Source: Erythrobacter longus
Lineage (GTDB): Bacteria > Pseudomonadota > Alphaproteobacteria > Sphingomonadales > Sphingomonadaceae
Direction of reading: 5' to 3'
DNA: 64,000 nt
NCBI RefSeq assembly: GCF_000715015.1
Contig: NZ_JMIW01000004.1
Span: 124,001 to 188,000, forward strand
Both the position numbers and the translations under genes were made by a program. The notes beneath the pieces were generated by a model. That model did not search any database, was not told the origin of the DNA, and was given only the letters and a program-made list of their open reading frames with translations. Each line of letters opens with the position of its first letter. The first letter of the stretch is position 1. This document shows, one piece after another, positions 1-64,000 of the stretch.

Positions 1-237
1 CGCATGGCTCAACACCTTGGCGTTGCCGATTGTAACTGTCCGGGTGCGCCCTGCCATCCGTGCTTGAACGATGTAAACCTTGCGACCGCTGGCATAATGC
101 CGCGTCCCGAAGCCGGGCAGTTCGCGCGTCCAAATGGTCTGGCGCAGTTCCCCAAGTCCACCGCGCTTGCCGACGGCGTGGAGTTTGAGGCCGCCCAGTT
201 CCTCGGCGACGATGCCCCGCAGTGTCAGCGCGTTCAT
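1..237 (-). CDS. tyrosine recombinase/integrase, N-terminal part (runs off the left edge)
   Basis: The minus strand starting at the ATG at 237 reads 79 codons to the window edge without a stop. The protein has the look of the Arm DNA-binding N-terminal domain of phage-type tyrosine recombinases: a segment like 'WTRELPGFGTRHYASG' is followed by beta-strand residues typical of the three-stranded Arm fold. The same 'LPGFG.R...GR' pattern occurs in the integrase just upstream. Its ATG overlaps the TGA of that integrase (ATGA, 234-237), so the two are probably translationally coupled. The catalytic domain is outside the window, so activity cannot be judged. Family call is by eye; coupling is inferred from the overlap. 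Confidence 0.7.
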   Translation of the reverse strand, partial: MNALTLRGIVAEELGGLKLHAVGKRGGLGELRQTIWTRELPGFGTRHYASGRKVYIVQARMAGRTRTVTIGNAKVLSHA

Positions 238-1490
238 CGGTCCAATCCAATCAATCGGGCAATGGAGCCGGATACGCGCTCCGCTGCATCGGCCACGATG
301 TCATCGGAAAGATGCGCATATTTGGTTGTCGTTTCAGCGAGCGCGTGCCCCAGCAGTTTGCCGATCACCATCAGCGAAATGTTGTCGCGGATTGCTACCG
401 AGGCGAAGCTATGGCGAAGGTCATGCAGCCGCACATCCGGCAGCGCCGCGCGATTGCGGATCTTCGGCCAATGCATGCTGAGCTTGATCGGCTTCTCAGG
501 ATTGCGGACCGAGGGGAACAGCAAGCCTCTAGGTGTCCGGTTTTGCAGCCCTGCGATAACATCGGTGGCCTGCCGATTCAGATAGATGATCTTCGCGCCA
601 GTCTTGCTGTCTGGCAGCATCAGGCGCGGCTCCTGCACCCATTCCCAGCGCAGTTGCTCGATCTCGCCGCAACGGGCGCCGGTGAAGATCAGCAGGCGGA
701 TCGCCGCGACATAGAGCGGTTGCTCAGCCTCATAGTCTCGCAATGCCGTGGCCAGCCGCGCATACTCATTGCTATCAAAAAAACGCTCCATCGGTTTGCG
801 CTTGTAGCGGGGCGTGCCCTTACAAGGGTTGGAGCCGCGCGGACGCAGGCCAAGGCGCTCGGCATAACCCATCATCACCGACAAAACCGGCAAAGTGCGA
901 TTAAACACGCCGGGCCGTTCAACGAAGCTGTCGCGCCAGAACAGGATGTCGCCCTTTGCTAGTTCGTCAATCCGCTTATCGCCGAACGCGCCGAGGATTT
1001 CCTTGAAGATGGCGCTCTCGTTGCGCTTGCGCGTCGATGGCTTCCAGTGTCGCGAATAGTCAGCCCAGAAGCGTTCGGCGTAGTCGCGGATCAAGGGCGC
1101 ACTACTCTTCTGCGCAGCGCGAGCCTTCTTGCGCGTTGGCAGGCCGTCCAGCGCCACCTCGGCCAGCTTCGCCCGCGCGAGGCGACGGGCCGTAGCAGGA
1201 GTGATATCCTTGGAAGTTCCGAGCGACACACGACGTAGCTTGCCGCGCTGGCGGAACAGAACAAACCACGTCCGCCTGCCGCCGGGATTTACCCGCAGGC
1301 CAAAGCCCGGCAGGTCGATGTCCCAATATTCGCATATGCGCTTGCCCGGTTTACGCCGGGCGATATTGCCGTTGAGCCTTACCCGGTTGGACGGCTTTGC
1401 CTTTTCACCACTCCCGCGCCCTTCACCGGATCGAGTTCGACGATGATTCGCTGCTTCATTCGCTGGTAGCAGATAGCCATTTGCTTGCAT
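234..1490 (-). CDS. site-specific tyrosine recombinase / phage-type integrase
   Basis: A 418-residue protein with the full tyrosine-recombinase layout. A basic N-terminal tail is followed by an Arm-type DNA-binding domain ('DIDLPGFGLRVNPGG', about residues 57-71), then a SAM-like core-binding domain (about 130-220), then the catalytic domain. Catalytic residues are visible: Arg in 'TGARCGE', His and Arg in 'HDLRHSFAS', His in 'LGHA', and the nucleophile Tyr in 'TTKYAHL' near the C terminus. It cuts and rejoins DNA to integrate or excise an element. The start used is the ATG at 1490, preceded by GAGGAG; starts slightly downstream are possible because the first 40 residues are low-complexity. 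It overlaps a second recombinase by 4 bp and differs from the integrase at 23081, so it probably belongs to a separate, nested insertion. Confidence 0.88.
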   Translation of the reverse strand: MQANGYLLPANEAANHRRTRSGEGRGSGEKAKPSNRVRLNGNIARRKPGKRICEYWDIDLPGFGLRVNPGGRRTWFVLFRQRGKLRRVSLGTSKDITPATARRLARAKLAEVALDGLPTRKKARAAQKSSAPLIRDYAERFWADYSRHWKPSTRKRNESAIFKEILGAFGDKRIDELAKGDILFWRDSFVERPGVFNRTLPVLSVMMGYAERLGLRPRGSNPCKGTPRYKRKPMERFFDSNEYARLATALRDYEAEQPLYVAAIRLLIFTGARCGEIEQLRWEWVQEPRLMLPDSKTGAKIIYLNRQATDVIAGLQNRTPRGLLFPSVRNPEKPIKLSMHWPKIRNRAALPDVRLHDLRHSFASVAIRDNISLMVIGKLLGHALAETTTKYAHLSDDIVADAAERVSGSIARLIGLDR

Positions 1491-1497
1491 TGACTTG

Positions 1498-1513
1498 CTC
1501 CTCTTTGTAGAGG
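1498..1513 (-). promoter_or_regulatory. short hairpin covering the integrase ribosome binding site
   Basis: On the minus strand CCTCT, a 4-base loop and AGAGG form a stem directly before the integrase start. The AGAGG arm is part of the Shine-Dalgarno sequence GAGGAG, so folding would hide the ribosome binding site. This resembles in principle the longer leaders of the backbone genes to the right, but the arm is only 5 bp. Confidence 0.35.
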
Positions 1514-2013
1514 AACAACTTCACCTAACCTATTGCTTAACAATATCTTTCTGCCGCATGGCGGCGTAGGGTGTGCTCCCTTGTTCCCATATGCGCGCGG
1601 GTTATCCAGGCGATCTGAGGTTTTGACCAAGGGTGTCTTTTCCTGTCCCTGAGGATGGAGCGCGAGCAACGGTTGCCGGCAGGTCATCGAGAGCAAATGA
1701 GAAGCTCTTGGATGCCCCAAACAGAAGGCTGCACCTGCGAAAGAGGCAGCGGCCAAGGGCGCGTGGGAAGCGAGGCACGCGGGGCATGTCGCGTGCCTGG
1801 CTTCCCGCCGCCCGACCCGTTGCCGGTTCGCAAGTGCATGCAGGGCCCAGATACCTACAAAGCCGCACCCTCAGGAGCGCATCGCATGATGCGCGGGACA
1901 GAGTGCGTCCATAGCCCTGCTCCTTTTTCGGGCGCCGCTGCTAAGCATGCGGCGCCCGTCAGCGAGGGATAATGTCTGTCGGCGATCCGCTGTTCTCTAC
2001 CAAGGCGAACATG

Positions 2014-2050
2014 AAAAAAGGCAGGAACCGTTGCCGGTTCCCGCCCTGCC
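2014..2050 (-). terminator. rho-independent terminator of the 73-aa gene
   Basis: Read on the minus strand: GGCAGG (from 2050) pairs with CCTGCC (2025-2020), with an inner AACCG/CGGTT pairing, and is followed by six T residues (2019-2014). It sits just after the stop of the 2058-2279 gene. Confidence 0.75.
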
Positions 2051-2057
2051 TTTGGTA

Positions 2058-2279
2058 TCAGAACTCGTCGAGCATGCCGCCGTGGACCGTGTGGACCACC
2101 CGCGCTGTGAGATGCGCTGGCAAGGCGTTGTAGTCACCCTCGTCGAGAGCGATGTATCCGAGCTCATCATCCTCGATAACATGCTGATCAAAGAAGCTGT
2201 GCAGCGCCCGTTTCTCGGCGGTTTCAAGAGCCTCGAAGTAGCTGCGCGATGGTAGAGTGCAATGTGTAGAACAAGCCAT
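2058..2279 (-). CDS. conserved small acidic protein of unknown function (73 aa)
   Basis: A 73-residue acidic protein starting 'MACSTHCTLPSRSYF' and ending 'HGGMLDEF'. The frame stays open further upstream, but the ATG at 2279 is chosen because AGGAGG lies 7 bases before it, while upstream starts lack a binding site and would read through the hairpin leader. I recognise no domain. It is followed by its own terminator and has the shared hairpin leader, so it behaves as an independent unit of the element backbone. The middle section has alternating Asp/Glu and aromatic residues, a make-up often seen in DNA-mimic or partner-binding proteins; this is only a resemblance. Confidence 0.6.
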   Translation of the reverse strand: MACSTHCTLPSRSYFEALETAEKRALHSFFDQHVIEDDELGYIALDEGDYNALPAHLTARVVHTVHGGMLDEF

Positions 2280-2317
2280 GGTAATCCTCCTGATATCTGT
2301 CGTGAGACGACAGGAGG
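2280..2317 (-). promoter_or_regulatory. RBS-sequestering hairpin leader of the 73-aa gene
   Basis: On the transcript, CCTCCTG (2317-2311) is the exact complement of the Shine-Dalgarno CAGGAGG (2292-2286). Between them CTGTCGT/ACGACAG (2313-2307 with 2303-2297) forms a nested 7-bp stem with a 3-base loop; the two pairings share three bases, so they compete slightly or stack as one bulged hairpin. The layout matches leaders of four other backbone genes. A role in translational control is inferred. Confidence 0.55.
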
Positions 2318-2625
2318 TCGTGTGATGGTCTTGCGTATTCCGGGTCACAGGATCGCCCGGATGGGCGACCGCGTGAGCGGCGGTGGGGGCAACGATTTTA
2401 TCCGACGCTGGATGCAATCCGGTGGCGGGCAAAATGGTGGGGCCCCGCGCGTCCTTGAGGCGGAAGGCGCAAGGCCATCATGCTGGGATGTCCGTGAGCC
2501 AGGACCCACCACCTCCGCCCAACATCAAACGCCTGCTGGGTGCGAATTGCCTTTCCTACACCCCGATGATGCGGGCATGGAATCAACAGGGGAGCAGATC
2601 CGAGGGGGACAAAAGGACAAGTAAC

Positions 2626-2892
2626 ATGCCCCGAAACAGGAGCGCGATTGCAGCCCTGCAAAAGCTCGAAGCAGACCGCGAGGCGCTCGACGCCAAACAA
2701 CGCGAACTTGAAAAGCAAGCGGCCAGAGAGCTCGGCGAAATCATCCTGGGAAGCGGCCTCGAAAGCTTCTCGAAAAAGGGTCTCAGGAAGGTTGCCGAAG
2801 AACTCGGAAAACTCGGCGAGAATGCCGCGATCGAGAAACTGACGGGACGCGGTTCAAGCCGTGCTTCGAATGGCGCGCCGGGAGCCCAGTAA
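2626..2892 (+). CDS. small charged coiled-coil protein (TraC/TraD-like or DUF6437-like)
   Basis: An 88-residue protein starting at ATG 2626 ('MPRNRSAIAALQKLEADREA'). Residues 8-40 are a heptad-rich, highly charged helix rich in Leu, Lys and Glu, followed by a Gly/Ser hinge and a second amphipathic helix. Proteins with this make-up occur beside conjugation genes of sphingomonad and other alphaproteobacterial ICEs and plasmids, some labelled TraC/TraD or DUF6437; I assign this by general similarity only. The longer reading from 2383 is rejected because its extra N-terminal section is low-complexity and lacks a binding site. It is the only backbone gene here on the plus strand and converges on ssb. 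Confidence 0.6.
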   Translation: MPRNRSAIAALQKLEADREALDAKQRELEKQAARELGEIILGSGLESFSKKGLRKVAEELGKLGENAAIEKLTGRGSSRASNGAPGAQ

Positions 2893-2900
2893 CCACAGAA

Positions 2901-2934
2901 GAAGAGGCCCTGCCGCTTGCGGCAGAGCCTCTTC
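2901..2934. terminator. bidirectional terminator between convergent genes
   Basis: GAAGAGGC plus CTGCCGC pair with GCGGCAG plus GCCTCTTC around a TT loop, an almost perfect 15-bp stem with one mismatched position. It lies between the stop of the 88-aa gene (+) and the stop of ssb (-). There is little T-run, so it may act mainly as an RNA barrier or 3'-end stabiliser. Confidence 0.6.
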
Positions 2935-2959
2935 GTAAGGGGAGCAATCGGGGTCGATG

Positions 2960-3358
2960 TCAGTCGATCTCGGGAGCGTCGGTGTTGTCGTTGTCGTCGC
3001 TCGAACCACTGCCGCGGGAGAGGAAGTCGACCTTGTCGGCGAGGATCTCGGTGCCGTAGCGCGTGACCCCGTCCTTGTCCTCCCACTGGGTGTAGTGGAT
3101 GCGGCCCTGGACGCTGACCAGCTGGCCCTTAGAGCAGTACTGGCCGACGGTCTTGGCGAGGCCGTTGAAGCAGGTCACCCGGTGGAACTCGCTTTCCTTG
3201 GCGGTGTAGCCGTTCTCATCCTTGTAGGTCTTCCCGTCCTTGTCGCGTGCGGGGCGATCGGTGACGACGGTGATGCCGGTGACATTGGTACCGCCCTTGG
3301 TCTCGCGGGTATCGGGTTCGCGGGCGATGCGGCCAGTGAGGATTGCGATATTGGTCAT
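2960..3358 (-). CDS. ssb: single-stranded DNA-binding protein (element-encoded)
   Basis: A 132-residue OB-fold protein beginning 'MTNIAILTGRIAREPDTRET' with the family's conserved 'V.C.N.LA..VGQYCSKGQLVSVQGR' core and an acidic C-terminal tail ending in DAPEID. SSB coats single-stranded DNA during replication and conjugative transfer. It is shorter than chromosomal SSBs (about 160-180 residues), and the tail lacks the usual DDDIPF end that recruits SSB partners. That suits an element-specific SSB protecting transferred single strands. Its neighbours are small element genes and its leader contains a 7-bp hairpin. Confidence 0.9.
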   Translation of the reverse strand: MTNIAILTGRIAREPDTRETKGGTNVTGITVVTDRPARDKDGKTYKDENGYTAKESEFHRVTCFNGLAKTVGQYCSKGQLVSVQGRIHYTQWEDKDGVTRYGTEILADKVDFLSRGSGSSDDNDNTDAPEID

Positions 3359-3384
3359 GATGAAAGTTCCTTCAGTTCCTCAAA

Positions 3385-3401
3385 CCGGAGACCATCTCCG
3401 G
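3385..3401 (-). promoter_or_regulatory. hairpin in the ssb leader
   Basis: CCGGAGA and TCTCCGG form a perfect 7-bp stem with a 3-base loop about 27 bases before the ssb ATG. Two GGAACT copies follow it, the second being the ribosome binding region. Unlike the other leaders, I see no clean complement to the binding site. Confidence 0.4.
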
Positions 3402-3638
3402 CTTGCGAACATCCAGAAGAAGCAGGGCATGGGAGGACTGCACCGCAGGCCAACAGACATCGTCTGGGGCCGAAGGGAAACCTGTTCATGACGGGTGGTG
3501 CGGGCAGGCAGCGCAGCTGCCAACACGGCCGGAAAGGAACGGGTTGCTGTCGTCAGCTGACCTGGTTCAGGACTGTTCGCGAAGAAAGCCGGATGGGTAT
3601 CGGGTGTGGGTCTGAAGGCTCGCGTGACCCCAATGCAA

Positions 3639-3908
3639 TCAGCTTACCCCATCGTCTTCCGATGCCGCTAAGAGATCCATAAAGTTGCGGGCTGCTTCGC
3701 GGTCTTCCTCGATCTTGAACGCCACATCGAGATCGGGGGCGGACCCGAACATGTGCAGGAATGACCACAGCGCAAAGCGCTTCCCCCGGTCCTCCTCAAG
3801 GCCGAGATCGACCCGGCAGTGCTCAATGCCGGCTGCAAAGGTGTCGGGAGAAACCCTGGAGAGGTCGGTGGTGGCAAAGTAGCGCTGCAGCAGATCGTCA
3901 AGTTGCAT
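3639..3908 (-). CDS. conserved hypothetical protein (89 aa)
   Basis: An 89-residue protein starting at ATG 3908 ('MQLDDLLQRYFATTDLSRVS'). The upstream extension of the frame is Arg/Cys-rich, non-homologous in look and lacks a binding site, so the shorter form is used. It is acidic and predicted helical, with a segment 'GKRFALWSFLHMFGSAPDLD' that looks like a compact helical bundle. I do not recognise the family. It sits between ssb and the DUF2493 gene and is probably part of the same backbone unit (70 bp after the DUF2493 stop). Confidence 0.5.
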   Translation of the reverse strand: MQLDDLLQRYFATTDLSRVSPDTFAAGIEHCRVDLGLEEDRGKRFALWSFLHMFGSAPDLDVAFKIEEDREAARNFMDLLAASEDDGVS

Positions 3909-3978
3909 GACCGGTCTATAGTCTGGTCGGCGCCGAATGCACATCCGGGCAATACAGCTGCAGATTCTAAAGGCCCCC

Positions 3979-4914
3979 TCAGGACCCGGGAGAGGTACCC
4001 AACGGGCCGCGACGATCGACCACGGTGATCCGGCGGGTTTTGGCATCGATGACAAGCCGTTCGGTTACACCATTGCCAGGAAAGGCGACGACGTAACGCG
4101 GATTGAGGGAAAGCATTTGCTCGTTGCGCTTGAACCCGGCGCGGGCACCAAGCCGACGATCGAGCGAATAGGTCAGCTGCTGGACTTCGCGGCGTTCGGC
4201 CCAGCTGGCGGCCAGGCGATCGGCACCCTTGCCGTCGCCGCCATGGACCAGGAAGAGATCGGGAACCGCATCGCGAACCTTGTCGAGCGTCGCCCAGACA
4301 TTGTCGGCATAGACGCGCGCATCCTCGGCGCTTTCAAAGCTCTGGCGACCACCAGCAAAGACGACTGGAGTTCCTTCCGGGATCAGGGCGTGACGCCGGT
4401 TCTCGGCGCGTGCGCGGAGGAAATCGCGGGCATCGATCACGGCTGATGTGAAGTTTCGCGAATGGTTCGTGCGCGAGCCGGAAACGGGCTTCCATGAGGA
4501 ACCGGTCTCGTCGCGATAGAGAGCTGCAGCCACCTCACGCATCTGCTCGAAGGCCAGCATGCTGGCTTCGGCTGCCTGCGCGCGTTCGACCTGCTCTTCC
4601 AGATTGCTGGAATGCACCTCGGAGCCATCTGCTGATGCGATGAGGACACGGATCTCGTCGCTGGCCCGATCAAGCTGAGCCGACTTGCGGCTGGCGGCAC
4701 GGTGAAAGAGATTGACCACGCCCCAGGCAATATCCTCGGCATCAGCCTCCAAAGCAGTGTCGGAAAACATCGCGAAAAGGTCGGACCACACGGCGCCAAG
4801 CGTCTGGTCGATCGCGTCCTCGCAGGGAAAGTCGGTTTCTTTGAATGGGGCTGGCCTAATGCTGAGACCTGAAAGGTCAAGGCCGCTCAACTGGTCGATG
4901 AAGCTGTCGTACAT
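3979..4914 (-). CDS. DUF2493 / YpsA-related SLOG-family protein
   Basis: A 311-residue protein starting at ATG 4914 ('MYDSFIDQLSGLDLS'). The N-terminal 180 residues are helical and acidic. The C-terminal part from about residue 195 carries the DUF2493 pattern: 'VVFAGGRQSF', then 'VHGGDGKGADRLAASWAE' and 'VVAFPGNG'. These match the nucleotide-binding loops of the SLOG Rossmann-like superfamily, which senses or processes nucleotide-derived ligands. Members are common on ICEs and plasmids but their substrate is unknown. The earlier in-frame start at 5100 is rejected because it lies within a large inverted repeat and lacks a binding site. AGGAGA is positioned 9 bases before the chosen ATG and can be masked by the leader. 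Confidence 0.75.
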   Translation of the reverse strand: MYDSFIDQLSGLDLSGLSIRPAPFKETDFPCEDAIDQTLGAVWSDLFAMFSDTALEADAEDIAWGVVNLFHRAASRKSAQLDRASDEIRVLIASADGSEVHSSNLEEQVERAQAAEASMLAFEQMREVAAALYRDETGSSWKPVSGSRTNHSRNFTSAVIDARDFLRARAENRRHALIPEGTPVVFAGGRQSFESAEDARVYADNVWATLDKVRDAVPDLFLVHGGDGKGADRLAASWAERREVQQLTYSLDRRLGARAGFKRNEQMLSLNPRYVVAFPGNGVTERLVIDAKTRRITVVDRRGPLGTSPGS

Positions 4915-4962
4915 GGGGTGTCTCCTGATCGCGGGGACAAGGAGAAGAGGCACCATTGCCTC
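4915..4962 (-). promoter_or_regulatory. RBS-sequestering leader of the DUF2493 gene
   Basis: On the transcript TCTCCT (4945-4940) is the exact complement of the binding site AGGAGA (4926-4921). Just upstream, GAGGCA/TGCCTC (4962-4957 with 4952-4947) forms a second 6-bp stem with a 4-base loop. Same general design as the leaders at 2280, 6516 and 20424. Confidence 0.5.
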
Positions 4963-5025
4963 GGCCCTGTCCGCCGGAGCCCGATCAGGGCCGGGGAAAG
5001 GGGCGAGACGCACCGCGCAGCGGGA

Positions 5026-5077
5026 AACCTGCGGCCCTAGGCTGGCGCGGGCAACACGGGCCGACGGGCCGCAGGTT
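5026..5077. repeat. 12-bp perfect inverted repeat
   Basis: AACCTGCGGCCC at 5026-5037 and GGGCCGCAGGTT at 5066-5077, separated by 28 bases. It lies between the stop of the 146-aa gene and the DUF2493 start, and could end the upstream transcript, form part of a long leader, or bind a protein. Confidence 0.6.
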
Positions 5078-5133
5078 GCGGCACGCCCCGACCGGCCCAA
5101 GGGCCTCTGCCGGCGGTCAGGGATGAGGCAGGA

Positions 5134-5574
5134 TCACGACTCGGCGTCACGGGTGGATCTGGAGCGCTCGAAGATCGCTTCGCCATTCGAGAACCGACCG
5201 ACCATGCGCAGCTCACCAAACAGGTCGATGAACCTACCCGAGACCTGGCGAAGCCAGTGCCGTGCTCTCGACATTCGTGGGTTATAGAAATCGGCTTCCC
5301 AATAGCGAGCGTCATCGCGCTCGGCGAGCCAGATCGCGGCGAGCCCGCAATAGGTCGATATGCCGCAATCGGCGAAAGCATTGCGAAGGAGGATACGATC
5401 TTCGCGGCCGCGCCATCCGTCGAAGCGCTCGAAAGAGGGAAAGGCCGCTTTCGCGGTATCGATGATCTCGTCGACGAGGCACTCGTAGACCCAGTCGACA
5501 TCGTCATCTTCGCCGTGATCAAGCAGGCGAAAGGCAACCACGGAGCCGGTTGGATAACTGACAGAACGTCCCAT
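5134..5574 (-). CDS. conserved hypothetical protein of mobile elements (146 aa)
   Basis: A 146-residue acidic protein ('MGRSVSYPTGSVVAFRLLDH'). Aromatic and acidic residues dominate, with a Trp-rich section 'GWRGREDRILLRNAFADCG' and a later 'GLAAIWLAERDDARYWEADF'. I do not recognise a named domain. The start lies 12 bases after the stop of the ArdC-like gene, with GAGGAG before it, so the two are co-transcribed. An association with antirestriction or DNA-processing is inferred only from that pairing. Confidence 0.6.
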   Translation of the reverse strand: MGRSVSYPTGSVVAFRLLDHGEDDDVDWVYECLVDEIIDTAKAAFPSFERFDGWRGREDRILLRNAFADCGISTYCGLAAIWLAERDDARYWEADFYNPRMSRARHWLRQVSGRFIDLFGELRMVGRFSNGEAIFERSRSTRDAES

Positions 5575-5585
5575 CTCACTGCTCC

Positions 5586-6515
5586 TCAGGCTGCATCAGC
5601 GAGATCGATGTCGGTCTCGCCTTCGCTAGATTGCTGGCCACCCAGTTCGAGCAACAGGCTTGCCGCTTCCTCGGCCTTTACTGCAGCCGTCAGGATCGCA
5701 CGCTCGTCCGATTTGAGGATCTTGAGCCAGGACGCGATGTAGCTGGCGTGATGGTCGAGGTGGGTGACTGGAAGGCCCAGTTCGGCCCCAAGAATGGCCG
5801 AGGACAGTTCGGCGATCAGTTCTTCGGCAGCATAGGCCTCGCTGCCAAACCGGTTCTTGAGATCGCGATTGAGGCGCGAGGAATGCCCCGTCCAGTGCGA
5901 TAGCTCGTGTGCGAGTGTAGCATAGTAGTGGTCGTAGGCTTCGAAGAGCTCGGCTGGTGGCATGGTGACCCGGTCGCACAACGGCTCATAGTAAGCCTGC
6001 GCACCATGGTGGCGCAGGTCTGCGCCGACATGAGCAAAGAAGGCATCAAGGCAATCTTCTCGTCCATCGGGCTCCAGCGAGGCAACCAGTGGCTTGGGAT
6101 GGTAGAAGTCGGGAAGGCCGTCGCACTGATCCGCGTTGAACACGGCATAGGCCTTGAGCACGCGCCGGTTCTCGGTGTCCGCTTCGCCTACGGCGTTCTC
6201 GACCTCCTTGGTGTAGCTCTTGTAGAAGATCGCGATGGTCGACTTCTCGCCCTTGCGGACCTGTCCACCAAGCGCCTGACACTGCCGGTATGTCATCCAG
6301 TACGGCGAAGTGTAGCCACAGCCATCGGCCACCATCCACAACCAGAAGGTGTTCATGCCGCGATAGGGCGTTCCGCAGGAGCGCAACGGACGTGAAACCG
6401 GCACACCGCGCCACGGCTTGACCCAGGGTTTGGTGCCTCGCTCGAGCTTTTGGATGATGGCCGCAGTAATGCGCTGGGCAGGTGAAGTCGAAGCAGTGCG
6501 ACGGGACTTGGTCAT
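5586..6515 (-). CDS. ArdC-like antirestriction protein (ssDNA-binding domain plus zincin metallopeptidase)
   Basis: A 309-residue protein starting at ATG 6515 ('MTKSRRTASTSPAQRIT'). Residues about 8-140 match the ArdC N-terminal single-strand-binding region (DUF1738): 'KLERGTKPWVKPW', then 'Y.GMNTFWL', then 'GGQVRKGEKSTIAIFYK'. The C-terminal half has a zinc metallopeptidase motif HELSHWTGH (HExxH form) with a downstream conserved 'EELIAELSSAILGAELG' helix supplying the third ligand. ArdC proteins protect incoming single-stranded DNA from host restriction during conjugation. The earlier start at 6566 is rejected since it lies in the hairpin leader; AGGAGA precedes the chosen ATG. It heads an operon with the 146-aa gene. 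Confidence 0.88.
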   Translation of the reverse strand: MTKSRRTASTSPAQRITAAIIQKLERGTKPWVKPWRGVPVSRPLRSCGTPYRGMNTFWLWMVADGCGYTSPYWMTYRQCQALGGQVRKGEKSTIAIFYKSYTKEVENAVGEADTENRRVLKAYAVFNADQCDGLPDFYHPKPLVASLEPDGREDCLDAFFAHVGADLRHHGAQAYYEPLCDRVTMPPAELFEAYDHYYATLAHELSHWTGHSSRLNRDLKNRFGSEAYAAEELIAELSSAILGAELGLPVTHLDHHASYIASWLKILKSDERAILTAAVKAEEAASLLLELGGQQSSEGETDIDLADAA

Positions 6516-6583
6516 GGGAGTTCTCCTGATGACCGGGACGGAGATGTCCCGGCTCAGGAAGAGCAAAGCTGCCTCCTCTCTTC
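6516..6583 (-). promoter_or_regulatory. RBS-sequestering leader of the ardC-like gene with a possible alternative fold
   Basis: On the transcript TTCCTGA (6560-6554) pairs with the binding-site region TCAGGAG (6529-6523; one G-U pair). Between them CCGGGAC/GTCCCGG (6552-6546 with 6539-6533) makes a perfect 7-bp stem, giving a 14-bp compound hairpin. Further upstream GAAGAG (6583-6578) is the exact complement of CTCTTC (6563-6558), which overlaps the arm that masks the binding site, so two exclusive folds are possible. Confidence 0.55.
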
Positions 6584-6922
6584 TTCAATGATGAGCGTTA
6601 TGCGCCCTCATCCCAGTCGTTTGAAGTTCGCCTTCACGATCCTGAAAGCGGACATCAATCCAGTCCGCTTTTTTGACTAGTATGTCCGCCGATTAAGTGC
6701 GTCTGATTCCAGCTCCTATCCAGAAGCCAAGATAGCCTTCGCTGCCCAAAGTATCTCGATCCGAGGATTGGAGAAACTAGTCTACTTTGTCCGTACTACA
6801 TGCGCCATTCCACGCCAGCCTTCCTCATGGCTGACCGACATTCCGTTATCAGGGAATTAGGATCGATCAGCCTAGAGTGTAGTCAATAGTGCATTCACTT
6901 CTTGCTGCACTTGGAAATAAAT
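6584..6922. other. cargo/backbone junction, no gene seen
   Basis: About 340 bp between the ardC leader and the NTPase start. Base composition drops visibly toward AT from about 6,650 on. It contains a stand-alone terminator-like hairpin (6646-6674) and no ORF worth reporting. The region must hold the outward promoters for both flanking genes, but I cannot point to convincing -35/-10 boxes. Confidence 0.4.
6646..6674 (+). terminator. orphan intrinsic terminator
   Basis: AAGCGGAC (6646-6653), a 9-base loop, GTCCGCTT (6663-6670) and more T residues to 6674: a textbook plus-strand terminator. No plus-strand gene ends before it, so it is probably a leftover of a gene removed or displaced when the cargo was inserted. 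Confidence 0.6.
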
Positions 6923-7447
6923 ATGTCATCCGGTAGTTCGGTCCCGATGAACAACAAGCGAACCACACCTAATTCCGGGAAACTTTCGGAATACTTACGC
7001 TGGTTAGCAGTGCAGTTTCAGAGAGCCGCGACGTACCTCAACGAACGTGCGACACCCACCAAGACCGCTTCGCAGTTCGTCGATCTAGCACCGACCGACG
7101 AGGCCGATCCCAGCGGCGTCTATGCGGCAGCCTTGCAGACGGCGATGGAAAACCCGGACGTGTCGAACATCGCTCTCACCGGGCCATACGGATCCGGGAA
7201 GAGCAGCATAATCAGGACCTTCCTCAAGCGCCATCCGCGGTCCACCCTGCATATATCTCTGGCCGCTTTTCTGCCCGACGCAGGTGAAAGGGTACCTGGC
7301 GAGCGATCGGATGAGTCGACGGAAGACGCGAAGCAGCCATCCAGACAGGAGATTGAGCGCAGCATTCTCCAGCAGCTCCTATACGGCGCGGATGCTGATC
7401 GGCTGCCGTTGTCGCGGTTCAAGCGCATCAAGTCGCCGGGTATTTGA
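6923..7447 (+). pseudogene. YobI-family P-loop NTPase, N-terminal part up to an in-frame TGA
   Basis: The 174 residues encode the front of a large YobI-like NTPase. The Walker A loop 'GPYGSGKSS' is near residue 88, followed by 'HISLAAFLPD' and the family-like 'SRFKRIKSPG' just before the TGA at 7445-7447. The same reading frame continues without another stop into a 1,044-residue ORF containing Walker B, so this is one gene broken by a nonsense codon (a TGG-to-TGA change would explain it) rather than two genes. The ATG at 6923 is used instead of the TTG at 6902 because GGA lies upstream of it. Either the gene is inactivated, the two halves act as a split protein, or the stop is a sequencing error. 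Confidence 0.7.
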
Positions 7448-7483
7448 TCGAAACTGCGTTCGCTTTACATCCTCGTCGGGCTC

Positions 7484-10400
7484 ATGGCGCTGTGGTATGT
7501 GTTCGCTGGGCGGACGGCCATACTGTCTGGAGCCTATTTCGAGCCGTTCGCTCTTTCGAACGTGTTCAACTACAGCATATTCATCTTTGCCACGGTCTTC
7601 GTCTACACCGTAGTGCATTACATTTACGTCGCCAGCCTCGGCGTTTCGCTAAAGAGCATATCCCTCAAGAACGTTGAGCTTGGACCCGCCGCGACCGATC
7701 AGTCATCCATACTGAACAGGCACCTCGACGAGATCGTCTACTTCTTCCAGTCGACCGACTACGAGCTCGTCGTCGTCGAGGACCTCGACCGGTTCGACGA
7801 TTCCGACATTTTCGTGACGCTTCGTGAAATCAACAGCCTGGTGAACGGCTACGTCGGCGTGAAGCGACGGGTACAGTTTCTCTACGCGCTGCGGGACGAC
7901 ATGTTCGCGAACACTGATCGCACGAAATTCTTCGAGTTTATCATCCCGGTCATTCCGATAATCAACAGTTCAAACGCGATCGACATGGTCCTGAGGCAGG
8001 GTGAGCGGCTCGCTCTCCAAGACAGGCTCGATCCCGATTTCCTGCGCGAGGTGTCGCGGTATCTCAACGATCTGCGTCTCATCCGGAACATCTTCAACGA
8101 ATATGCCATCTACGTCGCGAACTTGGAGACGGACGATGAGAACTCCCTCGATCCCAACAAGCTGCTCGCGGTGCTCATATACAAGAACACCTATCCCCGC
8201 GACTTCGAGCGGCTGCACCGGGGCGAGGGTCATCTGGCCACCATCTTCGACCAGAGGGATCGGCTGATCGCGGATGCCGAGCGCGAATATCGGTCGGAGA
8301 TCGTCGAACTGCAGCAAGGGATAGAGGCTGCAGAGCAACAGATCCCGCGAGATATCAAAGAACTGCGTCGCAGTTACGCGATGGCTCTGGTCCAGACGCT
8401 ACCCGCAGACCTGCGCAGCGTCGGGACCGGCAATCAAGCCATGATTCCTGTTAACCAGTTGGTGGACGACGACAGGTTCGACGAGGTGATCGAGGCTGGG
8501 CGCGTTCATTTCCAAGCTGGCTATCATGGTCCAGTTCGTCAGCAGGACATCGGCAACCTTCAGTCCGAAATCGATCCGACGATCGGCTTCAGGGACAGGG
8601 TTTCGCTGATCGAAAAGAAATCACGCGAGAGCAAGGATAAGGCGCAAGCTCGGATCGTCGAACTGCGCGAAAGGATCAAGAAAATCCGCGCGAGCAAGTT
8701 CAATGTCCTTTTGAGGAAGGACAGTGCGAGACTGAACGAGGCCTTCGCGAAACTGGGAGATGGGGGCGAACTCGCACGCTTCCTGCTCCTAGAAGGATAT
8801 CTGGACGACAGCTACTACCAGTACACGTCGCTCTTCCATTCGGGCCGCCTGTCGCCGAACGACAACAAGTTCCTTCGGCATATCCGAGGTTTTGTGACGC
8901 CGGAACCCGACTTTCCGATCGACAACGCGGAAGAGGTGATCGAGAACATGCGGGCCGAAGACTTCGGCCAGTCCTTCGTCCTGAACGTCAAGCTCGTAGA
9001 CGTCCTGCTTGGCGAGCCTAATCAGCACGACCGCAGATCGAAGCTCTTCACGTTCCTCGCAAACGAGTTTTCCAGGCACGAGGATTTCTTCAGGTCCTAC
9101 TATTCCAATGGCATGCACGTCGATGATCTGCTGATCGGCTTGTCGGCAGCCTGGCCTCTGCTCGTCCCGGCGATGCTGGAAAGTTCGATGCGCAACGATC
9201 ACCTAGCGCGACTGATCGAGGAGGTGCCGCCCGACCTTCTTGGCAAGTTGGCTAGCGAACACCGGGAACTCGGCGAGTATCTCTCTAAGGAACTTCCCGA
9301 TGTCCTCGCGCTCACCGACAGTCTCGATCCTTCGAGGCTCGAACCTCTGAAGCTCGCCGTCGAAGACCTGTCCGCACTCGCGGATCGGCCACAGATCGTG
9401 CGGTCGCTGTTCGAAGCTGGGCATTACCGCCTCACGGTCGCGAATCTCGACTTCATCCACTCGTCCGTTCTCGACCGAACAGATGTCGATGGGTTGCATC
9501 GCCGCCATCTCTCGACCCTGCGCGAGATTGGTCCTCGACCGCTGCTGATCCGGGTCGAAGACGGTTTCGAAGAGTATTTCGAAAATGTCCTCATGCAGCT
9601 GGATCGGAACGAGGAAGAAGGCCTTCCGGCGATGCTAGAGGTGCTCTCGCATGATGCACTCGAGACGGCGGATGTCGAGGCCTTCATCTCCAAACAGCGC
9701 GGCGTGTTTCCTTCCCTTGAAGGCGTCCCTGACAGTTGGCGCCCAGCCTTGTTTCGTATCGCGAAAATCGAACCGACATGGGCGAACTGCGTCACATTCA
9801 TGTCCGACGAGACCTTCGAGGCGGCCTCTCTGGTCGAGTTTCTGTCCGACGACGCCATGAGGGCTGCGCTCCTCGAAATCGACATGCCGTCAGGAGACGA
9901 TACTCTGGCCCTGAGGAACTTCCTACGCGAGACTAACGAGCTGCCCAACGATGCATACCGGGAACTCATCGCCGCTTTGCCGAACAGAGCTAGGCGCTTC
10001 CCGAGCGGACTCGATGACGCGAAACGCCAGATACTCATAGAAGAGAACGCGGTAACTTTCTGCGAAGAGAATTTTAATGCGCTTGCCGACGATGCGGAAC
10101 TGCAAGTTCTCTTTATCGCGAGCAATATCGGCACCTATCTCGAAGATCCGTCTGCCGTCCCGGTCGACGACGCTTTTCGTGAAAAGCTTCTACGCTCTGA
10201 CATCACGGACGATGTCAAGCGAGCGGTGATCGGTTTTATGGACCTCGGTCAGATAGCAGAACAACCCGAGAGGGCTGCCGTGGTCGCGCAGATTCTTGTC
10301 AGGACGAACGTGAATCTCGAAGGGATGACCTTCGAGGTGGCCAGAGCGTTGATCCACGCCACTGAGCAAACCACTATGCGGATTAAGTTGCTCAATGGAT

Positions 10401-10618
10401 TGCATCAAACAATGGATCTGACGCAAATCCGTGAAACCCTTGGCTTGCTACCGTCGCCCTACAGTAGCATCACGGTCGGATACGCGCGGCCGAGGCTCCC
10501 GAATACCGAGGAGAATCGCATTCTGGTGCAATGGCTTGACGACAGGGATGTGATCTCTTCCTATGGTTCGGCGCTCTGGAGCGACGACATTGTAGTTTAT
10601 CTTTATCACAGGCGGTAA
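7484..10618 (+). CDS. YobI-family P-loop NTPase, C-terminal part (Walker B, membrane anchor, helical repeat body)
   Basis: A 1,044-residue remainder of the NTPase; its frame is open from 7448. Two hydrophobic segments lie near the start (about residues 1-20 and 25-50), so the NTPase is membrane-anchored within its nucleotide-binding domain, as in YobI and KAP-type ATPases. Walker B is 'ELVVVEDLDRFDD' (about residue 95), and a sensor-like 'FLYALRDDMF' follows. A charged coiled-coil covers about residues 260-300 and 370-410; the remaining 600 residues look like helical repeats rich in Leu/Asp/Glu. Large anchored P-loop NTPases on mobile elements are often conflict or defence proteins, which is inference here. 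Without the N-terminal fragment it lacks Walker A. The ATG at 7484 has no good ribosome binding site. Confidence 0.72.
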   Translation: MALWYVFAGRTAILSGAYFEPFALSNVFNYSIFIFATVFVYTVVHYIYVASLGVSLKSISLKNVELGPAATDQSSILNRHLDEIVYFFQSTDYELVVVEDLDRFDDSDIFVTLREINSLVNGYVGVKRRVQFLYALRDDMFANTDRTKFFEFIIPVIPIINSSNAIDMVLRQGERLALQDRLDPDFLREVSRYLNDLRLIRNIFNEYAIYVANLETDDENSLDPNKLLAVLIYKNTYPRDFERLHRGEGHLATIFDQRDRLIADAEREYRSEIVELQQGIEAAEQQIPRDIKELRRSYAMALVQTLPADLRSVGTGNQAMIPVNQLVDDDRFDEVIEAGRVHFQAGYHGPVRQQDIGNLQSEIDPTIGFRDRVSLIEKKSRESKDKAQARIVELRERIKKIRASKFNVLLRKDSARLNEAFAKLGDGGELARFLLLEGYLDDSYYQYTSLFHSGRLSPNDNKFLRHIRGFVTPEPDFPIDNAEEVIENMRAEDFGQSFVLNVKLVDVLLGEPNQHDRRSKLFTFLANEFSRHEDFFRSYYSNGMHVDDLLIGLSAAWPLLVPAMLESSMRNDHLARLIEEVPPDLLGKLASEHRELGEYLSKELPDVLALTDSLDPSRLEPLKLAVEDLSALADRPQIVRSLFEAGHYRLTVANLDFIHSSVLDRTDVDGLHRRHLSTLREIGPRPLLIRVEDGFEEYFENVLMQLDRNEEEGLPAMLEVLSHDALETADVEAFISKQRGVFPSLEGVPDSWRPALFRIAKIEPTWANCVTFMSDETFEAASLVEFLSDDAMRAALLEIDMPSGDDTLALRNFLRETNELPNDAYRELIAALPNRARRFPSGLDDAKRQILIEENAVTFCEENFNALADDAELQVLFIASNIGTYLEDPSAVPVDDAFREKLLRSDITDDVKRAVIGFMDLGQIAEQPERAAVVAQILVRTNVNLEGMTFEVARALIHATEQTTMRIKLLNGLHQTMDLTQIRETLGLLPSPYSSITVGYARPRLPNTEENRILVQWLDDRDVISSYGSALWSDDIVVYLYHRR

Positions 10619-10785
10619 CAAGGTTTTGTCGGTCGCCTTACTGTGTCCACCATCGCTGAACGGATGGTTGGTCATCAGCTCGAATTTGCAGCCCGAAGTT
10701 TTCAGCCGAGAACGTTAAGAGGGATACGATCTCCCATGGCCGAACGTCCGCTTTGGCCGTTTTGCGAACCGAGAGCAGTCAGTCC

Positions 10786-10799
10786 GCAATCGGCCCAAA
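10786..10799. repeat. 14-bp direct repeat, left copy
   Basis: GCAATCGGCCCAAA, identical to 14009-14022. The two copies bracket the TonB receptor gene with its upstream region, 3.2 kb apart. A match of this length could occur by chance somewhere in 64 kb, so only the placement makes it notable. Confidence 0.45.
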
Positions 10800-11062
10800 C
10801 TCATTCCTCAATTGGCGAACTACTGCATAGTGGAAGCCGATCTCATTTGAGAGCAAACAGTCTTTGACGACACGTAGCGACAGCATAACACAGTCTCATG
10901 TCAGTCTAGCTAAGCGAGTAATTAAAGAGATAAAGTGAGGTGTCGGAAAAGGCTAGGCGGCTTGTTCAACCGTGCCAACAAGCTCCGTCCATTTCCCAGT
11001 CATTATGCGCTAGCTGCACTAGCCAAGCTGCCCACTTCGATCACCGGTGCTCAAAAACCAGT

Positions 11063-11096
11063 GTGTCAAATTTAGTTGACACTACACTATTGACAC
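11063..11096. promoter_or_regulatory. three-half-site operator and possible promoter of the TonB receptor
   Basis: GTGTCAA (11063-11069) and TTGACAC (11076-11082) form a perfect 7-bp inverted repeat with a 6-bp spacer, and a third half-site TTGACAC follows at 11090-11096. TTGACA also matches a sigma-70 -35 box. The start codon is 75 bp downstream, a fitting distance for a repressor-controlled promoter. The regulator is unknown and not encoded next door. Confidence 0.45.
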
Positions 11097-11170
11097 AGGC
11101 CTATTTATCTTGGACTCATAAAAGAGGCAAAAAGCGAAAACGCCAGAATTTTGAAGGATTTACTATCACA

Positions 11171-13825
11171 ATGGTCACTGCACGGCTACGCGTCGGCATG
11201 CTCGCAACAACTGTTCTAATAACGCCAACTCATCTTGCAGCAGCGCCATCTGAAACGGTCACGTCCAATTTTAAGGAAACGGTTACGTCCCAAGCAACAT
11301 CTAGGGACGGCACCGGTGCGAACGAGGGGGCGGGCGAAAATACTATCGGCGGTCCTCAGATCATTGTAACTGCTCGCAAGCGCGACGAGGTGCTGCAAAA
11401 CGTCCCTGTGACGATCCGCGTCATAGACGATTCCGTGATCGAGGATGAAGGAATTCGCACCGTTGAGGACCTCACCCAGCGTGTCCCGGGACTCACGTTT
11501 GACCAAGGCGGCTTTCTTGCAGATACCCGTCCTGCAATCAGGGGTATGCAATCGGAGCGTGGACGTCCATCCGTCGCCATTTTGCTCGATGGGCTGGACC
11601 TTTCGGGGGAGAATATGGTGATTGGCGGCGGAGGCGCTGCAGTCAACACTCTGCTCTATGATCTGGAACGGATCGAAGTCGTCAAAGGTCCCCAATCGGT
11701 TCTATGGGGACGAAATGCTTTTGCCGGTGCGGTGAACTTCATTAGCCGAACGCCGGGAGAACAGTTTGAAGGCCGGGTCAACGCCGATATCGCTGAAGGA
11801 GGCCTGTTCAGCATTGATGGCGCTTTTAACATGCCGATTGTCCAGGACAAAGTGGCGCTGCGCGTTAATGGTGTGTTTTCGGATCGGGATGGTTTTTACC
11901 GAAATCCGGCGACGGGCGCACGCCTTGGACAGAACCGTACCGAGGGTGCCGGCGGGTCTTTGCGGATCAACATCACGGACAATCTCGATGTCGTGGGCCG
12001 CTACATCTATCTGAACCAGAGGCAAAACGAGGCGCCCTCGGTTTTGCTTACGCCTAATACGAGGTTGCCGGTTCCAGGGGGCACTTTTGCTCCGGCGCCG
12101 GGCGCTCCGTCTATTTTTCCATGCCCCGATGATTTTGCAGGGCTTACACCGCCACAAGTTGCAAATTGCACGCGGGGGACGTTGATTGGAAATGTGAGCG
12201 CGCGCGAGGATCAGATTGATCTCAGCCCTAATCCGCTCACCGGTGAGCCCATGGCAGGCCTGAGGCTGCGGCAAGACATCGCCACGCTTCTGGTCAATTG
12301 GGACACAAGCCTGGGACAGCTATCGTACCGGTTCGGGCATCTCGACAATCGGTCGAGCCTTGAGCAGGATGGCGATTACACCAATTTCCCCGGACCGCAG
12401 GGATTTGTCCTGTCGCTTAACGCGTTTCAGGCGCTTGAGTTCAACAATCGCACTTTTGATCATGAGCTGAAATACGAAAACCGGTTTGGCGATTTCACGG
12501 TCATCGCTGGTGGACAAGCGTTCGATGAGCGGTCTTCGGTGATTAACTCAGCGCAATTCTGGCTGCGCAATCCGAATTCGCCCCTTGGAGGCCCTCCGTT
12601 CTTCCTGTCGACCGCTCCCCAAGAGAATTTTGGCTTCTCGCTCGCGACCAATCGCGACACACAGTACCGCGCTTTGTACGCCAGCGTTGGCTGGGAAGTG
12701 ACTGAGCGATTTGAGCTGGGCGCTGATCTTCGATGGAGCGACGAGACTATCCGTTTCGACATTCCCGGGTTCCGGATTCAAGATGTCTCGCTTTCGCAGC
12801 TGACACCGGTTTGTCTGCCCGCGTTTGCGAACGGCACAGTCTTCAGCCCTGCAGCACCAGACGGTCCGCCGCCCGGTTCTATCGTCGCATGTCCGCAGGA
12901 AGCAGAGATCAACTCGGACCGCTTCACACCGCGTTTCACCGCACAATACGGTTTCAGCGACGAACTGTTGCTGTTTGCATCCTATTCGCGCGGGTTCAAA
13001 CCGGGCGGTTTCAACACCAACGAAATTATCGACTTCACCGATCAACGCTTTCTGCCGGAACGGCTGTCCGCCTATGAAATCGGGATCAAATCGGCATGGC
13101 TGGGCAATCGCTTCATCATCAATGCTAGCGCGTTTTATAACGATTACACGGACCAACAGATCGGCGTGCAGCAGTCCAGCACCTCGCAAGGCGGAGGGGC
13201 CATTGTCGGCTCTGGCATCGTGAACGCGGGGCAAGTCGATGTGTATGGCCTTGAAATTGACGCCGATGCCCGCGTGACAGATTGGCTGCGGGTGAGCGCA
13301 AATTATGCGTTTATCGATTCAACCTTTGCCAGCTTTGTGCAAGGTCCACCTCCCGGATCGCCCGATTCCGCTTTCATCGATTGCGGGGTTCCTATCGGAC
13401 AGTCCTCGTCCGCCCAATTCCGGGCCGAGGCGCAAAACATTTGCGGCGATTTTTCCGGCAATGATGTCGGCAGAAGCCCGAGGCACACACTGTTTTTGAC
13501 TGGTGAGGTGCGCAGGCCCTTAAAATCGGAAGGCAGCAGTTGGTTCGTCAACATGGATGGATTGTATCGTTCGTCGCGGTTCGTGGATGAGGCCAATCTT
13601 TCGCGGCTACCGGGTTACTGGCGCGTTGGTGCACGGGTCGGCGTTGATTTCGGCAATTATACGGTCATGGCCTATGTCGATAATCTCTTCGATGACCGTA
13701 CCATCGAAACGGCGCAACGCGTCGTCGATCCAGGTCGCACCGAAGGCTTTGCCCCGTCGCGCGGCATCCTCGCCTATCTTCCCAATCCGCAGACTTTCGG
13801 GATGCGGTTTGGCGCGCGGTTCTAG
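11171..13825 (+). CDS. TonB-dependent outer-membrane receptor
   Basis: An 884-residue protein from ATG 11171. A signal peptide ('MVTARLRVGMLATTVLITP...LAAA') precedes a spacer and the TonB box/plug start 'IIVTARKRDEVLQNVPVTI'. The plug domain includes 'VEDLTQRVPGLTF' and 'LERIEVVKGPQSVLWGRNAFAGAVNF'. The remainder is a 22-strand-type barrel with the characteristic 'FASYSRGFKPGGFN' segment, and it ends in Phe ('FGMRFGARF') as barrel proteins do. The family takes up iron complexes, vitamins or oligomers using TonB energy; the substrate is not evident here. No transporter or regulator lies beside it. It is plus-strand cargo between two minus-strand backbone genes. Confidence 0.9.
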   Translation: MVTARLRVGMLATTVLITPTHLAAAPSETVTSNFKETVTSQATSRDGTGANEGAGENTIGGPQIIVTARKRDEVLQNVPVTIRVIDDSVIEDEGIRTVEDLTQRVPGLTFDQGGFLADTRPAIRGMQSERGRPSVAILLDGLDLSGENMVIGGGGAAVNTLLYDLERIEVVKGPQSVLWGRNAFAGAVNFISRTPGEQFEGRVNADIAEGGLFSIDGAFNMPIVQDKVALRVNGVFSDRDGFYRNPATGARLGQNRTEGAGGSLRINITDNLDVVGRYIYLNQRQNEAPSVLLTPNTRLPVPGGTFAPAPGAPSIFPCPDDFAGLTPPQVANCTRGTLIGNVSAREDQIDLSPNPLTGEPMAGLRLRQDIATLLVNWDTSLGQLSYRFGHLDNRSSLEQDGDYTNFPGPQGFVLSLNAFQALEFNNRTFDHELKYENRFGDFTVIAGGQAFDERSSVINSAQFWLRNPNSPLGGPPFFLSTAPQENFGFSLATNRDTQYRALYASVGWEVTERFELGADLRWSDETIRFDIPGFRIQDVSLSQLTPVCLPAFANGTVFSPAAPDGPPPGSIVACPQEAEINSDRFTPRFTAQYGFSDELLLFASYSRGFKPGGFNTNEIIDFTDQRFLPERLSAYEIGIKSAWLGNRFIINASAFYNDYTDQQIGVQQSSTSQGGGAIVGSGIVNAGQVDVYGLEIDADARVTDWLRVSANYAFIDSTFASFVQGPPPGSPDSAFIDCGVPIGQSSSAQFRAEAQNICGDFSGNDVGRSPRHTLFLTGEVRRPLKSEGSSWFVNMDGLYRSSRFVDEANLSRLPGYWRVGARVGVDFGNYTVMAYVDNLFDDRTIETAQRVVDPGRTEGFAPSRGILAYLPNPQTFGMRFGARF

Positions 13826-14008
13826 ATGACGCTACCAGTAGCCGATGATTTCGACCCTGTTGCCGTAATCGTTTTGAGCTGACGGCTGGGGGTGTCGTTG
13901 ATGGGCAATAGCGATTGCTAGCCACTCTAGCTTCGCCCTCAAGGCCGCTCTTGAGCCACTAGCATTGAGTCCGCTGTGCAGATTACGAGCGACAATTACT
14001 GATTGTCG

Positions 14009-14022
14009 GCAATCGGCCCAAA
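14009..14022. repeat. 14-bp direct repeat, right copy
   Basis: Second copy of GCAATCGGCCCAAA (see 10786-10799). A small hairpin GACAAT/ATTGTC (13991-14007) sits immediately before it. Confidence 0.45.
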
Positions 14023-14037
14023 ATTTGACATGGAAAA

Positions 14038-14067
14038 GGCGGCCCGTCCCGATTGGGACGGACCGCC
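14038..14067 (-). terminator. terminator downstream of parB
   Basis: GGCGG and CCGTCCC pair with GGGACGG and CCGCC around a 4-base loop (one bulge). On the minus strand it is followed by CCTTTTCC, and it starts 30 bp after the parB stop. Confidence 0.65.
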
Positions 14068-14097
14068 CGCCGAGTGACCTGGACCTGTCAGGAGGGG

Positions 14098-16071
14098 TCA
14101 GGCAGCCTGCTCGGCAATTTCGTCAGTCGCGTCGTCGCTGACCGGCTCGTCACCTTCAGCGGCAACCGGTGCGACCTGCTCGGCACCGGCGAAACGCATG
14201 ATCGAAGGCACCCAGGCCTGCGCCCGTTCCTTGACCTCGGGCTCGCCAATGAAGTTGCCCGAGAAGATGCGTTCAGCAGCGCTCGCAAGCTCAGCCTTCT
14301 TCGATGCGACATAACGACTGACCAGTTCGGGACCGCCGGCGGCATTGAGCGCTTCGAGCGTGCGGGCCTTGGCCACCCGGTCGAAGTAGTTCGCTGCCGT
14401 GGGACGCCACCAATGCGCAGTCTCGATTTCGAGCAGGGAGCCGAGCGCCTCGTGCAGCGGCGCCGAGCGTTCGCCTTCGCAGGCCAGGCTGGCAACCAAA
14501 GTGCGCGAGACGACATGTCCGAGCCACGCCGAGCGCGCCTCGTCGGAAAGCGCCCGGAACCTCGCAAACCGCTCAACGTCGCTCTCGCCAGCACGCCAGC
14601 TTTGATCGAGCGAACCGGCAAACTCTGCCAGAGCAGCGCTCGCCGGTGCATCCTTGGCCTCGAACCCGGTGACCGGGCCGGACGCCGCCGACCCAACGAG
14701 CGTCGACGCTTTCTTGGCGCGCCAATCATGCCCATCGGCATCGGCGAGCGTGAAGACCAGGAAGTCGAGCGCCAGTGCCGGATCGTTGGCGAGATGGATT
14801 GCCAGGATGTCGCGGCGTTGCATCGCGAGCTCGTCGAGCAAGCGCTGCGACAGCGAGCTGCCCTTGGGCTTCGCCGTTCCGCTGTCCTCGACTGCCTCGA
14901 TAGGACCTTCGTCGGTGATGACTTCGGTTTTGGTATAGAACTGCGGGACCAATGTTGGCTCGCCATTACGCGAGAGGACTAAGAAGGCACCAGCCTCAGA
15001 TTTCAGTTCGTCGGCGAGTACCGGCGGCCGGTCATTGAGCGCGCGCATGGCGCGGTCGATCACCACGAGTTCCTGTTCCGCCTTGGCCACCTCGTCCTCG
15101 TCGCTGTCTTCGTCTTCGAGCACGGCGGCGACGCGGTCGTAGTCGGCCTCAAGTTCGCTGAATTCCTGCACTTCCTGTTCGGTCATCGGCGCAGGCTCGC
15201 AGGGCAAACGAGCGAGACCTTCAACAAGGTCGTGGCTGACATAGTTCCCCAGCGTCGGGCGCACCCAGGCAAGGCCATATTCGAGCGCGGCCTTTTCTGC
15301 GGCTTCTTCCATGGCCTTGTGCGCGAGGTCTTCGAGCAGCGCGATATCGATCCAGCTCTCGCTGGCATCGTCGTCGAACAGTTCGCGTTCGATCCGGCCA
15401 CCCGCAGTCAGGTAGGCATCGCGTCCGACTAGAACCGCTCGCGGATCGGAGCCACGAACGGTTGCGTCGAGCACCATGCGCCGGATCGTGTCGGGCGTGA
15501 TTTGGTACCAGGCGTCCTGCAGCTCGGCATAGACATGCGCTTGGCGCTCCACGTCGGAGATCGCGCCGTAGGCCTTGGCCATATCAAGCGTGATCGTGCC
15601 TTCGGCGAGCGCTTCGAAGACGCAAGGCGCGAGAGAGGCTAGGCGCAGACGTCCTTCGACGAATCGGACGGTGAGGCCGAAGCGGCGCGCCACGTCTTCG
15701 GGGGTAGCCCCTGCCTCGATGATGGAAGCGAAGGCCTGCGCCTCGTCAGCGGGGTTCATCGCGAGACGCTGAAAGTTCTCGGCAAGGCTGGCCTCGCGCA
15801 CTTCGCTTTCCTCGCCTTCGATGACGAGGCAGGTAACCTCGTGGTTTTCGGGCAAGGTGCCCTCTTCGGCCAGCGCCTGCAGCGCGGCGAGACGGCGACC
15901 GCCGGCCTCGACTTCGAACTTGCCGCGCTTTCCTTTGCGCACGACAAGGTTCTGCAATAGGCCGCGCGCAGCAATGTCTGCCCGCAGCTGGAGGTCGGCC
16001 AGCACGTCGCTCGACTTGCGAACGTTACGCAGGCTCGGGACGAGCTTCTTCAAGGGAATCGACTGGATCAT
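14098..16071 (-). CDS. ParB/RepB/Spo0J-family partition protein (long form)
   Basis: A 657-residue protein starting at ATG 16071 ('MIQSIPLKKLVPSLRNVRK'). Residues about 1-110 are the ParB N-terminal CTPase domain with 'EAGGRRLAAL' (GxxR motif) and 'SLAENFQRL' (ENxQR motif). A helix-turn-helix region follows ('GATPEDVARRFGLTVRFVEGRLRLA'). The remaining 450 residues are acidic and helical and make it about twice the length of chromosomal ParB. Such long ParB-like proteins without an adjacent ParA are typical of ICE and plasmid backbones, where they may act in maintenance or regulation rather than segregation. No ParA gene is seen in the window. The binding site AGGAGAAC lies 8 bases before the start and is within the shared leader. 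Confidence 0.88.
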   Translation of the reverse strand: MIQSIPLKKLVPSLRNVRKSSDVLADLQLRADIAARGLLQNLVVRKGKRGKFEVEAGGRRLAALQALAEEGTLPENHEVTCLVIEGEESEVREASLAENFQRLAMNPADEAQAFASIIEAGATPEDVARRFGLTVRFVEGRLRLASLAPCVFEALAEGTITLDMAKAYGAISDVERQAHVYAELQDAWYQITPDTIRRMVLDATVRGSDPRAVLVGRDAYLTAGGRIERELFDDDASESWIDIALLEDLAHKAMEEAAEKAALEYGLAWVRPTLGNYVSHDLVEGLARLPCEPAPMTEQEVQEFSELEADYDRVAAVLEDEDSDEDEVAKAEQELVVIDRAMRALNDRPPVLADELKSEAGAFLVLSRNGEPTLVPQFYTKTEVITDEGPIEAVEDSGTAKPKGSSLSQRLLDELAMQRRDILAIHLANDPALALDFLVFTLADADGHDWRAKKASTLVGSAASGPVTGFEAKDAPASAALAEFAGSLDQSWRAGESDVERFARFRALSDEARSAWLGHVVSRTLVASLACEGERSAPLHEALGSLLEIETAHWWRPTAANYFDRVAKARTLEALNAAGGPELVSRYVASKKAELASAAERIFSGNFIGEPEVKERAQAWVPSIMRFAGAEQVAPVAAEGDEPVSDDATDEIAEQAA

Positions 16072-16115
16072 GGGTGTTCTCCTGATGGAATGAAGGCGCT
16101 GGTGAGGATCACGAG
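16072..16115 (-). promoter_or_regulatory. parB leader with imperfect complement to the RBS
   Basis: On the transcript CTCGTGAT (16115-16108) pairs with the binding-site region ATCAGGAG (16086-16079) at 7 of 8 positions. Upstream an AGCCC/GGGCT hairpin occurs at about 16123-16135. A weaker version of the design seen before the helicase and ardC genes. Confidence 0.4.
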
Positions 16116-16175
16116 GCCCACAAGCCCAAAGGGCTCCCTCCACTCTCGTTCTGAGATTGGGGTCTGCTCGAGGGA

Positions 16176-19100
16176 TCAGGCGGCTAGCGCGGGAAGGATC
16201 AGAGAGGCTCTCGATACCGGGACGAACAGCCGCGTGCGGTAGCGGATGATCTCGGTGAAGCAGCCTTTGCCCTTGTACCAGTCGAGCCGATCGGGCGAGA
16301 ATCCGGTCAGTTCAAGGCGCTGTTCGCCGCCCACCAGTGAGCGCTTCACGGTGAGAGGATCATGGCTCGCGAGGCCCAGCGGTTTGCCGCTGGCGAGGAC
16401 GAGGTCGCCGATCTGGTCTGGCGCCGGACCGGTAACTCCGGAAAGACCAAAGGTATCGGCAATCGCAGCGAGATCGATATCGAGCACTTCGCGACCGATG
16501 ATCGACTGGCCGTCCTCGGCAACGAGCCGGGTGACGCGGACATGATCGCCGGGGAGGCGTTTCCAGACCGGCAGCAGTAGTCCGGTGGCGAGATGGACGC
16601 GCTCGGTCACCGGTGAAGCGGCGGCCGCCTCTTCCTCAGCCCGCCAGGCGCTCGTGAACGCGGTGACGCCAATGTCTTCCCAGTGGCTTTCAGCAAGTGC
16701 CTCAAGTGTCCAGTTCGCGGACTTGAGCGGCCGGAGCAGGCGCCGGCGTTCAATCACGGCTCCGTCATCAGCGATGAGGCGCCGGACCGGAACCGACAGC
16801 GCAACCTTGCCCGAGCGCGCATTGCGCATCGGCATCGCGTGCGGGCTGCCAATCTCGTGCATCCGCACCAGGCGCTGCAAGCGTAGAGGCCGAAGGTGCC
16901 TCGTCACTTCGAGCGAGACGAGGCGGGTCTCGGCTCCGGTTACGGGATCGGTGCGCAGGAGTTGATCGGCGAGGACCGTGAAGCGATCGACCCTCACGGT
17001 CTCCAGTCCCTGGTCGAGCGTTCCAGCCTCGCGCGCGGCTTCAATCCGCGCTTCGACGAGGCCGAGATATTCATCGAATATGGCGTTCTGGAGCGCAATC
17101 GGCAGCGCGAGGATGCGATTGAGCCAGCGCTGGATCGTGGGGAGATTGTCGGTCAGCCCCCCATCTGGGTTTTCGAGACGGAGGCCCGTTCGCTCGACGA
17201 ATTGGCCGAAGCTCGTGGCTTCGAGCTTGCCGTCATAGAGCAGCTGGAACCAGCGGCTGAGCGCATCGCGCGCATAGTCGCTTTCGAGATTGTCTGCCGG
17301 GTCAAAGAGGTTCTGTCCGCCGGTCTGGCGCTGGCCGCGCGTAAGCGCGCCCAAAGCGTCGAGCCTTCGCGCAATGGTCGAGATGAACCGGCGTTCGCCC
17401 TTCACATCTGTGGTTACCGGGCGGAAGATCGGGGCCGAGGCCTGATTGGTGCGGTTCGTGCGACCGAGACCCTGGATCGCGTTGTCGGCGCGCCAGCCCG
17501 GTTCGAGCAGGAAATGGACCCGGCGTTGCTGGTTCCGACAGCCGAGGTCGGCGTGGTAGGAACGCCCTGTGCCGCCCGCGTCCGAGAAGACCAGAATGCG
17601 CTTGGTGCCTTCCATGAAGCTTTGCGCTTCGGCGACATTGGCACTGGGACTACGCCGTTCGAGGCGTTGTTGACCATCTCGGCCCGATACCAGCCTTCGG
17701 GTCCGCCCCGTAACCTCGGCCACGGTTTCGGTGCCAAAGTGCTCGATGATCGCATCGAGCGCTGTGGCGATTGGCGGCAGCGCGCAGAGCTGTTCGATCA
17801 GCGCATCGCGCGCGGCTATGGCGCGCGGGCAGAAAACGGGATTGCCCTCCTCGTCGCTCATCGCCTCGGAGCGAAGATTGCCATCCTCGTCGGCGAAGAC
17901 CTGCATCAGGCGCACCGGAAAGCTCTTGGACAGGTAGTCGATGACGTATTCACGCGGGGAGAGATCGATATCGAGCGCTTCGCGTTCTTCGTCGGTGAGG
18001 TCGGCAAGACGCCGATCGAGCATGGCCTCTGCGGTAGAGACCAGCTGCACAACAACCGAATGATCTTCGCCAAGCGCCACTTCCATCGCGGGGATCAGGC
18101 TGGGCAGTTTCATCGAAAGCAGGAGCTGGGCAAAGAAGCGTTGCTTGGTGCCTTCGAAGATCGACAGCGCTGCCGCCTTGGCATTGCGATTGAGCGTATC
18201 GCCGCTGTCTTCATCGACCACGCGGGTTGCCTCCAGGGCCGCTTCTAGGTTGCGGTGAATGATCGCCCAGGCATCAGCATAGGCGTCATAGATTTTTACC
18301 TGCGCTTCGGTCAGGCTGTTTTCGAGGATCTCGTACTCGACCCCGGCGAAGGACAGCGCGCGGGCAAGGTATAGCCCCTGCGCCTTGAGGTCGCGGGCGA
18401 CGAGCTCCATCGCCGCGACGCCGCCTGCGCGGATCTCGGTCATGAACGCCTCGTGGGTCGGGAAAGCAGTCTCGGGTCCCCAGAGACCAAGCCGGGATGT
18501 GTAGCCCAGGTTGGCGATATTCGAGGCACCTGTGGCAGACGCGTAGAGCACGCGGGCGCGCGGCAAATGGTTCTGCAGCCTGAGACCCGCCATGCCCTGT
18601 TCGGAGCCCTTGACCTTGCCGCGAGTGGAGAATCCCCCGAGCGCATTGGCCATGGCGTGGGCTTCGTCGAAGGCGATCACGCCATCGTAATCCTCGCCCG
18701 CCCAGGCAAGGATCTGGTCAAGCCGCGTATCCTCGGCGCGTCCCGAGCGCAGCGTCGGATAGGTCACAAAGAGAATGCCTTCGGACATTGTGACAGGTTG
18801 GCCGAGCTTCCAGCGCGAGAGCGACTGGAGATCGAGCGGCAGCCCACCAAGTGCTTCCCAATCGCGGCGCGCATCTTCGAGCAGCGCCTCGTTCTTGGTG
18901 ATCCAGATATGGCGGCGCTCGCCTGCAAGCCAGCGGTCCATGATGACCGCTGCGATCTGTCGTCCCTTGCCCGCCCCGGTTCCATCGCCAAGGAAGAAGC
19001 CCTGCCTGTAGGCGTGCCCGTCATCGGACAATTCGAGCGAGGTGCCTTCCTGGCAAACCTTGAACTGACCCGGGAGATCGCGCGCAAAGGCTTGGGCCGC

Positions 19101-20423
19101 GTAGACCAATGTCTCGCATTGCGCTTCGGACAGAAGGCCATCGGCCAGCCAGCCAGCAGGGAGACACGGGTTAACATTCGGCTGCGGCGCCGCGACCGAA
19201 CCCATGGCGACCGATTCCACGAGCGGGGTGGGATGAATCGGCGCATCTTCAAACGCGATGCGGCTGGGCCGATAAGGCAGGTAGATGCCTGTCTGTTCGG
19301 GCACCGGCGCGGGTTCCGCGAGAACCGAATAGGCCAATTCGATCGTATTCGCTGTGGCACCTGGTCTCGCTGCGAACGGTGCCACCGGCCGGACTGGCGT
19401 GCGATGCGTTGAGTTCCTGTCCCCAAGGCGTACTGGCCTGCCGACTGGCAGGCGATGGAGGCTGGCGGATGTCGGTGCACGTGGCGGAAGTGTGGTGAGC
19501 AGCTCGTGGAGCTGGATAAGGTGACAGGTATCTCCGGTGATCGCGGGCGCCGACGCAGCCGACACCTTGTCGATCACAACCAGGCGAACGGAGATCCCCG
19601 TCCCTGTCCGGCGAAACATCTGCTGCAGCCGGACATTGAGCAGGAGAGAGGCTTCGGAGTATCCCTTGGCGAAGGAGGAAGCATCGAAGCCTTCAGGCAT
19701 GATCGCGACAATTCGCGCGCCACAGGCAGCGGCCCGGATCACGCTGCGCAGGTGGCGCATGGCCGTCTCACCATCCTTGCCGCGTTCCTGGCTGCGCGCG
19801 AATGGCGGGTTCATCATGACGACCGACGGCGCCGGGCCGCGATGCAGGTCGGCGATCAGTTCGCCGTCATGCGCAGTGATCGTGGCCGAAGGGAAGATGT
19901 GGCCCAGGCTGTCTCGTCTTGCCGGATCGATCTCGTTGAGGACCAATGAGGCGTTCTGGACACTGCACCATACGGCAAGCGCACCATTGCCGGCGGACGG
20001 TTCGAGTAGCGTGTCGTGCGCGCAGATGGCTGCGGCCTTTGCCATCAGCCAGGCCAGCATCGGCGGGGTCGAGAACTGCTGGAGCTCGACCTGTGCCTCA
20101 CTGCGAACGTGCCGGGGCGGCAAGGCTGCTTGGAGCCAGTCGAAACGCGCTTCTGCTTCATGCACGCTTGTCGCCAGATCGATGCGTGAAGATTCCCGTA
20201 GCCACAGCATTGCGCCGATCTCGGTCGCGTTGTTGTAGTCATCGATGGTCCAGGCGCTTCCCCAGTCCAGGGCGCCGGTGTCTTTGGCGAACAGGCCGGA
20301 AATGTCGGCACGGGTCAGATGGCGTCCCGAGGCAAGAAGCGCCGCAATCCTGGTGCTGATTGCGAAGGCCAGGGGCTCTGACGGCAACTGCTCGCTGGCG
20401 GGAAACAGGTCTGATTGAAACAT
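16176..20423 (-). CDS. N-terminal DNA methyltransferase fused to strawberry-notch-type superfamily 2 helicase
   Basis: A 1,415-residue protein starting at ATG 20423 ('MFQSDLFPASEQLPSE'). Residues 110-290 are an N6-adenine methyltransferase-like domain: motif I 'EPSAGNGAL' (141-149) and catalytic 'NPPF' (205-208). From about 400 on it is a strawberry-notch SF2 helicase: Walker A 'GDGTGAGKG' (479-487), DEAH (586-589), and a C-terminal helicase half containing 'GLGRTNRTNQASAP'. Such fusions are found on ICEs and large plasmids of alphaproteobacteria; their function is not established. Plausible roles are element DNA processing, self-modification or counter-restriction. Binding site AGGAGG lies 10 bases before the ATG. 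It is probably expressed with the toprim gene upstream (75-bp gap containing the leader) and followed by parB. Confidence 0.88.
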   Translation of the reverse strand: MFQSDLFPASEQLPSEPLAFAISTRIAALLASGRHLTRADISGLFAKDTGALDWGSAWTIDDYNNATEIGAMLWLRESSRIDLATSVHEAEARFDWLQAALPPRHVRSEAQVELQQFSTPPMLAWLMAKAAAICAHDTLLEPSAGNGALAVWCSVQNASLVLNEIDPARRDSLGHIFPSATITAHDGELIADLHRGPAPSVVMMNPPFARSQERGKDGETAMRHLRSVIRAAACGARIVAIMPEGFDASSFAKGYSEASLLLNVRLQQMFRRTGTGISVRLVVIDKVSAASAPAITGDTCHLIQLHELLTTLPPRAPTSASLHRLPVGRPVRLGDRNSTHRTPVRPVAPFAARPGATANTIELAYSVLAEPAPVPEQTGIYLPYRPSRIAFEDAPIHPTPLVESVAMGSVAAPQPNVNPCLPAGWLADGLLSEAQCETLVYAAQAFARDLPGQFKVCQEGTSLELSDDGHAYRQGFFLGDGTGAGKGRQIAAVIMDRWLAGERRHIWITKNEALLEDARRDWEALGGLPLDLQSLSRWKLGQPVTMSEGILFVTYPTLRSGRAEDTRLDQILAWAGEDYDGVIAFDEAHAMANALGGFSTRGKVKGSEQGMAGLRLQNHLPRARVLYASATGASNIANLGYTSRLGLWGPETAFPTHEAFMTEIRAGGVAAMELVARDLKAQGLYLARALSFAGVEYEILENSLTEAQVKIYDAYADAWAIIHRNLEAALEATRVVDEDSGDTLNRNAKAAALSIFEGTKQRFFAQLLLSMKLPSLIPAMEVALGEDHSVVVQLVSTAEAMLDRRLADLTDEEREALDIDLSPREYVIDYLSKSFPVRLMQVFADEDGNLRSEAMSDEEGNPVFCPRAIAARDALIEQLCALPPIATALDAIIEHFGTETVAEVTGRTRRLVSGRDGQQRLERRSPSANVAEAQSFMEGTKRILVFSDAGGTGRSYHADLGCRNQQRRVHFLLEPGWRADNAIQGLGRTNRTNQASAPIFRPVTTDVKGERRFISTIARRLDALGALTRGQRQTGGQNLFDPADNLESDYARDALSRWFQLLYDGKLEATSFGQFVERTGLRLENPDGGLTDNLPTIQRWLNRILALPIALQNAIFDEYLGLVEARIEAAREAGTLDQGLETVRVDRFTVLADQLLRTDPVTGAETRLVSLEVTRHLRPLRLQRLVRMHEIGSPHAMPMRNARSGKVALSVPVRRLIADDGAVIERRRLLRPLKSANWTLEALAESHWEDIGVTAFTSAWRAEEEAAAASPVTERVHLATGLLLPVWKRLPGDHVRVTRLVAEDGQSIIGREVLDIDLAAIADTFGLSGVTGPAPDQIGDLVLASGKPLGLASHDPLTVKRSLVGGEQRLELTGFSPDRLDWYKGKGCFTEIIRYRTRLFVPVSRASLILPALAA

Positions 20424-20478
20424 GGCAATTCGTCCTCCTGATGAGGGCATCGGGACACGCCCTCTGCCGGATCAGGAA
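20424..20478 (-). promoter_or_regulatory. RBS-sequestering leader of the helicase gene
   Basis: On the transcript TTCCTGAT (20478-20471) pairs with ATCAGGAG (20442-20435; one G-U pair), which holds the binding site. Enclosed is a 6-bp stem GAGGGC/GCCCTC (20464-20459 with 20448-20443). The outer arms match those of the ardC leader while the inner stem is entirely different in sequence, as expected if structure is conserved. Confidence 0.6.
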
Positions 20479-20498
20479 TTCGAGAAGCCCTCTCTCCT

Positions 20499-21413
20499 CT
20501 AACGCGCCGCCTTGCGGCGCAGCCATGCTGTAAGTTCGTCGTTCCAGTCGGTATCGCGTGACGAGGGTTTGCGAACCTGGATCGTGCGTCCATCGCGGGC
20601 ATAGGCGGCCAGGCAACGTGAGGCAGCCAGCTCGCCGCCAGCATCATGATCGACGAAGAGGTGAAGCTCGGTCACGCTCTCGGGCACGCTCACGAGACCG
20701 AAGCGCTCATTGCCCAGGGTCGCCCAGACGGGAATGCCGGTGAGAGCATAGGCCGACATCGCACTCTCGATCCCCTCGGCAAGACCGAGCTTCCCAGAAA
20801 CCGGAGCAAAGAGACGGACAGCAGCTTCACCGAGCGAGCCAAGCGCGCGCTTTGGCTTGTCGAAGGTGGCCTTGGTTGAAGCCTCGGTGGACAAAAACGT
20901 GCGGTGGATCGCGATCGGCCCCTCGTCGAGGCTGACCGCCGCAATCATAGCGGGAAGAAAGCGGGCCTGTCCTTTCGGCCCGAGCGGCGTTTGCGGATGA
21001 AAGCGAAGAGCTGAAGATGCGGCCAGGATGTCGCGGCTCTCAAGGTAGGCCTTCGCCGGACTGCCACCCAATGGTTCCGCTTCGCGCCAGATCCTCAACG
21101 CTGCTGCCGAGGGTTTGCGCACCCTGGTTGGCTCGAGCTGATCCTCGGTCGAAGGACCCGAGAAAAACCTGGCCACCTCGAAACCTTCGCAGGCCAGAGC
21201 GGAAAGCACGCTCTGCTGATCACAGCCAGCAAAACAATGGAAGAGAATAGCCTTTCGGCCGAGCGTCACGCCGAGCGAAGGTGTGCGGTCTTCGTGTGCG
21301 GGGCAGCAGGCCATCCCTTTTGTGCCTGACCATTTGCCGCCCCGCGATTCGCAAATGCGGCGAGCAGTTTCGGCAAGGGACGGGTTGGGAAGAGTGCGGG
21401 CAGACAGGGACAT
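20499..21413 (-). CDS. toprim-domain protein with zinc-finger (DnaG-type primase-like, DUF7146 style)
   Basis: A 304-residue protein ('MSLSARTLPNPSLAETARRI'). Near residues 35-70 it has a primase-like zinc-binding pattern 'ACCPAHEDRTPSLGV....HCFAGCD', with Cys/His ligands as in DnaG zinc ribbons. The C-terminal part is a toprim domain: 'LGLAEGIESAMSAYALTG' supplies the conserved Glu, and 'LHLFVDHDAGGELAAS' the DxD. Proteins like this likely prime replication of the element or of the transferred strand. It leads the minus-strand run toprim-helicase-parB. GAGGAG lies before the ATG. It is divergent from the lytic transglycosylase gene, so the 138 bp between them must hold two promoters. Confidence 0.85.
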   Translation of the reverse strand: MSLSARTLPNPSLAETARRICESRGGKWSGTKGMACCPAHEDRTPSLGVTLGRKAILFHCFAGCDQQSVLSALACEGFEVARFFSGPSTEDQLEPTRVRKPSAAALRIWREAEPLGGSPAKAYLESRDILAASSALRFHPQTPLGPKGQARFLPAMIAAVSLDEGPIAIHRTFLSTEASTKATFDKPKRALGSLGEAAVRLFAPVSGKLGLAEGIESAMSAYALTGIPVWATLGNERFGLVSVPESVTELHLFVDHDAGGELAASRCLAAYARDGRTIQVRKPSSRDTDWNDELTAWLRRKAAR

Positions 21414-21551
21414 GCGAGCTCCTCAGCTTGCGAAGTGGCCCCCTCGACAGGCTTCCTCTCCTCTCCCGAAGGCCAGCAAATGCCGCTTTCCTACAGGTAT
21501 ATGTTCCATGTATGTTCTTTTTCGATTCGAAGCAATGGAGCAAAGAACGAG

Positions 21552-22142
21552 ATGACCGCCCCCAATCGTTTTGTGAGAACAACGATCGCCTTTGCAGGCC
21601 TGATCGTGGCTTCGTTTCACCCTGTCAGTGCGCAGGAGTTCGCCCTCTTTGAACACGCGGTCCACCAACCGGAAATCGAGAGCCGGGCTAAGACCGTCAG
21701 CCAGTACCTTCCGGCGGTCCATGCCCGAGGGAAGACGAGTATTTCCTACAGGGAAGGACTGTATATGGAAGTGATCGCCGAGGCTGAGCGCCGGTATGGC
21801 CTTCCTCCAAACTTGCTTCGCGCCCTAATCTGGGCCGAGTCCCGCTTCAATCCAATGGCGGTAAGTCCGGCCGGCGCCGCCGGACTTGCCCAACTGATGC
21901 CAGGCACCGCGCGCGAACTGGGCGTTAAAAACCGGCATGATCCCATCGCCTCTATCGACGGCGGCGCGCGCTACCTGCGCGATATGTTGAAACGCTTCGA
22001 AGCGGTCCATCTCGCATTGGCTGCCTACAATGCTGGTCCTGGTGCGGTATCCCGCGCCCGCGGCATCCCAAGAAATGGTGAGACACCGCAATACGTCCGG
22101 ACGGTCTTATCAAGATGGTCTGCAATCGGGGCCTACCATTGA
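21552..22142 (+). CDS. exported lytic transglycosylase (SLT / conjugation VirB1-like)
   Basis: A 196-residue protein starting at ATG 21552 ('MTAPNRFVRTTIAFAGLIVA'), with a clear signal peptide ending around 'VSAQEF'. The SLT fold is seen in 'LLRALIWAESRFNPMAVSPAGAAGLAQLMPGTA', with the catalytic Glu in 'WAESRF', and in 'ALAAYNAGPGAV' and 'ETPQYV'. It cleaves peptidoglycan in the periplasm and on ICEs usually opens the wall for the mating channel. The frame is open upstream to 21435 but those residues do not resemble a signal peptide. It heads a short plus-strand run with the nuclease gene, 64 bp on. Confidence 0.9.
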   Translation: MTAPNRFVRTTIAFAGLIVASFHPVSAQEFALFEHAVHQPEIESRAKTVSQYLPAVHARGKTSISYREGLYMEVIAEAERRYGLPPNLLRALIWAESRFNPMAVSPAGAAGLAQLMPGTARELGVKNRHDPIASIDGGARYLRDMLKRFEAVHLALAAYNAGPGAVSRARGIPRNGETPQYVRTVLSRWSAIGAYH

Positions 22143-22206
22143 CGAAATCGCATGATTTCTGACTATCATTTGCTGGTGCATACCATAATGAAATCGGACT
22201 ACGCCA

Positions 22207-22758
22207 ATGCGTGATGGAGCGGGGGACCCGCTCGACTTTCACAAAGCGTTGAAGGCAAAGAAACGCAGGAAGCTGGGTAAGGAGATCATGTTGGGCTTAG
22301 GGGGATTCTCGATAGTGGTTGCGGCCGGGATGCTGGCGCTTAACTGGCCGGCAGGAGACGCGAGACCCGCAAGCGTTGGACAGCAGCCCCAAGGTTTATT
22401 CCAACAAGCGAGCTCCCCGCAGTTCGCTATCTGTGGCAGAGTCAGAAGGACATGTGTCGTCGATGGGGATACTTTCTGGCTTGATGGAACCAAGATCCGT
22501 ATCGCTGATATCGACACTCCAGAAATTGGCCAGCCTCGGTGCGACTATGAGTACGAGCTTGGAATGCGGGCAACACGCCGATTGGTCGATTTGCTTAATG
22601 CCGGCCCGTTTGAGCTTCTCACCATCGGAAATCGGGATGAGGACCAATACGGTCGGAAATTGCGTGTCGTGACCCGCAACGGTCGGTCACTTGGCGACCA
22701 GCTGGTTCGCGAAGGGCTCGCCCGAACGTGGACAGGAAGGCGTGAACCATGGTGTTGA
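22207..22758 (+). CDS. thermonuclease-family (SNase) nuclease with N-terminal membrane anchor
   Basis: A 183-residue protein. Residues about 28-47 are a single hydrophobic segment ('MLGLGGFSIVVAAGMLALNW') after a basic N terminus, so the nuclease domain is periplasmic or the segment is a signal anchor. The SNase core shows 'VVDGDTFWLDGTKIRIADIDTPEI', then 'YEYELGMRATRRLVDLL' with the catalytic Glu, and 'DQYGRKLRVV' with the second Arg. It hydrolyses DNA and RNA. Its 3' end overlaps the next small gene by 10 bp. SNase genes of this type are widespread on ICEs; their role in transfer or defence is unsettled. Confidence 0.88.
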   Translation: MRDGAGDPLDFHKALKAKKRRKLGKEIMLGLGGFSIVVAAGMLALNWPAGDARPASVGQQPQGLFQQASSPQFAICGRVRRTCVVDGDTFWLDGTKIRIADIDTPEIGQPRCDYEYELGMRATRRLVDLLNAGPFELLTIGNRDEDQYGRKLRVVTRNGRSLGDQLVREGLARTWTGRREPWC

Positions 22759-22943
22759 ACCGTGACCAAGAGCGGTGGGCTGCCGCGCTATGGGTAGAGA
22801 AGAATCATGGTGATGCCGGACCAGCCTACATAGCAAAGCAAGTGGAACGGTTGACCCTAGAGGGCGACGAAGCAGGCGTAGAAACCTGGAAAGCGATCGC
22901 CGACCGTTTCGATCAGCTTGCACGTAAAAGCACCGCGAACTGA
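22749..22943 (+). CDS. small helical protein (DUF6961-like), 64 aa
   Basis: A 64-residue protein whose ATG lies inside the end of the nuclease gene (10-bp overlap), indicating coupled translation. It reads 'MVLNRDQERWAAALWVEKNH' followed by two amphipathic helices ending 'DRFDQLARKSTAN'. Short proteins with the pattern 'ERWAAALWVE..HG..A..FI' are annotated in sphingomonads as DUF6961; the match is from memory. Function unknown. Confidence 0.65.
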   Translation: MVLNRDQERWAAALWVEKNHGDAGPAYIAKQVERLTLEGDEAGVETWKAIADRFDQLARKSTAN

Positions 22944-23080
22944 GGTCTCGAAGCTGTGCGGCAATGGCTTCGAAATCTGGGGATCAGGATTGAGTTCGCC
23001 GTCCTCGCATCAGTGTCTTTGCTGGGGGTGTTTTTGAGCCTCCGATCTTGCTTCGGCTGACTAGTAGAGGCTCTCTCATC

Positions 23081-24304
23081 TCAGCCCAGGGCAAACTTTG
23101 CCTTTATGATCTTTCCTCCTGAGCGGAGTTCATCAAGGTAGTCGCTCCACCATTGAGCCATGCGCACCCGCTCATCCCAGTGCTTACCGCGGTGATAGAT
23201 GCCGCGCACCGCATTGCTGTCGCCGTGGGCCAATGCGCGCTCGATGGCATCCGGGTTCCACAATCCTGACTCGTTCAGGAACGTCGAGGCCGTCGCCCGC
23301 AAACCGTGAGCGGTGACTTCATCCTTGGAATACCCCATGCGACGAAAAGCGGCATTGAGTGTGTTCTCGCTCATGGGACGCTTTGAGCTGCGAGCCGAAG
23401 GGAACACGTATCCTTCATAGCCGAGCAATTCGGCTAGGTCAGTGAGGTAGACAACTACCTGCTTTGAGAGTGGCACCGCATGCGCACGGCGTGCCTTCAT
23501 TTTTCCAGCAGGGATCTTCCAAACGCCATCAACGAGGTCGATCTCGCGCCACTCGGCATGCCTGAGCTCGCCAGGTCGCACAAATACATGTGGTGCGATC
23601 TGCAACGCGAACTTGGTCACCATGTATCCGGTGTAATCATCGATTGCCCGGAGCAGGCCGCCCAGCTCCTTGGGCTCCAGGATGGCGGCATAGTGAGTGG
23701 CTTTCGGCGTTATGAGTGCGCCTTTCAGCATACTGGTTGGATCGGATTTGCAGCGAGTTGTCGCAACACCATATCGAAACACCCGACCCGCAAACGACCG
23801 GCACTTCTTGGCAGTCTCGTGCTTGCCAGTGGCTTCAAGCCGCTTGAGGGGAGCCAGCACTTCAAACGGCTCGATCTCATGGATAGGCCGGTTTCCGATG
23901 GCCGGTGCGAGCTGATCGAGAAAATAGTTGGCTTTGATGATCGTGCCTTCGGCGCGGCCATTCTGCACCATCATCTGTTCGATATATTCGCGAGCAACTG
24001 CCTCGAATGTCTGGGCGGAGAGAAACTCCTCGCGGATCTTCCGCTTGCGCTTCTCGAAAGCCGGGTCGCCCCCTGAGGCGACAGCCTGACGCGCCTCGAA
24101 GGTTACGTCTCGCGCCTCCTTCAGGCTGACTTCGGGATAGCTACCGATCGCAAGCTTCTTCTCAACTTTGCCGAGCCGGTATCGGAAACGCCACAGCTTA
24201 CTGCCAGCCGGCGTTACTTCGATGTAAAGGCCTCGCTGGTCAGCGACCTTGTAAGGCTTGTCTTTCGTCTTGAGGGCGCGGAGCCGTGTTTCGGTCAGAG
24301 GCAT
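23081..24304 (-). CDS. P4-type tyrosine integrase (DUF4102 Arm domain) of the element
   Basis: A 407-residue integrase starting at ATG 24304 ('MPLTETRLRALKTKDKPYKV'). The Arm domain (DUF4102, about 1-90) has 'DQRGLYIEVTPAGSKLWRFRYRLGKVEKKLAIGSYPEVSLKEAR'. The core-binding domain covers about 100-190 and the catalytic domain 210-390: Arg in 'HVFVRPGELRHAEW', His and Arg in 'AHGLRATASTFL', His in 'ALAHGDSNAVRGIYHRG'; the nucleophile is the Tyr of that last segment. It inserts and excises the element at the adjacent tRNA-Leu. The longer frame to 24382 is rejected because it reads through the GGCCCGCAAA repeats. Placement with its 5' end toward the tRNA 3' end is the standard P4-like arrangement. 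Confidence 0.93.
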   Translation of the reverse strand: MPLTETRLRALKTKDKPYKVADQRGLYIEVTPAGSKLWRFRYRLGKVEKKLAIGSYPEVSLKEARDVTFEARQAVASGGDPAFEKRKRKIREEFLSAQTFEAVAREYIEQMMVQNGRAEGTIIKANYFLDQLAPAIGNRPIHEIEPFEVLAPLKRLEATGKHETAKKCRSFAGRVFRYGVATTRCKSDPTSMLKGALITPKATHYAAILEPKELGGLLRAIDDYTGYMVTKFALQIAPHVFVRPGELRHAEWREIDLVDGVWKIPAGKMKARRAHAVPLSKQVVVYLTDLAELLGYEGYVFPSARSSKRPMSENTLNAAFRRMGYSKDEVTAHGLRATASTFLNESGLWNPDAIERALAHGDSNAVRGIYHRGKHWDERVRMAQWWSDYLDELRSGGKIIKAKFALG

Positions 24305-24360
24305 TTGCGGGCCTTTTCCCAATGTGGTTTTCGCAAAGGCCCGCAAAAGGCCCGCAAAAA
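24304..24360. repeat. three GGCCCGCAAA repeats at the integrase promoter/start
   Basis: On the plus strand GGCCCGCAAA occurs twice in tandem at 24338-24347 and 24349-24358, and once inverted at 24304-24313, where it overlaps the integrase start codon. These are likely arm-type integrase-binding sites or an operator through which the integrase represses itself. Confidence 0.6.
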
Positions 24361-24470
24361 TGTCTGGAACCCCCGAGAACAAACGGGACGATCCGGAACT
24401 ACCGAAGGGCGGAATCCCTAGGGTTTCTGCGGGTTTTATAGATTATCTGGGAGAACAAGAGAAGAACAAA

Positions 24471-24490
24471 TGGTGCCCAGAAGAGGACTC
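24471..24490 (-). other. probable attachment-site core at the tRNA-Leu 3' end
   Basis: P4-type integrases recombine at the 3' end of tRNA genes. The 3' end of the tRNA here, including encoded CCA, directly faces the integrase gene and the tRNA is complete, as expected at one attachment junction. I searched by eye for a second copy within 1-24,470 and found none, so the other junction is presumably left of the window. Confidence 0.45.
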
Positions 24491-24557
24491 GAACCTCCAC
24501 GCCCTTGCGAGCGCCGCCACCTGAAGACGGTGCGTCTACCAATTCCGCCATCTGGGC
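24471..24557 (-). tRNA. tRNA-Leu (anticodon CAG)
   Basis: An 87-nt gene with encoded CCA. The acceptor stem GCCCAGA pairs with TCTGGGC, with discriminator A. The D arm 'GGCGGAATTGGTAGACGC' and T arm with TTCGAGT are canonical, and there is a long class II variable arm between the anticodon and T arms. The anticodon stem CCGTC/GGCGG encloses the loop TTCAGGT, giving anticodon CAG. Strand minus. Confidence 0.95.
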
Positions 24558-24788
24558 ACATATGCGAAAGCCGTACTGCCGTACTCTCGCGGTAGGGGCG
24601 CGCCAATAGCGTTGAGGGGGATGCTATGTCAACGCAAACCTTGCGTCTTTATCTCACTCCTTGTGCTTGTTGCGCTTGGGCCCTTGCTCTTGGCCACACA
24701 TTGGAGCATGGCGGCGCGTGATAACACCAGCGCAAAACTCTGCGCATATGCCCTTCCAAATTGATCCGCTCATTGGGACTTACGAGCC

Positions 24789-25772
24789 ATGTCAAAACCA
24801 TCACCCTCCTCATCATCGCCTCTCTCAAGCGCTCTCGTCACCGTTTTTGGTGGAGGCGGGTTTATCGGCAATTATGTCGTCCAGGCCCTGCTTGAGCGCG
24901 GAGCCCGGGTCAGGGTCGCCAGCCGCAAACCTGAGAAAAGCTGGCCGCTGAAGCCGCTCGCCAATCTGGGTCAGCTTACATTCGCGCGCTGCGACATTAC
25001 CAAGCCTGAGCAAATCACCAAAGCGCTGAGCGGCGCTGAGTATGTGGTCAACCTTGTCGGGGCCTTTGATGGCGACCTTGGCACGCTCATGGGAGAGGCG
25101 CCTGGACAGATGGCAGCGCAGGCCAAGGCGAACGGGGTTAAGGGCTTTGTCCATATGAGCGCCATTGGCGCGGATGAAAACTCGCCAACCGCCTATGCCA
25201 AGGGCAAAGGCATGGGGGAGCGCCTTGTCAAACAAGGGTTTGAAAACGCGACCATCCTTCGTCCCTCCATTGTGTTTGGCAAGGACGATAACTTCCTCAA
25301 TATGTTCGGCGGCCTGATCCAGATGGCGCCCGTGCTTCCTGTCTTCGGGCCAGATGCACAGCTTCAGCTGGTCTATGTTGACGACGTTGCCGAAGCGGTT
25401 GCTGTCGCGTTGGAAAACCCTGCCAAGCATGGCGGCAAGACCTTTGAGCTTGGCGGGCCAGAAGTTCTCACCATGATGGACATCAACACCCGCATTGCCG
25501 CCGCGTGTGGGCGCGATCCCAAGTTCATCGCCATGCCCGATGGCCTCAGCGGCCTTTTCGCCGCAATGCCATTGACCCCGATGAGCCGCGATCAATGGAC
25601 TTTGCTCAAAGCGGGCAGCGTTGTTGCCGATGATGCCAACACGCTTGCCGACCTTGGTATTGATGCGCGGCCCCTTGGCTTGTTCCTTGACAAATGGATG
25701 ACGCGTTACCGCAAGTTTGGCCGCTTTGGCCTTGCCAATGAACGCAATAAGAGCCGCACAACCAAGAGTTAG
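24789..25772 (+). CDS. NDUFA9-like NAD(P)-binding protein (complex I-associated, atypical SDR)
   Basis: A 327-residue protein with an N-terminal Rossmann motif 'VTVFGGGGFIGNYVVQALLERGARVRVASR' (about 16-45). It continues with 'YVVNLVGAF', 'FVHMSAIGADENSPTAYAKGKGMGERLV' and 'ATILRPSIVFGKDDNFLNMF', the pattern of extended or atypical SDRs annotated in alphaproteobacteria as complex I NDUFA9 subunit family. The Tyr-x3-Lys is seen as 'YAKGK'. It probably binds NAD(P)H and associates with respiratory complex I or quinone metabolism. It is the first chromosomal protein gene to the right of the tRNA. A terminator hairpin follows. Confidence 0.85.
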   Translation: MSKPSPSSSSPLSSALVTVFGGGGFIGNYVVQALLERGARVRVASRKPEKSWPLKPLANLGQLTFARCDITKPEQITKALSGAEYVVNLVGAFDGDLGTLMGEAPGQMAAQAKANGVKGFVHMSAIGADENSPTAYAKGKGMGERLVKQGFENATILRPSIVFGKDDNFLNMFGGLIQMAPVLPVFGPDAQLQLVYVDDVAEAVAVALENPAKHGGKTFELGGPEVLTMMDINTRIAAACGRDPKFIAMPDGLSGLFAAMPLTPMSRDQWTLLKAGSVVADDANTLADLGIDARPLGLFLDKWMTRYRKFGRFGLANERNKSRTTKS

Positions 25773-25836
25773 AAAACGCTCACTTTTTCGCAAGTTTTGA
25801 CACACTTGACACACTGTTCAGGGGCCAAAAAACTTT

Positions 25837-25876
25837 GCCCTCCCACAACCCGTTAAAACACAGGGTTGAGGAGGGC
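25837..25876. terminator. terminator hairpin between convergent genes
   Basis: GCCCTCC (25837-25843) plus CAACCC pair with GGGTTG plus GGAGGGC (25870-25876) across an 11-base loop. It separates the NDUFA9-like gene (+) and the hydrolase gene (-). Confidence 0.65.
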
Positions 25877-25950
25877 GAAAGAGGCGCTGCATTCCCCTGC
25901 CTTAGATAGCGCGAAGCGAGTAGGAAAATGCAAGGATTGGTCAGCGCGGC

Positions 25951-26829
25951 TTAAAGCTGCTCTGAATAAAGCTTCAGCAAGTCCGCATAGGCTTTTTCAG
26001 CCGCTTCCTTGGCGTATGCCGGGCTGTCGAGCACGGTCCAACCGTGGTCACCGGCATAGACCTCTATCTTTACGGGACGCCCTGCTTCCTTTGCAGCGGC
26101 CGCGAACGCGTCCTTGTCGCCAGGGGCCTCGGCATCGTCGTCCTGCGCGACCCCGATCAGATAGCCAGCCGTGCTTGCCCCGAGCACTTTGTGCGGGCTC
26201 TTTGCATAGTCTTCGCGCACCAATCCGCCTCCGTGGAAGCTGGCCGCAGCCTTGATCCGGGATGGAACCGCTGCTGCGCTCCACACGGTGAAGGGGCCGC
26301 CCATGCAATAGCCTTGCGCGCCGATCCCTTTGGACGTGTCGACTGCAGCTTGTGCATCGAGCCATACCACCGCGGCCCCTGCATCGCGGCCAATCGAATC
26401 CGCATCGAGTTTCTCGCGCCAGGGGCGAACTTTCTGGAAGCCGTCCGCTTCGATAAAGGCGGCAAAATCAGCAAACTGTTCCCCTGCCACATCGCGGTAA
26501 TAGGGGTTCATGATGAGAACCGAATAGCCTTCGCCTGCAAGCCGGGTTGCCATATTGATCTTGGACGCGCGAACCGAGGCGATGTCAGGCCAGAAGATGA
26601 CAGCGGGGTGCTTGCCTTCGGACGGGTGGATGAACACGCCGTCCATTACGCCGTCAGCCGTTTCGAACGTCACATTGGTTTGTGTGATCGCAGGGGCGCC
26701 GGTTTCCCCGCTTGCTGTAACCGCATCGGGCGCACAAGCCGTCAGCGCCGCAGCGCCAGCCAGAACGCCAAGATCGCGCCGGCTAACCTGCCCGCGCGCC
26801 CATTCTTTGAGTTTCTTTTCATCGCACAT
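25951..26829 (-). CDS. dienelactone-hydrolase family protein, Tat-exported lipoprotein
   Basis: A 292-residue protein starting at ATG 26829 ('MCDEKKLKEWARGQ'). A twin-arginine motif 'SRRDLGVLAG' is followed by the lipobox 'LTAC', so it is probably exported folded and lipid-anchored. The alpha/beta-hydrolase fold of the DLH family shows 'HPAVIFWPDI', 'NPYYRDV', the nucleophile elbow 'GAQGYCMGGPF' with Cys, and a His in 'YAGDHGW'. The family hydrolyses lactones and esters; the substrate here is unknown. It is divergent from the PQQ dehydrogenase, 136 bp apart. The earlier start at 27111 is rejected since it would overlap that gene and destroy the signal. Confidence 0.87.
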   Translation of the reverse strand: MCDEKKLKEWARGQVSRRDLGVLAGAAALTACAPDAVTASGETGAPAITQTNVTFETADGVMDGVFIHPSEGKHPAVIFWPDIASVRASKINMATRLAGEGYSVLIMNPYYRDVAGEQFADFAAFIEADGFQKVRPWREKLDADSIGRDAGAAVVWLDAQAAVDTSKGIGAQGYCMGGPFTVWSAAAVPSRIKAAASFHGGGLVREDYAKSPHKVLGASTAGYLIGVAQDDDAEAPGDKDAFAAAAKEAGRPVKIEVYAGDHGWTVLDSPAYAKEAAEKAYADLLKLYSEQL

Positions 26830-26965
26830 CGTTCCGGCTCCTTTGAGATAGTCGTGTTCAGGGGCGAGTGATACGCATTCAAAGCGCCCATGGACAAGCG
26901 GCAATTTCCACGTCAGACTGCGTTTCAAGAGGGGACTTAAAAGTTCTGCGTGGGAGAGAGACAAG

Positions 26966-29146
26966 ATGAAAAAGCTGTTTTGGGCAGCGCCTGTATTGGC
27001 AATGGGCGCTTTGGGTTTGGCATCATGCGAAGACATGGCTGGCTCAGGCGGCTCTGGCATCACGGCGGAAATGCTGCTGGGCGCGGCCGATGATAACGCC
27101 AATTGGATCACCCATGGCCGGACCTATTCCGAACAGCGTTTCTCTCCGCTCGACAAGATCAACGCCGGGAATGTGGGCGAGCTTGGCCTTGCATGGTTTG
27201 CCGATATGGACACAGCGCGCGGGCAAGAAGCAACGCCGCTCGTCATCGACGGCAAAATGTATCTCACCACCGCATGGTCGAAGGTGAAGGCATTTGATGC
27301 GACCACGGGTGAGCCTTTGTGGGATTATGATCCAGAGGTGCCCGGTGAAACCGGCGTCAAAGTGTGCTGCGATGTGGTCAACCGGGGTTTGGCCGCATGG
27401 GGCGATGACCTCTTCCTTGGCACACTTGATGGGCGGCTGGTGTCGCTTGACCGCGATAGCGGCGAGGTAAACTGGGAAGTCGTCACCGTCGATCAGGACA
27501 TGGCCTATTCCATCACCGGCGCGCCGCGCATCATTGATGGCAAGGTTATCATCGGCAATGGCGGGGCAGAATTTGGCGTGCGCGGCTATATCGCCGCCTA
27601 TGATGTCGAGGACGGCAGTGAGCTGTGGCGGTTCTACACCGTGCCCGATGGGACCGAAGGTGATGATGCGCCGGAGCATCTGAAAGCCGCCGCAAAGACC
27701 TGGAACATGGAAGTGCTTGCCGGGTCCGACGCGATTGGCGGCGGTGGTACGGTGTGGGATTCCATGGCCTATGACCCCGATCTAAACCTGCTGTATTTCG
27801 GCGTTGGCAACGGGAGCCCGTGGAACCAGGCTTACCGGTCACCGGGCGAAGATGGGACAGGCGAAGGTGACAACCTTTATCTTTCCAGCATCGTCGCGAT
27901 CCGGCCTGATACGGGCGAATATGTCTGGCACTATCAAACAACGCCGGGCGAAACGTGGGACTACACCGCGACCCAGCACATCATCCTTGCCGATATGGAG
28001 ATCGAGGGAAAGACGCGTCAGGTCTTGATGCAGGCACCCAAGAACGGGTTCTTTTATGTGATCGACCGGGCAACCGGCGAATTTATTTCGGCCAAGGAAT
28101 ACATCCCGCAAAACTGGGCTAAGGGGATTGATGAAAACGGTCGTCCGATCTTCAATCCAGAGGCGCGCATCGACAAGACGGGCAAACCGGCGATTGTGAT
28201 GCCGGGGCCGCTTGGCGGGCATAACTGGCACCCCATGGCGTTCCACCCGGGCGAGGGCCTTGTTTATATCCCTGCCTTTGAAGCAGCCATGGCCTATGCT
28301 CCCGAAGCAGATTGGAAAGCGGACCGGGCGCGCGGGTTTAACGTGGGCTTTGATTTGGGGGCGGGTGATCTGCCGCCTGATCTTAACGTGCGGCGCGAGA
28401 TTTACGGCACGGTCAAAGGCAAGCTGATGGCTTGGGACCCTGTGGCGCAGGAAGCGCGCTGGACCGTGGAATTTCCAGGGCCGTGGAATGGCGGATTGCT
28501 GGCAACGGGGGGCGACCTTGTGTTCCAAGGCAATTCCTCAAGCGAATTTGCCGCCTATAATGCGGCGAGTGGTGAAAAGCTTTGGAGCTTTGCTGCACAA
28601 ACAGGGATTGTTGCCCCGCCCATCACCTATACCGTGGACGGCGAGCAATATGTGGCTGTGCTGGCCGGATGGGGCGGCGCATATGCGATTACGGCAGATG
28701 GCCATATGATCAATGAACAGGGACCAGTGCGCAATATTTCGCGTCTGCTGGTGTTCAAGATCGGCGGTGAGGCTGTGCTGCCCGACGTTCTGACCCTTGC
28801 TGAAATCCCGCTTGATCCGCCGCCATCACGTGCGGGCGCTGAAACGATTGCTTTGGGTAAGGTCAAATACGCTCGTTACTGCGCCGTGTGCCATGCGCCA
28901 GCTGCGGTTGGTTCGACCGAATTGCCGGACCTGCGCCGTTCAGGCACGCTAAGCGATGCGCAAAGCTGGCAGGCGGTGGTCCACGATGGCATCCTCAAAG
29001 ACAACGGCATGGCGAGCTTTGCGACCTCCATGTCCAAGGACGAAATCGAAGCAATTCGCGCCTATGTCATCCAGCGGGCAAACGAGGACAAGGCTTTGGA
29101 GGCGGCCGATAAAAAAGGGGGCGCCAAGAAAGTGGCGCGAAGGTGA
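26966..29146 (+). CDS. PQQ-dependent alcohol dehydrogenase, quinohemoprotein type
   Basis: A 726-residue protein. The signal 'MKKLFWAAPVLAMGALGLASC' has a lipobox (LASC), suggesting a lipid-anchored periplasmic enzyme. Residues about 40-600 form an eight-bladed PQQ propeller with 'NWITHGRTYSEQRFSPLDKI', the adjacent-Cys pair in 'VKVCCDVVNRG' that contacts PQQ, 'YDPDLNLLYFGVGNGSPWN', and repeated Trp docking motifs such as 'WRFYTVPDG' and 'VWHYQTTPGETWDY'. A C-terminal cytochrome c domain follows with 'CAVCH' (about residue 639). The enzyme oxidises alcohols in the periplasm and passes electrons through its haem to the respiratory chain. It matches type II/III quinohemoprotein alcohol dehydrogenases. 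Substrate specificity cannot be read off. Confidence 0.92.
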   Translation: MKKLFWAAPVLAMGALGLASCEDMAGSGGSGITAEMLLGAADDNANWITHGRTYSEQRFSPLDKINAGNVGELGLAWFADMDTARGQEATPLVIDGKMYLTTAWSKVKAFDATTGEPLWDYDPEVPGETGVKVCCDVVNRGLAAWGDDLFLGTLDGRLVSLDRDSGEVNWEVVTVDQDMAYSITGAPRIIDGKVIIGNGGAEFGVRGYIAAYDVEDGSELWRFYTVPDGTEGDDAPEHLKAAAKTWNMEVLAGSDAIGGGGTVWDSMAYDPDLNLLYFGVGNGSPWNQAYRSPGEDGTGEGDNLYLSSIVAIRPDTGEYVWHYQTTPGETWDYTATQHIILADMEIEGKTRQVLMQAPKNGFFYVIDRATGEFISAKEYIPQNWAKGIDENGRPIFNPEARIDKTGKPAIVMPGPLGGHNWHPMAFHPGEGLVYIPAFEAAMAYAPEADWKADRARGFNVGFDLGAGDLPPDLNVRREIYGTVKGKLMAWDPVAQEARWTVEFPGPWNGGLLATGGDLVFQGNSSSEFAAYNAASGEKLWSFAAQTGIVAPPITYTVDGEQYVAVLAGWGGAYAITADGHMINEQGPVRNISRLLVFKIGGEAVLPDVLTLAEIPLDPPPSRAGAETIALGKVKYARYCAVCHAPAAVGSTELPDLRRSGTLSDAQSWQAVVHDGILKDNGMASFATSMSKDEIEAIRAYVIQRANEDKALEAADKKGGAKKVARR

Positions 29147-29164
29147 TTTGGCGGTGAGGGGCGC

Positions 29165-30019
29165 CTAACCCCGGAATACCACCGTGCGGTTGCCGTTCAT
29201 CAGCACACGCTCCCCTGCGAACAAACGCACCGCTTCGGCCAGCACGCGGCGTTCGATGTCGCGGCCTTTGCGCACCAGGTCAGCGGGGCTGTCAGAATGG
29301 GTGATGCGCTCCACATCCTGGTGGATGATCGGTCCTTCATCGAGGTCCGCTGTTACAAAGTGAGCGGTCGCCCCGATGATCTTGACCCCGCGCTCATGCG
29401 CCTGGTGGTAGGGCCGCGCGCCCTTGAAGCCGGGCAGGAACGAGTGGTGGATGTTGATGCATCGCCCTGCGAAATGCGCAGACTGCTCATCAGAGAATAT
29501 CTGCATATACCGCGCAAGCACCACCAGTTCAGCCTCGGTCTCAGCTGCAATTTCGCGCACCCGCGCCTCGGCTTGCGGCTTGGTTTCCTTGGTCACGGGC
29601 ACGTGGTGGAACGGAATATCGCCAATGTCAGTGCGGATGGCGACCTCGCGCGGGTGGTTGGAAACAATCGCCACCGGCTCGATGTTCAGCTCCCCCACCC
29701 GCAGGCGATAAAGCAAGTCGACAAGGCAATGGTCGCCCTTGGACACCATGATAATCACCCGGCGCGCACGATCGAGAGCGACGATCTTCCACTCCATCGC
29801 ATATTCCGCGCCAAGCTTTGCAAAACTGCCGCGAAGCTCATCCGCATTGGTGCCGAGCGGGTCAAACGCCACTCGCATGAAAAAGCGGTCGCTGGTGGAA
29901 TCGCGAAATTGCTGGGCGTCGAGGATATTGCATCCACGCTCAAAGAGGAACGCAGTCACCCGCGCAGTGATGCCGGTCTGGTCGGCGCAGGTCAGCGTCA
30001 GAACTAGAGGAGAGCTCAT
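29165..30019 (-). CDS. purU: formyltetrahydrofolate deformylase
   Basis: A 284-residue protein: an N-terminal ACT domain ('[34 protein letters not shown]') followed by a formyltransferase-like domain with '[22 protein letters not shown]', 'NHPREVA', '[11 protein letters not shown]', '[18 protein letters not shown]' and '[20 protein letters not shown]'. These hold the catalytic Asn, His and Asp of the family. It hydrolyses 10-formyl-THF to THF and formate, balancing one-carbon pools and supplying formate to PurT, which lies 1.9 kb upstream on the same strand. The SDR gene ends 13 bp before its start, so they are likely co-transcribed. Confidence 0.95.
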
Positions 30020-30032
30020 AAGTGGGCTGCGC

Positions 30033-30833
30033 TCACATCTTCATGCGCGCGGATTGGCCATCATCAACCTTGATGACAGCGCCGGTCACGCATTCGCTAG
30101 ACGGGCTGACGAGATAGAGCAGCGTTGAGTCCATTTGCGCGGGCACCGGCACGCGTTTGCGGGCCAGCATCGGGCGCGGATCACCTATGCGTTCAAACAT
30201 GCCGTCGGTCATCTCGGTCACGAACATACCGGGGCAAATCGCATTCACGTTGATATTGGCATAGGACCACTCGACGCTGAGCGTTTCGGTCATCCGGGCA
30301 AGCGCGGTTTTAGTGGTCGCGTAAAGCGCCGCCCCGCCCCCGTCATAGCGGTAATGCGCGGTCGAGGAGATGTTGACGATGCGTCCCGGTTTATTGGCCT
30401 CAAGCAGCCGCCTCGCCACTTCGCATGAAAGAATCCACGGCGCGCGCAGGTTCACGCCCAGCACCCGGTCGATGAGTTCCAACTCCATCTTGTGCGCGCG
30501 CTGTGCATCGGGAATGCCCGCATTGTTGATGAGGATATCAACGATGCCAAGCTCGCGCTCAGCAGTCTCGACTGCGTTGATCAGAGCATCCGCATCGGTT
30601 GCGTCCATTTCGATAGCGACAGCCTTGCCGCCGGACGCATTGATTTCCGCTGCGAGCGCCTCAAGCCGGTCTACCCGCCGCGCGCACAAGGCAACGCTTG
30701 CGCCCTGGCTGGCGAGCACACGAGCAAATCGCTCGCCAAATCCGGAAGATGCCCCAGTCACCAAAGCCACATGGCCCGAAAGGTCGGTAGAGGCATTGGG
30801 CAGCGGGAATTCTTGGGGTTGGTCCTCGCTCAT
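30033..30833 (-). CDS. SDR-family oxidoreductase
   Basis: A 266-residue classical short-chain dehydrogenase starting at ATG 30833 ('[20 protein letters not shown]'), with GGAAGG before it. The cofactor motif is '[16 protein letters not shown]' (TGxxxGxG), followed by 'NNAG' ('[10 protein letters not shown]') and the catalytic 'YATTK' (YxxxK) preceded by 'ISSTAHYRY' with Ser. The C terminus carries '[14 protein letters not shown]'. It reduces or oxidises a carbonyl or hydroxyl compound; substrate unknown. It is packed between nitronate monooxygenase (5 bp) and purU (13 bp). Confidence 0.9.
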
Positions 30834-30838
30834 CGGGG

Positions 30839-31849
30839 TCACCTTCCTGCCAATGCCGCTTCGCATTGCTCCATCAGCTGCGTGATGATGTCTGCGACAG
30901 GCTCTTCGCTGGTCACCATGCCGACCGATTGACCAGCCATAAGAGAGCCATTTTCAATATCGCCATCAATCACCGCGCGGCGCAAGGCCCCTGCCCAGAA
31001 GTGTTCGATTTCAAGCTGTGCTGCGCCCATATCGACTTCCTTGCGGTCGAGCATTCCAGCCACTTCGATCTGCTTTTTGGTGAATTCCTCGGTGCCCTTG
31101 TTTTTGAGCGCGCGCACCGGGATCACGGGGAGACGCGGGTCCACTTGGACGCTTGCCTCTGCATCGCGGGCCTTGGCGCGGAAGAACGCCTTTTTGAAAT
31201 CGGGGTGCGCAATGCTTTCAGATGCGCAGGCGAAGCGTGTTCCCAGTTGAACACCGCAAGCGCCCATCTCAAGATAGCTCGCAATCGCCTCGCCCCGGCC
31301 AATGCCGCCTGCGACAAAGACCACATGATCTTCGGCCAAGGCGGGCAGGAATTCCTGTGCCAGAACGCTTGTGGCAACCGGGCCGATGTGGCCGCCTGCC
31401 TCCATCCCTTCGATCACCAAGGCATCGCCGCCAGAACGCAGCAGCTTTTTCGCGAGTGCCAGTGTGGGCGCAAAGACGATGACCTTGCCGCCAAACGCCT
31501 TGATCGCTTCGACACTGCCCTTGGGCGGGATGCCACCTGCGAGCACGACGTGACTAACGCTGTATTTCTTGCAGACCTCGATAAGGTCGAACAATTGCGG
31601 GTGCATGGTGATGAGGTTCACGCCAAAGGGCTTGTCCGTCATCGCCTTGGTTGCGGCGATTTCGGCATCGAGCAGGTCAGGCGTCATTGCCCCGCAAGCA
31701 ATCACGCCAAAGCCGCCAGCGTTTGAAATGGCGGAGACAAGATTGCGCTCAGACACCCAGCTCATCGCGCCGCAAAGGATGGCGGTTTCGCAGCCGAGAA
31801 AGTCGGTGCCGCGCTGCATCATGGCAGCGGTTTTTGAATAGTTGCTCAT
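30839..31849 (-). CDS. nitronate monooxygenase / enoyl-reductase-like FMN TIM-barrel protein
   Basis: A 336-residue FMN-dependent TIM barrel of the 2-nitropropane-dioxygenase family. Visible segments: 'AILCGAMSWVSERNLVSAISNAGGFGVIA', 'PFGVNLIT', 'VIEGMEAGGHIG' (with the His of the family), 'VVFVAGGIGRGEAIASYLEMGACGVQLGTRF' (phosphate-binding), and 'LMAGQSVGMV'. These enzymes oxidise alkyl nitronates or serve as FabK-like reductases; which applies is unclear. It is followed after 5 bp by the SDR gene, and purT ends 34 bp before its start, so the four genes from purT to purU may be one transcript. Confidence 0.88.
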   Translation of the reverse strand: MSNYSKTAAMMQRGTDFLGCETAILCGAMSWVSERNLVSAISNAGGFGVIACGAMTPDLLDAEIAATKAMTDKPFGVNLITMHPQLFDLIEVCKKYSVSHVVLAGGIPPKGSVEAIKAFGGKVIVFAPTLALAKKLLRSGGDALVIEGMEAGGHIGPVATSVLAQEFLPALAEDHVVFVAGGIGRGEAIASYLEMGACGVQLGTRFACASESIAHPDFKKAFFRAKARDAEASVQVDPRLPVIPVRALKNKGTEEFTKKQIEVAGMLDRKEVDMGAAQLEIEHFWAGALRRAVIDGDIENGSLMAGQSVGMVTSEEPVADIITQLMEQCEAALAGR

Positions 31850-31883
31850 AGGAAGGCTCGCTTAAGCGGCGCCTGCGCAAAGA

Positions 31884-33062
31884 TCAATCGTGATACACAA
31901 TACGCACCCCTCGTGCCGTAGCGGCAGCAAGCGCGCGTGCTTCTTCTGTATCCTGACCCTTGGCAAGCGCGACAGCCATGCGGCGATAGGGGCGCGTAGC
32001 AGGCTTGCCGAAAATGCGGACATCGGCGGTGTCGTGGACCGCGAGCGCTGCATCCACCCCTTCAAAGCCGAAGTCCTCGCTGTCGCGGTCTGCAAGGATC
32101 ACGGCGGAAGCCGACGGGCGGGCGTGGATGGTCGCTGGCACGGGCAGGCCAAGGATGGCCCGGGCGTGGAGGTCGAATTCGGTCAGATCCTGGCTTGCGA
32201 GGGTAACCATGCCGGTGTCGTGCGGCCGGGGCGAAACTTCCGAAAAGATTACATCGTCGCCGCAAACGAAGAACTCGACCCCGAACAGGCCCCAGCCCTT
32301 GCCTCCCCCTTTAAGCGCCTCGACGACTTTGACGGCCATCTCTTGCGCCTTGGCAATTGCGCCTTGCGACATTGCCGTGGGCTGCCAGCTTTCCTGATAA
32401 TCGCCGCGTTCTTGCCTGTGGCCGATGGGCGGGCAAAAGCTGATGCCATTCTTGTGGCGCACGGTCAGAAGCGTGATTTCATAGTCAAAGGCGATGAACT
32501 CCTCGACGATCACCCTCGCCCTGTCGCCGCGCATATTTGCGCAAGCATAATCCCACGCTTCTTCGAGACCCTCGGCGTTATCGACCTTGCTCTGCCCTTT
32601 GCCCGACGAGCTCATCACAGGCTTTATCACGCAAGGGAAACCCGAGTGCTCAGCCGCCGCGCGCACTTCCTCAAGGCTGGTCGCATAGCGATAGCGCGAG
32701 GTGGTGAGGCCAAGCTCGCCCGCTGCCAAATCACGGATGGCATCGCGGTTCATGGTCAGCTGTGCCGCGCGCGCAGAGGGAACAATGTTAAAGCCCTCGC
32801 TTTCAAGTTCGCCCAGAACCTCGGTGCGGATCGCTTCGATTTCGGGGACGATATAATCGGGGCGGTGTTTTTCAGCAGCGACGCGCAAAGCCGCGCCGTC
32901 GAGCATGGAGAAAACCTCGCGCGCATCGGCAACTTGCATGGCGGGGGCATTGTCATAAGCATCGCAAGCAATGACCCGGGCGCCCAAACGCTTGGCTGAA
33001 ATGACAAATTCGCGGCCCAGTTCGCCTGAGCCCAGAAGGAGGATGGTGGCAGTGTGTGACAT
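31884..33062 (-). CDS. purT: formate-dependent phosphoribosylglycinamide formyltransferase
   Basis: A 392-residue ATP-grasp enzyme, the same length as E. coli PurT, starting at ATG 33062 ('[20 protein letters not shown]'). The frame continues upstream but the rest is Arg/Pro-rich and non-homologous. Recognisable motifs: 'YIVPEIEAI', '[17 protein letters not shown]', '[18 protein letters not shown]' (ATP-binding loop), '[20 protein letters not shown]', '[18 protein letters not shown]', and '[28 protein letters not shown]'. It makes formyl-GAR from GAR, ATP and formate, the folate-independent route in purine synthesis, and can use the formate produced by PurU nearby. Confidence 0.96.
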
Positions 33063-33163
33063 GGCGCGCAGGCTTAGCGTAGTGGAAGCCCGCCTCCAAG
33101 TACGTTCAAATCGCCCTTTCTGTGTCAGGCACGCGGCAATGGGTGCCGCGCCAAACAAACCGG

Positions 33164-34180
33164 TTAACCTGCGCGGCGCGAAGCACGCACCACCACATTC
33201 TCCATCGCCCGTTCGATCAGGTGGCCACTCAACAGGTTGGAATGCGGCCGGCAAATCGCAGTTTGCATGCCTCCTGCAGCGCGCGCCATCACCAAGCCAA
33301 GCTCAGCTTGTCGGATCGTCCATTCCGGGCTCATCGCCGCCTTTGCAATGCCTGCGCTTGCGCCAAACTCCGGCTTGCATCCGCTTTCAGGCATCGCAAG
33401 CCCAGCAAAAACCTGCAGCACATCAGCTGCCCATTCGCGCGCTGCCCTCGGAGCCATACCGGGCAGGATAACGCCAAATCGCTCATCATCGACCTGGGCC
33501 AAGATATGGTCCTGATCCGCAATCGTCTCAAGAAACCGAGCAAATCCCCACCTGACCTCATCGGCGGTTGTTTGGCCGTACTGCATATAAATCGCGCGCA
33601 TGCCGTCGATCGCAAAGATCGCAACGCTCGCCGTTTCATTCAGAGCAAGACTTCCATCTAGGCAGCGAACAAATGCGCGGCGATCAGCAAGCCCTGTCAA
33701 CCGGTCACTTATCCGCGGAGTTTCCAAATGACAGGTGGTTTCACATTTGCGCTCAACCAATTGCAAAGTGCCAAGCGCGCCGCGGCCCGATTGCCCATCA
33801 TTGCCGATGCAACTGAGCTTTAACAGGCACCATTGCTGGTCGTGCTCGGAACACTGCATACCTTGTTGAGAGGCGACCGAGCCAAATTCATCGGTGCTGT
33901 GAGGGGTGACAATCGGAAATTCGATAGCCTCTTCTTCGCACTCTCCGGCGATTACGTGTTCAAAGTATTGCGTCACTTTGTGCTGAAAATCAGCGACCGC
34001 AAAATCGGCGATATGCGGCATTAAAAGCAGCGCTTCAAAATCGATGCCAAGCTGCCTCGCGTTTTGCGATGCGTTTACGATAAAACCGGCGCGATCAAGG
34101 CGAATGAGAATATCATCTGCCGGGTCACACTCTTGTATTTGTGGCGCGCAAGCGCCTGCGTTATGAGAATGCATAGTCAT
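33164..34180 (-). CDS. PAS-like / degenerate GGDEF-domain protein
   Basis: About 338 residues from ATG 34180 ('[16 protein letters not shown]'); the TTG at 34258 is an alternative start. Residues 20-145 resemble a PAS domain ('[24 protein letters not shown]'). A GGDEF domain follows with the family opening '[19 protein letters not shown]' (158-176). The signature is DDERF (231-235) instead of GGDEF, and the preceding Arg/Tyr are replaced too, so cyclase activity is unlikely. Such proteins often serve as GTP or protein-binding modules. It lies 240 bp from a gene encoding a PilZ-XRE protein, which suggests a shared c-di-GMP-related function, though the promoters appear separate. Confidence 0.75.
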
Positions 34181-34420
34181 GCAGTCTGCCCCCGAATAAT
34201 CAACTACAACCCCGTCCGACTCATTCAGAGTAAAGACACAGCGTAAACTAACTTTCAAAGGCCAATGATGAGAAAATCTCTACTCTTTTATGAGCTTGTT
34301 ATGCGACCTGTTAGCTAACGCTAAGTAACTGAACTAAAAAACGAATCGTCGTGATCTCCGTTTACCATAAATCGACAAAAGTGTTCTATCCCATGTAAGC
34401 CTCGGCTGATCGGAATCGCC

Positions 34421-35125
34421 TCAAACTTCGATCATTATACGAACACATTCCGGGCTGGTTCCATACTCCGAAGCTATACGTAAGCGACATTCCTCAACCA
34501 GGTTTTCACTCTTCTTTTGGTCGCTGGAACCCGACAATTCGGCTTCCGAAATGCCAAGTACTTGAGCGATAGCGCTAATACGCTCTGGCAGGGGGCGAGC
34601 CTTGCCTTTTTCCCATGCCCAAACGGTTGGTTTGCTGACCCCCAAGGCATTGGCGACTTGTTCCAATGTCATGGAACGTTCGCGGCGAAGGCGATTGAGT
34701 TGCTGCCCAAATTGAGCGCTGTTGGAGGAGCGACCAAACGAAGGCGCTGCCGTCTGAGGCTGTGCACTGGGCGCCTGGTGTCTTCCAAGAGGTTCTGATT
34801 GCAACTGCGTGGCGGCAAGCGCGGCTTCTCCCAAAGCCTGTTCAAATGCGCAGCCATAAAGCTGCTCGCTCACCCATACGATCTCTGCTCCCACCGGGCC
34901 CACATCAGGAAGGCCAATCGCCAGCCGGTCCCCGGGGATCAGCTCAAGCTGCGTCTCGATAAGAAGGCCGGCTGCTGACAGGTTGTGGATCGTTACATTG
35001 GCTGGCCTACCGCCTTGGGAGACCGCCTGCGTTTGCAATGTCAAAGCACGGCGCGGGTGCCGCCTGCCATCAAGAGTAACGCCGTCTTCGCTATCAACAG
35101 TTTCGAGGTGGGCTTTCAACGCCAT
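34421..35125 (-). CDS. PilZ domain fused to XRE-type DNA-binding domain
   Basis: A 234-residue protein from ATG 35125 with AGGAGC upstream. The PilZ domain (15-105) carries both c-di-GMP-binding motifs: 'RRHPRR' (21-26) and 'NLSAAG' (48-53). A low-complexity Gln/Pro linker (106-135) leads to a Cro/C1-type helix-turn-helix (138-195), 'MTLEQVANALGVSKPTVWAWEKGKARPLPE'. The last 40 residues form a charged helix possibly used in dimerisation. The likely function is a transcription factor that responds to c-di-GMP. The target genes are unknown; autoregulation is possible. Both domains look intact. Confidence 0.87.
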   Translation of the reverse strand: MALKAHLETVDSEDGVTLDGRRHPRRALTLQTQAVSQGGRPANVTIHNLSAAGLLIETQLELIPGDRLAIGLPDVGPVGAEIVWVSEQLYGCAFEQALGEAALAATQLQSEPLGRHQAPSAQPQTAAPSFGRSSNSAQFGQQLNRLRRERSMTLEQVANALGVSKPTVWAWEKGKARPLPERISAIAQVLGISEAELSGSSDQKKSENLVEECRLRIASEYGTSPECVRIMIEV

Positions 35126-35270
35126 TACGTAAGGCTCCTATGTGGAGGAGCCAGATTCCGGCGAAAAAGGTAAAGGCGCGGTTAGCAAACAAGGTTAATT
35201 GCGCTGGAACGCGCCCTTATGAGGTTAAGCGTTACCAATCCAATGCCCAGAAGCATGATTAGCGGGTCGA

Positions 35271-36560
35271 TTAGTCGGCTGCGTCGAGGCCGTAAGCTGT
35301 GTGAAGCACACGTACGGCAAGTTCGGTTTCGTCTTCATCAATCAGCACGCTGACCTTGATTTCGGAGGTCGAGATTGCCTGAATGTTGATGCCGCGATCC
35401 GACAGCGCGCTGAACATGGTGCTGGCAACGCCGGCGTGGCTTTTCATGCCGACGCCCACCACGGAAATCTTGGCCACTTTGCTGTCTGTGATGATGCGGT
35501 TGAAACCGATGTCTTCGCGTCGGTCATCCAAAAGCGCCTGTGTGCGGGCAAGGTCAGCGCCCGGCACGGTGAAGGTCACGTCGGTTTCGCCTTTGTCGCG
35601 GCCGACGTTCTGAATGATCATATCGACATTGATCGAAGCGTCCGCAAGCGGGGCAAAGATATCGGCCACAGCGCCAGGCTTATCGGGCACGCGGGTGAGC
35701 GTCACTTTGGCTTCGTTCTTGTCGTGTGCGATACCGGTTACAAGTTGGCGTTCCATTTCGCCCCTTTCGACCATGAGTTCCATTTCTTCATCCGACACAA
35801 TCAATGTGCCGGGCAGTTCATCAGCGGGGACGGCATCTTCGCCCACAAAGCTGGAGAGCACCTGGATGCGCACGCCTGCTTTCATCGCAAGTCCCACAGA
35901 TCGGGTCTGAAGGACCTTTGCCCCGACGGACGCGAGTTCAAGCATCTCTTCGTAAGTGACCGCTTTGAGCTTGCGCGCTTTCGCCACAATGCGCGGGTCG
36001 GTGGTGTAGACCCCGTCCACATCGGTATAAATGTCACAGCGATCCGCTTTCACCGCCGCCGCCACAGCGACCGCCGACGTATCAGAGCCGCCTCGGCCAA
36101 GGGTCGTCACACGGCCCTCATCCGAGACACCTTGAAAGCCCGGACAAACGGCGATTTCGCCCGCTTCCATGCTGGCGATCATATCGGGGGCATCGATGGT
36201 GGAGACACGCGCCTTTGAATGGGCCTCAACCGTCTTCATCGGCATTTGCCAGCCAAGCCAGCTGCGTGCTTTACAGCCCAGCGATTGCAGAGTGAGCGCC
36301 AGAAGCCCGCTGGTCACCTGCTCGCCGCTCGATACAACCACGTCATATTCCGCCGGATCATACAGCGCATTGGCCTCGCGGCAGAAATTGACGAGGCGAT
36401 CGGTTTCGCCCGCCATCGCGCTGACGACAACGGCGACCTCGGAGTTGTTTGCGGCCTGTGCGCGCACAATATTGGCGACGCGGCGAATCCGCTCGGTCCC
36501 CGCCATCGAGGTCCCGCCAAACTTCATCACAATTCTTTGCTTTTTCTCGGCCAAGCCCAT
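35271..36560 (-). CDS. lysC: aspartate kinase
   Basis: A 429-residue protein. The kinase domain begins 'RIVMKFGGTSMAGTERIRRVANIV' and includes 'VVVSAMAGETDRL', 'VVSSGEQVTSGLLAL', 'TTLGRGGSDTSAVAVAAAVKADRCDIYTDVDGVYTTDPRIV', typical of amino-acid kinases. Two ACT domains follow ('VTLTRVPDKPGAVADIFAPLADASINVDMIIQN' and 'KISVVGVGMKSHAGVASTMFSALSDRGINIQAISTSEIKVSVLI') that sense lysine and/or threonine. It catalyses the first step of the aspartate family pathway. The gene is divergent from ubiG with 46 bp between starts. Confidence 0.96.
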   Translation of the reverse strand: MGLAEKKQRIVMKFGGTSMAGTERIRRVANIVRAQAANNSEVAVVVSAMAGETDRLVNFCREANALYDPAEYDVVVSSGEQVTSGLLALTLQSLGCKARSWLGWQMPMKTVEAHSKARVSTIDAPDMIASMEAGEIAVCPGFQGVSDEGRVTTLGRGGSDTSAVAVAAAVKADRCDIYTDVDGVYTTDPRIVAKARKLKAVTYEEMLELASVGAKVLQTRSVGLAMKAGVRIQVLSSFVGEDAVPADELPGTLIVSDEEMELMVERGEMERQLVTGIAHDKNEAKVTLTRVPDKPGAVADIFAPLADASINVDMIIQNVGRDKGETDVTFTVPGADLARTQALLDDRREDIGFNRIITDSKVAKISVVGVGMKSHAGVASTMFSALSDRGINIQAISTSEIKVSVLIDEDETELAVRVLHTAYGLDAAD

Positions 36561-36606
36561 GAAGCTCCCGCTAGTTAAGTATCGTTCGCGCTGCTAACGA
36601 GGGTCT

Positions 36607-37347
36607 ATGGGAAACGCAAACACATCTGACGTAACAATCCGTCCCGAAGAGGCCGCCTTCTTTGCTGATCTTGCAAAAGACTGGTGGAACCCGAAGGGAA
36701 AAATGGCGAGCCTGCATCAGGTGAACCCGGTACGCCTTGCCTTCATCCGTTCAGCGGTTGATGCGCATTTTGGGACAGATGCGCGAGGGATCAGGCCGCT
36801 TGCGGGCAAGACCGCGCTCGACATTGGATGCGGCGCGGGGTTGGTGTGTGAACCGCTTTCCCGGCTTGGCGCAGCAGTGACCGGCGTCGATGCAGCGTCC
36901 GACAATGTTCAGGCCGCCAGCGCTCACGCCGAGGCGGGCGGGCTCGACATCCGCTATATTGCGGGAGAGGTCGCATCGCTCGATATTGGCACCTTTGATC
37001 TGGTTACCAGCCTTGAGGTGGTCGAACATGTCGCGGACAAGCGCGCGTTCTTGCGCGATGTGGCGGACCGGCTGGCACCGGGCGGATTGCTCGTGCTTTC
37101 CACCCCCAACCGTACGGCTGCCTCGCGCGTGCTGCTTGTCGGCGCGGCAGAGGCAGTGGGATATGTCCCCAAAGGCACGCACCATTGGAAAGATTTTATC
37201 ACGCCAGAAGAACTGGAAGAGCTCCTCGCAGAGCTTGGCTTTGAAGTGACAGAGCGGCGCGGCATCGCATGGCGGCCGGGCAAGGGCCTGCACCTGTCCG
37301 ATGACGAGGTGCTCAATTACATTTTGAGCGCGCGGGTGAAGCGTTAG
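36607..37347 (+). CDS. ubiG: ubiquinone biosynthesis O-methyltransferase
   Basis: A 246-residue SAM-dependent methyltransferase. Motif I is 'ALDIGCGAGLVCEPLSRLGAAVTGVDAA' (about 74-101); 'DLVTSLEVVEHVADKRAFL' and 'PGGLLVLSTPNRTAASRVLLVGAAEAVGYVPKGTHHW' match UbiG/Coq3 closely, as does the N-terminal 'FADLAKDWWNPKGKMASLHQVNPVRLAFI'. It carries out both O-methylations in ubiquinone synthesis. A pair of palindromic repeats follows its stop. Confidence 0.95.
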   Translation: MGNANTSDVTIRPEEAAFFADLAKDWWNPKGKMASLHQVNPVRLAFIRSAVDAHFGTDARGIRPLAGKTALDIGCGAGLVCEPLSRLGAAVTGVDAASDNVQAASAHAEAGGLDIRYIAGEVASLDIGTFDLVTSLEVVEHVADKRAFLRDVADRLAPGGLLVLSTPNRTAASRVLLVGAAEAVGYVPKGTHHWKDFITPEELEELLAELGFEVTERRGIAWRPGKGLHLSDDEVLNYILSARVKR

Positions 37348-37358
37348 TCCGACCTCCC

Positions 37359-37446
37359 TCGTCATCCTGAACTTGATTCAGGATAACACGTCGACCCGGC
37401 CACCAAGCTCAAAGGGTTATGCTGAAACAAGTTCAGCATGACGATT
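37359..37446. repeat. pair of palindromic intergenic repeats
   Basis: Two related units, CTGAACTTGATTCAG within 37366-37381 and GCTGAAACAAGTTCAGC within 37421-37438, lie in opposite orientation about 40 bp apart and are flanked by TCGTCATC/GATGACGA-like ends (GTCATC at the left, ATGACGA at the right). Each unit is a hairpin, and the whole element folds on itself. This resembles the small dispersed hairpin repeats common between sphingomonad genes and may end both convergent transcripts. Confidence 0.65.
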
Positions 37447-37449
37447 CTG

Positions 37450-37893
37450 CTACAAGATTCGCGCGGCCTGCTCGGGGCTCGGCACCCAGCATTCCTCGCG
37501 TTTGCCGAACCATTTGTAACGATTGCGCGCGATGAGCTTGTAGACGGGATCGCGAAGAAAGCGCGGGACGATGCGGAAAATCACCGCTGCGCGCCACGGA
37601 AGCCCAAGCTGCGACCACATATGCAGCACCGCATCGCTGTTCATCCAGATGCGCCCGCCCTCACTCTCAGGGTCGAGGATGATAAAGCTTGTGGGATCAT
37701 CGGGATCAAGCCCCGCGTGAACCATGATCGCAGCGCCCGCGTCGTCCTGCATGGCGGCCAGCCGAAACCGGCCCTCACGATCATTCTTCAAAACAAAGCG
37801 CGCATTTGCCGTGCACAACACGCACACGCCGTCAAACACGATGATCGGCTTGTCGCGGGGAAGCGTCGCAAAGGCGGATGGGTCAGCGGCCAT
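37450..37893 (-). CDS. DCC-family thiol-disulfide oxidoreductase-like protein (DUF393)
   Basis: A 147-residue protein from ATG 37893, preceded by GGAG; the TTG at 37917 is the alternative. The DCC signature is 'IIVFDGVCVLCTANARFVLKNDREGRFRLAAMQ' with the CxxC-like 'CVLC'. Downstream 'SDAVLHMWSQLGLPWRAAVIFRIVPRFLRDPVYKLIARNRYKWFG' is typical of DUF393. Predicted thioredoxin-like fold; function not established. It overlaps the end of the GDPD gene by 11 bp, so they form one operon. Confidence 0.9.
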   Translation of the reverse strand: MAADPSAFATLPRDKPIIVFDGVCVLCTANARFVLKNDREGRFRLAAMQDDAGAAIMVHAGLDPDDPTSFIILDPESEGGRIWMNSDAVLHMWSQLGLPWRAAVIFRIVPRFLRDPVYKLIARNRYKWFGKREECWVPSPEQAARIL

Positions 37894-38932
37894 CCTCTTG
37901 CTCCACAAGGGCGACAAACTCTTTCACATTGTCGGTAAAGAAACCGTCCGCCCCGCTCGCAAGCGCTGCTGCCCATAGCATCCGCCACTTGCCATCTGCC
38001 GAAGGCCCGCCTTCGTTTTGCAAGCTTTCGGGAAGAAACCCGTTTTCCTTGCGCAAGGTCCATGGGTGCACCGCCAATCCTTGGGCCTTTGCATCTGCCA
38101 CCAATGATGTTTGCTCCAATGTTTGAGGGTCGATCACATAGCCAAGCCATGGCCCGATCCCATCGGCGTAAGTCGCAAGCTCCGCCAAGCCGCTGGGCGT
38201 AATCATCTCGGCATAGCGCATTTCGGGCTCGTCCACCGGACCACCTTCGGGGTGGATCAATTGCACAAGCTTATAGTCGCTGCGCTGGTTCAGGCGGCGC
38301 AAAGTGCCCACTTCAAAGCATTGGATGAAAATCGGGTCGCTTGGTTCAATCCCCAAGTTGCGAAGTTCGCGCAGCATCAGGTCGACCATGTCGATACCTT
38401 CCGCCTCAAGCATGAAATTGGGGTGTTTAAGCTCAGGGTAAAGGCCGATTTTGCGGCCCGTCTCGGCCTCTTTTGCACGGACCAGTTTGACGATCTCTTC
38501 AAAGGTTGGAACCTGATACAGACCGTTGAAGCGCGTGTTTGCAGGGCGGCTTGCGGGCACGCGTTCCTTGGCGCGAAGCGTGCGCAATTCCTCAAGAGTG
38601 AAATCCTCTGCGAACCAGCCGGCCACGCGCTGGCCATCGATGGTCTTCTCGCGGCGCAAATGCTCAAATTCTTCGCGGCCTGCCACATCTGTTGTGCCTG
38701 ACAGCTCGTTCTCATGGCGAGAGACAAGCTCCAGATCCTTGGTCACCACAAGGTCAGGCTCGATAAAATCGGCTCCCTGATCAATCGCCAGCTCGTAAGC
38801 GGCAAGAGTGTGTTCGGGCCGGTCGCCGCTGGCGCCTCTGTGTGCGATTATCAAGGGATCACCTGTAGCCATTGCGGGAGCGGAAACCATAAGGAGCGCG
38901 GCAAACGCACTCACAAAAAACAAGCGGACCAT
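37883..38932 (-). CDS. glycerophosphodiester phosphodiesterase (GlpQ-like, exported)
   Basis: A 349-residue protein with a signal peptide ('MVRLFFVSAFAALLMVSAPAMA'). The mature part opens with 'PLIIAHRGASGDRPEHTLAAYELAIDQGADFIEPDLVVTKDLELVSRHE', which contains the catalytic His pair and metal-binding Glu/Asp of the GDPD TIM barrel; 'GLYPELKHP' holds another metal ligand and 'HPWTLRKEN' and 'GADGFFTDN' close the barrel. It cleaves glycerophosphodiesters to glycerol-3-phosphate in the periplasm. Its start overlaps the upstream ArsC-like gene by 22 bp and its end overlaps the DUF393 gene. Confidence 0.94.
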   Translation of the reverse strand: MVRLFFVSAFAALLMVSAPAMATGDPLIIAHRGASGDRPEHTLAAYELAIDQGADFIEPDLVVTKDLELVSRHENELSGTTDVAGREEFEHLRREKTIDGQRVAGWFAEDFTLEELRTLRAKERVPASRPANTRFNGLYQVPTFEEIVKLVRAKEAETGRKIGLYPELKHPNFMLEAEGIDMVDLMLRELRNLGIEPSDPIFIQCFEVGTLRRLNQRSDYKLVQLIHPEGGPVDEPEMRYAEMITPSGLAELATYADGIGPWLGYVIDPQTLEQTSLVADAKAQGLAVHPWTLRKENGFLPESLQNEGGPSADGKWRMLWAAALASGADGFFTDNVKEFVALVEQEDGR

Positions 38933-39261
38933 TCATCTTCCTTGAAACCCACGAGGATGCCATTTTCGTGCTCTACCACTGGGCGTTTGATCATAGAGGG
39001 GTGCTGAACAAGCAAGGCTACGACTTTGTTACTATCAGCCGCATCCGCTTTTTCAGTATCGGACAATTTGCGAAATGTGGTGCCGCGTTTGTTGAGCACA
39101 ATGTCTACGCCCTTGCCCGCGATCCAGGAGGCCACTTTGCCAGCATCAGCGCCCTCTTTCTTGTAGTCGTGGAATGCGTATTCCAGACCGTTAGCATCGA
39201 GCCAATTTCGCGCCTTCTTGACGGTGTCGCAATTGGGGATGCCGTAAAGGTGGATGGTCAT
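38911..39261 (-). CDS. ArsC/Spx-family protein (YffB-like)
   Basis: A 116-residue thioredoxin-fold protein starting 'MTIHLYGIPNCDTVKKARNWLDANGLEYAFHDYKKEG'. The single Cys at position 11 ('PNCDTVKKA') and 'LNKRGTTFRKL' are typical of YffB, a Spx/ArsC relative; the C terminus has 'LVQHPSMIKRPVVE', conserved in ArsC-like proteins. YffB-type proteins are thought to be glutathione-dependent reductases rather than true arsenate reductases. It heads the three-gene overlapping operon. Confidence 0.88.
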   Translation of the reverse strand: MTIHLYGIPNCDTVKKARNWLDANGLEYAFHDYKKEGADAGKVASWIAGKGVDIVLNKRGTTFRKLSDTEKADAADSNKVVALLVQHPSMIKRPVVEHENGILVGFKEDEWSACFL

Positions 39262-39484
39262 TGAGGGCTTGGTCCTTTGGGCAAAGAATTCGCTTCAGCG
39301 AGCACGCTCTAGCCCAAGCTCCAGCCGGACAACAGGGCCAATTTCGCGCATGCTTCGCCTGTTTATAGGGCCAACGTCTTCGGAGCCAATTTTCAAGGGG
39401 GCAGCCTTTTTAAGGGGCAGCGATCGCGCTTAACGGACCCTTTAGTGTTTGTCCTTAAGGAGGGGTTGAATCTTAGGGAAGACC

Positions 39485-39811
39485 ATGACCAAAACGCCTT
39501 TTAAATCCGCTCTGGCAAAACTCGCTCTTGCCGCTGGCGCCATTTCGCTTGGCTTTGCTCCTGTTGCGGCCAGCGCTGGCACGCGCGCCGGGGACAATGC
39601 CCCTGTTTACAGCTCATCTTACAGCTCAGCCCAATCGCAGCCCGGAATAGGACGTAGCGCAGAGGGCGAACAAGTGGGCGCGAGCGCTCCGGTCTACTTC
39701 ATCCTCGCAGCCATTCTCGGGACGTGGGCAACCGTATTTGTTGCCAAATCGTCGGACGTCTTGTTTGACGATGATGAAGAGGATGACGGGTTCCAGTCAG
39801 CGGGCGTCTAA
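39485..39811 (+). CDS. hypothetical exported protein with C-terminal membrane helix (108 aa)
   Basis: A 108-residue protein from ATG 39485. The N terminus is a signal peptide ('MTKTPFKSALAKLALAAGAI...ASAG'). A Ser/Tyr/Gln-rich linker follows, then a hydrophobic helix ('APVYFILAAILGTWATVFVA', about 71-90), and an acidic tail 'FDDDEEDDGF'. No family recognised; small proteins of this build are common in Erythrobacteraceae. Its last four bases overlap the ruvC stop on the other strand. Confidence 0.6.
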   Translation: MTKTPFKSALAKLALAAGAISLGFAPVAASAGTRAGDNAPVYSSSYSSAQSQPGIGRSAEGEQVGASAPVYFILAAILGTWATVFVAKSSDVLFDDDEEDDGFQSAGV

Positions 39812-40293
39812 CTCTGGCCTGGCTGGCGGCCCAAATGCGCATCTGCAATCGCGACCGCTAGGGCATCAGCCGCATCTGTCCCGACCACTTTTGCGCCGGG
39901 CAAAAGCACCTTGATCATCGCGCCGACCTGCGATTTGTCAGCGCCGCCTGTTCCCACAACCGCTTTTTTCACCAGCCGCGCGGCGTGTTCATTCACACTG
40001 AGTGACGCGCCCCCGCACGCCGCTAAGACGCATCCGCGCGCCTGAGCAAGTTTCAGCGTCGACTTAGGGTTTTCATTGACGAAAACCTCCTCGCACGCGG
40101 CACGGTCCGGGCGATGCTCGGCAATAACGCTCGCAATACCGCCGTGCAGCAGCGCCAAGCGTTCAGCCATGGGAGCCTTCGCATGGGTTTTAATCTGACC
40201 ATTGGCGATATGGGTCAGGCGCGAGCCTTCGCTGCGGATGACGCCCCACCCAGTGCAGGTCAGCGATGGATCAAGGCCTAGAATTATAGTCAC
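39808..40293 (-). CDS. ruvC: Holliday junction resolvase RuvC
   Basis: 161 residues from a GTG start at 40293 ('TIILGLDPSLTCTGWGVIR'). The much longer frame to 40461 is rejected because the added part comes from a palindromic intergenic repeat. Catalytic acids: Asp in 'LGLDPS', Glu in 'ACEEVFVNENPKSTLKLAQARG', and the paired Asp of 'GTDAADALAVAIADAH'. It resolves Holliday junctions with RuvAB, which are not adjacent in the window. Confidence 0.94.
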   Translation of the reverse strand: MTIILGLDPSLTCTGWGVIRSEGSRLTHIANGQIKTHAKAPMAERLALLHGGIASVIAEHRPDRAACEEVFVNENPKSTLKLAQARGCVLAACGGASLSVNEHAARLVKKAVVGTGGADKSQVGAMIKVLLPGAKVVGTDAADALAVAIADAHLGRQPGQS

Positions 40294-40303
40294 TTTATTC
40301 CCA

Positions 40304-40420
40304 ACCCTCCCGCCCGCGGGAGGGTCGCGAGACTTGGCGAGCCACCGGCGAGCCTTAGTCGCAGCGGGGTGGGCCTTGCAGGCCCATGCCCACCCCTGAC
40401 CCCTCCCGCAAGCGGGAGGG
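40304..40420. repeat. two copies of a GC-rich palindrome upstream of ruvC
   Basis: ACCCTCCCGC/GCGGGAGGGT (40304-40325) and CCCTCCCGC/GCGGGAGGG (40401-40420) each make a near-perfect hairpin with a two-base loop and share the same arms. The segment between them is also GC-rich. It looks like a REP-type dispersed element. Confidence 0.65.
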
Positions 40421-40426
40421 AAAGAT

Positions 40427-40519
40427 TCAAAGCCCCACCATAAATCCAAGCCGCCACACAATCGCCAGTGCGAAAGCCGCCAAAAGCGTCGCGAGAAAAA
40501 GCAGCTCGAGCTTCTTCAA
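40427..40519 (-). CDS. possible 30-aa single-span membrane microprotein
   Basis: A TTG start at 40519 overlaps the yebC stop (TTGA). The 30 residues run '[29 protein letters not shown]' after the start, a clean transmembrane helix with a basic N terminus. An in-frame TAA lies 12 bases upstream, so TTG or a later codon is the only start available. The hydrophobic pattern and stop-start overlap favour a real gene, but TTG start and small size keep confidence low. Confidence 0.35.
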
Positions 40520-41262
40520 GCGTCGAGTTTATCCATCACTTCATCGCTGATTTCGTAATTGCCCCAGACGGTTTGCACATCGTCATCATCCTCAAGCGCA
40601 TCGATCAGCTTCAAAAGCGTGCCTGCACCGTCTTCATCCATATCAACGGTCAGGTTAGGCTTCCACGCAAGCTTGACCTCTTTCGCCTCTCCAAGCGCCT
40701 TTTCAAGCGCATCGGCCACAGCGTGAAGGTCTTCGGCTACGGTCCAGATTTCATGGCCATCATCCGAAGATGTGATATCTTGTGCGCCCGCTTCCAGCGC
40801 TGCGCCAAGCACTTTATCCTCGTCACCAGCTTCGGCGCCATATTCAATGTAGCCAAGCCGTTCGAACCCGTGGGCAACAGACCCTTCGGTGCCCAGATTG
40901 CCGCCATTTTTGCTGAATGCGGTGCGGACCGCTGTCGCGGTGCGGTTGCGGTTGTCGGTCAGAGCCTCAACGATGATCGCACTGCCACCGGGGCCATAGC
41001 CTTCGTAGCGGACCTCTTCGTAATTTTCGCCGTCTGCCGCCGCTGCTTTGTCGATTGCGCGCTGAATATTGTCCTTGGGCATGGATTGCGTTTTGGCGGT
41101 GTTGATCGCAAGGCGCAGGCGCGGGTTCATATCGGGATCAGGCGTGCCCATCTTCGCAGCAACGGTGATTTCCCGGCTCAATTTAGAAAACAGGTTAGAG
41201 CGCTTCTTGTCCTGCGCACCCTTGCGGTGCATGATGTTCTTAAATTTGGAATGGCCTGCCAT
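40516..41262 (-). CDS. YebC/PmpR-family protein (translation factor / transcriptional regulator)
   Basis: 248 residues from ATG 41262 ('[39 protein letters not shown]'), with all YebC/TACO1 landmarks: '[32 protein letters not shown]', '[52 protein letters not shown]'. The in-frame extension to 41580 is rejected because the MAGHSKF start is near invariant. YebC proteins aid translation of difficult sequences and act as regulators in some bacteria. It is in the same direction as ruvC, a common pairing, with 222 bp between. Confidence 0.95.
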
Positions 41263-41347
41263 TTGAAAACTCTTTTTGCCAAAGATTTGGTCGGTTTGCG
41301 TTTTTTGCGCTGTTTTAAGCGTGAATAAGTGGGCATGCATTAGCCCC

Positions 41348-42148
41348 ATGAGCGACATGACGACAACCCCCAACTCTGAGCCGATTTCGCCATCTGAAAT
41401 CGAGGCTACCTTTGGCGGCGCTGAGCGCGATCTTGCGCTTTTTGCCCCGGCTTCTTCGATCATTGGTGAATGGAGGCGTTTCGGCGCATTTCTAAAGCGG
41501 CCCAGCCTTGACGTGGGGGTCCAGAATGAGGGCGCGCCTACAGTCCTTGCACGGATCTTTGCGCTGGATATGGCGGCCATGTTTGTCCTGATCGGGCTTG
41601 CCAGCGCTTTGATCGCAGCCGGCGTTTACATCCCGGAAACTGCGCTTGCGGGGATGGAATTCACGCCGGGAATTATCTTTGCTGTGGTGGTCGGCGCGCC
41701 GGTCATGGAAGAAATTGTCTTTCGCGGCTGGCTATCGGGCAAACCCGGTCCAATTGCGGCGTTGATGCTGATTGCAGCCGGAGCGAGCGGTGCACTCTTC
41801 CTCCACACATCGGCCCCTGCCGTCGGCGCATTGATCGGCCTTGCAGCCATAATCGCAGCGCTCGCCGCGCTCTTCATATTGCGAGCAAGACCCGCGATGG
41901 ATTGGTTTGCGCGCGGTTTCCCGGTGTTCTTCTGGCTCGCCACGATAAGCTTCGCGCTGGTCCACCTCGCCAACTTTGATGAAGGCTCGCTTGCGATCCT
42001 GCTGCCGCTGGTGTTGCCGCAATTTATCCTAGGCGCGATGCTTGGCTATGTCCGGGTGCGCTTTGCATTATGGGCGGCAATCGCGCTCCACGCAGCGCAT
42101 AACGCAACCGCGATCACCATTGCCGCCATTGCCGGGCAGTTGGGTTAG
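41348..42148 (+). CDS. CPBP-family intramembrane metalloprotease
   Basis: 266 residues from ATG 41348. After an acidic cytoplasmic N terminus there are about seven hydrophobic segments. The CPBP (Abi/CAAX) motifs are all present: '[10 protein letters not shown]' (EExxxR), '[10 protein letters not shown]' (FxxxH) and 'ALHAAHNA' (HxxxN). This is a Rce1-type intramembrane protease. Its substrate is unknown. The upstream in-frame codons at 41276 lack a binding site and are low-complexity. Confidence 0.88.
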
Positions 42149-42201
42149 GAAGCCCCAATATCTGTTTTCCTACTTGCTAGGTTGCGTGCCAACGTGACCT
42201 T

Positions 42202-42507
42202 ATGGATTACAAAAAAAGGCGCCGAATAAGGCAAAACTTGGTCGTCAAACAGAAGCATCGCTGCTGCTACTGCGTGCGAGTTTTCGGTCCAAAGGGCTCT
42301 CCATTGGAAGCGACCATCGAGCATTTGAGACCGCTTGCTGACGGCGGATCAAGCAGACTGAAGAACCTCGCCGCTGCTTGCCGCCATTGCAATCAGCACA
42401 GAGGCTGCCAGATGCAAGCTTCACGCTTGGCCAGAGCCTATATCTTAACTGCGGTTCCGCTGGCCGAGACCATCAGCATGGAACCAGTGTCGCCGACAAC
42501 CTCGTAA
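42202..42507 (+). CDS. HNH endonuclease-like protein
   Basis: 101 residues. A zinc-binding CxxC ('[10 protein letters not shown]'), the HNH core '[36 protein letters not shown]' with EHL..N..H and a second CxxC-like pair ('CRHCN'), all match HNH nucleases of the McrA/5-methylcytosine restriction type. The last 24 residues run antisense into the YbjQ gene and are probably not part of the domain. Stand-alone HNH proteins of this size may be DNA nickases or homing remnants; the role is unknown. Confidence 0.82.
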
Positions 42508-42785
42508 TCAAGGTCAATCGCTACAACCGCATTTGCGCCCTTGGACGCGGCTTCGGCTTGCAATTCGGCAATCGCCTCGTCGCGCGCTTGTTTTAGGATG
42601 CGTTCATAGCTGCCCGAACGCCCGCCCACGATGTCGCGGATATTGGCGAACAGATCACGAAACAGGTTTGCGCCAACGATCACTTCGCCAACGACAATGC
42701 CGCAATATTCCTGAATCGGGTGGCCTTCGACCGTTGGTGTAGTCGTAACAAGCACGCCGCGCGCGTCTTTCCATTGTCCTGCCAT
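42438..42785 (-). CDS. YbjQ-family protein (DUF74)
   Basis: 115 residues: '[88 protein letters not shown]', the complete YbjQ/DUF74 signature. Family members form pentamers and were proposed to bind heavy metals; function is not settled. Its 3' 70 bp overlap the HNH gene on the other strand. Confidence 0.93.
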
Positions 42786-42919
42786 GAGAACTCTCCTCCT
42801 CGTTTGGGTGTATTAGCCAAATAGAGCAGCGACGCCCAAAATCAACGCCGCGAAAGATTTTCAGCGTTAAACATAGTTCTTCAGCAATCGGTAGAATCGG
42901 CAGTGTTATATGTGGCGAC

Positions 42920-43378
42920 ATGGACAAATATCTTCTTGGAGCAGCCCTCGCGGTTCCGCTCCTAATCGTCTCAGGCCAATCGGGCAGTGGTGCGGGTCCA
43001 GAATGCACCTACACCAAGCCCGGCCTTGTTTTTGCCAAAGCGTGTATTGATGACGGTTGCCGGGAAAAAGTGCGAAGCCTCTTGCCCGCGTGCAAGCGGC
43101 AAATGGCTGGAAAGCTCAGCAAAACAGTGCGCTATGAGGGCGGCACCAAGCAAGCGCCTTATCTTTCCCTTGCTGTGATGGACGACCTGGCCAGCTGCAT
43201 GTCGCGCGCAAGCTTTGGTTCGTTCAGCACCAGTTCCCTCGACCTCAGCGACTTTTCGGAAGTCAGCAAGGATGTGCGCGGTGAAACGATGCACAAGGTA
43301 GGCGGGGGCGATACCGGCAGCGGACTTTATATGCTGCCAATCGTGGGAGAGACGACAATGCTGTATGGGCCAGCCTGA
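42920..43378 (+). CDS. exported hypothetical protein with six cysteines
   Basis: 152 residues with a signal peptide ('MDKYLLGAALAVPLLIVSGQSG'). Six cysteines occur at 'PECTY', 'AKACIDDGCREK', 'LLPACKRQ' and 'LASCMSRA', compatible with disulfides in the periplasm. The rest is Ser/Gly rich. I recognise no domain. A terminator overlapping the stop codon separates it from the convergent GapR-like gene. Confidence 0.6.
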   Translation: MDKYLLGAALAVPLLIVSGQSGSGAGPECTYTKPGLVFAKACIDDGCREKVRSLLPACKRQMAGKLSKTVRYEGGTKQAPYLSLAVMDDLASCMSRASFGSFSTSSLDLSDFSEVSKDVRGETMHKVGGGDTGSGLYMLPIVGETTMLYGPA

Positions 43379-43389
43379 TACGCTGGCCC
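43367..43389. terminator. bidirectional terminator between convergent genes
   Basis: GGGCCAGC (43367-43374) and GCTGGCCC (43382-43389) form a perfect 8-bp stem with a 7-base loop, overlapping the stop of the exported protein. There is no T-run. Confidence 0.5.
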
Positions 43390-43396
43390 CACAGGC

Positions 43397-43633
43397 CTAG
43401 CCCATGCCAAGCGCGGCTTTATACGTCTCAAGCACCATATCCTGCTCGGACCGCTCATCCGGCTTCATTTTGCGAAGCTTGATGATCTGGCGCATGATCT
43501 TGGTGTCATATCCCACCGCCTTTGCCTCAGCATAAACATCGCGAATGTCATCGGCGATGCCCTTCTTTTCTTCTTCAAGGCGTTCGATGCGTTCGATCAG
43601 AAGGCGCAGGCGGTCATCGGTGGCTTCGGCCAT
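43397..43633 (-). CDS. GapR-like nucleoid-associated protein (DUF2312/UPF0335)
   Basis: 78 residues: '[71 protein letters not shown]'. It is a full match to the DUF2312 pattern, including the coiled-coil ('IERLEEEK') and the conserved 'LRK' DNA-contact region. GapR of Caulobacter encloses overtwisted DNA ahead of polymerases; this ortholog likely does the same. Confidence 0.92.
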
Positions 43634-43777
43634 CGTCGGGGTTCTCCAAAGAATCGGTTTAAACAGTTGGCGAGGCCCTAACAGGAGACGCCGTTCCTTG
43701 CAGCTTTAGTGTTGTTCTTCTCCACCGGTCTACCCACAACTTGCACAAGGTTCGCGATATTGTAGGGTTGGCGCTGC

Positions 43778-43825
43778 GGGGAATGCAGCATGGAATCCAG
43801 CGGGGAATGCAGTGGGGAATGCAGT
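43778..43825. repeat. four tandem copies of a 12-bp unit
   Basis: Units GGGGAATGCAGC, ATGGAATCCAGC, GGGGAATGCAGT, GGGGAATGCAGT in perfect register at 43778, 43790, 43802 and 43814. They lie 78 bp before the cyclase start, in a 269-bp intergenic region. This could be a regulatory or simple slipped repeat. Confidence 0.7.
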
Positions 43826-43902
43826 GGGGGCCAGCCAGTGATCAGACAAATCGAACTCAGCGATGAGGCGGTAAAGGCTGCATATGCCAAAGGGATGGGC
43901 GC

Positions 43903-45096
43903 ATGATACCCGACCAGCTTGAAGCCGTGCCCTGTGAAGCTGGGGCAAGTGGCAGTGTCATCGTCTTTTGCGGCCATATGTTCAATTCAGGAAGCGAAGC
44001 GGAAACCTCGCTTGCGCAGCGTATCAGCAACCACCTTGATGAATTGGACGTAGCCGTTGGGTATGGCCCGCTGGCGTGCGGCGCGGACATTGTCATTGCC
44101 GAAGAGCTTTTAAAACGCGGGGCTGAGCTCAATGTCGTCCTGCCCTTTGCCGAAGAGGACTTCATCGACGAAAGCGTGACATCTGGCGGGCATGATTGGG
44201 CTGAACGGTATTACGCCTGCCGTAACGCTGCGAAGACAATCAGTTTTGCAACGCCGAGCGATTATGTCGGTGACGACAATCAATTCGCCTACAACACGCT
44301 TTACGCAATGGGTCTTGCTTTATTGCGTTCAGAAAAACGCCGAGAGCAAGGGATCGACTGCGAGGCCTATCAAATTGCGGTTGTTTCCGATGAGTTTGCG
44401 AGCTTTTCTTCGACCGGAAAGGCCGGAACCAAGGCCGATATGAAGCTGTGGCAGGGTTTGGGGCGCAAGACTGTCACGATCCCTGCTGGAAAAGTACCGC
44501 GCAATATGCGCTTTCCCAAACGGGGCAAAATTGGCGATGGGACCAAGCGCGAAATCCGCTCCATCATCTTTGCCGATTACAAGGGCTTCTCGAGGCTGGG
44601 AGAACGCGAGTTGCCTGAATTCATGCACACCATCATGGGGCGCATCGGACAGGTGTTGAGCGATTACGGCGACCATGTGGAGTTTCGCAACACGTGGGGC
44701 GACGCGGTCTATGCGATCGTCGATGCTCCCAAAAAAGCCGCAGCGGTTGCCCTCGCCTTGCAAGATGCACTGTCCGATATTCCGCGCGGGCTGGTCCCTT
44801 CTGGCGCGGTCGCAGGGATGCGGATCGGGGTGCATTATGGCCCGATCTGGGTGGGCACCGACCGGATTACAGGCAATCGTTTATGGTACGGAGGCGAGGT
44901 TAATCGCACCGCGCGGATCGAACCGGTGACGCCAGTGGGCGGGGTCTATTGCACCGAAAGCTTTGCCGCAGCGCTGCTGATGGACAATTGCCATGAGTGC
45001 AAATTCACCTCAGTTGGCCGCGTGCTTTTGCCCAAAAAATATGGCGAGGTGGAGCTCTACCATTTGGAGAGCGCCGGAGAGGTGGACAATTCCTGA
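43903..45096 (+). CDS. SLOG-like sensor domain fused to class III adenylate/guanylate cyclase
   Basis: 397 residues. The N-terminal 200 show a Rossmann-like fold: 'SVIVFCGHMFNSG', 'VGYGPLACGADIVIAEELLKRGAELNVVLPFAEEDF', the GxxxGAD...E pattern of SLOG/TIR-related nucleotide sensors. The class III cyclase domain (215-390) has metal-binding Asp in 'IFADYKGFSR' (225) and 'TWGDAVYAI' (267), and the transition-state pair N334/R338 in 'GGEVNRTARIE', so it looks active. It should make cAMP or cGMP in response to a nucleotide-like ligand. It is soluble, with no membrane segments. It lies alone between GapR and DUF1244. Confidence 0.85.
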   Translation: MIPDQLEAVPCEAGASGSVIVFCGHMFNSGSEAETSLAQRISNHLDELDVAVGYGPLACGADIVIAEELLKRGAELNVVLPFAEEDFIDESVTSGGHDWAERYYACRNAAKTISFATPSDYVGDDNQFAYNTLYAMGLALLRSEKRREQGIDCEAYQIAVVSDEFASFSSTGKAGTKADMKLWQGLGRKTVTIPAGKVPRNMRFPKRGKIGDGTKREIRSIIFADYKGFSRLGERELPEFMHTIMGRIGQVLSDYGDHVEFRNTWGDAVYAIVDAPKKAAAVALALQDALSDIPRGLVPSGAVAGMRIGVHYGPIWVGTDRITGNRLWYGGEVNRTARIEPVTPVGGVYCTESFAAALLMDNCHECKFTSVGRVLLPKKYGEVELYHLESAGEVDNS

Positions 45097-45102
45097 GGCG
45101 GA

Positions 45103-45417
45103 TCAGTCCCGCTTGTTAAGAGCGATACTGGCTTCCATCGCTGCCAATTGTTCATCGGTCGCCGGCTTTTGCCGCGTCGCTTTCCACTCATCCATCGGCA
45201 TCCCGTGAATAAGCTCGCGCGCAGTCGCCTTGTCACCTTCAAAACCAGCATCGCGAATCCAGTCCGCCAGGCAATTGCGGCAAAATCCGGCAAGGCCCAT
45301 CAGCTCAATATTCTGCGCATCGTGGCGATGTTGGAGATGGCTCACCAGACGCCTGAACGCAGAAGCAGCAACGGCATCGTCCAATTGGTCAAGATCGGAG
45401 GGAGTATTCGTATTCAT
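45103..45417 (-). CDS. DUF1244 family protein
   Basis: 104 residues: 'AASAFRRLVSHLQHRHDAQNIELMGLAGFCRNCLADWIRDA', followed by 'ELIHGMPMDEWKATRQKPATDEQLAAMEAS'. The pattern RxLVxHLxxR.DVQNID.M.LAGFCRNCL is diagnostic for DUF1244. The 'CRNC' pair may bind metal. It is divergent from pyk (80 bp), the usual arrangement in alphaproteobacteria. Confidence 0.9.
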   Translation of the reverse strand: MNTNTPSDLDQLDDAVAASAFRRLVSHLQHRHDAQNIELMGLAGFCRNCLADWIRDAGFEGDKATARELIHGMPMDEWKATRQKPATDEQLAAMEASIALNKRD

Positions 45418-45496
45418 GCGGGCTTTTCCTTGAGTTGCAATATGGCTGTGTCATAGCAAACGTATTACGTGATGGGCCAAAGGGATCAGTAGCGCC

Positions 45497-47002
45497 ATGA
45501 CAAAACGCGATAACACTCGGATCGACCCCAAAATCGACCCACGCATCAACCCACGCGGGCGCAAGGTCAAGATTTTGGCCACCATCGGCCCCGCCAGCCG
45601 CTCACCGGAAATGTTGCGCAAACTGTTCAAGGCGGGCGCGGATGCCTTCCGCGTCAATATGAGCCACGGCAATCATGATGACCACGCCAAAGCGATCAAA
45701 GCGATCCGCGATCTGGAAAAGGAATTTGCCCGCCCGATTGCGGTCCTGGCCGACCTTCAGGGGCCAAAACTGCGCGTTGGCGAGTTTAAGGAAGGCCGCG
45801 CGGTCATCCGCCACTCGGGCCATTTCACATTGGACCGCGACCCCACGCCGGGTGATGAAACCCGCGTGTGCCTCCCCCACCCTGAGCTTTTCGGGATTAT
45901 GGAGCGCGGACAGCGCCTTCTCATCAACGATGGCAAAATCAAGCTGATCGTCAAAGAGGCGGACAAGGAGCGCATCTTTTGCACCGCAGAAGTCGGCGGC
46001 GTTATCTCAGACCGCAAAGGCGTGAACGTCCCGGATGCCGAGGTGCCCATCCCTGCACTCACCGATAAGGACCGCAAGGACCTGGCATTTGCCGTGCAAC
46101 ACGGTGCCGACTGGATCGCGCTCTCGTTTGTTCAGCGCCCCGAGGACTTGGCCGAGGCGCGCAAGCTAATCGCAGAGCACAAGGGCACCAATACCGCCCT
46201 TTGCGCGAAAATTGAAAAACCGATGGCGGTCAATCGCCTTTCCGACATCATCGATATGGCCGATGGCATTATGGTCGCGCGCGGCGATTTGGGGGTTGAG
46301 CTTGAACCTTACGAAGTGCCCCCTTTGCAAAAGAAAATCGTCAACGCAACGCGGCGTGCGGGTAAGCCCGTTATTGTGGCGACACAAATGCTCGAAAGCA
46401 TGATCGAAAGCCCGATACCGACCAGAGCCGAAGTCTCGGACGTGGCCAATGCGGTTTATGACGGGGCGGATGCGGTGATGCTTTCTGCTGAAAGCGCGGC
46501 GGGCGAATGGCCCGAAGAATCGGTGGCGATGATGAATGCAATCGCGCTCCAGATCGAAAACGACGAGGGCTATAAGGAACGCGTCCGCCTGCTCGAAACT
46601 CGGCCCGATGCAACGACCTCTGATGCGCTTGCACACTCCTGCATGACCATCGCCGACACCGTGCCAATCAGCGCAATCACCGTCTTCACCTCGTCCGGCT
46701 CCACCGCGCGCCGCGTTTCGCGAGAGCGGCCCGATACGCCCGTACTCGTCCTTACCCCAAGCGTCAGGACCGCGCGGCGCGTCGCCCTGTTATGGGGCGC
46801 GCATGCTGTGGTGACGAAGGACATCGGCAGCTTTGAAGAGATGATCGCCAAAGGCAAACGCATGGCCCTTCGCCATGGCTTTGGCGTGGCAGGATCGAAG
46901 CAGATTGTCCTGGCAGGCGTACCGTTTGGAACGCCGGGTTCGACCAATGTGCTCCATGTGGTGACGCTGTCGGGCAAAGAACTGGACGCGCGCGGGGAGT
47001 AA
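45497..47002 (+). CDS. pyk: pyruvate kinase
   Basis: 501 residues. 'RKVKILATIGPASRSPEMLRKLFKAGADAFRVNMSHG' starts the barrel; 'LADLQGPKLRVGEF', 'CAKIEKPMAVNRLSDIIDMADGIMVARGDLGVEL' (active-site Lys and Glu/Asp metal ligands), 'VIVATQMLESMIESPIPTRAEVSDVANAVYDGADAVMLSAESAAG', and a C-terminal domain. It makes pyruvate and ATP from PEP and ADP. The start at ATG 45497 gives an N-terminal extension of about 15 residues with Asp/Arg/Pro repeats. The following small gene starts 6 bp after its stop. Confidence 0.97.
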   Translation: MTKRDNTRIDPKIDPRINPRGRKVKILATIGPASRSPEMLRKLFKAGADAFRVNMSHGNHDDHAKAIKAIRDLEKEFARPIAVLADLQGPKLRVGEFKEGRAVIRHSGHFTLDRDPTPGDETRVCLPHPELFGIMERGQRLLINDGKIKLIVKEADKERIFCTAEVGGVISDRKGVNVPDAEVPIPALTDKDRKDLAFAVQHGADWIALSFVQRPEDLAEARKLIAEHKGTNTALCAKIEKPMAVNRLSDIIDMADGIMVARGDLGVELEPYEVPPLQKKIVNATRRAGKPVIVATQMLESMIESPIPTRAEVSDVANAVYDGADAVMLSAESAAGEWPEESVAMMNAIALQIENDEGYKERVRLLETRPDATTSDALAHSCMTIADTVPISAITVFTSSGSTARRVSRERPDTPVLVLTPSVRTARRVALLWGAHAVVTKDIGSFEEMIAKGKRMALRHGFGVAGSKQIVLAGVPFGTPGSTNVLHVVTLSGKELDARGE

Positions 47003-47008
47003 CGCGCT

Positions 47009-47332
47009 GTGAGGTTCTTGTTGCTCGGGCTTGGGCTGGTAGTCCTGATGACGCTCTTGGCGCTGTTTTGGCAACAGGACGAACGGTTTCTGGATAGCTA
47101 CGCCGGGGTCGAAACTGGCATGACACTAAGGCAAGCCGACAAGATCCTTGATGCGAACGACTGGACGCGCCTGGCAGAGAGAAACCCCGGACGGATGAGG
47201 CTTTTGTGCGGCTCTGGTCGGGCCGTGGTGTTCGTCGCGCGCGCAGAGATTGGCGCCGAGCTTGTTCTTCACACGGACGAGGACTGCACTGTATCTAAGA
47301 TCGTGAAGCGCAGGCGGGGACTGGGATCGTAA
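47009..47332 (+). CDS. small membrane-anchored hypothetical protein (107 aa)
   Basis: 107 residues from a GTG start 6 bp after the pyk stop, so probably co-transcribed. A single N-terminal hydrophobic helix ('MRFLLLGLGLVVLMTLLALFW') precedes a soluble part with 'GMTLRQADKILDANDWTRLAE' (similar in look to BamE/SmpA-type MTxxQxxxxLG motifs), two Cys, and a basic C terminus. Family unknown; a periplasmic domain on a signal anchor is the simplest reading. Confidence 0.6.
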   Translation: MRFLLLGLGLVVLMTLLALFWQQDERFLDSYAGVETGMTLRQADKILDANDWTRLAERNPGRMRLLCGSGRAVVFVARAEIGAELVLHTDEDCTVSKIVKRRRGLGS

Positions 47333-47368
47333 CCGGCCAGACCAGACCACTCCAATTCCCGCAGAGCA

Positions 47369-48130
47369 TTAGCTCTCGGCGTCTTCGCTTACCGCTTCTT
47401 CAGCAGCTTCTGCGGCCTCGTCGACGGCTTCGTCGAGCGTTTTCACAGCCTCGGCTTCTGCTGCTTCATCGGCATCGCCCCATGGTTGGGTTGCGCGGCC
47501 TATTGGCGCCAAAGGAGCCTCGCCAGCGGTAATTTCGCTCGCTGGGATCGCCAGTTCGATATCACGCTCGGTCGTCGCCATCATCTCGCGTCCTTGCGGG
47601 ATCGTACCGCTGCGACCGGTGATGAAAAGGCCAGCGATCGGAACAGCAACCACACCAGCGACCGTTGCAACAGTGTTGCCTTCGCCTTCCTGGCGATAGG
47701 TGCCTTCAAGGTCGATGCGGCGGCCATTGACCGTCACATACTCAAGCTCGACGTCCATCTTGCCGGATTTGCCAAACATGCCTTTGTTGGTGAGCCAGGT
47801 GATACGTCCAGTCGCACGCGCACCCGCTGGAATGACAACATAGTCGCCAACCAGCACATCATGAACCACGCTCAAGGCGAAGGTATCGCCTTCGGACCAG
47901 GTCTTGCCCTTAGTTGTGATTTCCTGATTGGTTTTGAGCAGCACTTCGGTGTTGGCTGGCAGTTTCGCATTGCCGGTCGCTCTTGCCTTCACTTGAAGCG
48001 GAGCAGGCGCGGGAGGTGCTGCGACCTCAACCGGCATCGCCTCGTCTTGAATGGTTTGCTCAACCGTGTCCTGCTGCGTGGGCGCGGACGCCATGGCAAA
48101 CGCCAGCGAAGAAAAAATCAAAGTATTCAT
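47369..48130 (-). CDS. exported hypothetical protein with acidic Ala/Glu-rich tail
   Basis: 253 residues with a short signal peptide ('MNTLIFSSLAFAMASA'). A beta-rich middle ('LPANTEVLLKTNQEITTKGKTWSEGDTFALSVVHDVLVGDYVVIPAGARATGRITWL', 'GKMDVELEYVTVNGRRIDLEGTYRQEGEGN') looks like a periplasmic beta-sandwich. A Gly-rich hydrophobic stretch 'VAGVVAVPIAGLFITGRSG' and a tail of Glu/Ala repeats follow. Related proteins appear in sphingomonads without a known function. Confidence 0.65.
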   Translation of the reverse strand: MNTLIFSSLAFAMASAPTQQDTVEQTIQDEAMPVEVAAPPAPAPLQVKARATGNAKLPANTEVLLKTNQEITTKGKTWSEGDTFALSVVHDVLVGDYVVIPAGARATGRITWLTNKGMFGKSGKMDVELEYVTVNGRRIDLEGTYRQEGEGNTVATVAGVVAVPIAGLFITGRSGTIPQGREMMATTERDIELAIPASEITAGEAPLAPIGRATQPWGDADEAAEAEAVKTLDEAVDEAAEAAEEAVSEDAES

Positions 48131-48252
48131 ATTGCGATCCCGTCCCCTGTGTGTTCGAACTTTTGGTCGAACTTGAAATTCTCATATAATGTCAGTTGGT
48201 TTTGTCCAACTCGCACTTGGCAAAACTCGACAGTTTTGTCTCTTGCGGTGAA

Positions 48253-49578
48253 CTACTTAGCCGCCTTCTCCAGCCGTACCTTTGCTTCGGCCTCGCCGAT
48301 AAGCGGCAATAGCTCGCCCATGTCGGGGCCGTGGTTCATACCCGTCAGCGCCTGGCGCAGGGGCAGGAACAATGGCTTGCCCTTGCGGCCAGTTGCCTCC
48401 TTCAAGGCGGATGTCAGCGCGCCCCATGGGTCATCACCCCAGGTCAGCGTCTCAGCCGCCTGCGCAAGGTAGGCTTTGTCCTCATCCGAGAACTCGCAGC
48501 TCTCAATTGGGCCAGTGACAAGGCGCCACCATTCGGTGACCTCGCCAACGGTTGAAATGTTGGGCTGCACCGCGTGCCAACCTGCTTCGTCCATGCCTTC
48601 TGGCAGTCGGTCTTTCACCGCATCATAAGGCATGGCGTGCACGATGGCGGTGTTGATCCGCTCAAGATCAGCGTCGTCAAACTTCGCAGGCGCGCGCCCA
48701 AAAGTGCCAAGGTCGAATGTCTCAAGCAGTGTCGCGCGGTCCGCAATCGGCTCTACCGGAAGCGACGTGCCAAGACGCGCAAGCAGGGCGATGATCGCGG
48801 TCGGCTCGATATCTTTCTCACGGAACGCATCGCAGCCAAGCGAGCCCAGCCGTTTGGACAGCTTGCCCTCTTTACCCACCAAAAGCGCTTCATGCGCAAA
48901 TTTGGGCGGGGTCGCACCCATGGCCGTGAACATCTGGATTTGGACGGCGGTGTTGGACACGTGGTCCTCTCCGCGAAGGACCTGTGTGACCCCCATATCA
49001 ACATCGTCGATGGTCGATGGGAGCATATAGAGCCACGAGCCATCAGCCCGGCGGATTACCGGGTCAGACAACAGTTTTGCATCAAACTTGGTGTTGCCGC
49101 GCACGCCGTCAACCCATTCTATTGCCTCGTCGTGGTCCAGCTTAAAGCGCCAGTGCGGCTGGATGCCTTCTGCTTCCTTTGCCGCGCGTTGTTCGTCGGT
49201 CATTGCCAGCGCGCCCCGGTCGTAAATCGGCGGCAGACCGCGCCCAAGCTGAACCTTGCGCTTCAGCTCCAGCTCTTGGCTCGTCTCATAAGCGGGATAA
49301 ATCCGGCCAGCATCGCGCAAGCTTTGAAACGCTGATTCGTAGGCATCAAGGCGCGTCGATTGGCGTTCTTCTCTGGTCCAGTTGAGGCTCAGCCATTTGA
49401 GGTCCGCGCGGATGGCATCGACATATTCCTCTTTGCTGCGCTCAGCATCGGTGTCGTCGATGCGCAGGATGAATTCCCCGCCTTCCTCTTGGGCAAGCAT
49501 CCAGTTGTGGAGCGCAGTGCGGATATTGCCGACGTGGAGCCGGCCCGTGGGCGAAGGGGCGAAACGCGTTGTAACCAT
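48253..49578 (-). CDS. gltX: glutamate-tRNA ligase
   Basis: 441 residues from ATG 49578 ('MVTTRFAPSPTGRLHVGNIRTALHNWMLAQ'). The class I signatures are 'PSPTGRLHVGN' (HIGH-equivalent) and 'KLSKRLGS' (KMSKS-equivalent). The anticodon-binding domain makes up the last 140 residues. It charges tRNA-Glu. Many alphaproteobacteria have two GltX copies, one of which also charges tRNA-Gln before amidotransfer; which copy this is cannot be determined here. The extension to 49614 is not used. Confidence 0.95.
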   Translation of the reverse strand: MVTTRFAPSPTGRLHVGNIRTALHNWMLAQEEGGEFILRIDDTDAERSKEEYVDAIRADLKWLSLNWTREERQSTRLDAYESAFQSLRDAGRIYPAYETSQELELKRKVQLGRGLPPIYDRGALAMTDEQRAAKEAEGIQPHWRFKLDHDEAIEWVDGVRGNTKFDAKLLSDPVIRRADGSWLYMLPSTIDDVDMGVTQVLRGEDHVSNTAVQIQMFTAMGATPPKFAHEALLVGKEGKLSKRLGSLGCDAFREKDIEPTAIIALLARLGTSLPVEPIADRATLLETFDLGTFGRAPAKFDDADLERINTAIVHAMPYDAVKDRLPEGMDEAGWHAVQPNISTVGEVTEWWRLVTGPIESCEFSDEDKAYLAQAAETLTWGDDPWGALTSALKEATGRKGKPLFLPLRQALTGMNHGPDMGELLPLIGEAEAKVRLEKAAK

Positions 49579-49620
49579 GGAGCCCCCGGTAAAGCCCCAC
49601 GCGCACTCCTGCAAGCAGGT

Positions 49621-50073
49621 TCAACAGGCAGTAAGTTCCGCCTCAACCAAAGCCAGGATCCCGTCCCATAAACGCTCCATCCGATCAGGGCGGATAAAGC
49701 CTTCGCCCAAGCGCTCAAAAGCTGATCGGTCGCGCTCGCATGCGCTTTCAATCATAGCGGCGATGGTCACCTCATCATGGGTCATCTGGCAACAACAGAA
49801 CCGCGAGACATGAATGTACTCGGGCCAGACAATTGACACGGTCTGACCAAGGGCAAGCGCCTTTGCCGCCACCTGAAAGCTGCTGAGCCGAGAGGCGAGC
49901 TCCGGCACTGGATCACGCGACGCTTTGTGATGGATCGCGATCAGGCGAAGTGAATAGAGAAACCGGGCCGCGATTGGGTTGACGGCCTCGATCAGGCGAG
50001 GCTCGGTCAGGTCTGCAATGGTGGCCTTGGTCTCGATGCGGCGCGAGGTATGGCTCTGGTTCTTAGGGGTCAT
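49621..50073 (-). CDS. hypothetical protein (150 aa)
   Basis: 150 residues from ATG 50073 with AGGAG upstream. A charged N terminus is followed by helical segments and a Cys cluster 'SRFCCCQMTHDEVTIAAMIESACERD'. No named domain is recognised. Its stop is 42 bp upstream of the gltX start and on the same strand. Confidence 0.55.
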   Translation of the reverse strand: MTPKNQSHTSRRIETKATIADLTEPRLIEAVNPIAARFLYSLRLIAIHHKASRDPVPELASRLSSFQVAAKALALGQTVSIVWPEYIHVSRFCCCQMTHDEVTIAAMIESACERDRSAFERLGEGFIRPDRMERLWDGILALVEAELTAC

Positions 50074-50172
50074 GGTGCTCCTTCGCGAGTCGATGCGACT
50101 GTTGAGAGACACCATGACCTAATTGCAAATGCTTCGCAAGAGCGAAAAAGGGGACTCGTGCCGTCGCATCCC

Positions 50173-50901
50173 CTATTGTTTCGGTGCAATGTCGAATGTG
50201 TGCTCGATATAGAGGAACACCTCGGTTTCGCTCGATTGCTGGAAATACAGATCGCCGTGAAGGCCGGTGATCGAGACGCCGTAATCATTGCCAAACAGCT
50301 TTGCATAGGCGTTGGCTTCCTTGGCGATTTCACCAACGACAGCCCGGCGATATTGTTCAGGATCATCAATCGCGAGGCCGGTTGTGCCCACGTCGATAAA
50401 GGACCGGCCCGTCGCAGGGATCGCCTTAACGAATTCATTGATCCGCTCAGATGTCGCGCGCACCGATGGATCGTCGCCGCGCAAAGGGATGCGGGCATAA
50501 ATCTGTACCCGGTTGGTGTCTGGCCGGTTGCCCCCTGCAAGGGGAAGCTGACGCATGTTCGCCATGGTCACAGGCTCCAGACCATACTGGCCTGCAACTA
50601 TATCAATTCCCTCAGCCTCAGCGCGCTTCAGCGTTTCGCCCAGCATTGTGAAGAGCTCTTCGCGGCGCTCTTCGAAATTGCGCGAATCTGAGCTCACGAA
50701 CAGCGGTGTCACGAAATAATCGGCGCGCCGTGTTACCCCGATTGCGGAGGGGCCGCTGCCATTTCGGCTTGGTGCGAGATAGGCGTTGAGCGAAGAACGG
50801 TCTTGCCGCGCGCCGGTCACTACGACGGTGTCTTGCGCGGTCAATGGCACAGCCGGCGCGGCAATAGCGGTCGCACAAGCCAATAGAATCAAACGTTTCA
50901 T
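50173..50901 (-). CDS. exported protein, weakly SIMPL/DUF541-like
   Basis: 242 residues from ATG 50901 ('MKRLILLACATAIAAPAVPLTAQ', a signal peptide). The mature part begins 'DTVVVTGARQDRSSLNAYL', and a beta-alpha pattern with 'RREELFTMLGETLKRAEAEGI' and 'RVQIYARIPLRGDDPSVRATSERINEFVKAI' loosely recalls SIMPL-family proteins. The C terminus 'FFLYIEHTFDI'-like strands suggest a periplasmic domain. The assignment is weak. Confidence 0.6.
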   Translation of the reverse strand: MKRLILLACATAIAAPAVPLTAQDTVVVTGARQDRSSLNAYLAPSRNGSGPSAIGVTRRADYFVTPLFVSSDSRNFEERREELFTMLGETLKRAEAEGIDIVAGQYGLEPVTMANMRQLPLAGGNRPDTNRVQIYARIPLRGDDPSVRATSERINEFVKAIPATGRSFIDVGTTGLAIDDPEQYRRAVVGEIAKEANAYAKLFGNDYGVSITGLHGDLYFQQSSETEVFLYIEHTFDIAPKQ

Positions 50902-50970
50902 AAAGTCCCTCCTCCAACAAATAAGCAGGCACGCTATGCCCGCAAACCAGACCACAATCTGAACGGGCAC

Positions 50971-51004
50971 AAAAAAGGCCCCGCCGGATCGCTCCTGCGG
51001 GGCC
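50971..51004 (-). terminator. intrinsic terminator of rpoC
   Basis: GGCCCCGC (51004-50997 on the minus strand) pairs with GCGGGGCC (50984-50977) across a 12-base loop and is followed by six T residues (50976-50971). It lies 34 bp after the rpoC stop. Confidence 0.88.
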
Positions 51005-51037
51005 TCTTATTTGCTTATTTGCGTTTATTGGCTTGGC

Positions 51038-54000
51038 TTATTCGCCAGCGTCCCCTGCGTCCGTTTCCGGGGCTGGGGTCGGCGCTGCCGCAGCCATCGC
51101 TGCCTTCATCGCGTCTTCCGAAGACACTGGATCAGCAGCAGGCTCTTCCTCTTTGACACCAGCAGCGGCAAGCTTGTCTTGCTGCTTTTTCCAAGCCGCT
51201 TTCAACGCCGCGTCACGGCTCGAGGCGGTCACACGCATGCGGTTCATGCCAGCGCCGGTCCCTGCAGGGATCAAGCGGCCAACGATCACGTTTTCCTTAA
51301 GGCCTATCAGCGTGTCTTTCTTACCTTCAACCGAAGCCTGGGTAAGGACGCGGGTCGTCTCCTGGAACGATGCGGCGGAGATAAAGCTGCGGGTCTGCAG
51401 ACTTGCCTTGGTGATACCAAGCAGGATCGGCGTGCCCTGGGCAGGCTTCTTGCTCTTGGTCAGTTTGGCATTCACTTCGAGCATTTCAGCGTAGTCGACC
51501 TGCTCACCCGGCAGAAGCGTTGTGTCGCCGCCATCGGTGATCTCAACCTTTTGCAGCATTTGGCGAACGATCACCTCGATGTGCTTGTCGTTGATCTTCA
51601 CGCCTTGGAGTCGGTACACTTCCTGAATCTCGTTCACGAGATACTCGCTCAATGCCTCAACACCCATGACTTCAAGGATGTCGTGCGGGTTCGGCGCGCC
51701 GGAAATCAGGGTATCACCCTTCTTCACAAAGTCGCCTTCCTGCACGTCGATCACCTTGGTCTTGGGGATCAGGTACTCAACTGGATCACCTTCCTCTGGA
51801 ATGATCGCGATCTTACGCTTCGCCTTGTATTCGCGAACGAATTCGATCTTACCAGAGATCTTGGCGATAACCGACATGTCCTTTGGCAGACGCGCCTCGA
51901 ACAGTTCAGCCACACGTGGCAGACCACCGGTGATATCGCGGGTTTTCGCAGCCTCACGCGATGCACGCGCAAGAATGTCACCAGCTTCAACCGTTTGACC
52001 GTCTTCGACCGAGAGGGTCGTGCCCGGTGCCAGCATATAGCGCTGTGCATCGGTCTCGTCCTCCACCGTCTGACCTTCGCCCTGAAGGATCATACGTGGA
52101 CGCAGCTCTTCCTTCTTCTTGCGGCCAGTGGCGCGGTTTTCGGTGACCACGCGCTGCGCGATACCGGTTGCATCATCGGTCTGCTCTTCGAGCGTCGTAC
52201 CCTCGACCAGATCCTGATACTTAACCACACCCGACTGTTCGGTGATGATCGGCAGAGTGAACGGGTCCCACTCAGCAAGGCGGTCGCCTTCTTTGACCTT
52301 CGCGCCGTGTTTGAACTTGATGACCGTACCATAAGGCACTTTGTGCATCTCACGCTCACGGCCCTCGGCATCGATAACCGCGATTTCACCGTTACGAGCG
52401 AGCGACAGGATGTTGCCCTTCTTATCGGTGATCGTCGGCATATCGCGAAGTTCGACCTTACCGTCCGAAATCGCTTCAAGGTGCGAAGTTTCGTTGAGCT
52501 GCGCTGCACCACCAATGTGGAAAGTACGCATGGTCAGCTGTGTGCCCGGCTCACCGATGGACTGCGCAGCGATAACGCCGACAGCTTCACCGATGTTCAC
52601 AGGCGTACCGCGTGCAAGGTCACGGCCATAACAGGTTCCGCAAACGCCCTGCTCGCTTTCGCAAAGCAGCGGCGAACGGATGCGAGCGGACTGAACTTCA
52701 GCCGCCTCGATATCCTTCACCATCGGCTCATCGACCATGGTGCCAGCCTTGACGATCACTTCGCCAGTTGCAGCGTTGACGATATCTTCGGCAACGGTAC
52801 GGCCAAGGATACGCTCACCGAGCGATGCGATGACCGAACCACCTTGAACGATGGCACGCATTTCAAGCGCGTTTTCGGTCTTACAGTCTTTCTCAACGAT
52901 GGTGCAGTCTTGCGATACGTCGACCAGACGGCGGGTCAGGTAACCCGAGTTTGCCGTCTTAAGCGCAGTATCAGCCAGACCCTTACGGGCGCCGTGGGTT
53001 GAGTTGAAGTACTCAAGAACCGAAAGACCTTCTTTAAAGTTCGAGATGATCGGGTTCTCGATGATCTCGCCCGAAGGCTTGGCCATAAGACCGCGCATAC
53101 CGGCAAGCTGCTTCATCTGCGCTGGCGAACCACGCGCACCAGAGTGGCTCATCATGTAGATCGAGTTGATGTCAGCCTCGCGGCCATCTTTGTCGATAGG
53201 CTGCGCCTTAATTTCGGCCATCATCGCATCAGCAACCAGATCGCCGCACTTGGACCAAGCGTCGATGACCTTGTTGTATTTCTCTTGCTGCGTGATGAGA
53301 CCGTCCTGATACTGCTGTTCATAGTCAGCAACCAGCGACTTGGTTTCTTCGACCATGCCTTCCTTGGCGTCTGGAATGATCATGTCATCCTTGCCGAAGC
53401 TGATGCCCGCCTTAAATGCGTGGCGGAAGCCCAGCACCATGATGGCATCAGCGAACAGGACCGTATCCTTCTGACCAGTGTGACGATACACTTCGTCGAT
53501 CACGTCACCGATGTCCTTCTTGGTAAGAAGGCGGTTGATGATGTCGTAAGGAACCTTGTGGTTCTTTGGCAGACATTCACCGATCAACATACGGCCAGGC
53601 GTCGTTTCAAAGCGCGTCATGACGATGTTGCCATCTTCATCCGCCTGCGGAACGCGTGCCAGAATCTTGGAGTGCAAAGACACAGCCTTTGTCTCAAGCG
53701 CATGGTGCACTTCGGCCATATCGGCAAAACGCGGCAGCTTTTCGACTTTGGTGCCATCTTCATTCTCAAGGTATTCAGGGGTCTTTTCCTGACGCTCCAT
53801 CGAGAGATAGTAGATACCCAGCACCATATCCTGTGACGGAACGATGATCGGCTTGCCGTTGGCAGGCGAAAGGATGTTGTTCGTTGACATCATCAAAACG
53901 CGCGCTTCGAGCTGCGCTTCGAGGCTGAGCGGTACGTGGACAGCCATTTGGTCGCCGTCAAAGTCAGCGTTAAAGGCCGAACACACCAGCGGGTGAAGCT

Positions 54001-55345
54001 GGATCGCTTTACCTTCAATCAGCACGGGCTCGAACGCCTGAATGCCAAGACGGTGAAGCGTCGGCGCACGGTTCAGAAGAACGGGGTGCTCACGGATCAC
54101 TTCGTCAAGGATGTCCCAGACTTCCTTGCGCTCTTTCTCGACCCACTTCTTGGCTTGCTTGAGGGTCATGGAAAGACCCTTTGCATCAAGGCGTGCGTAG
54201 ATGAACGGCTTGAACAGCTCGAGAGCCATCTTCTTAGGAAGACCACATTGGTGCAGTTTAAGCTCAGGACCAGTCACAATGACCGAACGGCCTGAATAGT
54301 CGACGCGCTTACCAAGAAGGTTCTGACGGAAGCGGCCCTGCTTACCTTTCAGCATGTCGGACAGCGACTTCAGAGGACGCTTGTTCGCGCCTGTAATGAC
54401 ACGGCCGCGGCGGCCGTTGTCGAACAGCGCGTCAACCGCTTCTTGAAGCATACGCTTCTCGTTACGAACGATGATGTCCGGTGCGCGAAGCTCAATCAGG
54501 CGCTTCAGACGGTTGTTCCGGTTGATCACACGGCGATAGAGATCGTTGAGGTCAGACGTTGCAAAACGGCCACCATCCAGCGGCACCAGCGGGCGCAGCT
54601 CTGGCGGGATCACAGGGATCACTTCAAGGATCATCCACTCAGGACGGTTGCCTGATTCAATGAAGCTCTCAACCACCTTAAGGCGTTTGATGATCTTCTT
54701 GGGCTTGAGCGTCGACTTGGTGGTCGCGAGTTCCTCAAGCAGGTCTTCGCGCTCTTGCTCGAGGTCCAGCTCCATCAGCATGACCTTGACCGCTTCTGCG
54801 CCGATGTCGGCGGAGAAGGCGTCTTCGCCATATTCGTCCTGCGCTTCGAGCAGTTCGTCTTCGGTGAGCAGCTGGAATTTCTCGAGCGGGGTCAGACCCG
54901 GCTCAACCACAACATAGCTTTCGAAGTAGAGAATACGCTCAAGCTGCTTCAGCTGAATGTCGAGCAGCAAGCCGATGCGTGATGGCAGCGATTTGAGATA
55001 CCAGATGTGCGCCACAGGAGCCGCAAGCTCGATGTGGCCCATACGCTCGCGGCGGACCTTGGTAACGGTGACTTCAACGCCGCATTTCTCACAAACGACG
55101 CCTTTGTACTTCATGCGCTTGTACTTGCCGCAAAGGCATTCGTAGTCTTTTACCGGACCAAAGATACGCGCACAGAAAAGGCCGTCGCGCTCAGGCTTGA
55201 ACGTACGATAGTTGATCGTTTCCGGCTTCTTGATTTCGCCAAAAGACCACGAACGGATGCGCTCTGGCGAGGCGATGCCGATCTGGATTTGGTCAAAGGT
55301 TTCCGGCTTGGCCAGCTGGTTGGTGAATTTTGTCAGTTCATTCAT
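51038..55345 (-). CDS. rpoC: DNA-directed RNA polymerase beta' subunit
   Basis: 1,435 residues. The N-terminal zinc finger is in '[24 protein letters not shown]', the active-site loop is '[12 protein letters not shown]', the second zinc site is in '[19 protein letters not shown]', and the bridge-helix/trigger-loop region reads '[31 protein letters not shown]'. It forms the catalytic centre with RpoB. The C-terminal tail ('[37 protein letters not shown]') is acidic and Ala-rich. The gap after rpoB is 68 bp. Confidence 0.98.
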
Positions 55346-55413
55346 GACTGTGTTCCCTTGTGGGATGAAAACTTTTGGACGGAAGGTGGGAGGGGCCGGA
55401 TGGCCCGCTCCCT

Positions 55414-58400
55414 CTATTCCGCTGCAATCGCGCCGAAATCGTCGTCGTCTTCTTCGCCGTCTCCCAGCGAAGTGAGTTCGACATTCATACCCAGCGAGCG
55501 CATTTCCTTGACGAGAACGTTGAAGCTCTCCGGAATGCCGGCCTCGAAGGTGTCGTCGCCTTTGACGATCGCCTCGTAGACTTTCGTCCGTCCGACAACA
55601 TCGTCCGACTTGACGGTGAGCATTTCCTGCAAGGTGTAAGCAGCGCCGTATGCTTGCAGTGCCCAGACCTCCATCTCACCAAAGCGCTGACCACCAAACT
55701 GCGCCTTACCACCCAGCGGCTGCTGCGTGACGAGCGAGTACGGACCGATGGACCGTGCGTGGATCTTGTCGTCGACCAGGTGGTGCAGTTTGAGCATGTA
55801 GATAATGCCCACGGTCACCTTACGGTCAAACGCTTCACCGGTGCGGCCATCATAGAGCGTCGATTGGCCCGAGCTATCGACACCGGCCTTGACCAGATAA
55901 TCGGTCACGTCGGGCTCGCGCGCACCATCAAAGACCGGCGTACCCATGGGAACACCAGCAGAGAGGTTGGTCGCCAGCTCAACGATGTTTGCGGTCGAAC
56001 GGCTTTCAAGATCCTCGAAATACTGCTCGCCGTAAACGTCTTTCAGACGATCCACGACAGCCTCTGGTGGTTTCACATCGGCGTAGTCTTCGGCTGCATT
56101 CGGATTGGCCGCTTTCCACTCTTCGAGTCTTTGGGCGATATCCATGCCAAGGCCGCGTGCTGCAAAACCAAGGTGCGTTTCGAAGATTTGACCGACGTTC
56201 ATACGCGAAGGCACGCCCAGCGGGTTGAGCACAAGGTCAACCGGCGTACCATCTTCGAGGAACGGCATGTCTTCGGCAGGAAGGATGCGCGAAATCACAC
56301 CCTTGTTACCGTGACGACCGGCCATCTTGTCGCCCGGCTGAAGCTTGCGCTTCACCGCGACGAAGACCTTGACCATTTTGAGAACGCCAGGTGCCAGCTC
56401 GTCGCCGCGCTCCAGCTTCTCTTTACGGTCGTCGAACTTGGCATCGATCAGGCCAACCGCTTCGTCATATTGCGACTTGATCGCCTCAATCTGGGTTTGG
56501 CGCGCATCGTCGGCAACCGCGAACTGGAACCATTCGTGGCGTTCAATGTCGGCCAGAACCTGCTCGGTGATTTCCTGACCCTTCTTGACGCCTTTCGGCG
56601 CGGCAGAAGCGGTCTGACCCAGCAGCATGTCTTTGAGACGGTTGTACGTCGCACGGTTCAAGATTGCGCGTTCGTCGGCGGCATCCTTGCGAAGACGTTC
56701 AATCTCTTCGTTCTGGATCGCACGGGTACGGTCGTCAATTTCGATACCGTGACGGTTGAAGACGCGAACCTCAACAACGGTCCCGGCAACACCTGGCGGC
56801 AGACGCAGCGAGGTGTCACGCACGTCAGATGCTTTCTCGCCAAAGATCGCACGAAGGAGTTTTTCCTCCGGCGTCATCGGGCTTTCACCCTTTGGCGTGA
56901 TCTTGCCTACGAGAATGTCACCGGGGTGCACTTCTGCGCCGATGTAAACAATGCCTGCCTCATCCAAGTTGCGCAGAGCTTCTTCGCCCACGTTTGGAAT
57001 ATCGCGGGTGATGTCCTCCGGGCCAAGCTTGGTGTCACGGGCCATCACTTCGAATTCATCAATGTGGATCGAGGTGAAGACGTCGTCTTTCACGATACGC
57101 TCAGAAATGAGGATCGAGTCTTCATAATTGTAGCCATTCCAAGGCATAAAGGCGACGAGGCTGTTCTTGCCCAGCGCCAGTTCGCCCAGATCCGTCGATG
57201 GACCGTCAGCGATGATATCGCCCGGCTCAATCGTCTCACCCACTTTCACCAGCGGACGCTGGTTGATGCAGGTATTCTGGTTGGAGCGTTGGAATTTCTG
57301 CAGCGTGTAGATGTCGACGCCCGATTGACCGGGTTCAACATCGCCGATTGCCCGGATCACGATACGTGTCGCATCGACCTGGTCAACGATCCCGCCGCGC
57401 CTCGCAGCAATCGCCGCGCCTGAATCGCGCGCAACGGTTTCTTCCATGCCGGTGCCGACCCACGGGGCTTCCGCTTTCACAAGCGGCACAGCCTGACGCT
57501 GCATGTTTGAACCCATCAATGCGCGGTTCGCGTCATCGTTTTCCAGGAATGGAATAAGCGAGGCCGCAACCGAGACGAGCTGTTTCGGCGAGACGTCCAT
57601 CAAAGTGATCTGGTCGCTTGGCGCCATCAGGTTGTCACCCGATTGGCGAGCAGAAATCAGCTCTTCAACAAAAGTGCCGTCATCGTTTAGTTCGGCCGAG
57701 GCCTGTGCCACGGTGTGCTTTTGCTCTTCCATCGCGGAAAGATAGATCACATCGCCGCTGACTTTATTGTCTTTGACCTGACGATAGGGCGTTTCGATAA
57801 AGCCGTATTTGTTGACCCGGCTGAAGGATGCCAGCGAGTTGATCAGACCGATGTTCGGGCCTTCCGGCGTTTCAATCGGGCAGATACGGCCATAGTGGGT
57901 TGGGTGAACGTCGCGGACTTCAAAGCCGGCACGCTCACGCGTCAAGCCGCCCGGCCCAAGCGCCGACACGCGGCGTTTGTGGGTGACTTCGGACAGCGGG
58001 TTGGTCTGGTCCATAAACTGCGACAATTGCGATGAACCAAAGAACTCACGCACTGCTGCCACAGCAGGCTTTGCGTTGATGAGGTCGTTTGGCATCACAG
58101 TCGACACATCGACCGAAGACATACGCTCTTTGACCGCACGCTCCATCCGAAGCAGGCCAACGCGGTACTGGTTTTCAAGAAGCTCACCAACCGAGCGAAC
58201 ACGCCGGTTGCCGAGGTTGTCGATGTCGTCAACTTCGCCCTTGCCGTCTTTCAGATCGACAAGCTCTTTTACAACGGCAAGGATGTCTTCCTTGCGCAGC
58301 GTCGTGACGGTGTCTTCAGCATCAAGCTCAAGACGCATATTCAGCTTCACACGGCCAACCGCGGAAAGGTCATAACGCTCACCATCGAAGAACAGGCCTT

Positions 58401-59604
58401 CGAACAGAGCTTCTGCGGTTTCCTTGGTGGGTGGTTCGCCCGGACGCATGACCTTGTAGATCGCTTCCAGACCCTCATCACGGTTTTCAGCCTTGTCGAC
58501 TTTCAACGTGTTGCGGATCCATGGGCCGGTGTTGATTTCATCGATGTCAAGCAGCTCAAGCGTGTCAAAGCCAGCTTCGTCAAGCGCCTCAATGTGCTCA
58601 AGCGTGACTTCGTCGCCTGCCTCGATATAGATTGAGCCGGTTTGCTCGTTGATCATATCGTACGCGGCATATCGGCCAACGGCTTCCTCTGTGGGAAGCA
58701 GCAAATGGGTCAAACCATCTTTCTGTGCCTTATTGGCTGCGCGTGGGGAAATTTTCTGCCCTGCTGCAAAAACCTCTTCGCCAGTCTTTGCATCGATCAG
58801 CGGGAAGGTCGGCTTCGCGCCGCGCCATGCCTCTGGCGTGTAAGGGATTTTCCAGCCGTCTTTGTCCCGCGCCCACTTCATCGTGTCATAGAAGTGGTGA
58901 AGGATGCCTTCACTATCGAGGCCAAGCGCATAAAGCAGCGCAGTCACCGGAAGCTTACGCTTACGGTCGATACGCACGTTGACGATGTCCTTGGCGTCAA
59001 ACTCAAAGTCGAGCCATGAACCACGGTATGGAATAACGCGCGCTGCAAACAGGAGCTTGCCCGATGAGTGTGTCTTACCACGGTCGTGATCGAACAGTAC
59101 GCCCGGCGAGCGGTGCATTTGCGACACGATCACGCGCTCTGTACCGTTGACGATAAAGGTGCCGTTATCAGTCATGAGCGGCATATCGCCCATGTAAACG
59201 TCCTGCTCTTTAATATCGAGAACGGAGCGGGTTTCGGTTTCCTGATCGACTTCGAACACGATCAAGCGAAGCGTTACCTTCATCGGCGCTGCGTAAGTGA
59301 TCCCGCGCTGACGACACTCGGTGGTGTCGTACTTGGGCTCTTCGAGTTCGTAGTGAACAAAGTCGAGCTCTGCGGTGCCTGCAAAATCGCGGATCGGGAA
59401 GACGCTGCGAAGGGTCTTTTCGAGACCCGAAACATAGCCCGTTTCCTTGTTCGAGCGCAGGAAGAACTCATAGCTCTCCCGCTGAACTTCGATCAGGTTG
59501 GGCATTTCGACGACTTCGTGAATATCGCCAAAAATCTTACGGATGCGCCGCTTTGCGGTACCCTTTGCCTCGCGGCTGCGGGTTGCTTTCGCTTTGGTTG
59601 CCAT
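55414..59604 (-). CDS. rpoB: DNA-directed RNA polymerase beta subunit
   Basis: 1,396 residues from ATG 59604 ('[20 protein letters not shown]'). The rifampicin region '[68 protein letters not shown]' is intact. The C terminus has '[31 protein letters not shown]'. It assembles with RpoC in core RNA polymerase. An in-frame extension to 59676 is rejected, as it lacks a binding site and the MATKAK start has GGAGG upstream. It is not preceded by rplL here but by a 400-bp gene-free region. Confidence 0.98.
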
Positions 59605-60004
59605 GGAGGAATTGTGCCTCTTTGCTTGAGCGCGCCACCGGAAAATACCGAGGCGCAAATTGGGTTCAGTCGTCACGCGAGACTGTCATGCCATATGAGA
59701 CGCAAATAAGCCGCACCCCAACATGAACCCTTCACCGGGTCCAAAATGGATGCAGCTTGATCACTCGCGAATATGGCAAAGCACCGATTTCTATTCTTGG
59801 CCCAATTCGTCGCGCATGAATCAGTCCGGCTCGAAAGCGGTGTGTGAGGGCGTATTTAGGCACAATGTTGGATTTGTAAAGGGGGCAATCGCAGCCCCAC
59901 ACCCAGCGATATTATCGTTTTTCAATATTATTGATTTACAATAAACTTCGAATCAGTCAGATGTTCCTTATTGATTTTCAATATGCACTTTAATGGAGAA
60001 CGAT
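59605..60004. other. divergent promoter region between rpoB and the DUF2975 cluster
   Basis: 400 bp with no gene. It must hold the strong promoter of rpoB, for which I cannot mark boxes with confidence. The right half turns AT-rich and holds two palindromic operators. Confidence 0.45.
59930..59982. promoter_or_regulatory. two palindromic operators, 40 bp apart
   Basis: ATTGATTTACAAT (59930-59942; arms ATTG/CAAT) and ATTGATTTTCAAT (59970-59982; arms ATTGA/TCAAT) differ at one base. Centre-to-centre spacing is 40 bp, close to four helical turns, so dimers would bind on one face. They lie just before the microprotein/DUF2975/XRE genes and could be bound by that XRE protein. Confidence 0.55.
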
Positions 60005-60136
60005 ATGAAACCGCAGCTTACAAACACATTTGCCGCAATCGCAGCCGCGATCCTTGCCTTCACCTCCATTGGGACAATCGTAACCGTTCCGCCTGCTCAT
60101 GCGAGCGGTGCAATCGCGATGGCAGAGCTTGCATGA
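60005..60136 (+). CDS. 43-aa exported peptide
   Basis: From ATG 60005 with GGAG 9 bases upstream: 'MKPQLTNTFAAIAAAILAFT' continues to 'IGTIVTVPPAHASGAIAMAELA'. This is a complete signal peptide with an 'AHA' cleavage box, leaving a mature peptide of about 11 residues, or else a retained membrane helix. The stop TGA overlaps an ATG in the frame of the next gene (ATGA, 60133-60136). It is below usual annotation size; the good binding site and clean signal peptide support it. Confidence 0.6.
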   Translation: MKPQLTNTFAAIAAAILAFTSIGTIVTVPPAHASGAIAMAELA

Positions 60137-60159
60137 GTTGGGATGAAAGGAACTCGGTT

Positions 60160-60699
60160 ATGAACGACAAACCCAATGACATCTTGCTTCTGGCAGGCAA
60201 ATTGCTCACGATCATCATGCAGTTCGCGTGTGTAATCGGTGCCGCTGTGATCGCTGGATTGGCGCTGCTCGCAATATTCGATCCAGGTTGGATCACTTCA
60301 ACGGGTTATGAGTCGAGTCTTGGTAACGCCGAGCCAATCATCGGATTGCCAATATTTTTTCTCCTGATCGCCATTTTTCTCGGGTCCGGCTTCCTATTCT
60401 TCCGGAAGCTCAAAGAGATTATCGATACCGTCGGCGAAGGCAATCCCTTTGATCTGGAGAATGCCAGTCGCCTCAATACCATGGCTTGGCTACTCTTAGT
60501 GATGCAGTTCCTCGTCATGCCAGCGACTTTGCTTGGCACGTTCCTGGCCCCTTGGATTAATGCGCGGGAGGATATGTCAATGACCATTGAAATGGGGCCA
60601 GACGTGGAAGGTATCCTCATGGTTATCATTCTCTTCATCCTTGCCCGTGTGTTCAAACACGGCGCTGCGATGCGTGAAGATCTGGAAGGCACGGTCTAA
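60160..60699 (+). CDS. DUF2975 family membrane protein
   Basis: 179 residues from ATG 60160 ('MNDKPNDILLLAGKLLTII'), with AAGGAA upstream; an alternative in-frame ATG at 60133 overlaps the stop of the 43-aa gene. Four transmembrane helices are seen: 'LTIIMQFACVIGAAVIAGLALLAI', 'IIGLPIFFLLIAIFLGSGFLFF', 'TMAWLLLVMQFLVMPATLLGTFL' and 'GILMVIILFILARVFKHGAAMRED', with the family's 'G.PF...N..RL..MAW' motif ('GEGNPFDLENASRLNTMAW'). DUF2975 genes are nearly always next to a YozG-like XRE regulator, as here. Function is unknown. Confidence 0.85.
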   Translation: MNDKPNDILLLAGKLLTIIMQFACVIGAAVIAGLALLAIFDPGWITSTGYESSLGNAEPIIGLPIFFLLIAIFLGSGFLFFRKLKEIIDTVGEGNPFDLENASRLNTMAWLLLVMQFLVMPATLLGTFLAPWINAREDMSMTIEMGPDVEGILMVIILFILARVFKHGAAMREDLEGTV

Positions 60700-60728
60700 T
60701 GCCAGCCGATGACGAAGGAGCCGTAATC

Positions 60729-60926
60729 ATGGTCAAGCTAGATGACATACTACACGACCGGCGCATGACGCTGACCGAACTGGCCGAGCGGGTGGGCCTC
60801 ACCCTTGCCAATCTCTCGATCCTGAAAACCGGCAAGGCCAAAGCCATCCGTTTTACGACGCTCGCCGCAATATGCCGGGAACTGAATTGCCAACCCGGCG
60901 ACCTTTTGGAGTACCAGGACAAGTAG
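60729..60926 (+). CDS. YozG-like XRE-family transcriptional regulator
   Basis: 65 residues from ATG 60729 with GGAG upstream; the ATG at 60699, overlapping the DUF2975 stop (TAATG), would give 75. The sequence is nearly all helix-turn-helix: 'VKLDDILHDRRMTLTELAERVGLTLANLSILKTGKAKAIRFTTLAAICRELNCQPGDLLEY', the compact YozG type. It likely represses its own cluster via the two ATTGA-TCAAT operators upstream. Confidence 0.88.
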   Translation: MVKLDDILHDRRMTLTELAERVGLTLANLSILKTGKAKAIRFTTLAAICRELNCQPGDLLEYQDK

Positions 60927-60959
60927 GCATCAATCGCCCAATCGCTTTACGCAAATTGC

Positions 60960-61227
60960 TTGACTCTCGGGGTGCGCATAGTAATGGCGCGCCTCGACCT
61001 CTTTACCGGAGGTCATCCGTCCGAGACAGTTGGTGAGAGGAATTTGCCTCTCTTAATTTCCAGCCTAGACGGGGAAAAGAGATTTCGCAGCTTAGCTGCA
61101 AGCGAGCCTTAGGGCTCACCCTCCTTCCCCATTGATGGACTTGATCTGTGTCGATGAACGGCATGGATTGATTTGAGCCGGTCGCGCGGGCCTTAAGCCC
61201 TCGCGGCCATAGTGAAGGAGCAAATGC
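60960..61227 (+). promoter_or_regulatory. promoter and long 5' leader of rplJ
   Basis: A 301-bp gap before rplJ. TTGACT (60960-60965) and TAATGG (60982-60987) are a possible promoter with 16-bp spacing. The leader has a hairpin GAGAGG/CCTCTC (61035-61052) preceded by GAGACAGTTGGTGA, and other GC-rich paired segments. L10-L12 binding to its own leader is known in many bacteria; this leader is long enough for that. Confidence 0.45.
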
Positions 61228-61743
61228 ATGGATCGTTCGCAAAAAGCCGATGCGGTTGCGCAGCTCTCGCAAGTCTTCAAAGAGGTCGGCGTGGTGGTTG
61301 TCACCCGCAACCTCGGCCTGACGGTGGACCAGTCCACCGATCTTCGGGGCAAGATGCGCGAAGTTGGTGCAACTTATAAGGTTGCGAAGAACCGTCTTGC
61401 AAAGCTCGCCCTGAAAGACACCGATTACGTTGGCCTTGAGGAATACCTCACCGGTCCAACCGCGCTTGCATGGTCGCAAGACCCTGTGGCGGCAGCCAAG
61501 GCTGCTGTTGAGTTCGCAAAGTCGAACGACAAGCTGGAAATCGTCGGTGGCTCGATGGGCAGTCAGGTGCTCGACGAAGCCGGGATCAAGGCGCTTGCCT
61601 CGATGCCAAGCCTCGACGAGCTGCGTGGCACGATTGTTGGCCTTGTCAACGCACCTGCGACGAAGATCGCCCAGGTTGCAACGGCACCAGCCAACAAGCT
61701 GGCCCGTGTCATTGGCGCATATGCCGCCAAAGACGCCGCTTAA
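61228..61743 (+). CDS. rplJ: 50S ribosomal protein L10
   Basis: 171 residues ('[62 protein letters not shown]'), a typical L10. It forms the base of the L7/L12 stalk. GAAGGAG lies before the start. L10 usually opens an rplJ-rplL-rpoB-rpoC operon; here rplL follows but rpoBC are elsewhere on the other strand. Confidence 0.97.
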
Positions 61744-61772
61744 GACGTATCTCGCAAATAACGAAACATCAT

Positions 61773-61792
61773 GGGGCGTTTTGAAAAGCCCC
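61773..61792 (+). other. hairpin in the rplJ-rplL gap
   Basis: GGGGC and TTTT pair with AAAA and GCCCC (61773-61792, one bulge). There is no T-run, so it may stabilise or process the message to raise L12 output; inference. Confidence 0.4.
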
Positions 61793-61814
61793 GCACATTA
61801 TTGGAGTTAACATC

Positions 61815-62189
61815 ATGGCCGATATCGCCAAGCTTGTTGAAGAACTTTCGAAACTGACCGTCCTTGAAGCGGCTGAACTTGCAACCGCACTCGAAGAAGA
61901 GTGGGGCGTTTCTGCTGCTGCTGCTGTTGCAGTTGCTGCACCTGCTGCTGGCGGCGGCGAAGCTGCTGCTGAAGAAAAAGACGAATTCGACGTCATTCTC
62001 ACCGGCGACGGTGGCAAGAAAATCCAGGTCATCAAAGAAGTCCGCGCCATCACCGGCCTGGGCCTCACCGAAGCCAAGGGTCTTGTCGAGAGCGCACCGA
62101 AGCCGCTTAAAGAAGGCGTCAACAAGGCAGAAGCCGAAGAAATCAAAGGCAAGATCGAAGCAGCCGGCGGTACCGTCGAACTCAAGTAA
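61815..62189 (+). CDS. rplL: 50S ribosomal protein L7/L12
   Basis: 124 residues: an N-terminal dimerisation domain ('[29 protein letters not shown]'), an Ala-rich hinge, and the factor-binding C-terminal domain '[68 protein letters not shown]'. Multiple copies bind L10 and recruit translation GTPases. It is followed by a terminator, so the operon ends here. Confidence 0.98.
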
Positions 62190-62234
62190 ATCTTGGACAA
62201 AGTTTTGTGAGTGTCTTGAAGCGCTCGCAATCAG

Positions 62235-62266
62235 GGGGCGGTGTCAGCAATGGCGCCGCCCTTTTT
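62235..62266 (+). terminator. terminator of rplJ-rplL
   Basis: GGGCGG (62236-62241) pairs with CCGCCC (62256-62261), followed by five T residues. It shows that transcription of rplJL is not continued into rpoBC. Confidence 0.85.
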
Positions 62267-62319
62267 GTGTCTGGATGCAAGTTGAAAGCAACTGATCGTG
62301 CGGATCAAAAAAGCAAGAG

Positions 62320-63684
62320 TTAACGCGGGATTTGCTCGATCGCTGTCAGTTCAGAGCCCAAGGTCGGGACCGAAATCTGATCGACCTGCACCTTTTTCGC
62401 ATCGGGCGCGTCCTGGTAATCGATCCCGAACTCCACCTCGTCATAAGCAGGGTTATAACTCACTGGAATGCCAGCGGCTTGCAGCTGCGCCAAGGTCACG
62501 AAGCTATCGATTGCCGCCCCTTGCGTAATGCTTGCAAATTCCGTCTTGCTGAATTGTTCGCGCATCATATTGGCAACCGAGCGAAGGCGGATTGCAATCG
62601 TGCCGTCGCGCTGTTGGAAATCGACGCTGCCGGTAAGAACGCCGTTTACCCGCGCATCAAGCCTGGTCTTGGGGACCAGCATGGCCTGCGCGGCTGCTGC
62701 CCCGCTTACCTCAACAGGCGGCGCCCCTACAGGGATGGCGCGGCGTACTTCATCGACGCCTACTGGCAGCGACGTAGGGCTGCGTTCAGGCGCGACCGGG
62801 AGCGATCCTCGCACCGCGGCGGAGGCATCAATTGCCCCCGCAAAAGCGGCCTCAACCGAACGAGAGGCAATCGCATCGGTGCGCGCAGATGATGAATTAA
62901 GGGCAAGAGATTGACCCGACCTCCCTACATTTTCAGGCCCTACATTTTTAGGCCCTACATTTTCAGGCCCTACATTTTCAGGAGTTGCACGAACCACAGC
63001 GTTCAGACCCGTGATCTGCTCTATCGCGACAGTGCGGGTCGCAATGGCAGAGCTTCGAGCCCGCGTAACCGGCGAGGGTCCATCCGGCCGACCCGGCGGC
63101 ACAAGTGCGGTAAGGGTCGAAGGCATTGCAACGCTTGCGAAGGCAAGGTCGAATTCTTGCGATCCGGAGCTAAGGACAGCCACCGGCAATTCGCGGTCAA
63201 AATTGCTGAGCTGCGGGGAACTGCCGAATGTCAGAGAGGTATCTTGCTCATCAAGAGGTTCGGCATAAAGCAGGGCAGTTATCGGGCGACGAGGCGCAAA
63301 AGCCTTGGCCGGTCGCGCCGTCCCGCCCGGTGCAAATCGATCTGGTGCAAATCGATCAGGCGCAAATTTGTCGGTGCCCCCTTCGGCTTCAGGCGTGACC
63401 GTCCCAATTCCAAAAGAGGATTCTCCGATCGCGCCGACCATCGCGTCGAGTGAAAGGTTAGGCACAGCGACCGCGACCGCCACGGCTGCTGAGCCAAATG
63501 CGAGCCGGATTTTGTTAAGCGACTTGTTAGCCGGAGGACCATACAGGCTGGCTGCGATTGCCGCCTTCTCTGGTGCGGTCAAAGGGTCAGGCATAAAGCG
63601 GGCATGGGGTAGCCAATCGCTTTGCGCGACCTGCATGCCAGCCCCTTTAACAGCTATGTCAGCTATGCCGTTATCCCTGCTCAA
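62320..63684 (-). CDS. low-complexity hypothetical protein with short tandem repeats (454 aa)
   Basis: 454 residues. A hydrophobic segment 'IRLAFGSAAVAVAVAVPNLSL' (about 59-79) may anchor it in the membrane. A repetitive Ala/Pro/Ser-rich middle holds three DRFAP-like units and four ENVGP units, both encoded by perfect 15-bp tandem repeats. The C-terminal 120 residues look folded: 'DARVNGVLTGSVDFQQRDGTIAIRLRSVANMMREQF...AGIPVSYNPAYDEVEFGID'. I do not recognise the family. Repeat number probably varies between strains. The start used is 63684; Met codons at 63636 and 63594 are alternatives. Confidence 0.6.
   Translation of the reverse strand: MSRDNGIADIAVKGAGMQVAQSDWLPHARFMPDPLTAPEKAAIAASLYGPPANKSLNKIRLAFGSAAVAVAVAVPNLSLDAMVGAIGESSFGIGTVTPEAEGGTDKFAPDRFAPDRFAPGGTARPAKAFAPRRPITALLYAEPLDEQDTSLTFGSSPQLSNFDRELPVAVLSSGSQEFDLAFASVAMPSTLTALVPPGRPDGPSPVTRARSSAIATRTVAIEQITGLNAVVRATPENVGPENVGPKNVGPENVGRSGQSLALNSSSARTDAIASRSVEAAFAGAIDASAAVRGSLPVAPERSPTSLPVGVDEVRRAIPVGAPPVEVSGAAAAQAMLVPKTRLDARVNGVLTGSVDFQQRDGTIAIRLRSVANMMREQFSKTEFASITQGAAIDSFVTLAQLQAAGIPVSYNPAYDEVEFGIDYQDAPDAKKVQVDQISVPTLGSELTAIEQIPR
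62923..62982. repeat. four tandem copies of a 15-bp unit
   Basis: CCCTACATTTTCAGG at 62923, 62938 (one change), 62953 and 62968, in frame within the 454-aa gene where each encodes ENVGP or KNVGP on the minus strand. Confidence 0.9.
63329..63373. repeat. three tandem copies of a 15-bp unit
   Basis: GGTGCAAATCGATCT at 63329, GGTGCAAATCGATCA at 63344 and the diverged GGCGCAAATTTGTCG at 63359. In frame on the minus strand, each encodes a DRFAP/DKFAP unit. Confidence 0.8.
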
Positions 63685-63909
63685 TTGAGCAGCCCCCTTC
63701 GCTTAATTACATCCATTATGGCGGTTTTTACATTTGAGATAAAGAGGTTTGTCTAACCATACCTCGTCACGCTTTAGTAACGGGCCCCGATATTGGATCA
63801 ATGCGGCATGGTTTTCGCGCTCCAATAAATATGCCCCTTCCATGCTTGCCCTAAGCCATCAGGACACGTATTCGGGCCGGCTCGCATCTGCGCGAGCAGT
63901 ACCGGCAAG

Positions 63910-64000
63910 ATGCAAGAGACAACACAAAACCCAATGGGCAAGATCACCCCTTCATGGGGTCAAGAGTTTCGGGCGACCCTATCGCTCGCAGCTCCGCTTG
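63910..64000 (+). CDS. probable MATE-family efflux transporter, first 30 codons
   Basis: From ATG 63910 the frame is open to the window edge: 'MQETTQNPMGKITPSWGQEFRATLSLAAPL'. The segment 'EFRATLSLAAPL' matches the conserved start of the first helix in NorM-type MATE transporters (E.R..L.LA.P). The ATG at 63934 is an alternative start. Only the N terminus is visible, so the assignment is tentative. Confidence 0.5.
   Translation, partial: MQETTQNPMGKITPSWGQEFRATLSLAAPL

Follow-up and report, generated by a model that had tools for sequence, protein, structure and literature searches.

A small hydrophobic microprotein conserved with a DUF2975-XRE gene pair in Erythrobacter longus and its relatives, and its possible part in a membrane-sensor operon

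In the genome of Erythrobacter longus (3,602,162 bases in 14 contigs), three plus-strand genes encoding successively a hydrophobic microprotein, a DUF2975 protein and a small XRE regulator lie between rpoB and rplJ, within the 64,000-nucleotide stretch that was analysed as a whole (hereafter the window; Table 1). Comparison of sequences from relatives shows an operon of these genes, a microprotein that is a gene in its own right, and palindromic candidate operators that are restricted to the locus and absent with it. What is new here is the microprotein, tied by these comparisons to an otherwise known, uncharacterised DUF2975-XRE pair. Globally, the locus can be read as an autoregulated membrane-sensor operon with a one-helix microprotein partner, a reading whose chances we consider to be about even.

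Table 1. Features of the locus and its flanks (positions in the window)
Feature	Position	Strand	Remarks
rpoB	55414-59604	minus	
Palindrome O1	59912..59928		TTATCG-N5-CAATAT (TTATCGTTTTTCAATAT); upstream of the -35-like element; same place in relatives
Palindrome O2	59928..59944		TTATTG-N5-CAATAA (TTATTGATTTACAATAA); perfect 6-bp arms; overlaps the -35-like hexamer
-35-like hexamer	59935..59940	plus	TTTACA; inside O2; inferred
-10-like position	59958..59963	plus	CAGATG; weak; 17 nt after the -35; inferred
Palindrome O3	59968..59984		TTATTG-N5-CAATAT (TTATTGATTTTCAATAT); near the presumed transcription start
Hydrophobic microprotein	60005-60136	plus	43 codons + TGA; GGAG at 59995-59998; conserved coding frame
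DUF2975 four-helix membrane protein	60160-60699	plus	179 aa; PF11188; alternative start 60133
XRE/HTH_26 regulator	60729-60926	plus	65 aa; PF13443; alternative start 60699
rplJ	starts 61228	plus	
rplL	starts 61815	plus	

The microprotein frame, which contains a further in-frame ATG at 59993, is intact at 28 of the 30 same-genus loci. At these loci, differences are distributed over the three codon positions as 0.37/0.23/0.55 and the pooled pN/pS is 0.51; some residues are invariant among the family rows. Such comparisons indicate that the microprotein is a real gene under amino-acid constraint. The 43-aa product matches no model of Pfam, NCBIfam, PHROG or PADLOC, and only one of the 29 family members gives a weak match, to Ycf9 (0.047). 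No description was found in the open literature, which covers few subscription papers and preprints. The E. longus genome carries a single confident copy. Damaged loci also occur: the microprotein is degraded in L027 and has a broken frame close to the start in L028, while the DUF2975 gene of L068 is split over two frames; this may be real decay or assembly error.

Sequences closely related to the microprotein occur mostly in records of Erythrobacter, and also of Porphyrobacter and Altererythrobacter. The same-genus profile finds matches at E <= 0.01 in 56 of 298 genomes of the family. A family profile was then made with rows that the microprotein alone had initially brought up, all 29 of which later proved to read microprotein-DUF2975-XRE; this order holds at every family locus read besides that of E. 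longus (29/29) and at all 17 named loci. Conservation of the peptide with the pair, a check proposed with the original prediction, was borne out by this profile: its 63 matches at E <= 2.9e-4 in the 298 genomes all immediately precede a DUF2975 match of the same orientation. Among the weaker matches listed, 87 in number (E 8e-4 to 0.08), 10 lie upstream of DUF2975 and 77 do not. These data support the view that the predicted microprotein, DUF2975 and XRE genes form one evolutionary unit.

The gap between microprotein and DUF2975 ranges from 16 to 249 nt among the 63 matches, the four largest values being measured from the first copy where genus g33 has its microprotein doubled; apart from these first copies, it is 16-88 nt. 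In this genome, an in-frame ATG at 60133 overlaps the microprotein stop (ATGA, 60133-60136). The DUF2975 proteins of relatives align from 60160, and this overlap is therefore not a conserved feature. The overlap, together with the constant position of the microprotein directly upstream of DUF2975, would suit a leader ORF whose translation merely couples or times that of DUF2975 and whose sequence matters little. However, such a leader should not display amino-acid constraint and invariant residues, nor does it fit the tandem double microproteins of one genus or the gaps that replace the overlap elsewhere, so that we regard this explanation as very improbable. The expectation that gene ends overlap or nearly overlap holds for E. 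longus, given the alternative starts at 60133 and 60699. Two tandem microprotein ORFs precede DUF2975 in L050-L052 and L054 (genus g33), and also in L129.

The microprotein is not a constant companion of the pair. DUF2975 occurs at 138 places in 134 of the 298 family genomes, and a recognised microprotein precedes it at 69 of these places, 10 of them by weak matches. Reading of 68 of the remaining 69 places revealed an ORF of the same kind, by fixed criteria, at 18 (versus 2 of 1360 shuffled controls). After further exclusion of L129 (two ORFs by eye), two places that are the second members of tandem DUF2975 pairs, a place cut by a contig end and a fragment, 45 of the 138 places are left without a microprotein, which is therefore accessory at most. 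On a DUF2975 tree, microprotein presence requires 7 changes versus a shuffled mean of 32; this tree was built by a quick method, has long branches and includes 97 proteins (7 of the 30 same-genus, 27 of the 29 family and 63 of the 68 further places). At two of the loci, L061 (G372) and L163 (G271), DUF2975 genes stand in tandem within a single operon; one XRE gene was seen in L061. Another genome (G327) carries two separate DUF2975 loci, L126 and L130, each with its own microprotein-like ORF.

Beyond the family, the pair is found without this partner. Class-wide, the XRE profile matches at 30 of 30 DUF2975 loci and the microprotein profile at 2 of 30, both from the same genus; the 28 loci from elsewhere in the class give zero microprotein matches and 28 XRE matches. 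Furthermore, among 247 genomes sampled from the order, the 45 that give a microprotein match all belong to the same family. Among the samples searched, sequences recognisable as the microprotein were found only in this family; genome searches score limited numbers of candidates, so that a missing match is not proof of absence. In L088 (G444), which belongs to a different family within the class, DUF2975-XRE is preceded by a 38-aa hydrophobic ORF without the VTVP...LA form, perhaps an unrelated analogue.

Sequence comparison also indicates that the address of the operon between rpoB and rplJ is conserved, in many genera. Indeed, the stretch read includes rpoB or rplJ at 29 of the 30 same-genus loci, at 20 of the 29 from the family (1.5-kb flanks) and at all 17 named loci (flanks of up to 4 kb). 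The neighbouring 'polymerase' and 'stalk' operons named in the original prediction correspond to rpoB on the minus strand and rplJ-rplL, respectively. A link with growth had been suggested from this location; this suggestion is not supported, since genomes devoid of the operon still keep rplJ (8/8) and usually a nearby rpoB (within the stretch in 6/8). These operon-free genomes come from a single-query DUF2975 search of 100 relatives (61 of the same genus, 39 of other genera), which gave a match in 48 including E. longus itself, all within the genus (0/39 in other genera). Within the genus, 13 genomes gave no match; eight of them were examined, and the surroundings of rplJ contain no palindrome, microprotein or DUF2975 in any of the eight. 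The palindromes and XRE thus appear to go together, their joint absence being what a regulator and its sites should show. In one of the eight, L183 (G055), a 26-codon XRE relic lies upstream of rplJ with no DUF2975 match, as in a decaying locus.

This distribution bears on the possibility of a toxin-immunity unit, in which the microprotein would be membrane-active, DUF2975 would protect and XRE would autorepress. The gene order and sizes recall such units and, in the sections of Makarova et al. 2009 (PMC2701414) that bear on the matter, a reply to a reviewer mentions pairs of a membrane protein and Xre as possible new toxin-antitoxin systems. The same sections list in Table 2 a 'YoaS-like, a membrane protein, likely permease' beside Xre in 32 cases, and leave these YoaS-like/Xre pairs out of the toxin-antitoxin list. 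A toxin-immunity unit is distinctly unlikely here in view of the conserved chromosomal address in many genera, the many DUF2975-XRE loci without microprotein and the near lack of plasmid or phage matches: one partial match was obtained among 72,556 plasmid records and none in a phage search for the locus. PADLOC returned only weak generic HTH matches on the locus.

The pair itself is of the YoaS-YozG type, in which a small HTH_26 regulator comes after a DUF2975 membrane protein, and both Pfam families match here. The original description of DUF2975-XRE pairs as common and undefined was apt: besides the 32 YoaS-like/Xre cases of Makarova et al. 2009, DUF2975 is found in 31 of 192 genomes sampled from the class and in 5 of 14 control genomes, and is hardly described in the open literature. 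An HTH_26-type gene directly follows DUF2975 in the window (60699/60729) and at all 29 family loci. Whereas the YoaS-YozG type pair consists of two genes, the operon of E. longus inserts a third, the microprotein gene, between the operators and DUF2975 and, beyond this, displays three defined palindromes.

Two ATTGA-TCAAT palindromes exactly 40 bp apart had been predicted; the pair exists, at 59928 and 59968, but the count of two does not stand, a third being located 16 bp upstream at 59912. The strict pattern TTATYGN5CRATAW occurs at three places in the 3.60-Mb genome, all at the locus, and the reversed-pattern control at none. A looser core, TATYGN5CRATA, occurs at 16 places versus 2 for the control. 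The core palindrome is thus found at 13 places outside the locus, which makes further targets possible; at 10 of these 13, the 5-base core has at least 3 G or C. One of the 13 lies at 1531-1545 of the window (TATTGCTTAACAATA).

In relatives, 59 loci (30 same-genus and 29 family, from 58 genomes, G019 being counted in both sets; microprotein starts estimated for the family set, L027 and L028) contain 163 core sites in the 300 nt upstream of the microprotein versus a single one in the other 174.5 kb; shuffled upstream stretches would yield about 0.2. An O2-like site is present at 58 of the 59 loci and includes TTGAC at 57 of these 58, the exception being the E. longus window with its TTTACA; as the O2 pattern itself demands TT[G/T]AC, this count opposes G to T only. 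The -10-like position starts with T in 26 of 29 and has A second in 22 of 29 same-genus rows (23/29 and 24/29, respectively, in family rows), versus CA in the window, and it is covered by O3 in many other genera. The -35 and -10 of the window itself are weak, and a strict sigma-70 scan found no promoter. A palindrome also lies at most 125 nt upstream of the DUF2975 match at 43 of the 45 microprotein-free family places. The candidate operators would therefore belong to the DUF2975-XRE pair, the microprotein being an extra gene between these operators and DUF2975. One palindrome is present at 9 of the 28 DUF2975 loci from other orders or families of the class.

The assignment of the regulator to the XRE class, in a pair of the YoaS-YozG kind, is confirmed by a PF13443 HTH_26 match far above the curated cut-off (E 5.7e-24, 84.6 bits versus 22). 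Its gene has an ATG at 60699 that overlaps the DUF2975 stop, and AAGGAG precedes the ATG at 60729. The protein is nearly invariant (84% mean column identity in 18 rows). The only solved structure that it matches at E <= 0.001 is a VanU-type regulator (PDB 3tyr, E 1.4e-6); it scores 36.4 bits with the VanU model NF000090 of NCBIfam, below the curated cut-off of 150. The four-helix DUF2975 protein was also rightly predicted, with a PF11188 match above the cut-off (E 8.3e-9, 35.9 bits versus 27) and an AlphaFold2 model that displays four long helices (mean pLDDT 84). Foldseek found no match to this model at E <= 0.001 and VIA-align gave only helix bundles, a kind of match against which its own note warns; no fold relative is put forward.

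Conservation of DUF2975 is concentrated in the loop between helices 2 and 3 (3.25 bits) and in the C-tail (3.90 bits), versus 1.71 and 1.86 bits in the other two loops. The conserved motifs are ..PF...N..RL in the loop and RVF.HGAAMREDLEGTV in the C-tail. Lysine and arginine (3.1 in the C-tail, 0.3 in the third loop, 1.3 and 1.5 in the first two) favour a cytoplasmic C-tail and an outer third loop; this charge argument is modest, since the value for loop 1 is about equal to that for the cytoplasmic loop.

The microprotein also displays an uneven conservation. Its hydrophobic segment is more conserved than its tail and, over residues 8-28, conservation follows a periodicity of about 100 degrees (p 0.0004, and 0.00005-0.0015 when five ranges are compared; weaker, p 0.01, within same-genus rows alone). 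One helix face holds A10, A14, I/L17, S21, I/V25 and V28. LA closes the variable tail in 22 of the 29 family rows, in 24 of the 28 same-genus rows and in 13 of the 18 divergent rows; we take this end to be a possible recognition end, for example for a PDZ-domain protease. The microprotein was originally described as a 43-aa exported peptide. Cleavage after V-P-P-A-x-A would then release a tail of 8-15 residues ending in -LA, which would address DUF2975 from outside the membrane and serve as a signal or self-marker. Most same-genus rows do end their conserved part with an A-x-A-like motif, after the hydrophobic core, and the variable tail has a conserved end, but several family rows lack a clear A-x-A and the most conserved part is the hydrophobic segment, with its single conserved face. 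We consider such a peptide signal unlikely. The 43-aa hydrophobic frame is real, and the conserved face and the relatives without a clear A-x-A suit a one-helix membrane microprotein no less than an exported peptide. A membrane helix that packs on DUF2975 is favoured since a discarded signal peptide needs no conserved face.

In the membrane-sensor reading, XRE would bind O1-O3 across the promoter and thereby repress the operon that encodes it, a geometry suggested by the position of the sites. DUF2975 would be an inner-membrane sensor of four helices with both ends predicted to be cytoplasmic, and might control XRE through its conserved cytoplasmic loop and C-tail; it would probably retain XRE at the membrane in response to a membrane or periplasmic cue. 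Contact of XRE with the cytoplasmic face of DUF2975 would be the simplest reading of these conserved regions. The microprotein is predicted to form one helix, N-in/C-out, whose conserved small-residue face could pack on DUF2975, followed by a short variable tail that would lie in the periplasm and ends in -LA. As a product of the same self-limited transcript, the microprotein might tune or report the state sensed by DUF2975. We propose only tentatively that it is a dedicated membrane ligand of DUF2975, whose packing and protease-accessible periplasmic -LA tail set the capture of XRE.

A comparable way of working is described, in the passages of PMC1626106 devoted to it, for SdpC-SdpI-SdpR of Bacillus subtilis, which associates a small ligand (SdpC, a secreted 5-kDa toxin), a polytopic membrane protein and an autorepressor sequestered at the membrane. 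The likeness concerns the proposed way of working; in contrast to SdpC, the microprotein is not known to be toxic. No SdpI-family Pfam match is obtained with DUF2975 at E <= 1, only DUF2975 itself and a sub-threshold unrelated model being listed. The regulators also differ, SdpR being ArsR-like whereas that of E. longus belongs to HTH_26. If true, the membrane-sensor reading would describe a three-part self-limiting membrane relay and give a first function to DUF2975, a domain that is widespread yet hardly described. Natural loci with and without the microprotein, together with candidate operators defined to the base, offer a direct route to DUF2975 sensing and to its action on a small repressor.

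Two minor observations concern the surroundings. A search of 59500-61400 for RNA families gave a single match, far below the gathering score. Downstream of rplL, the window carries on the minus strand (62320-63684) a 454-codon ORF with short FAPDR-like and ENVGP-like repeats.
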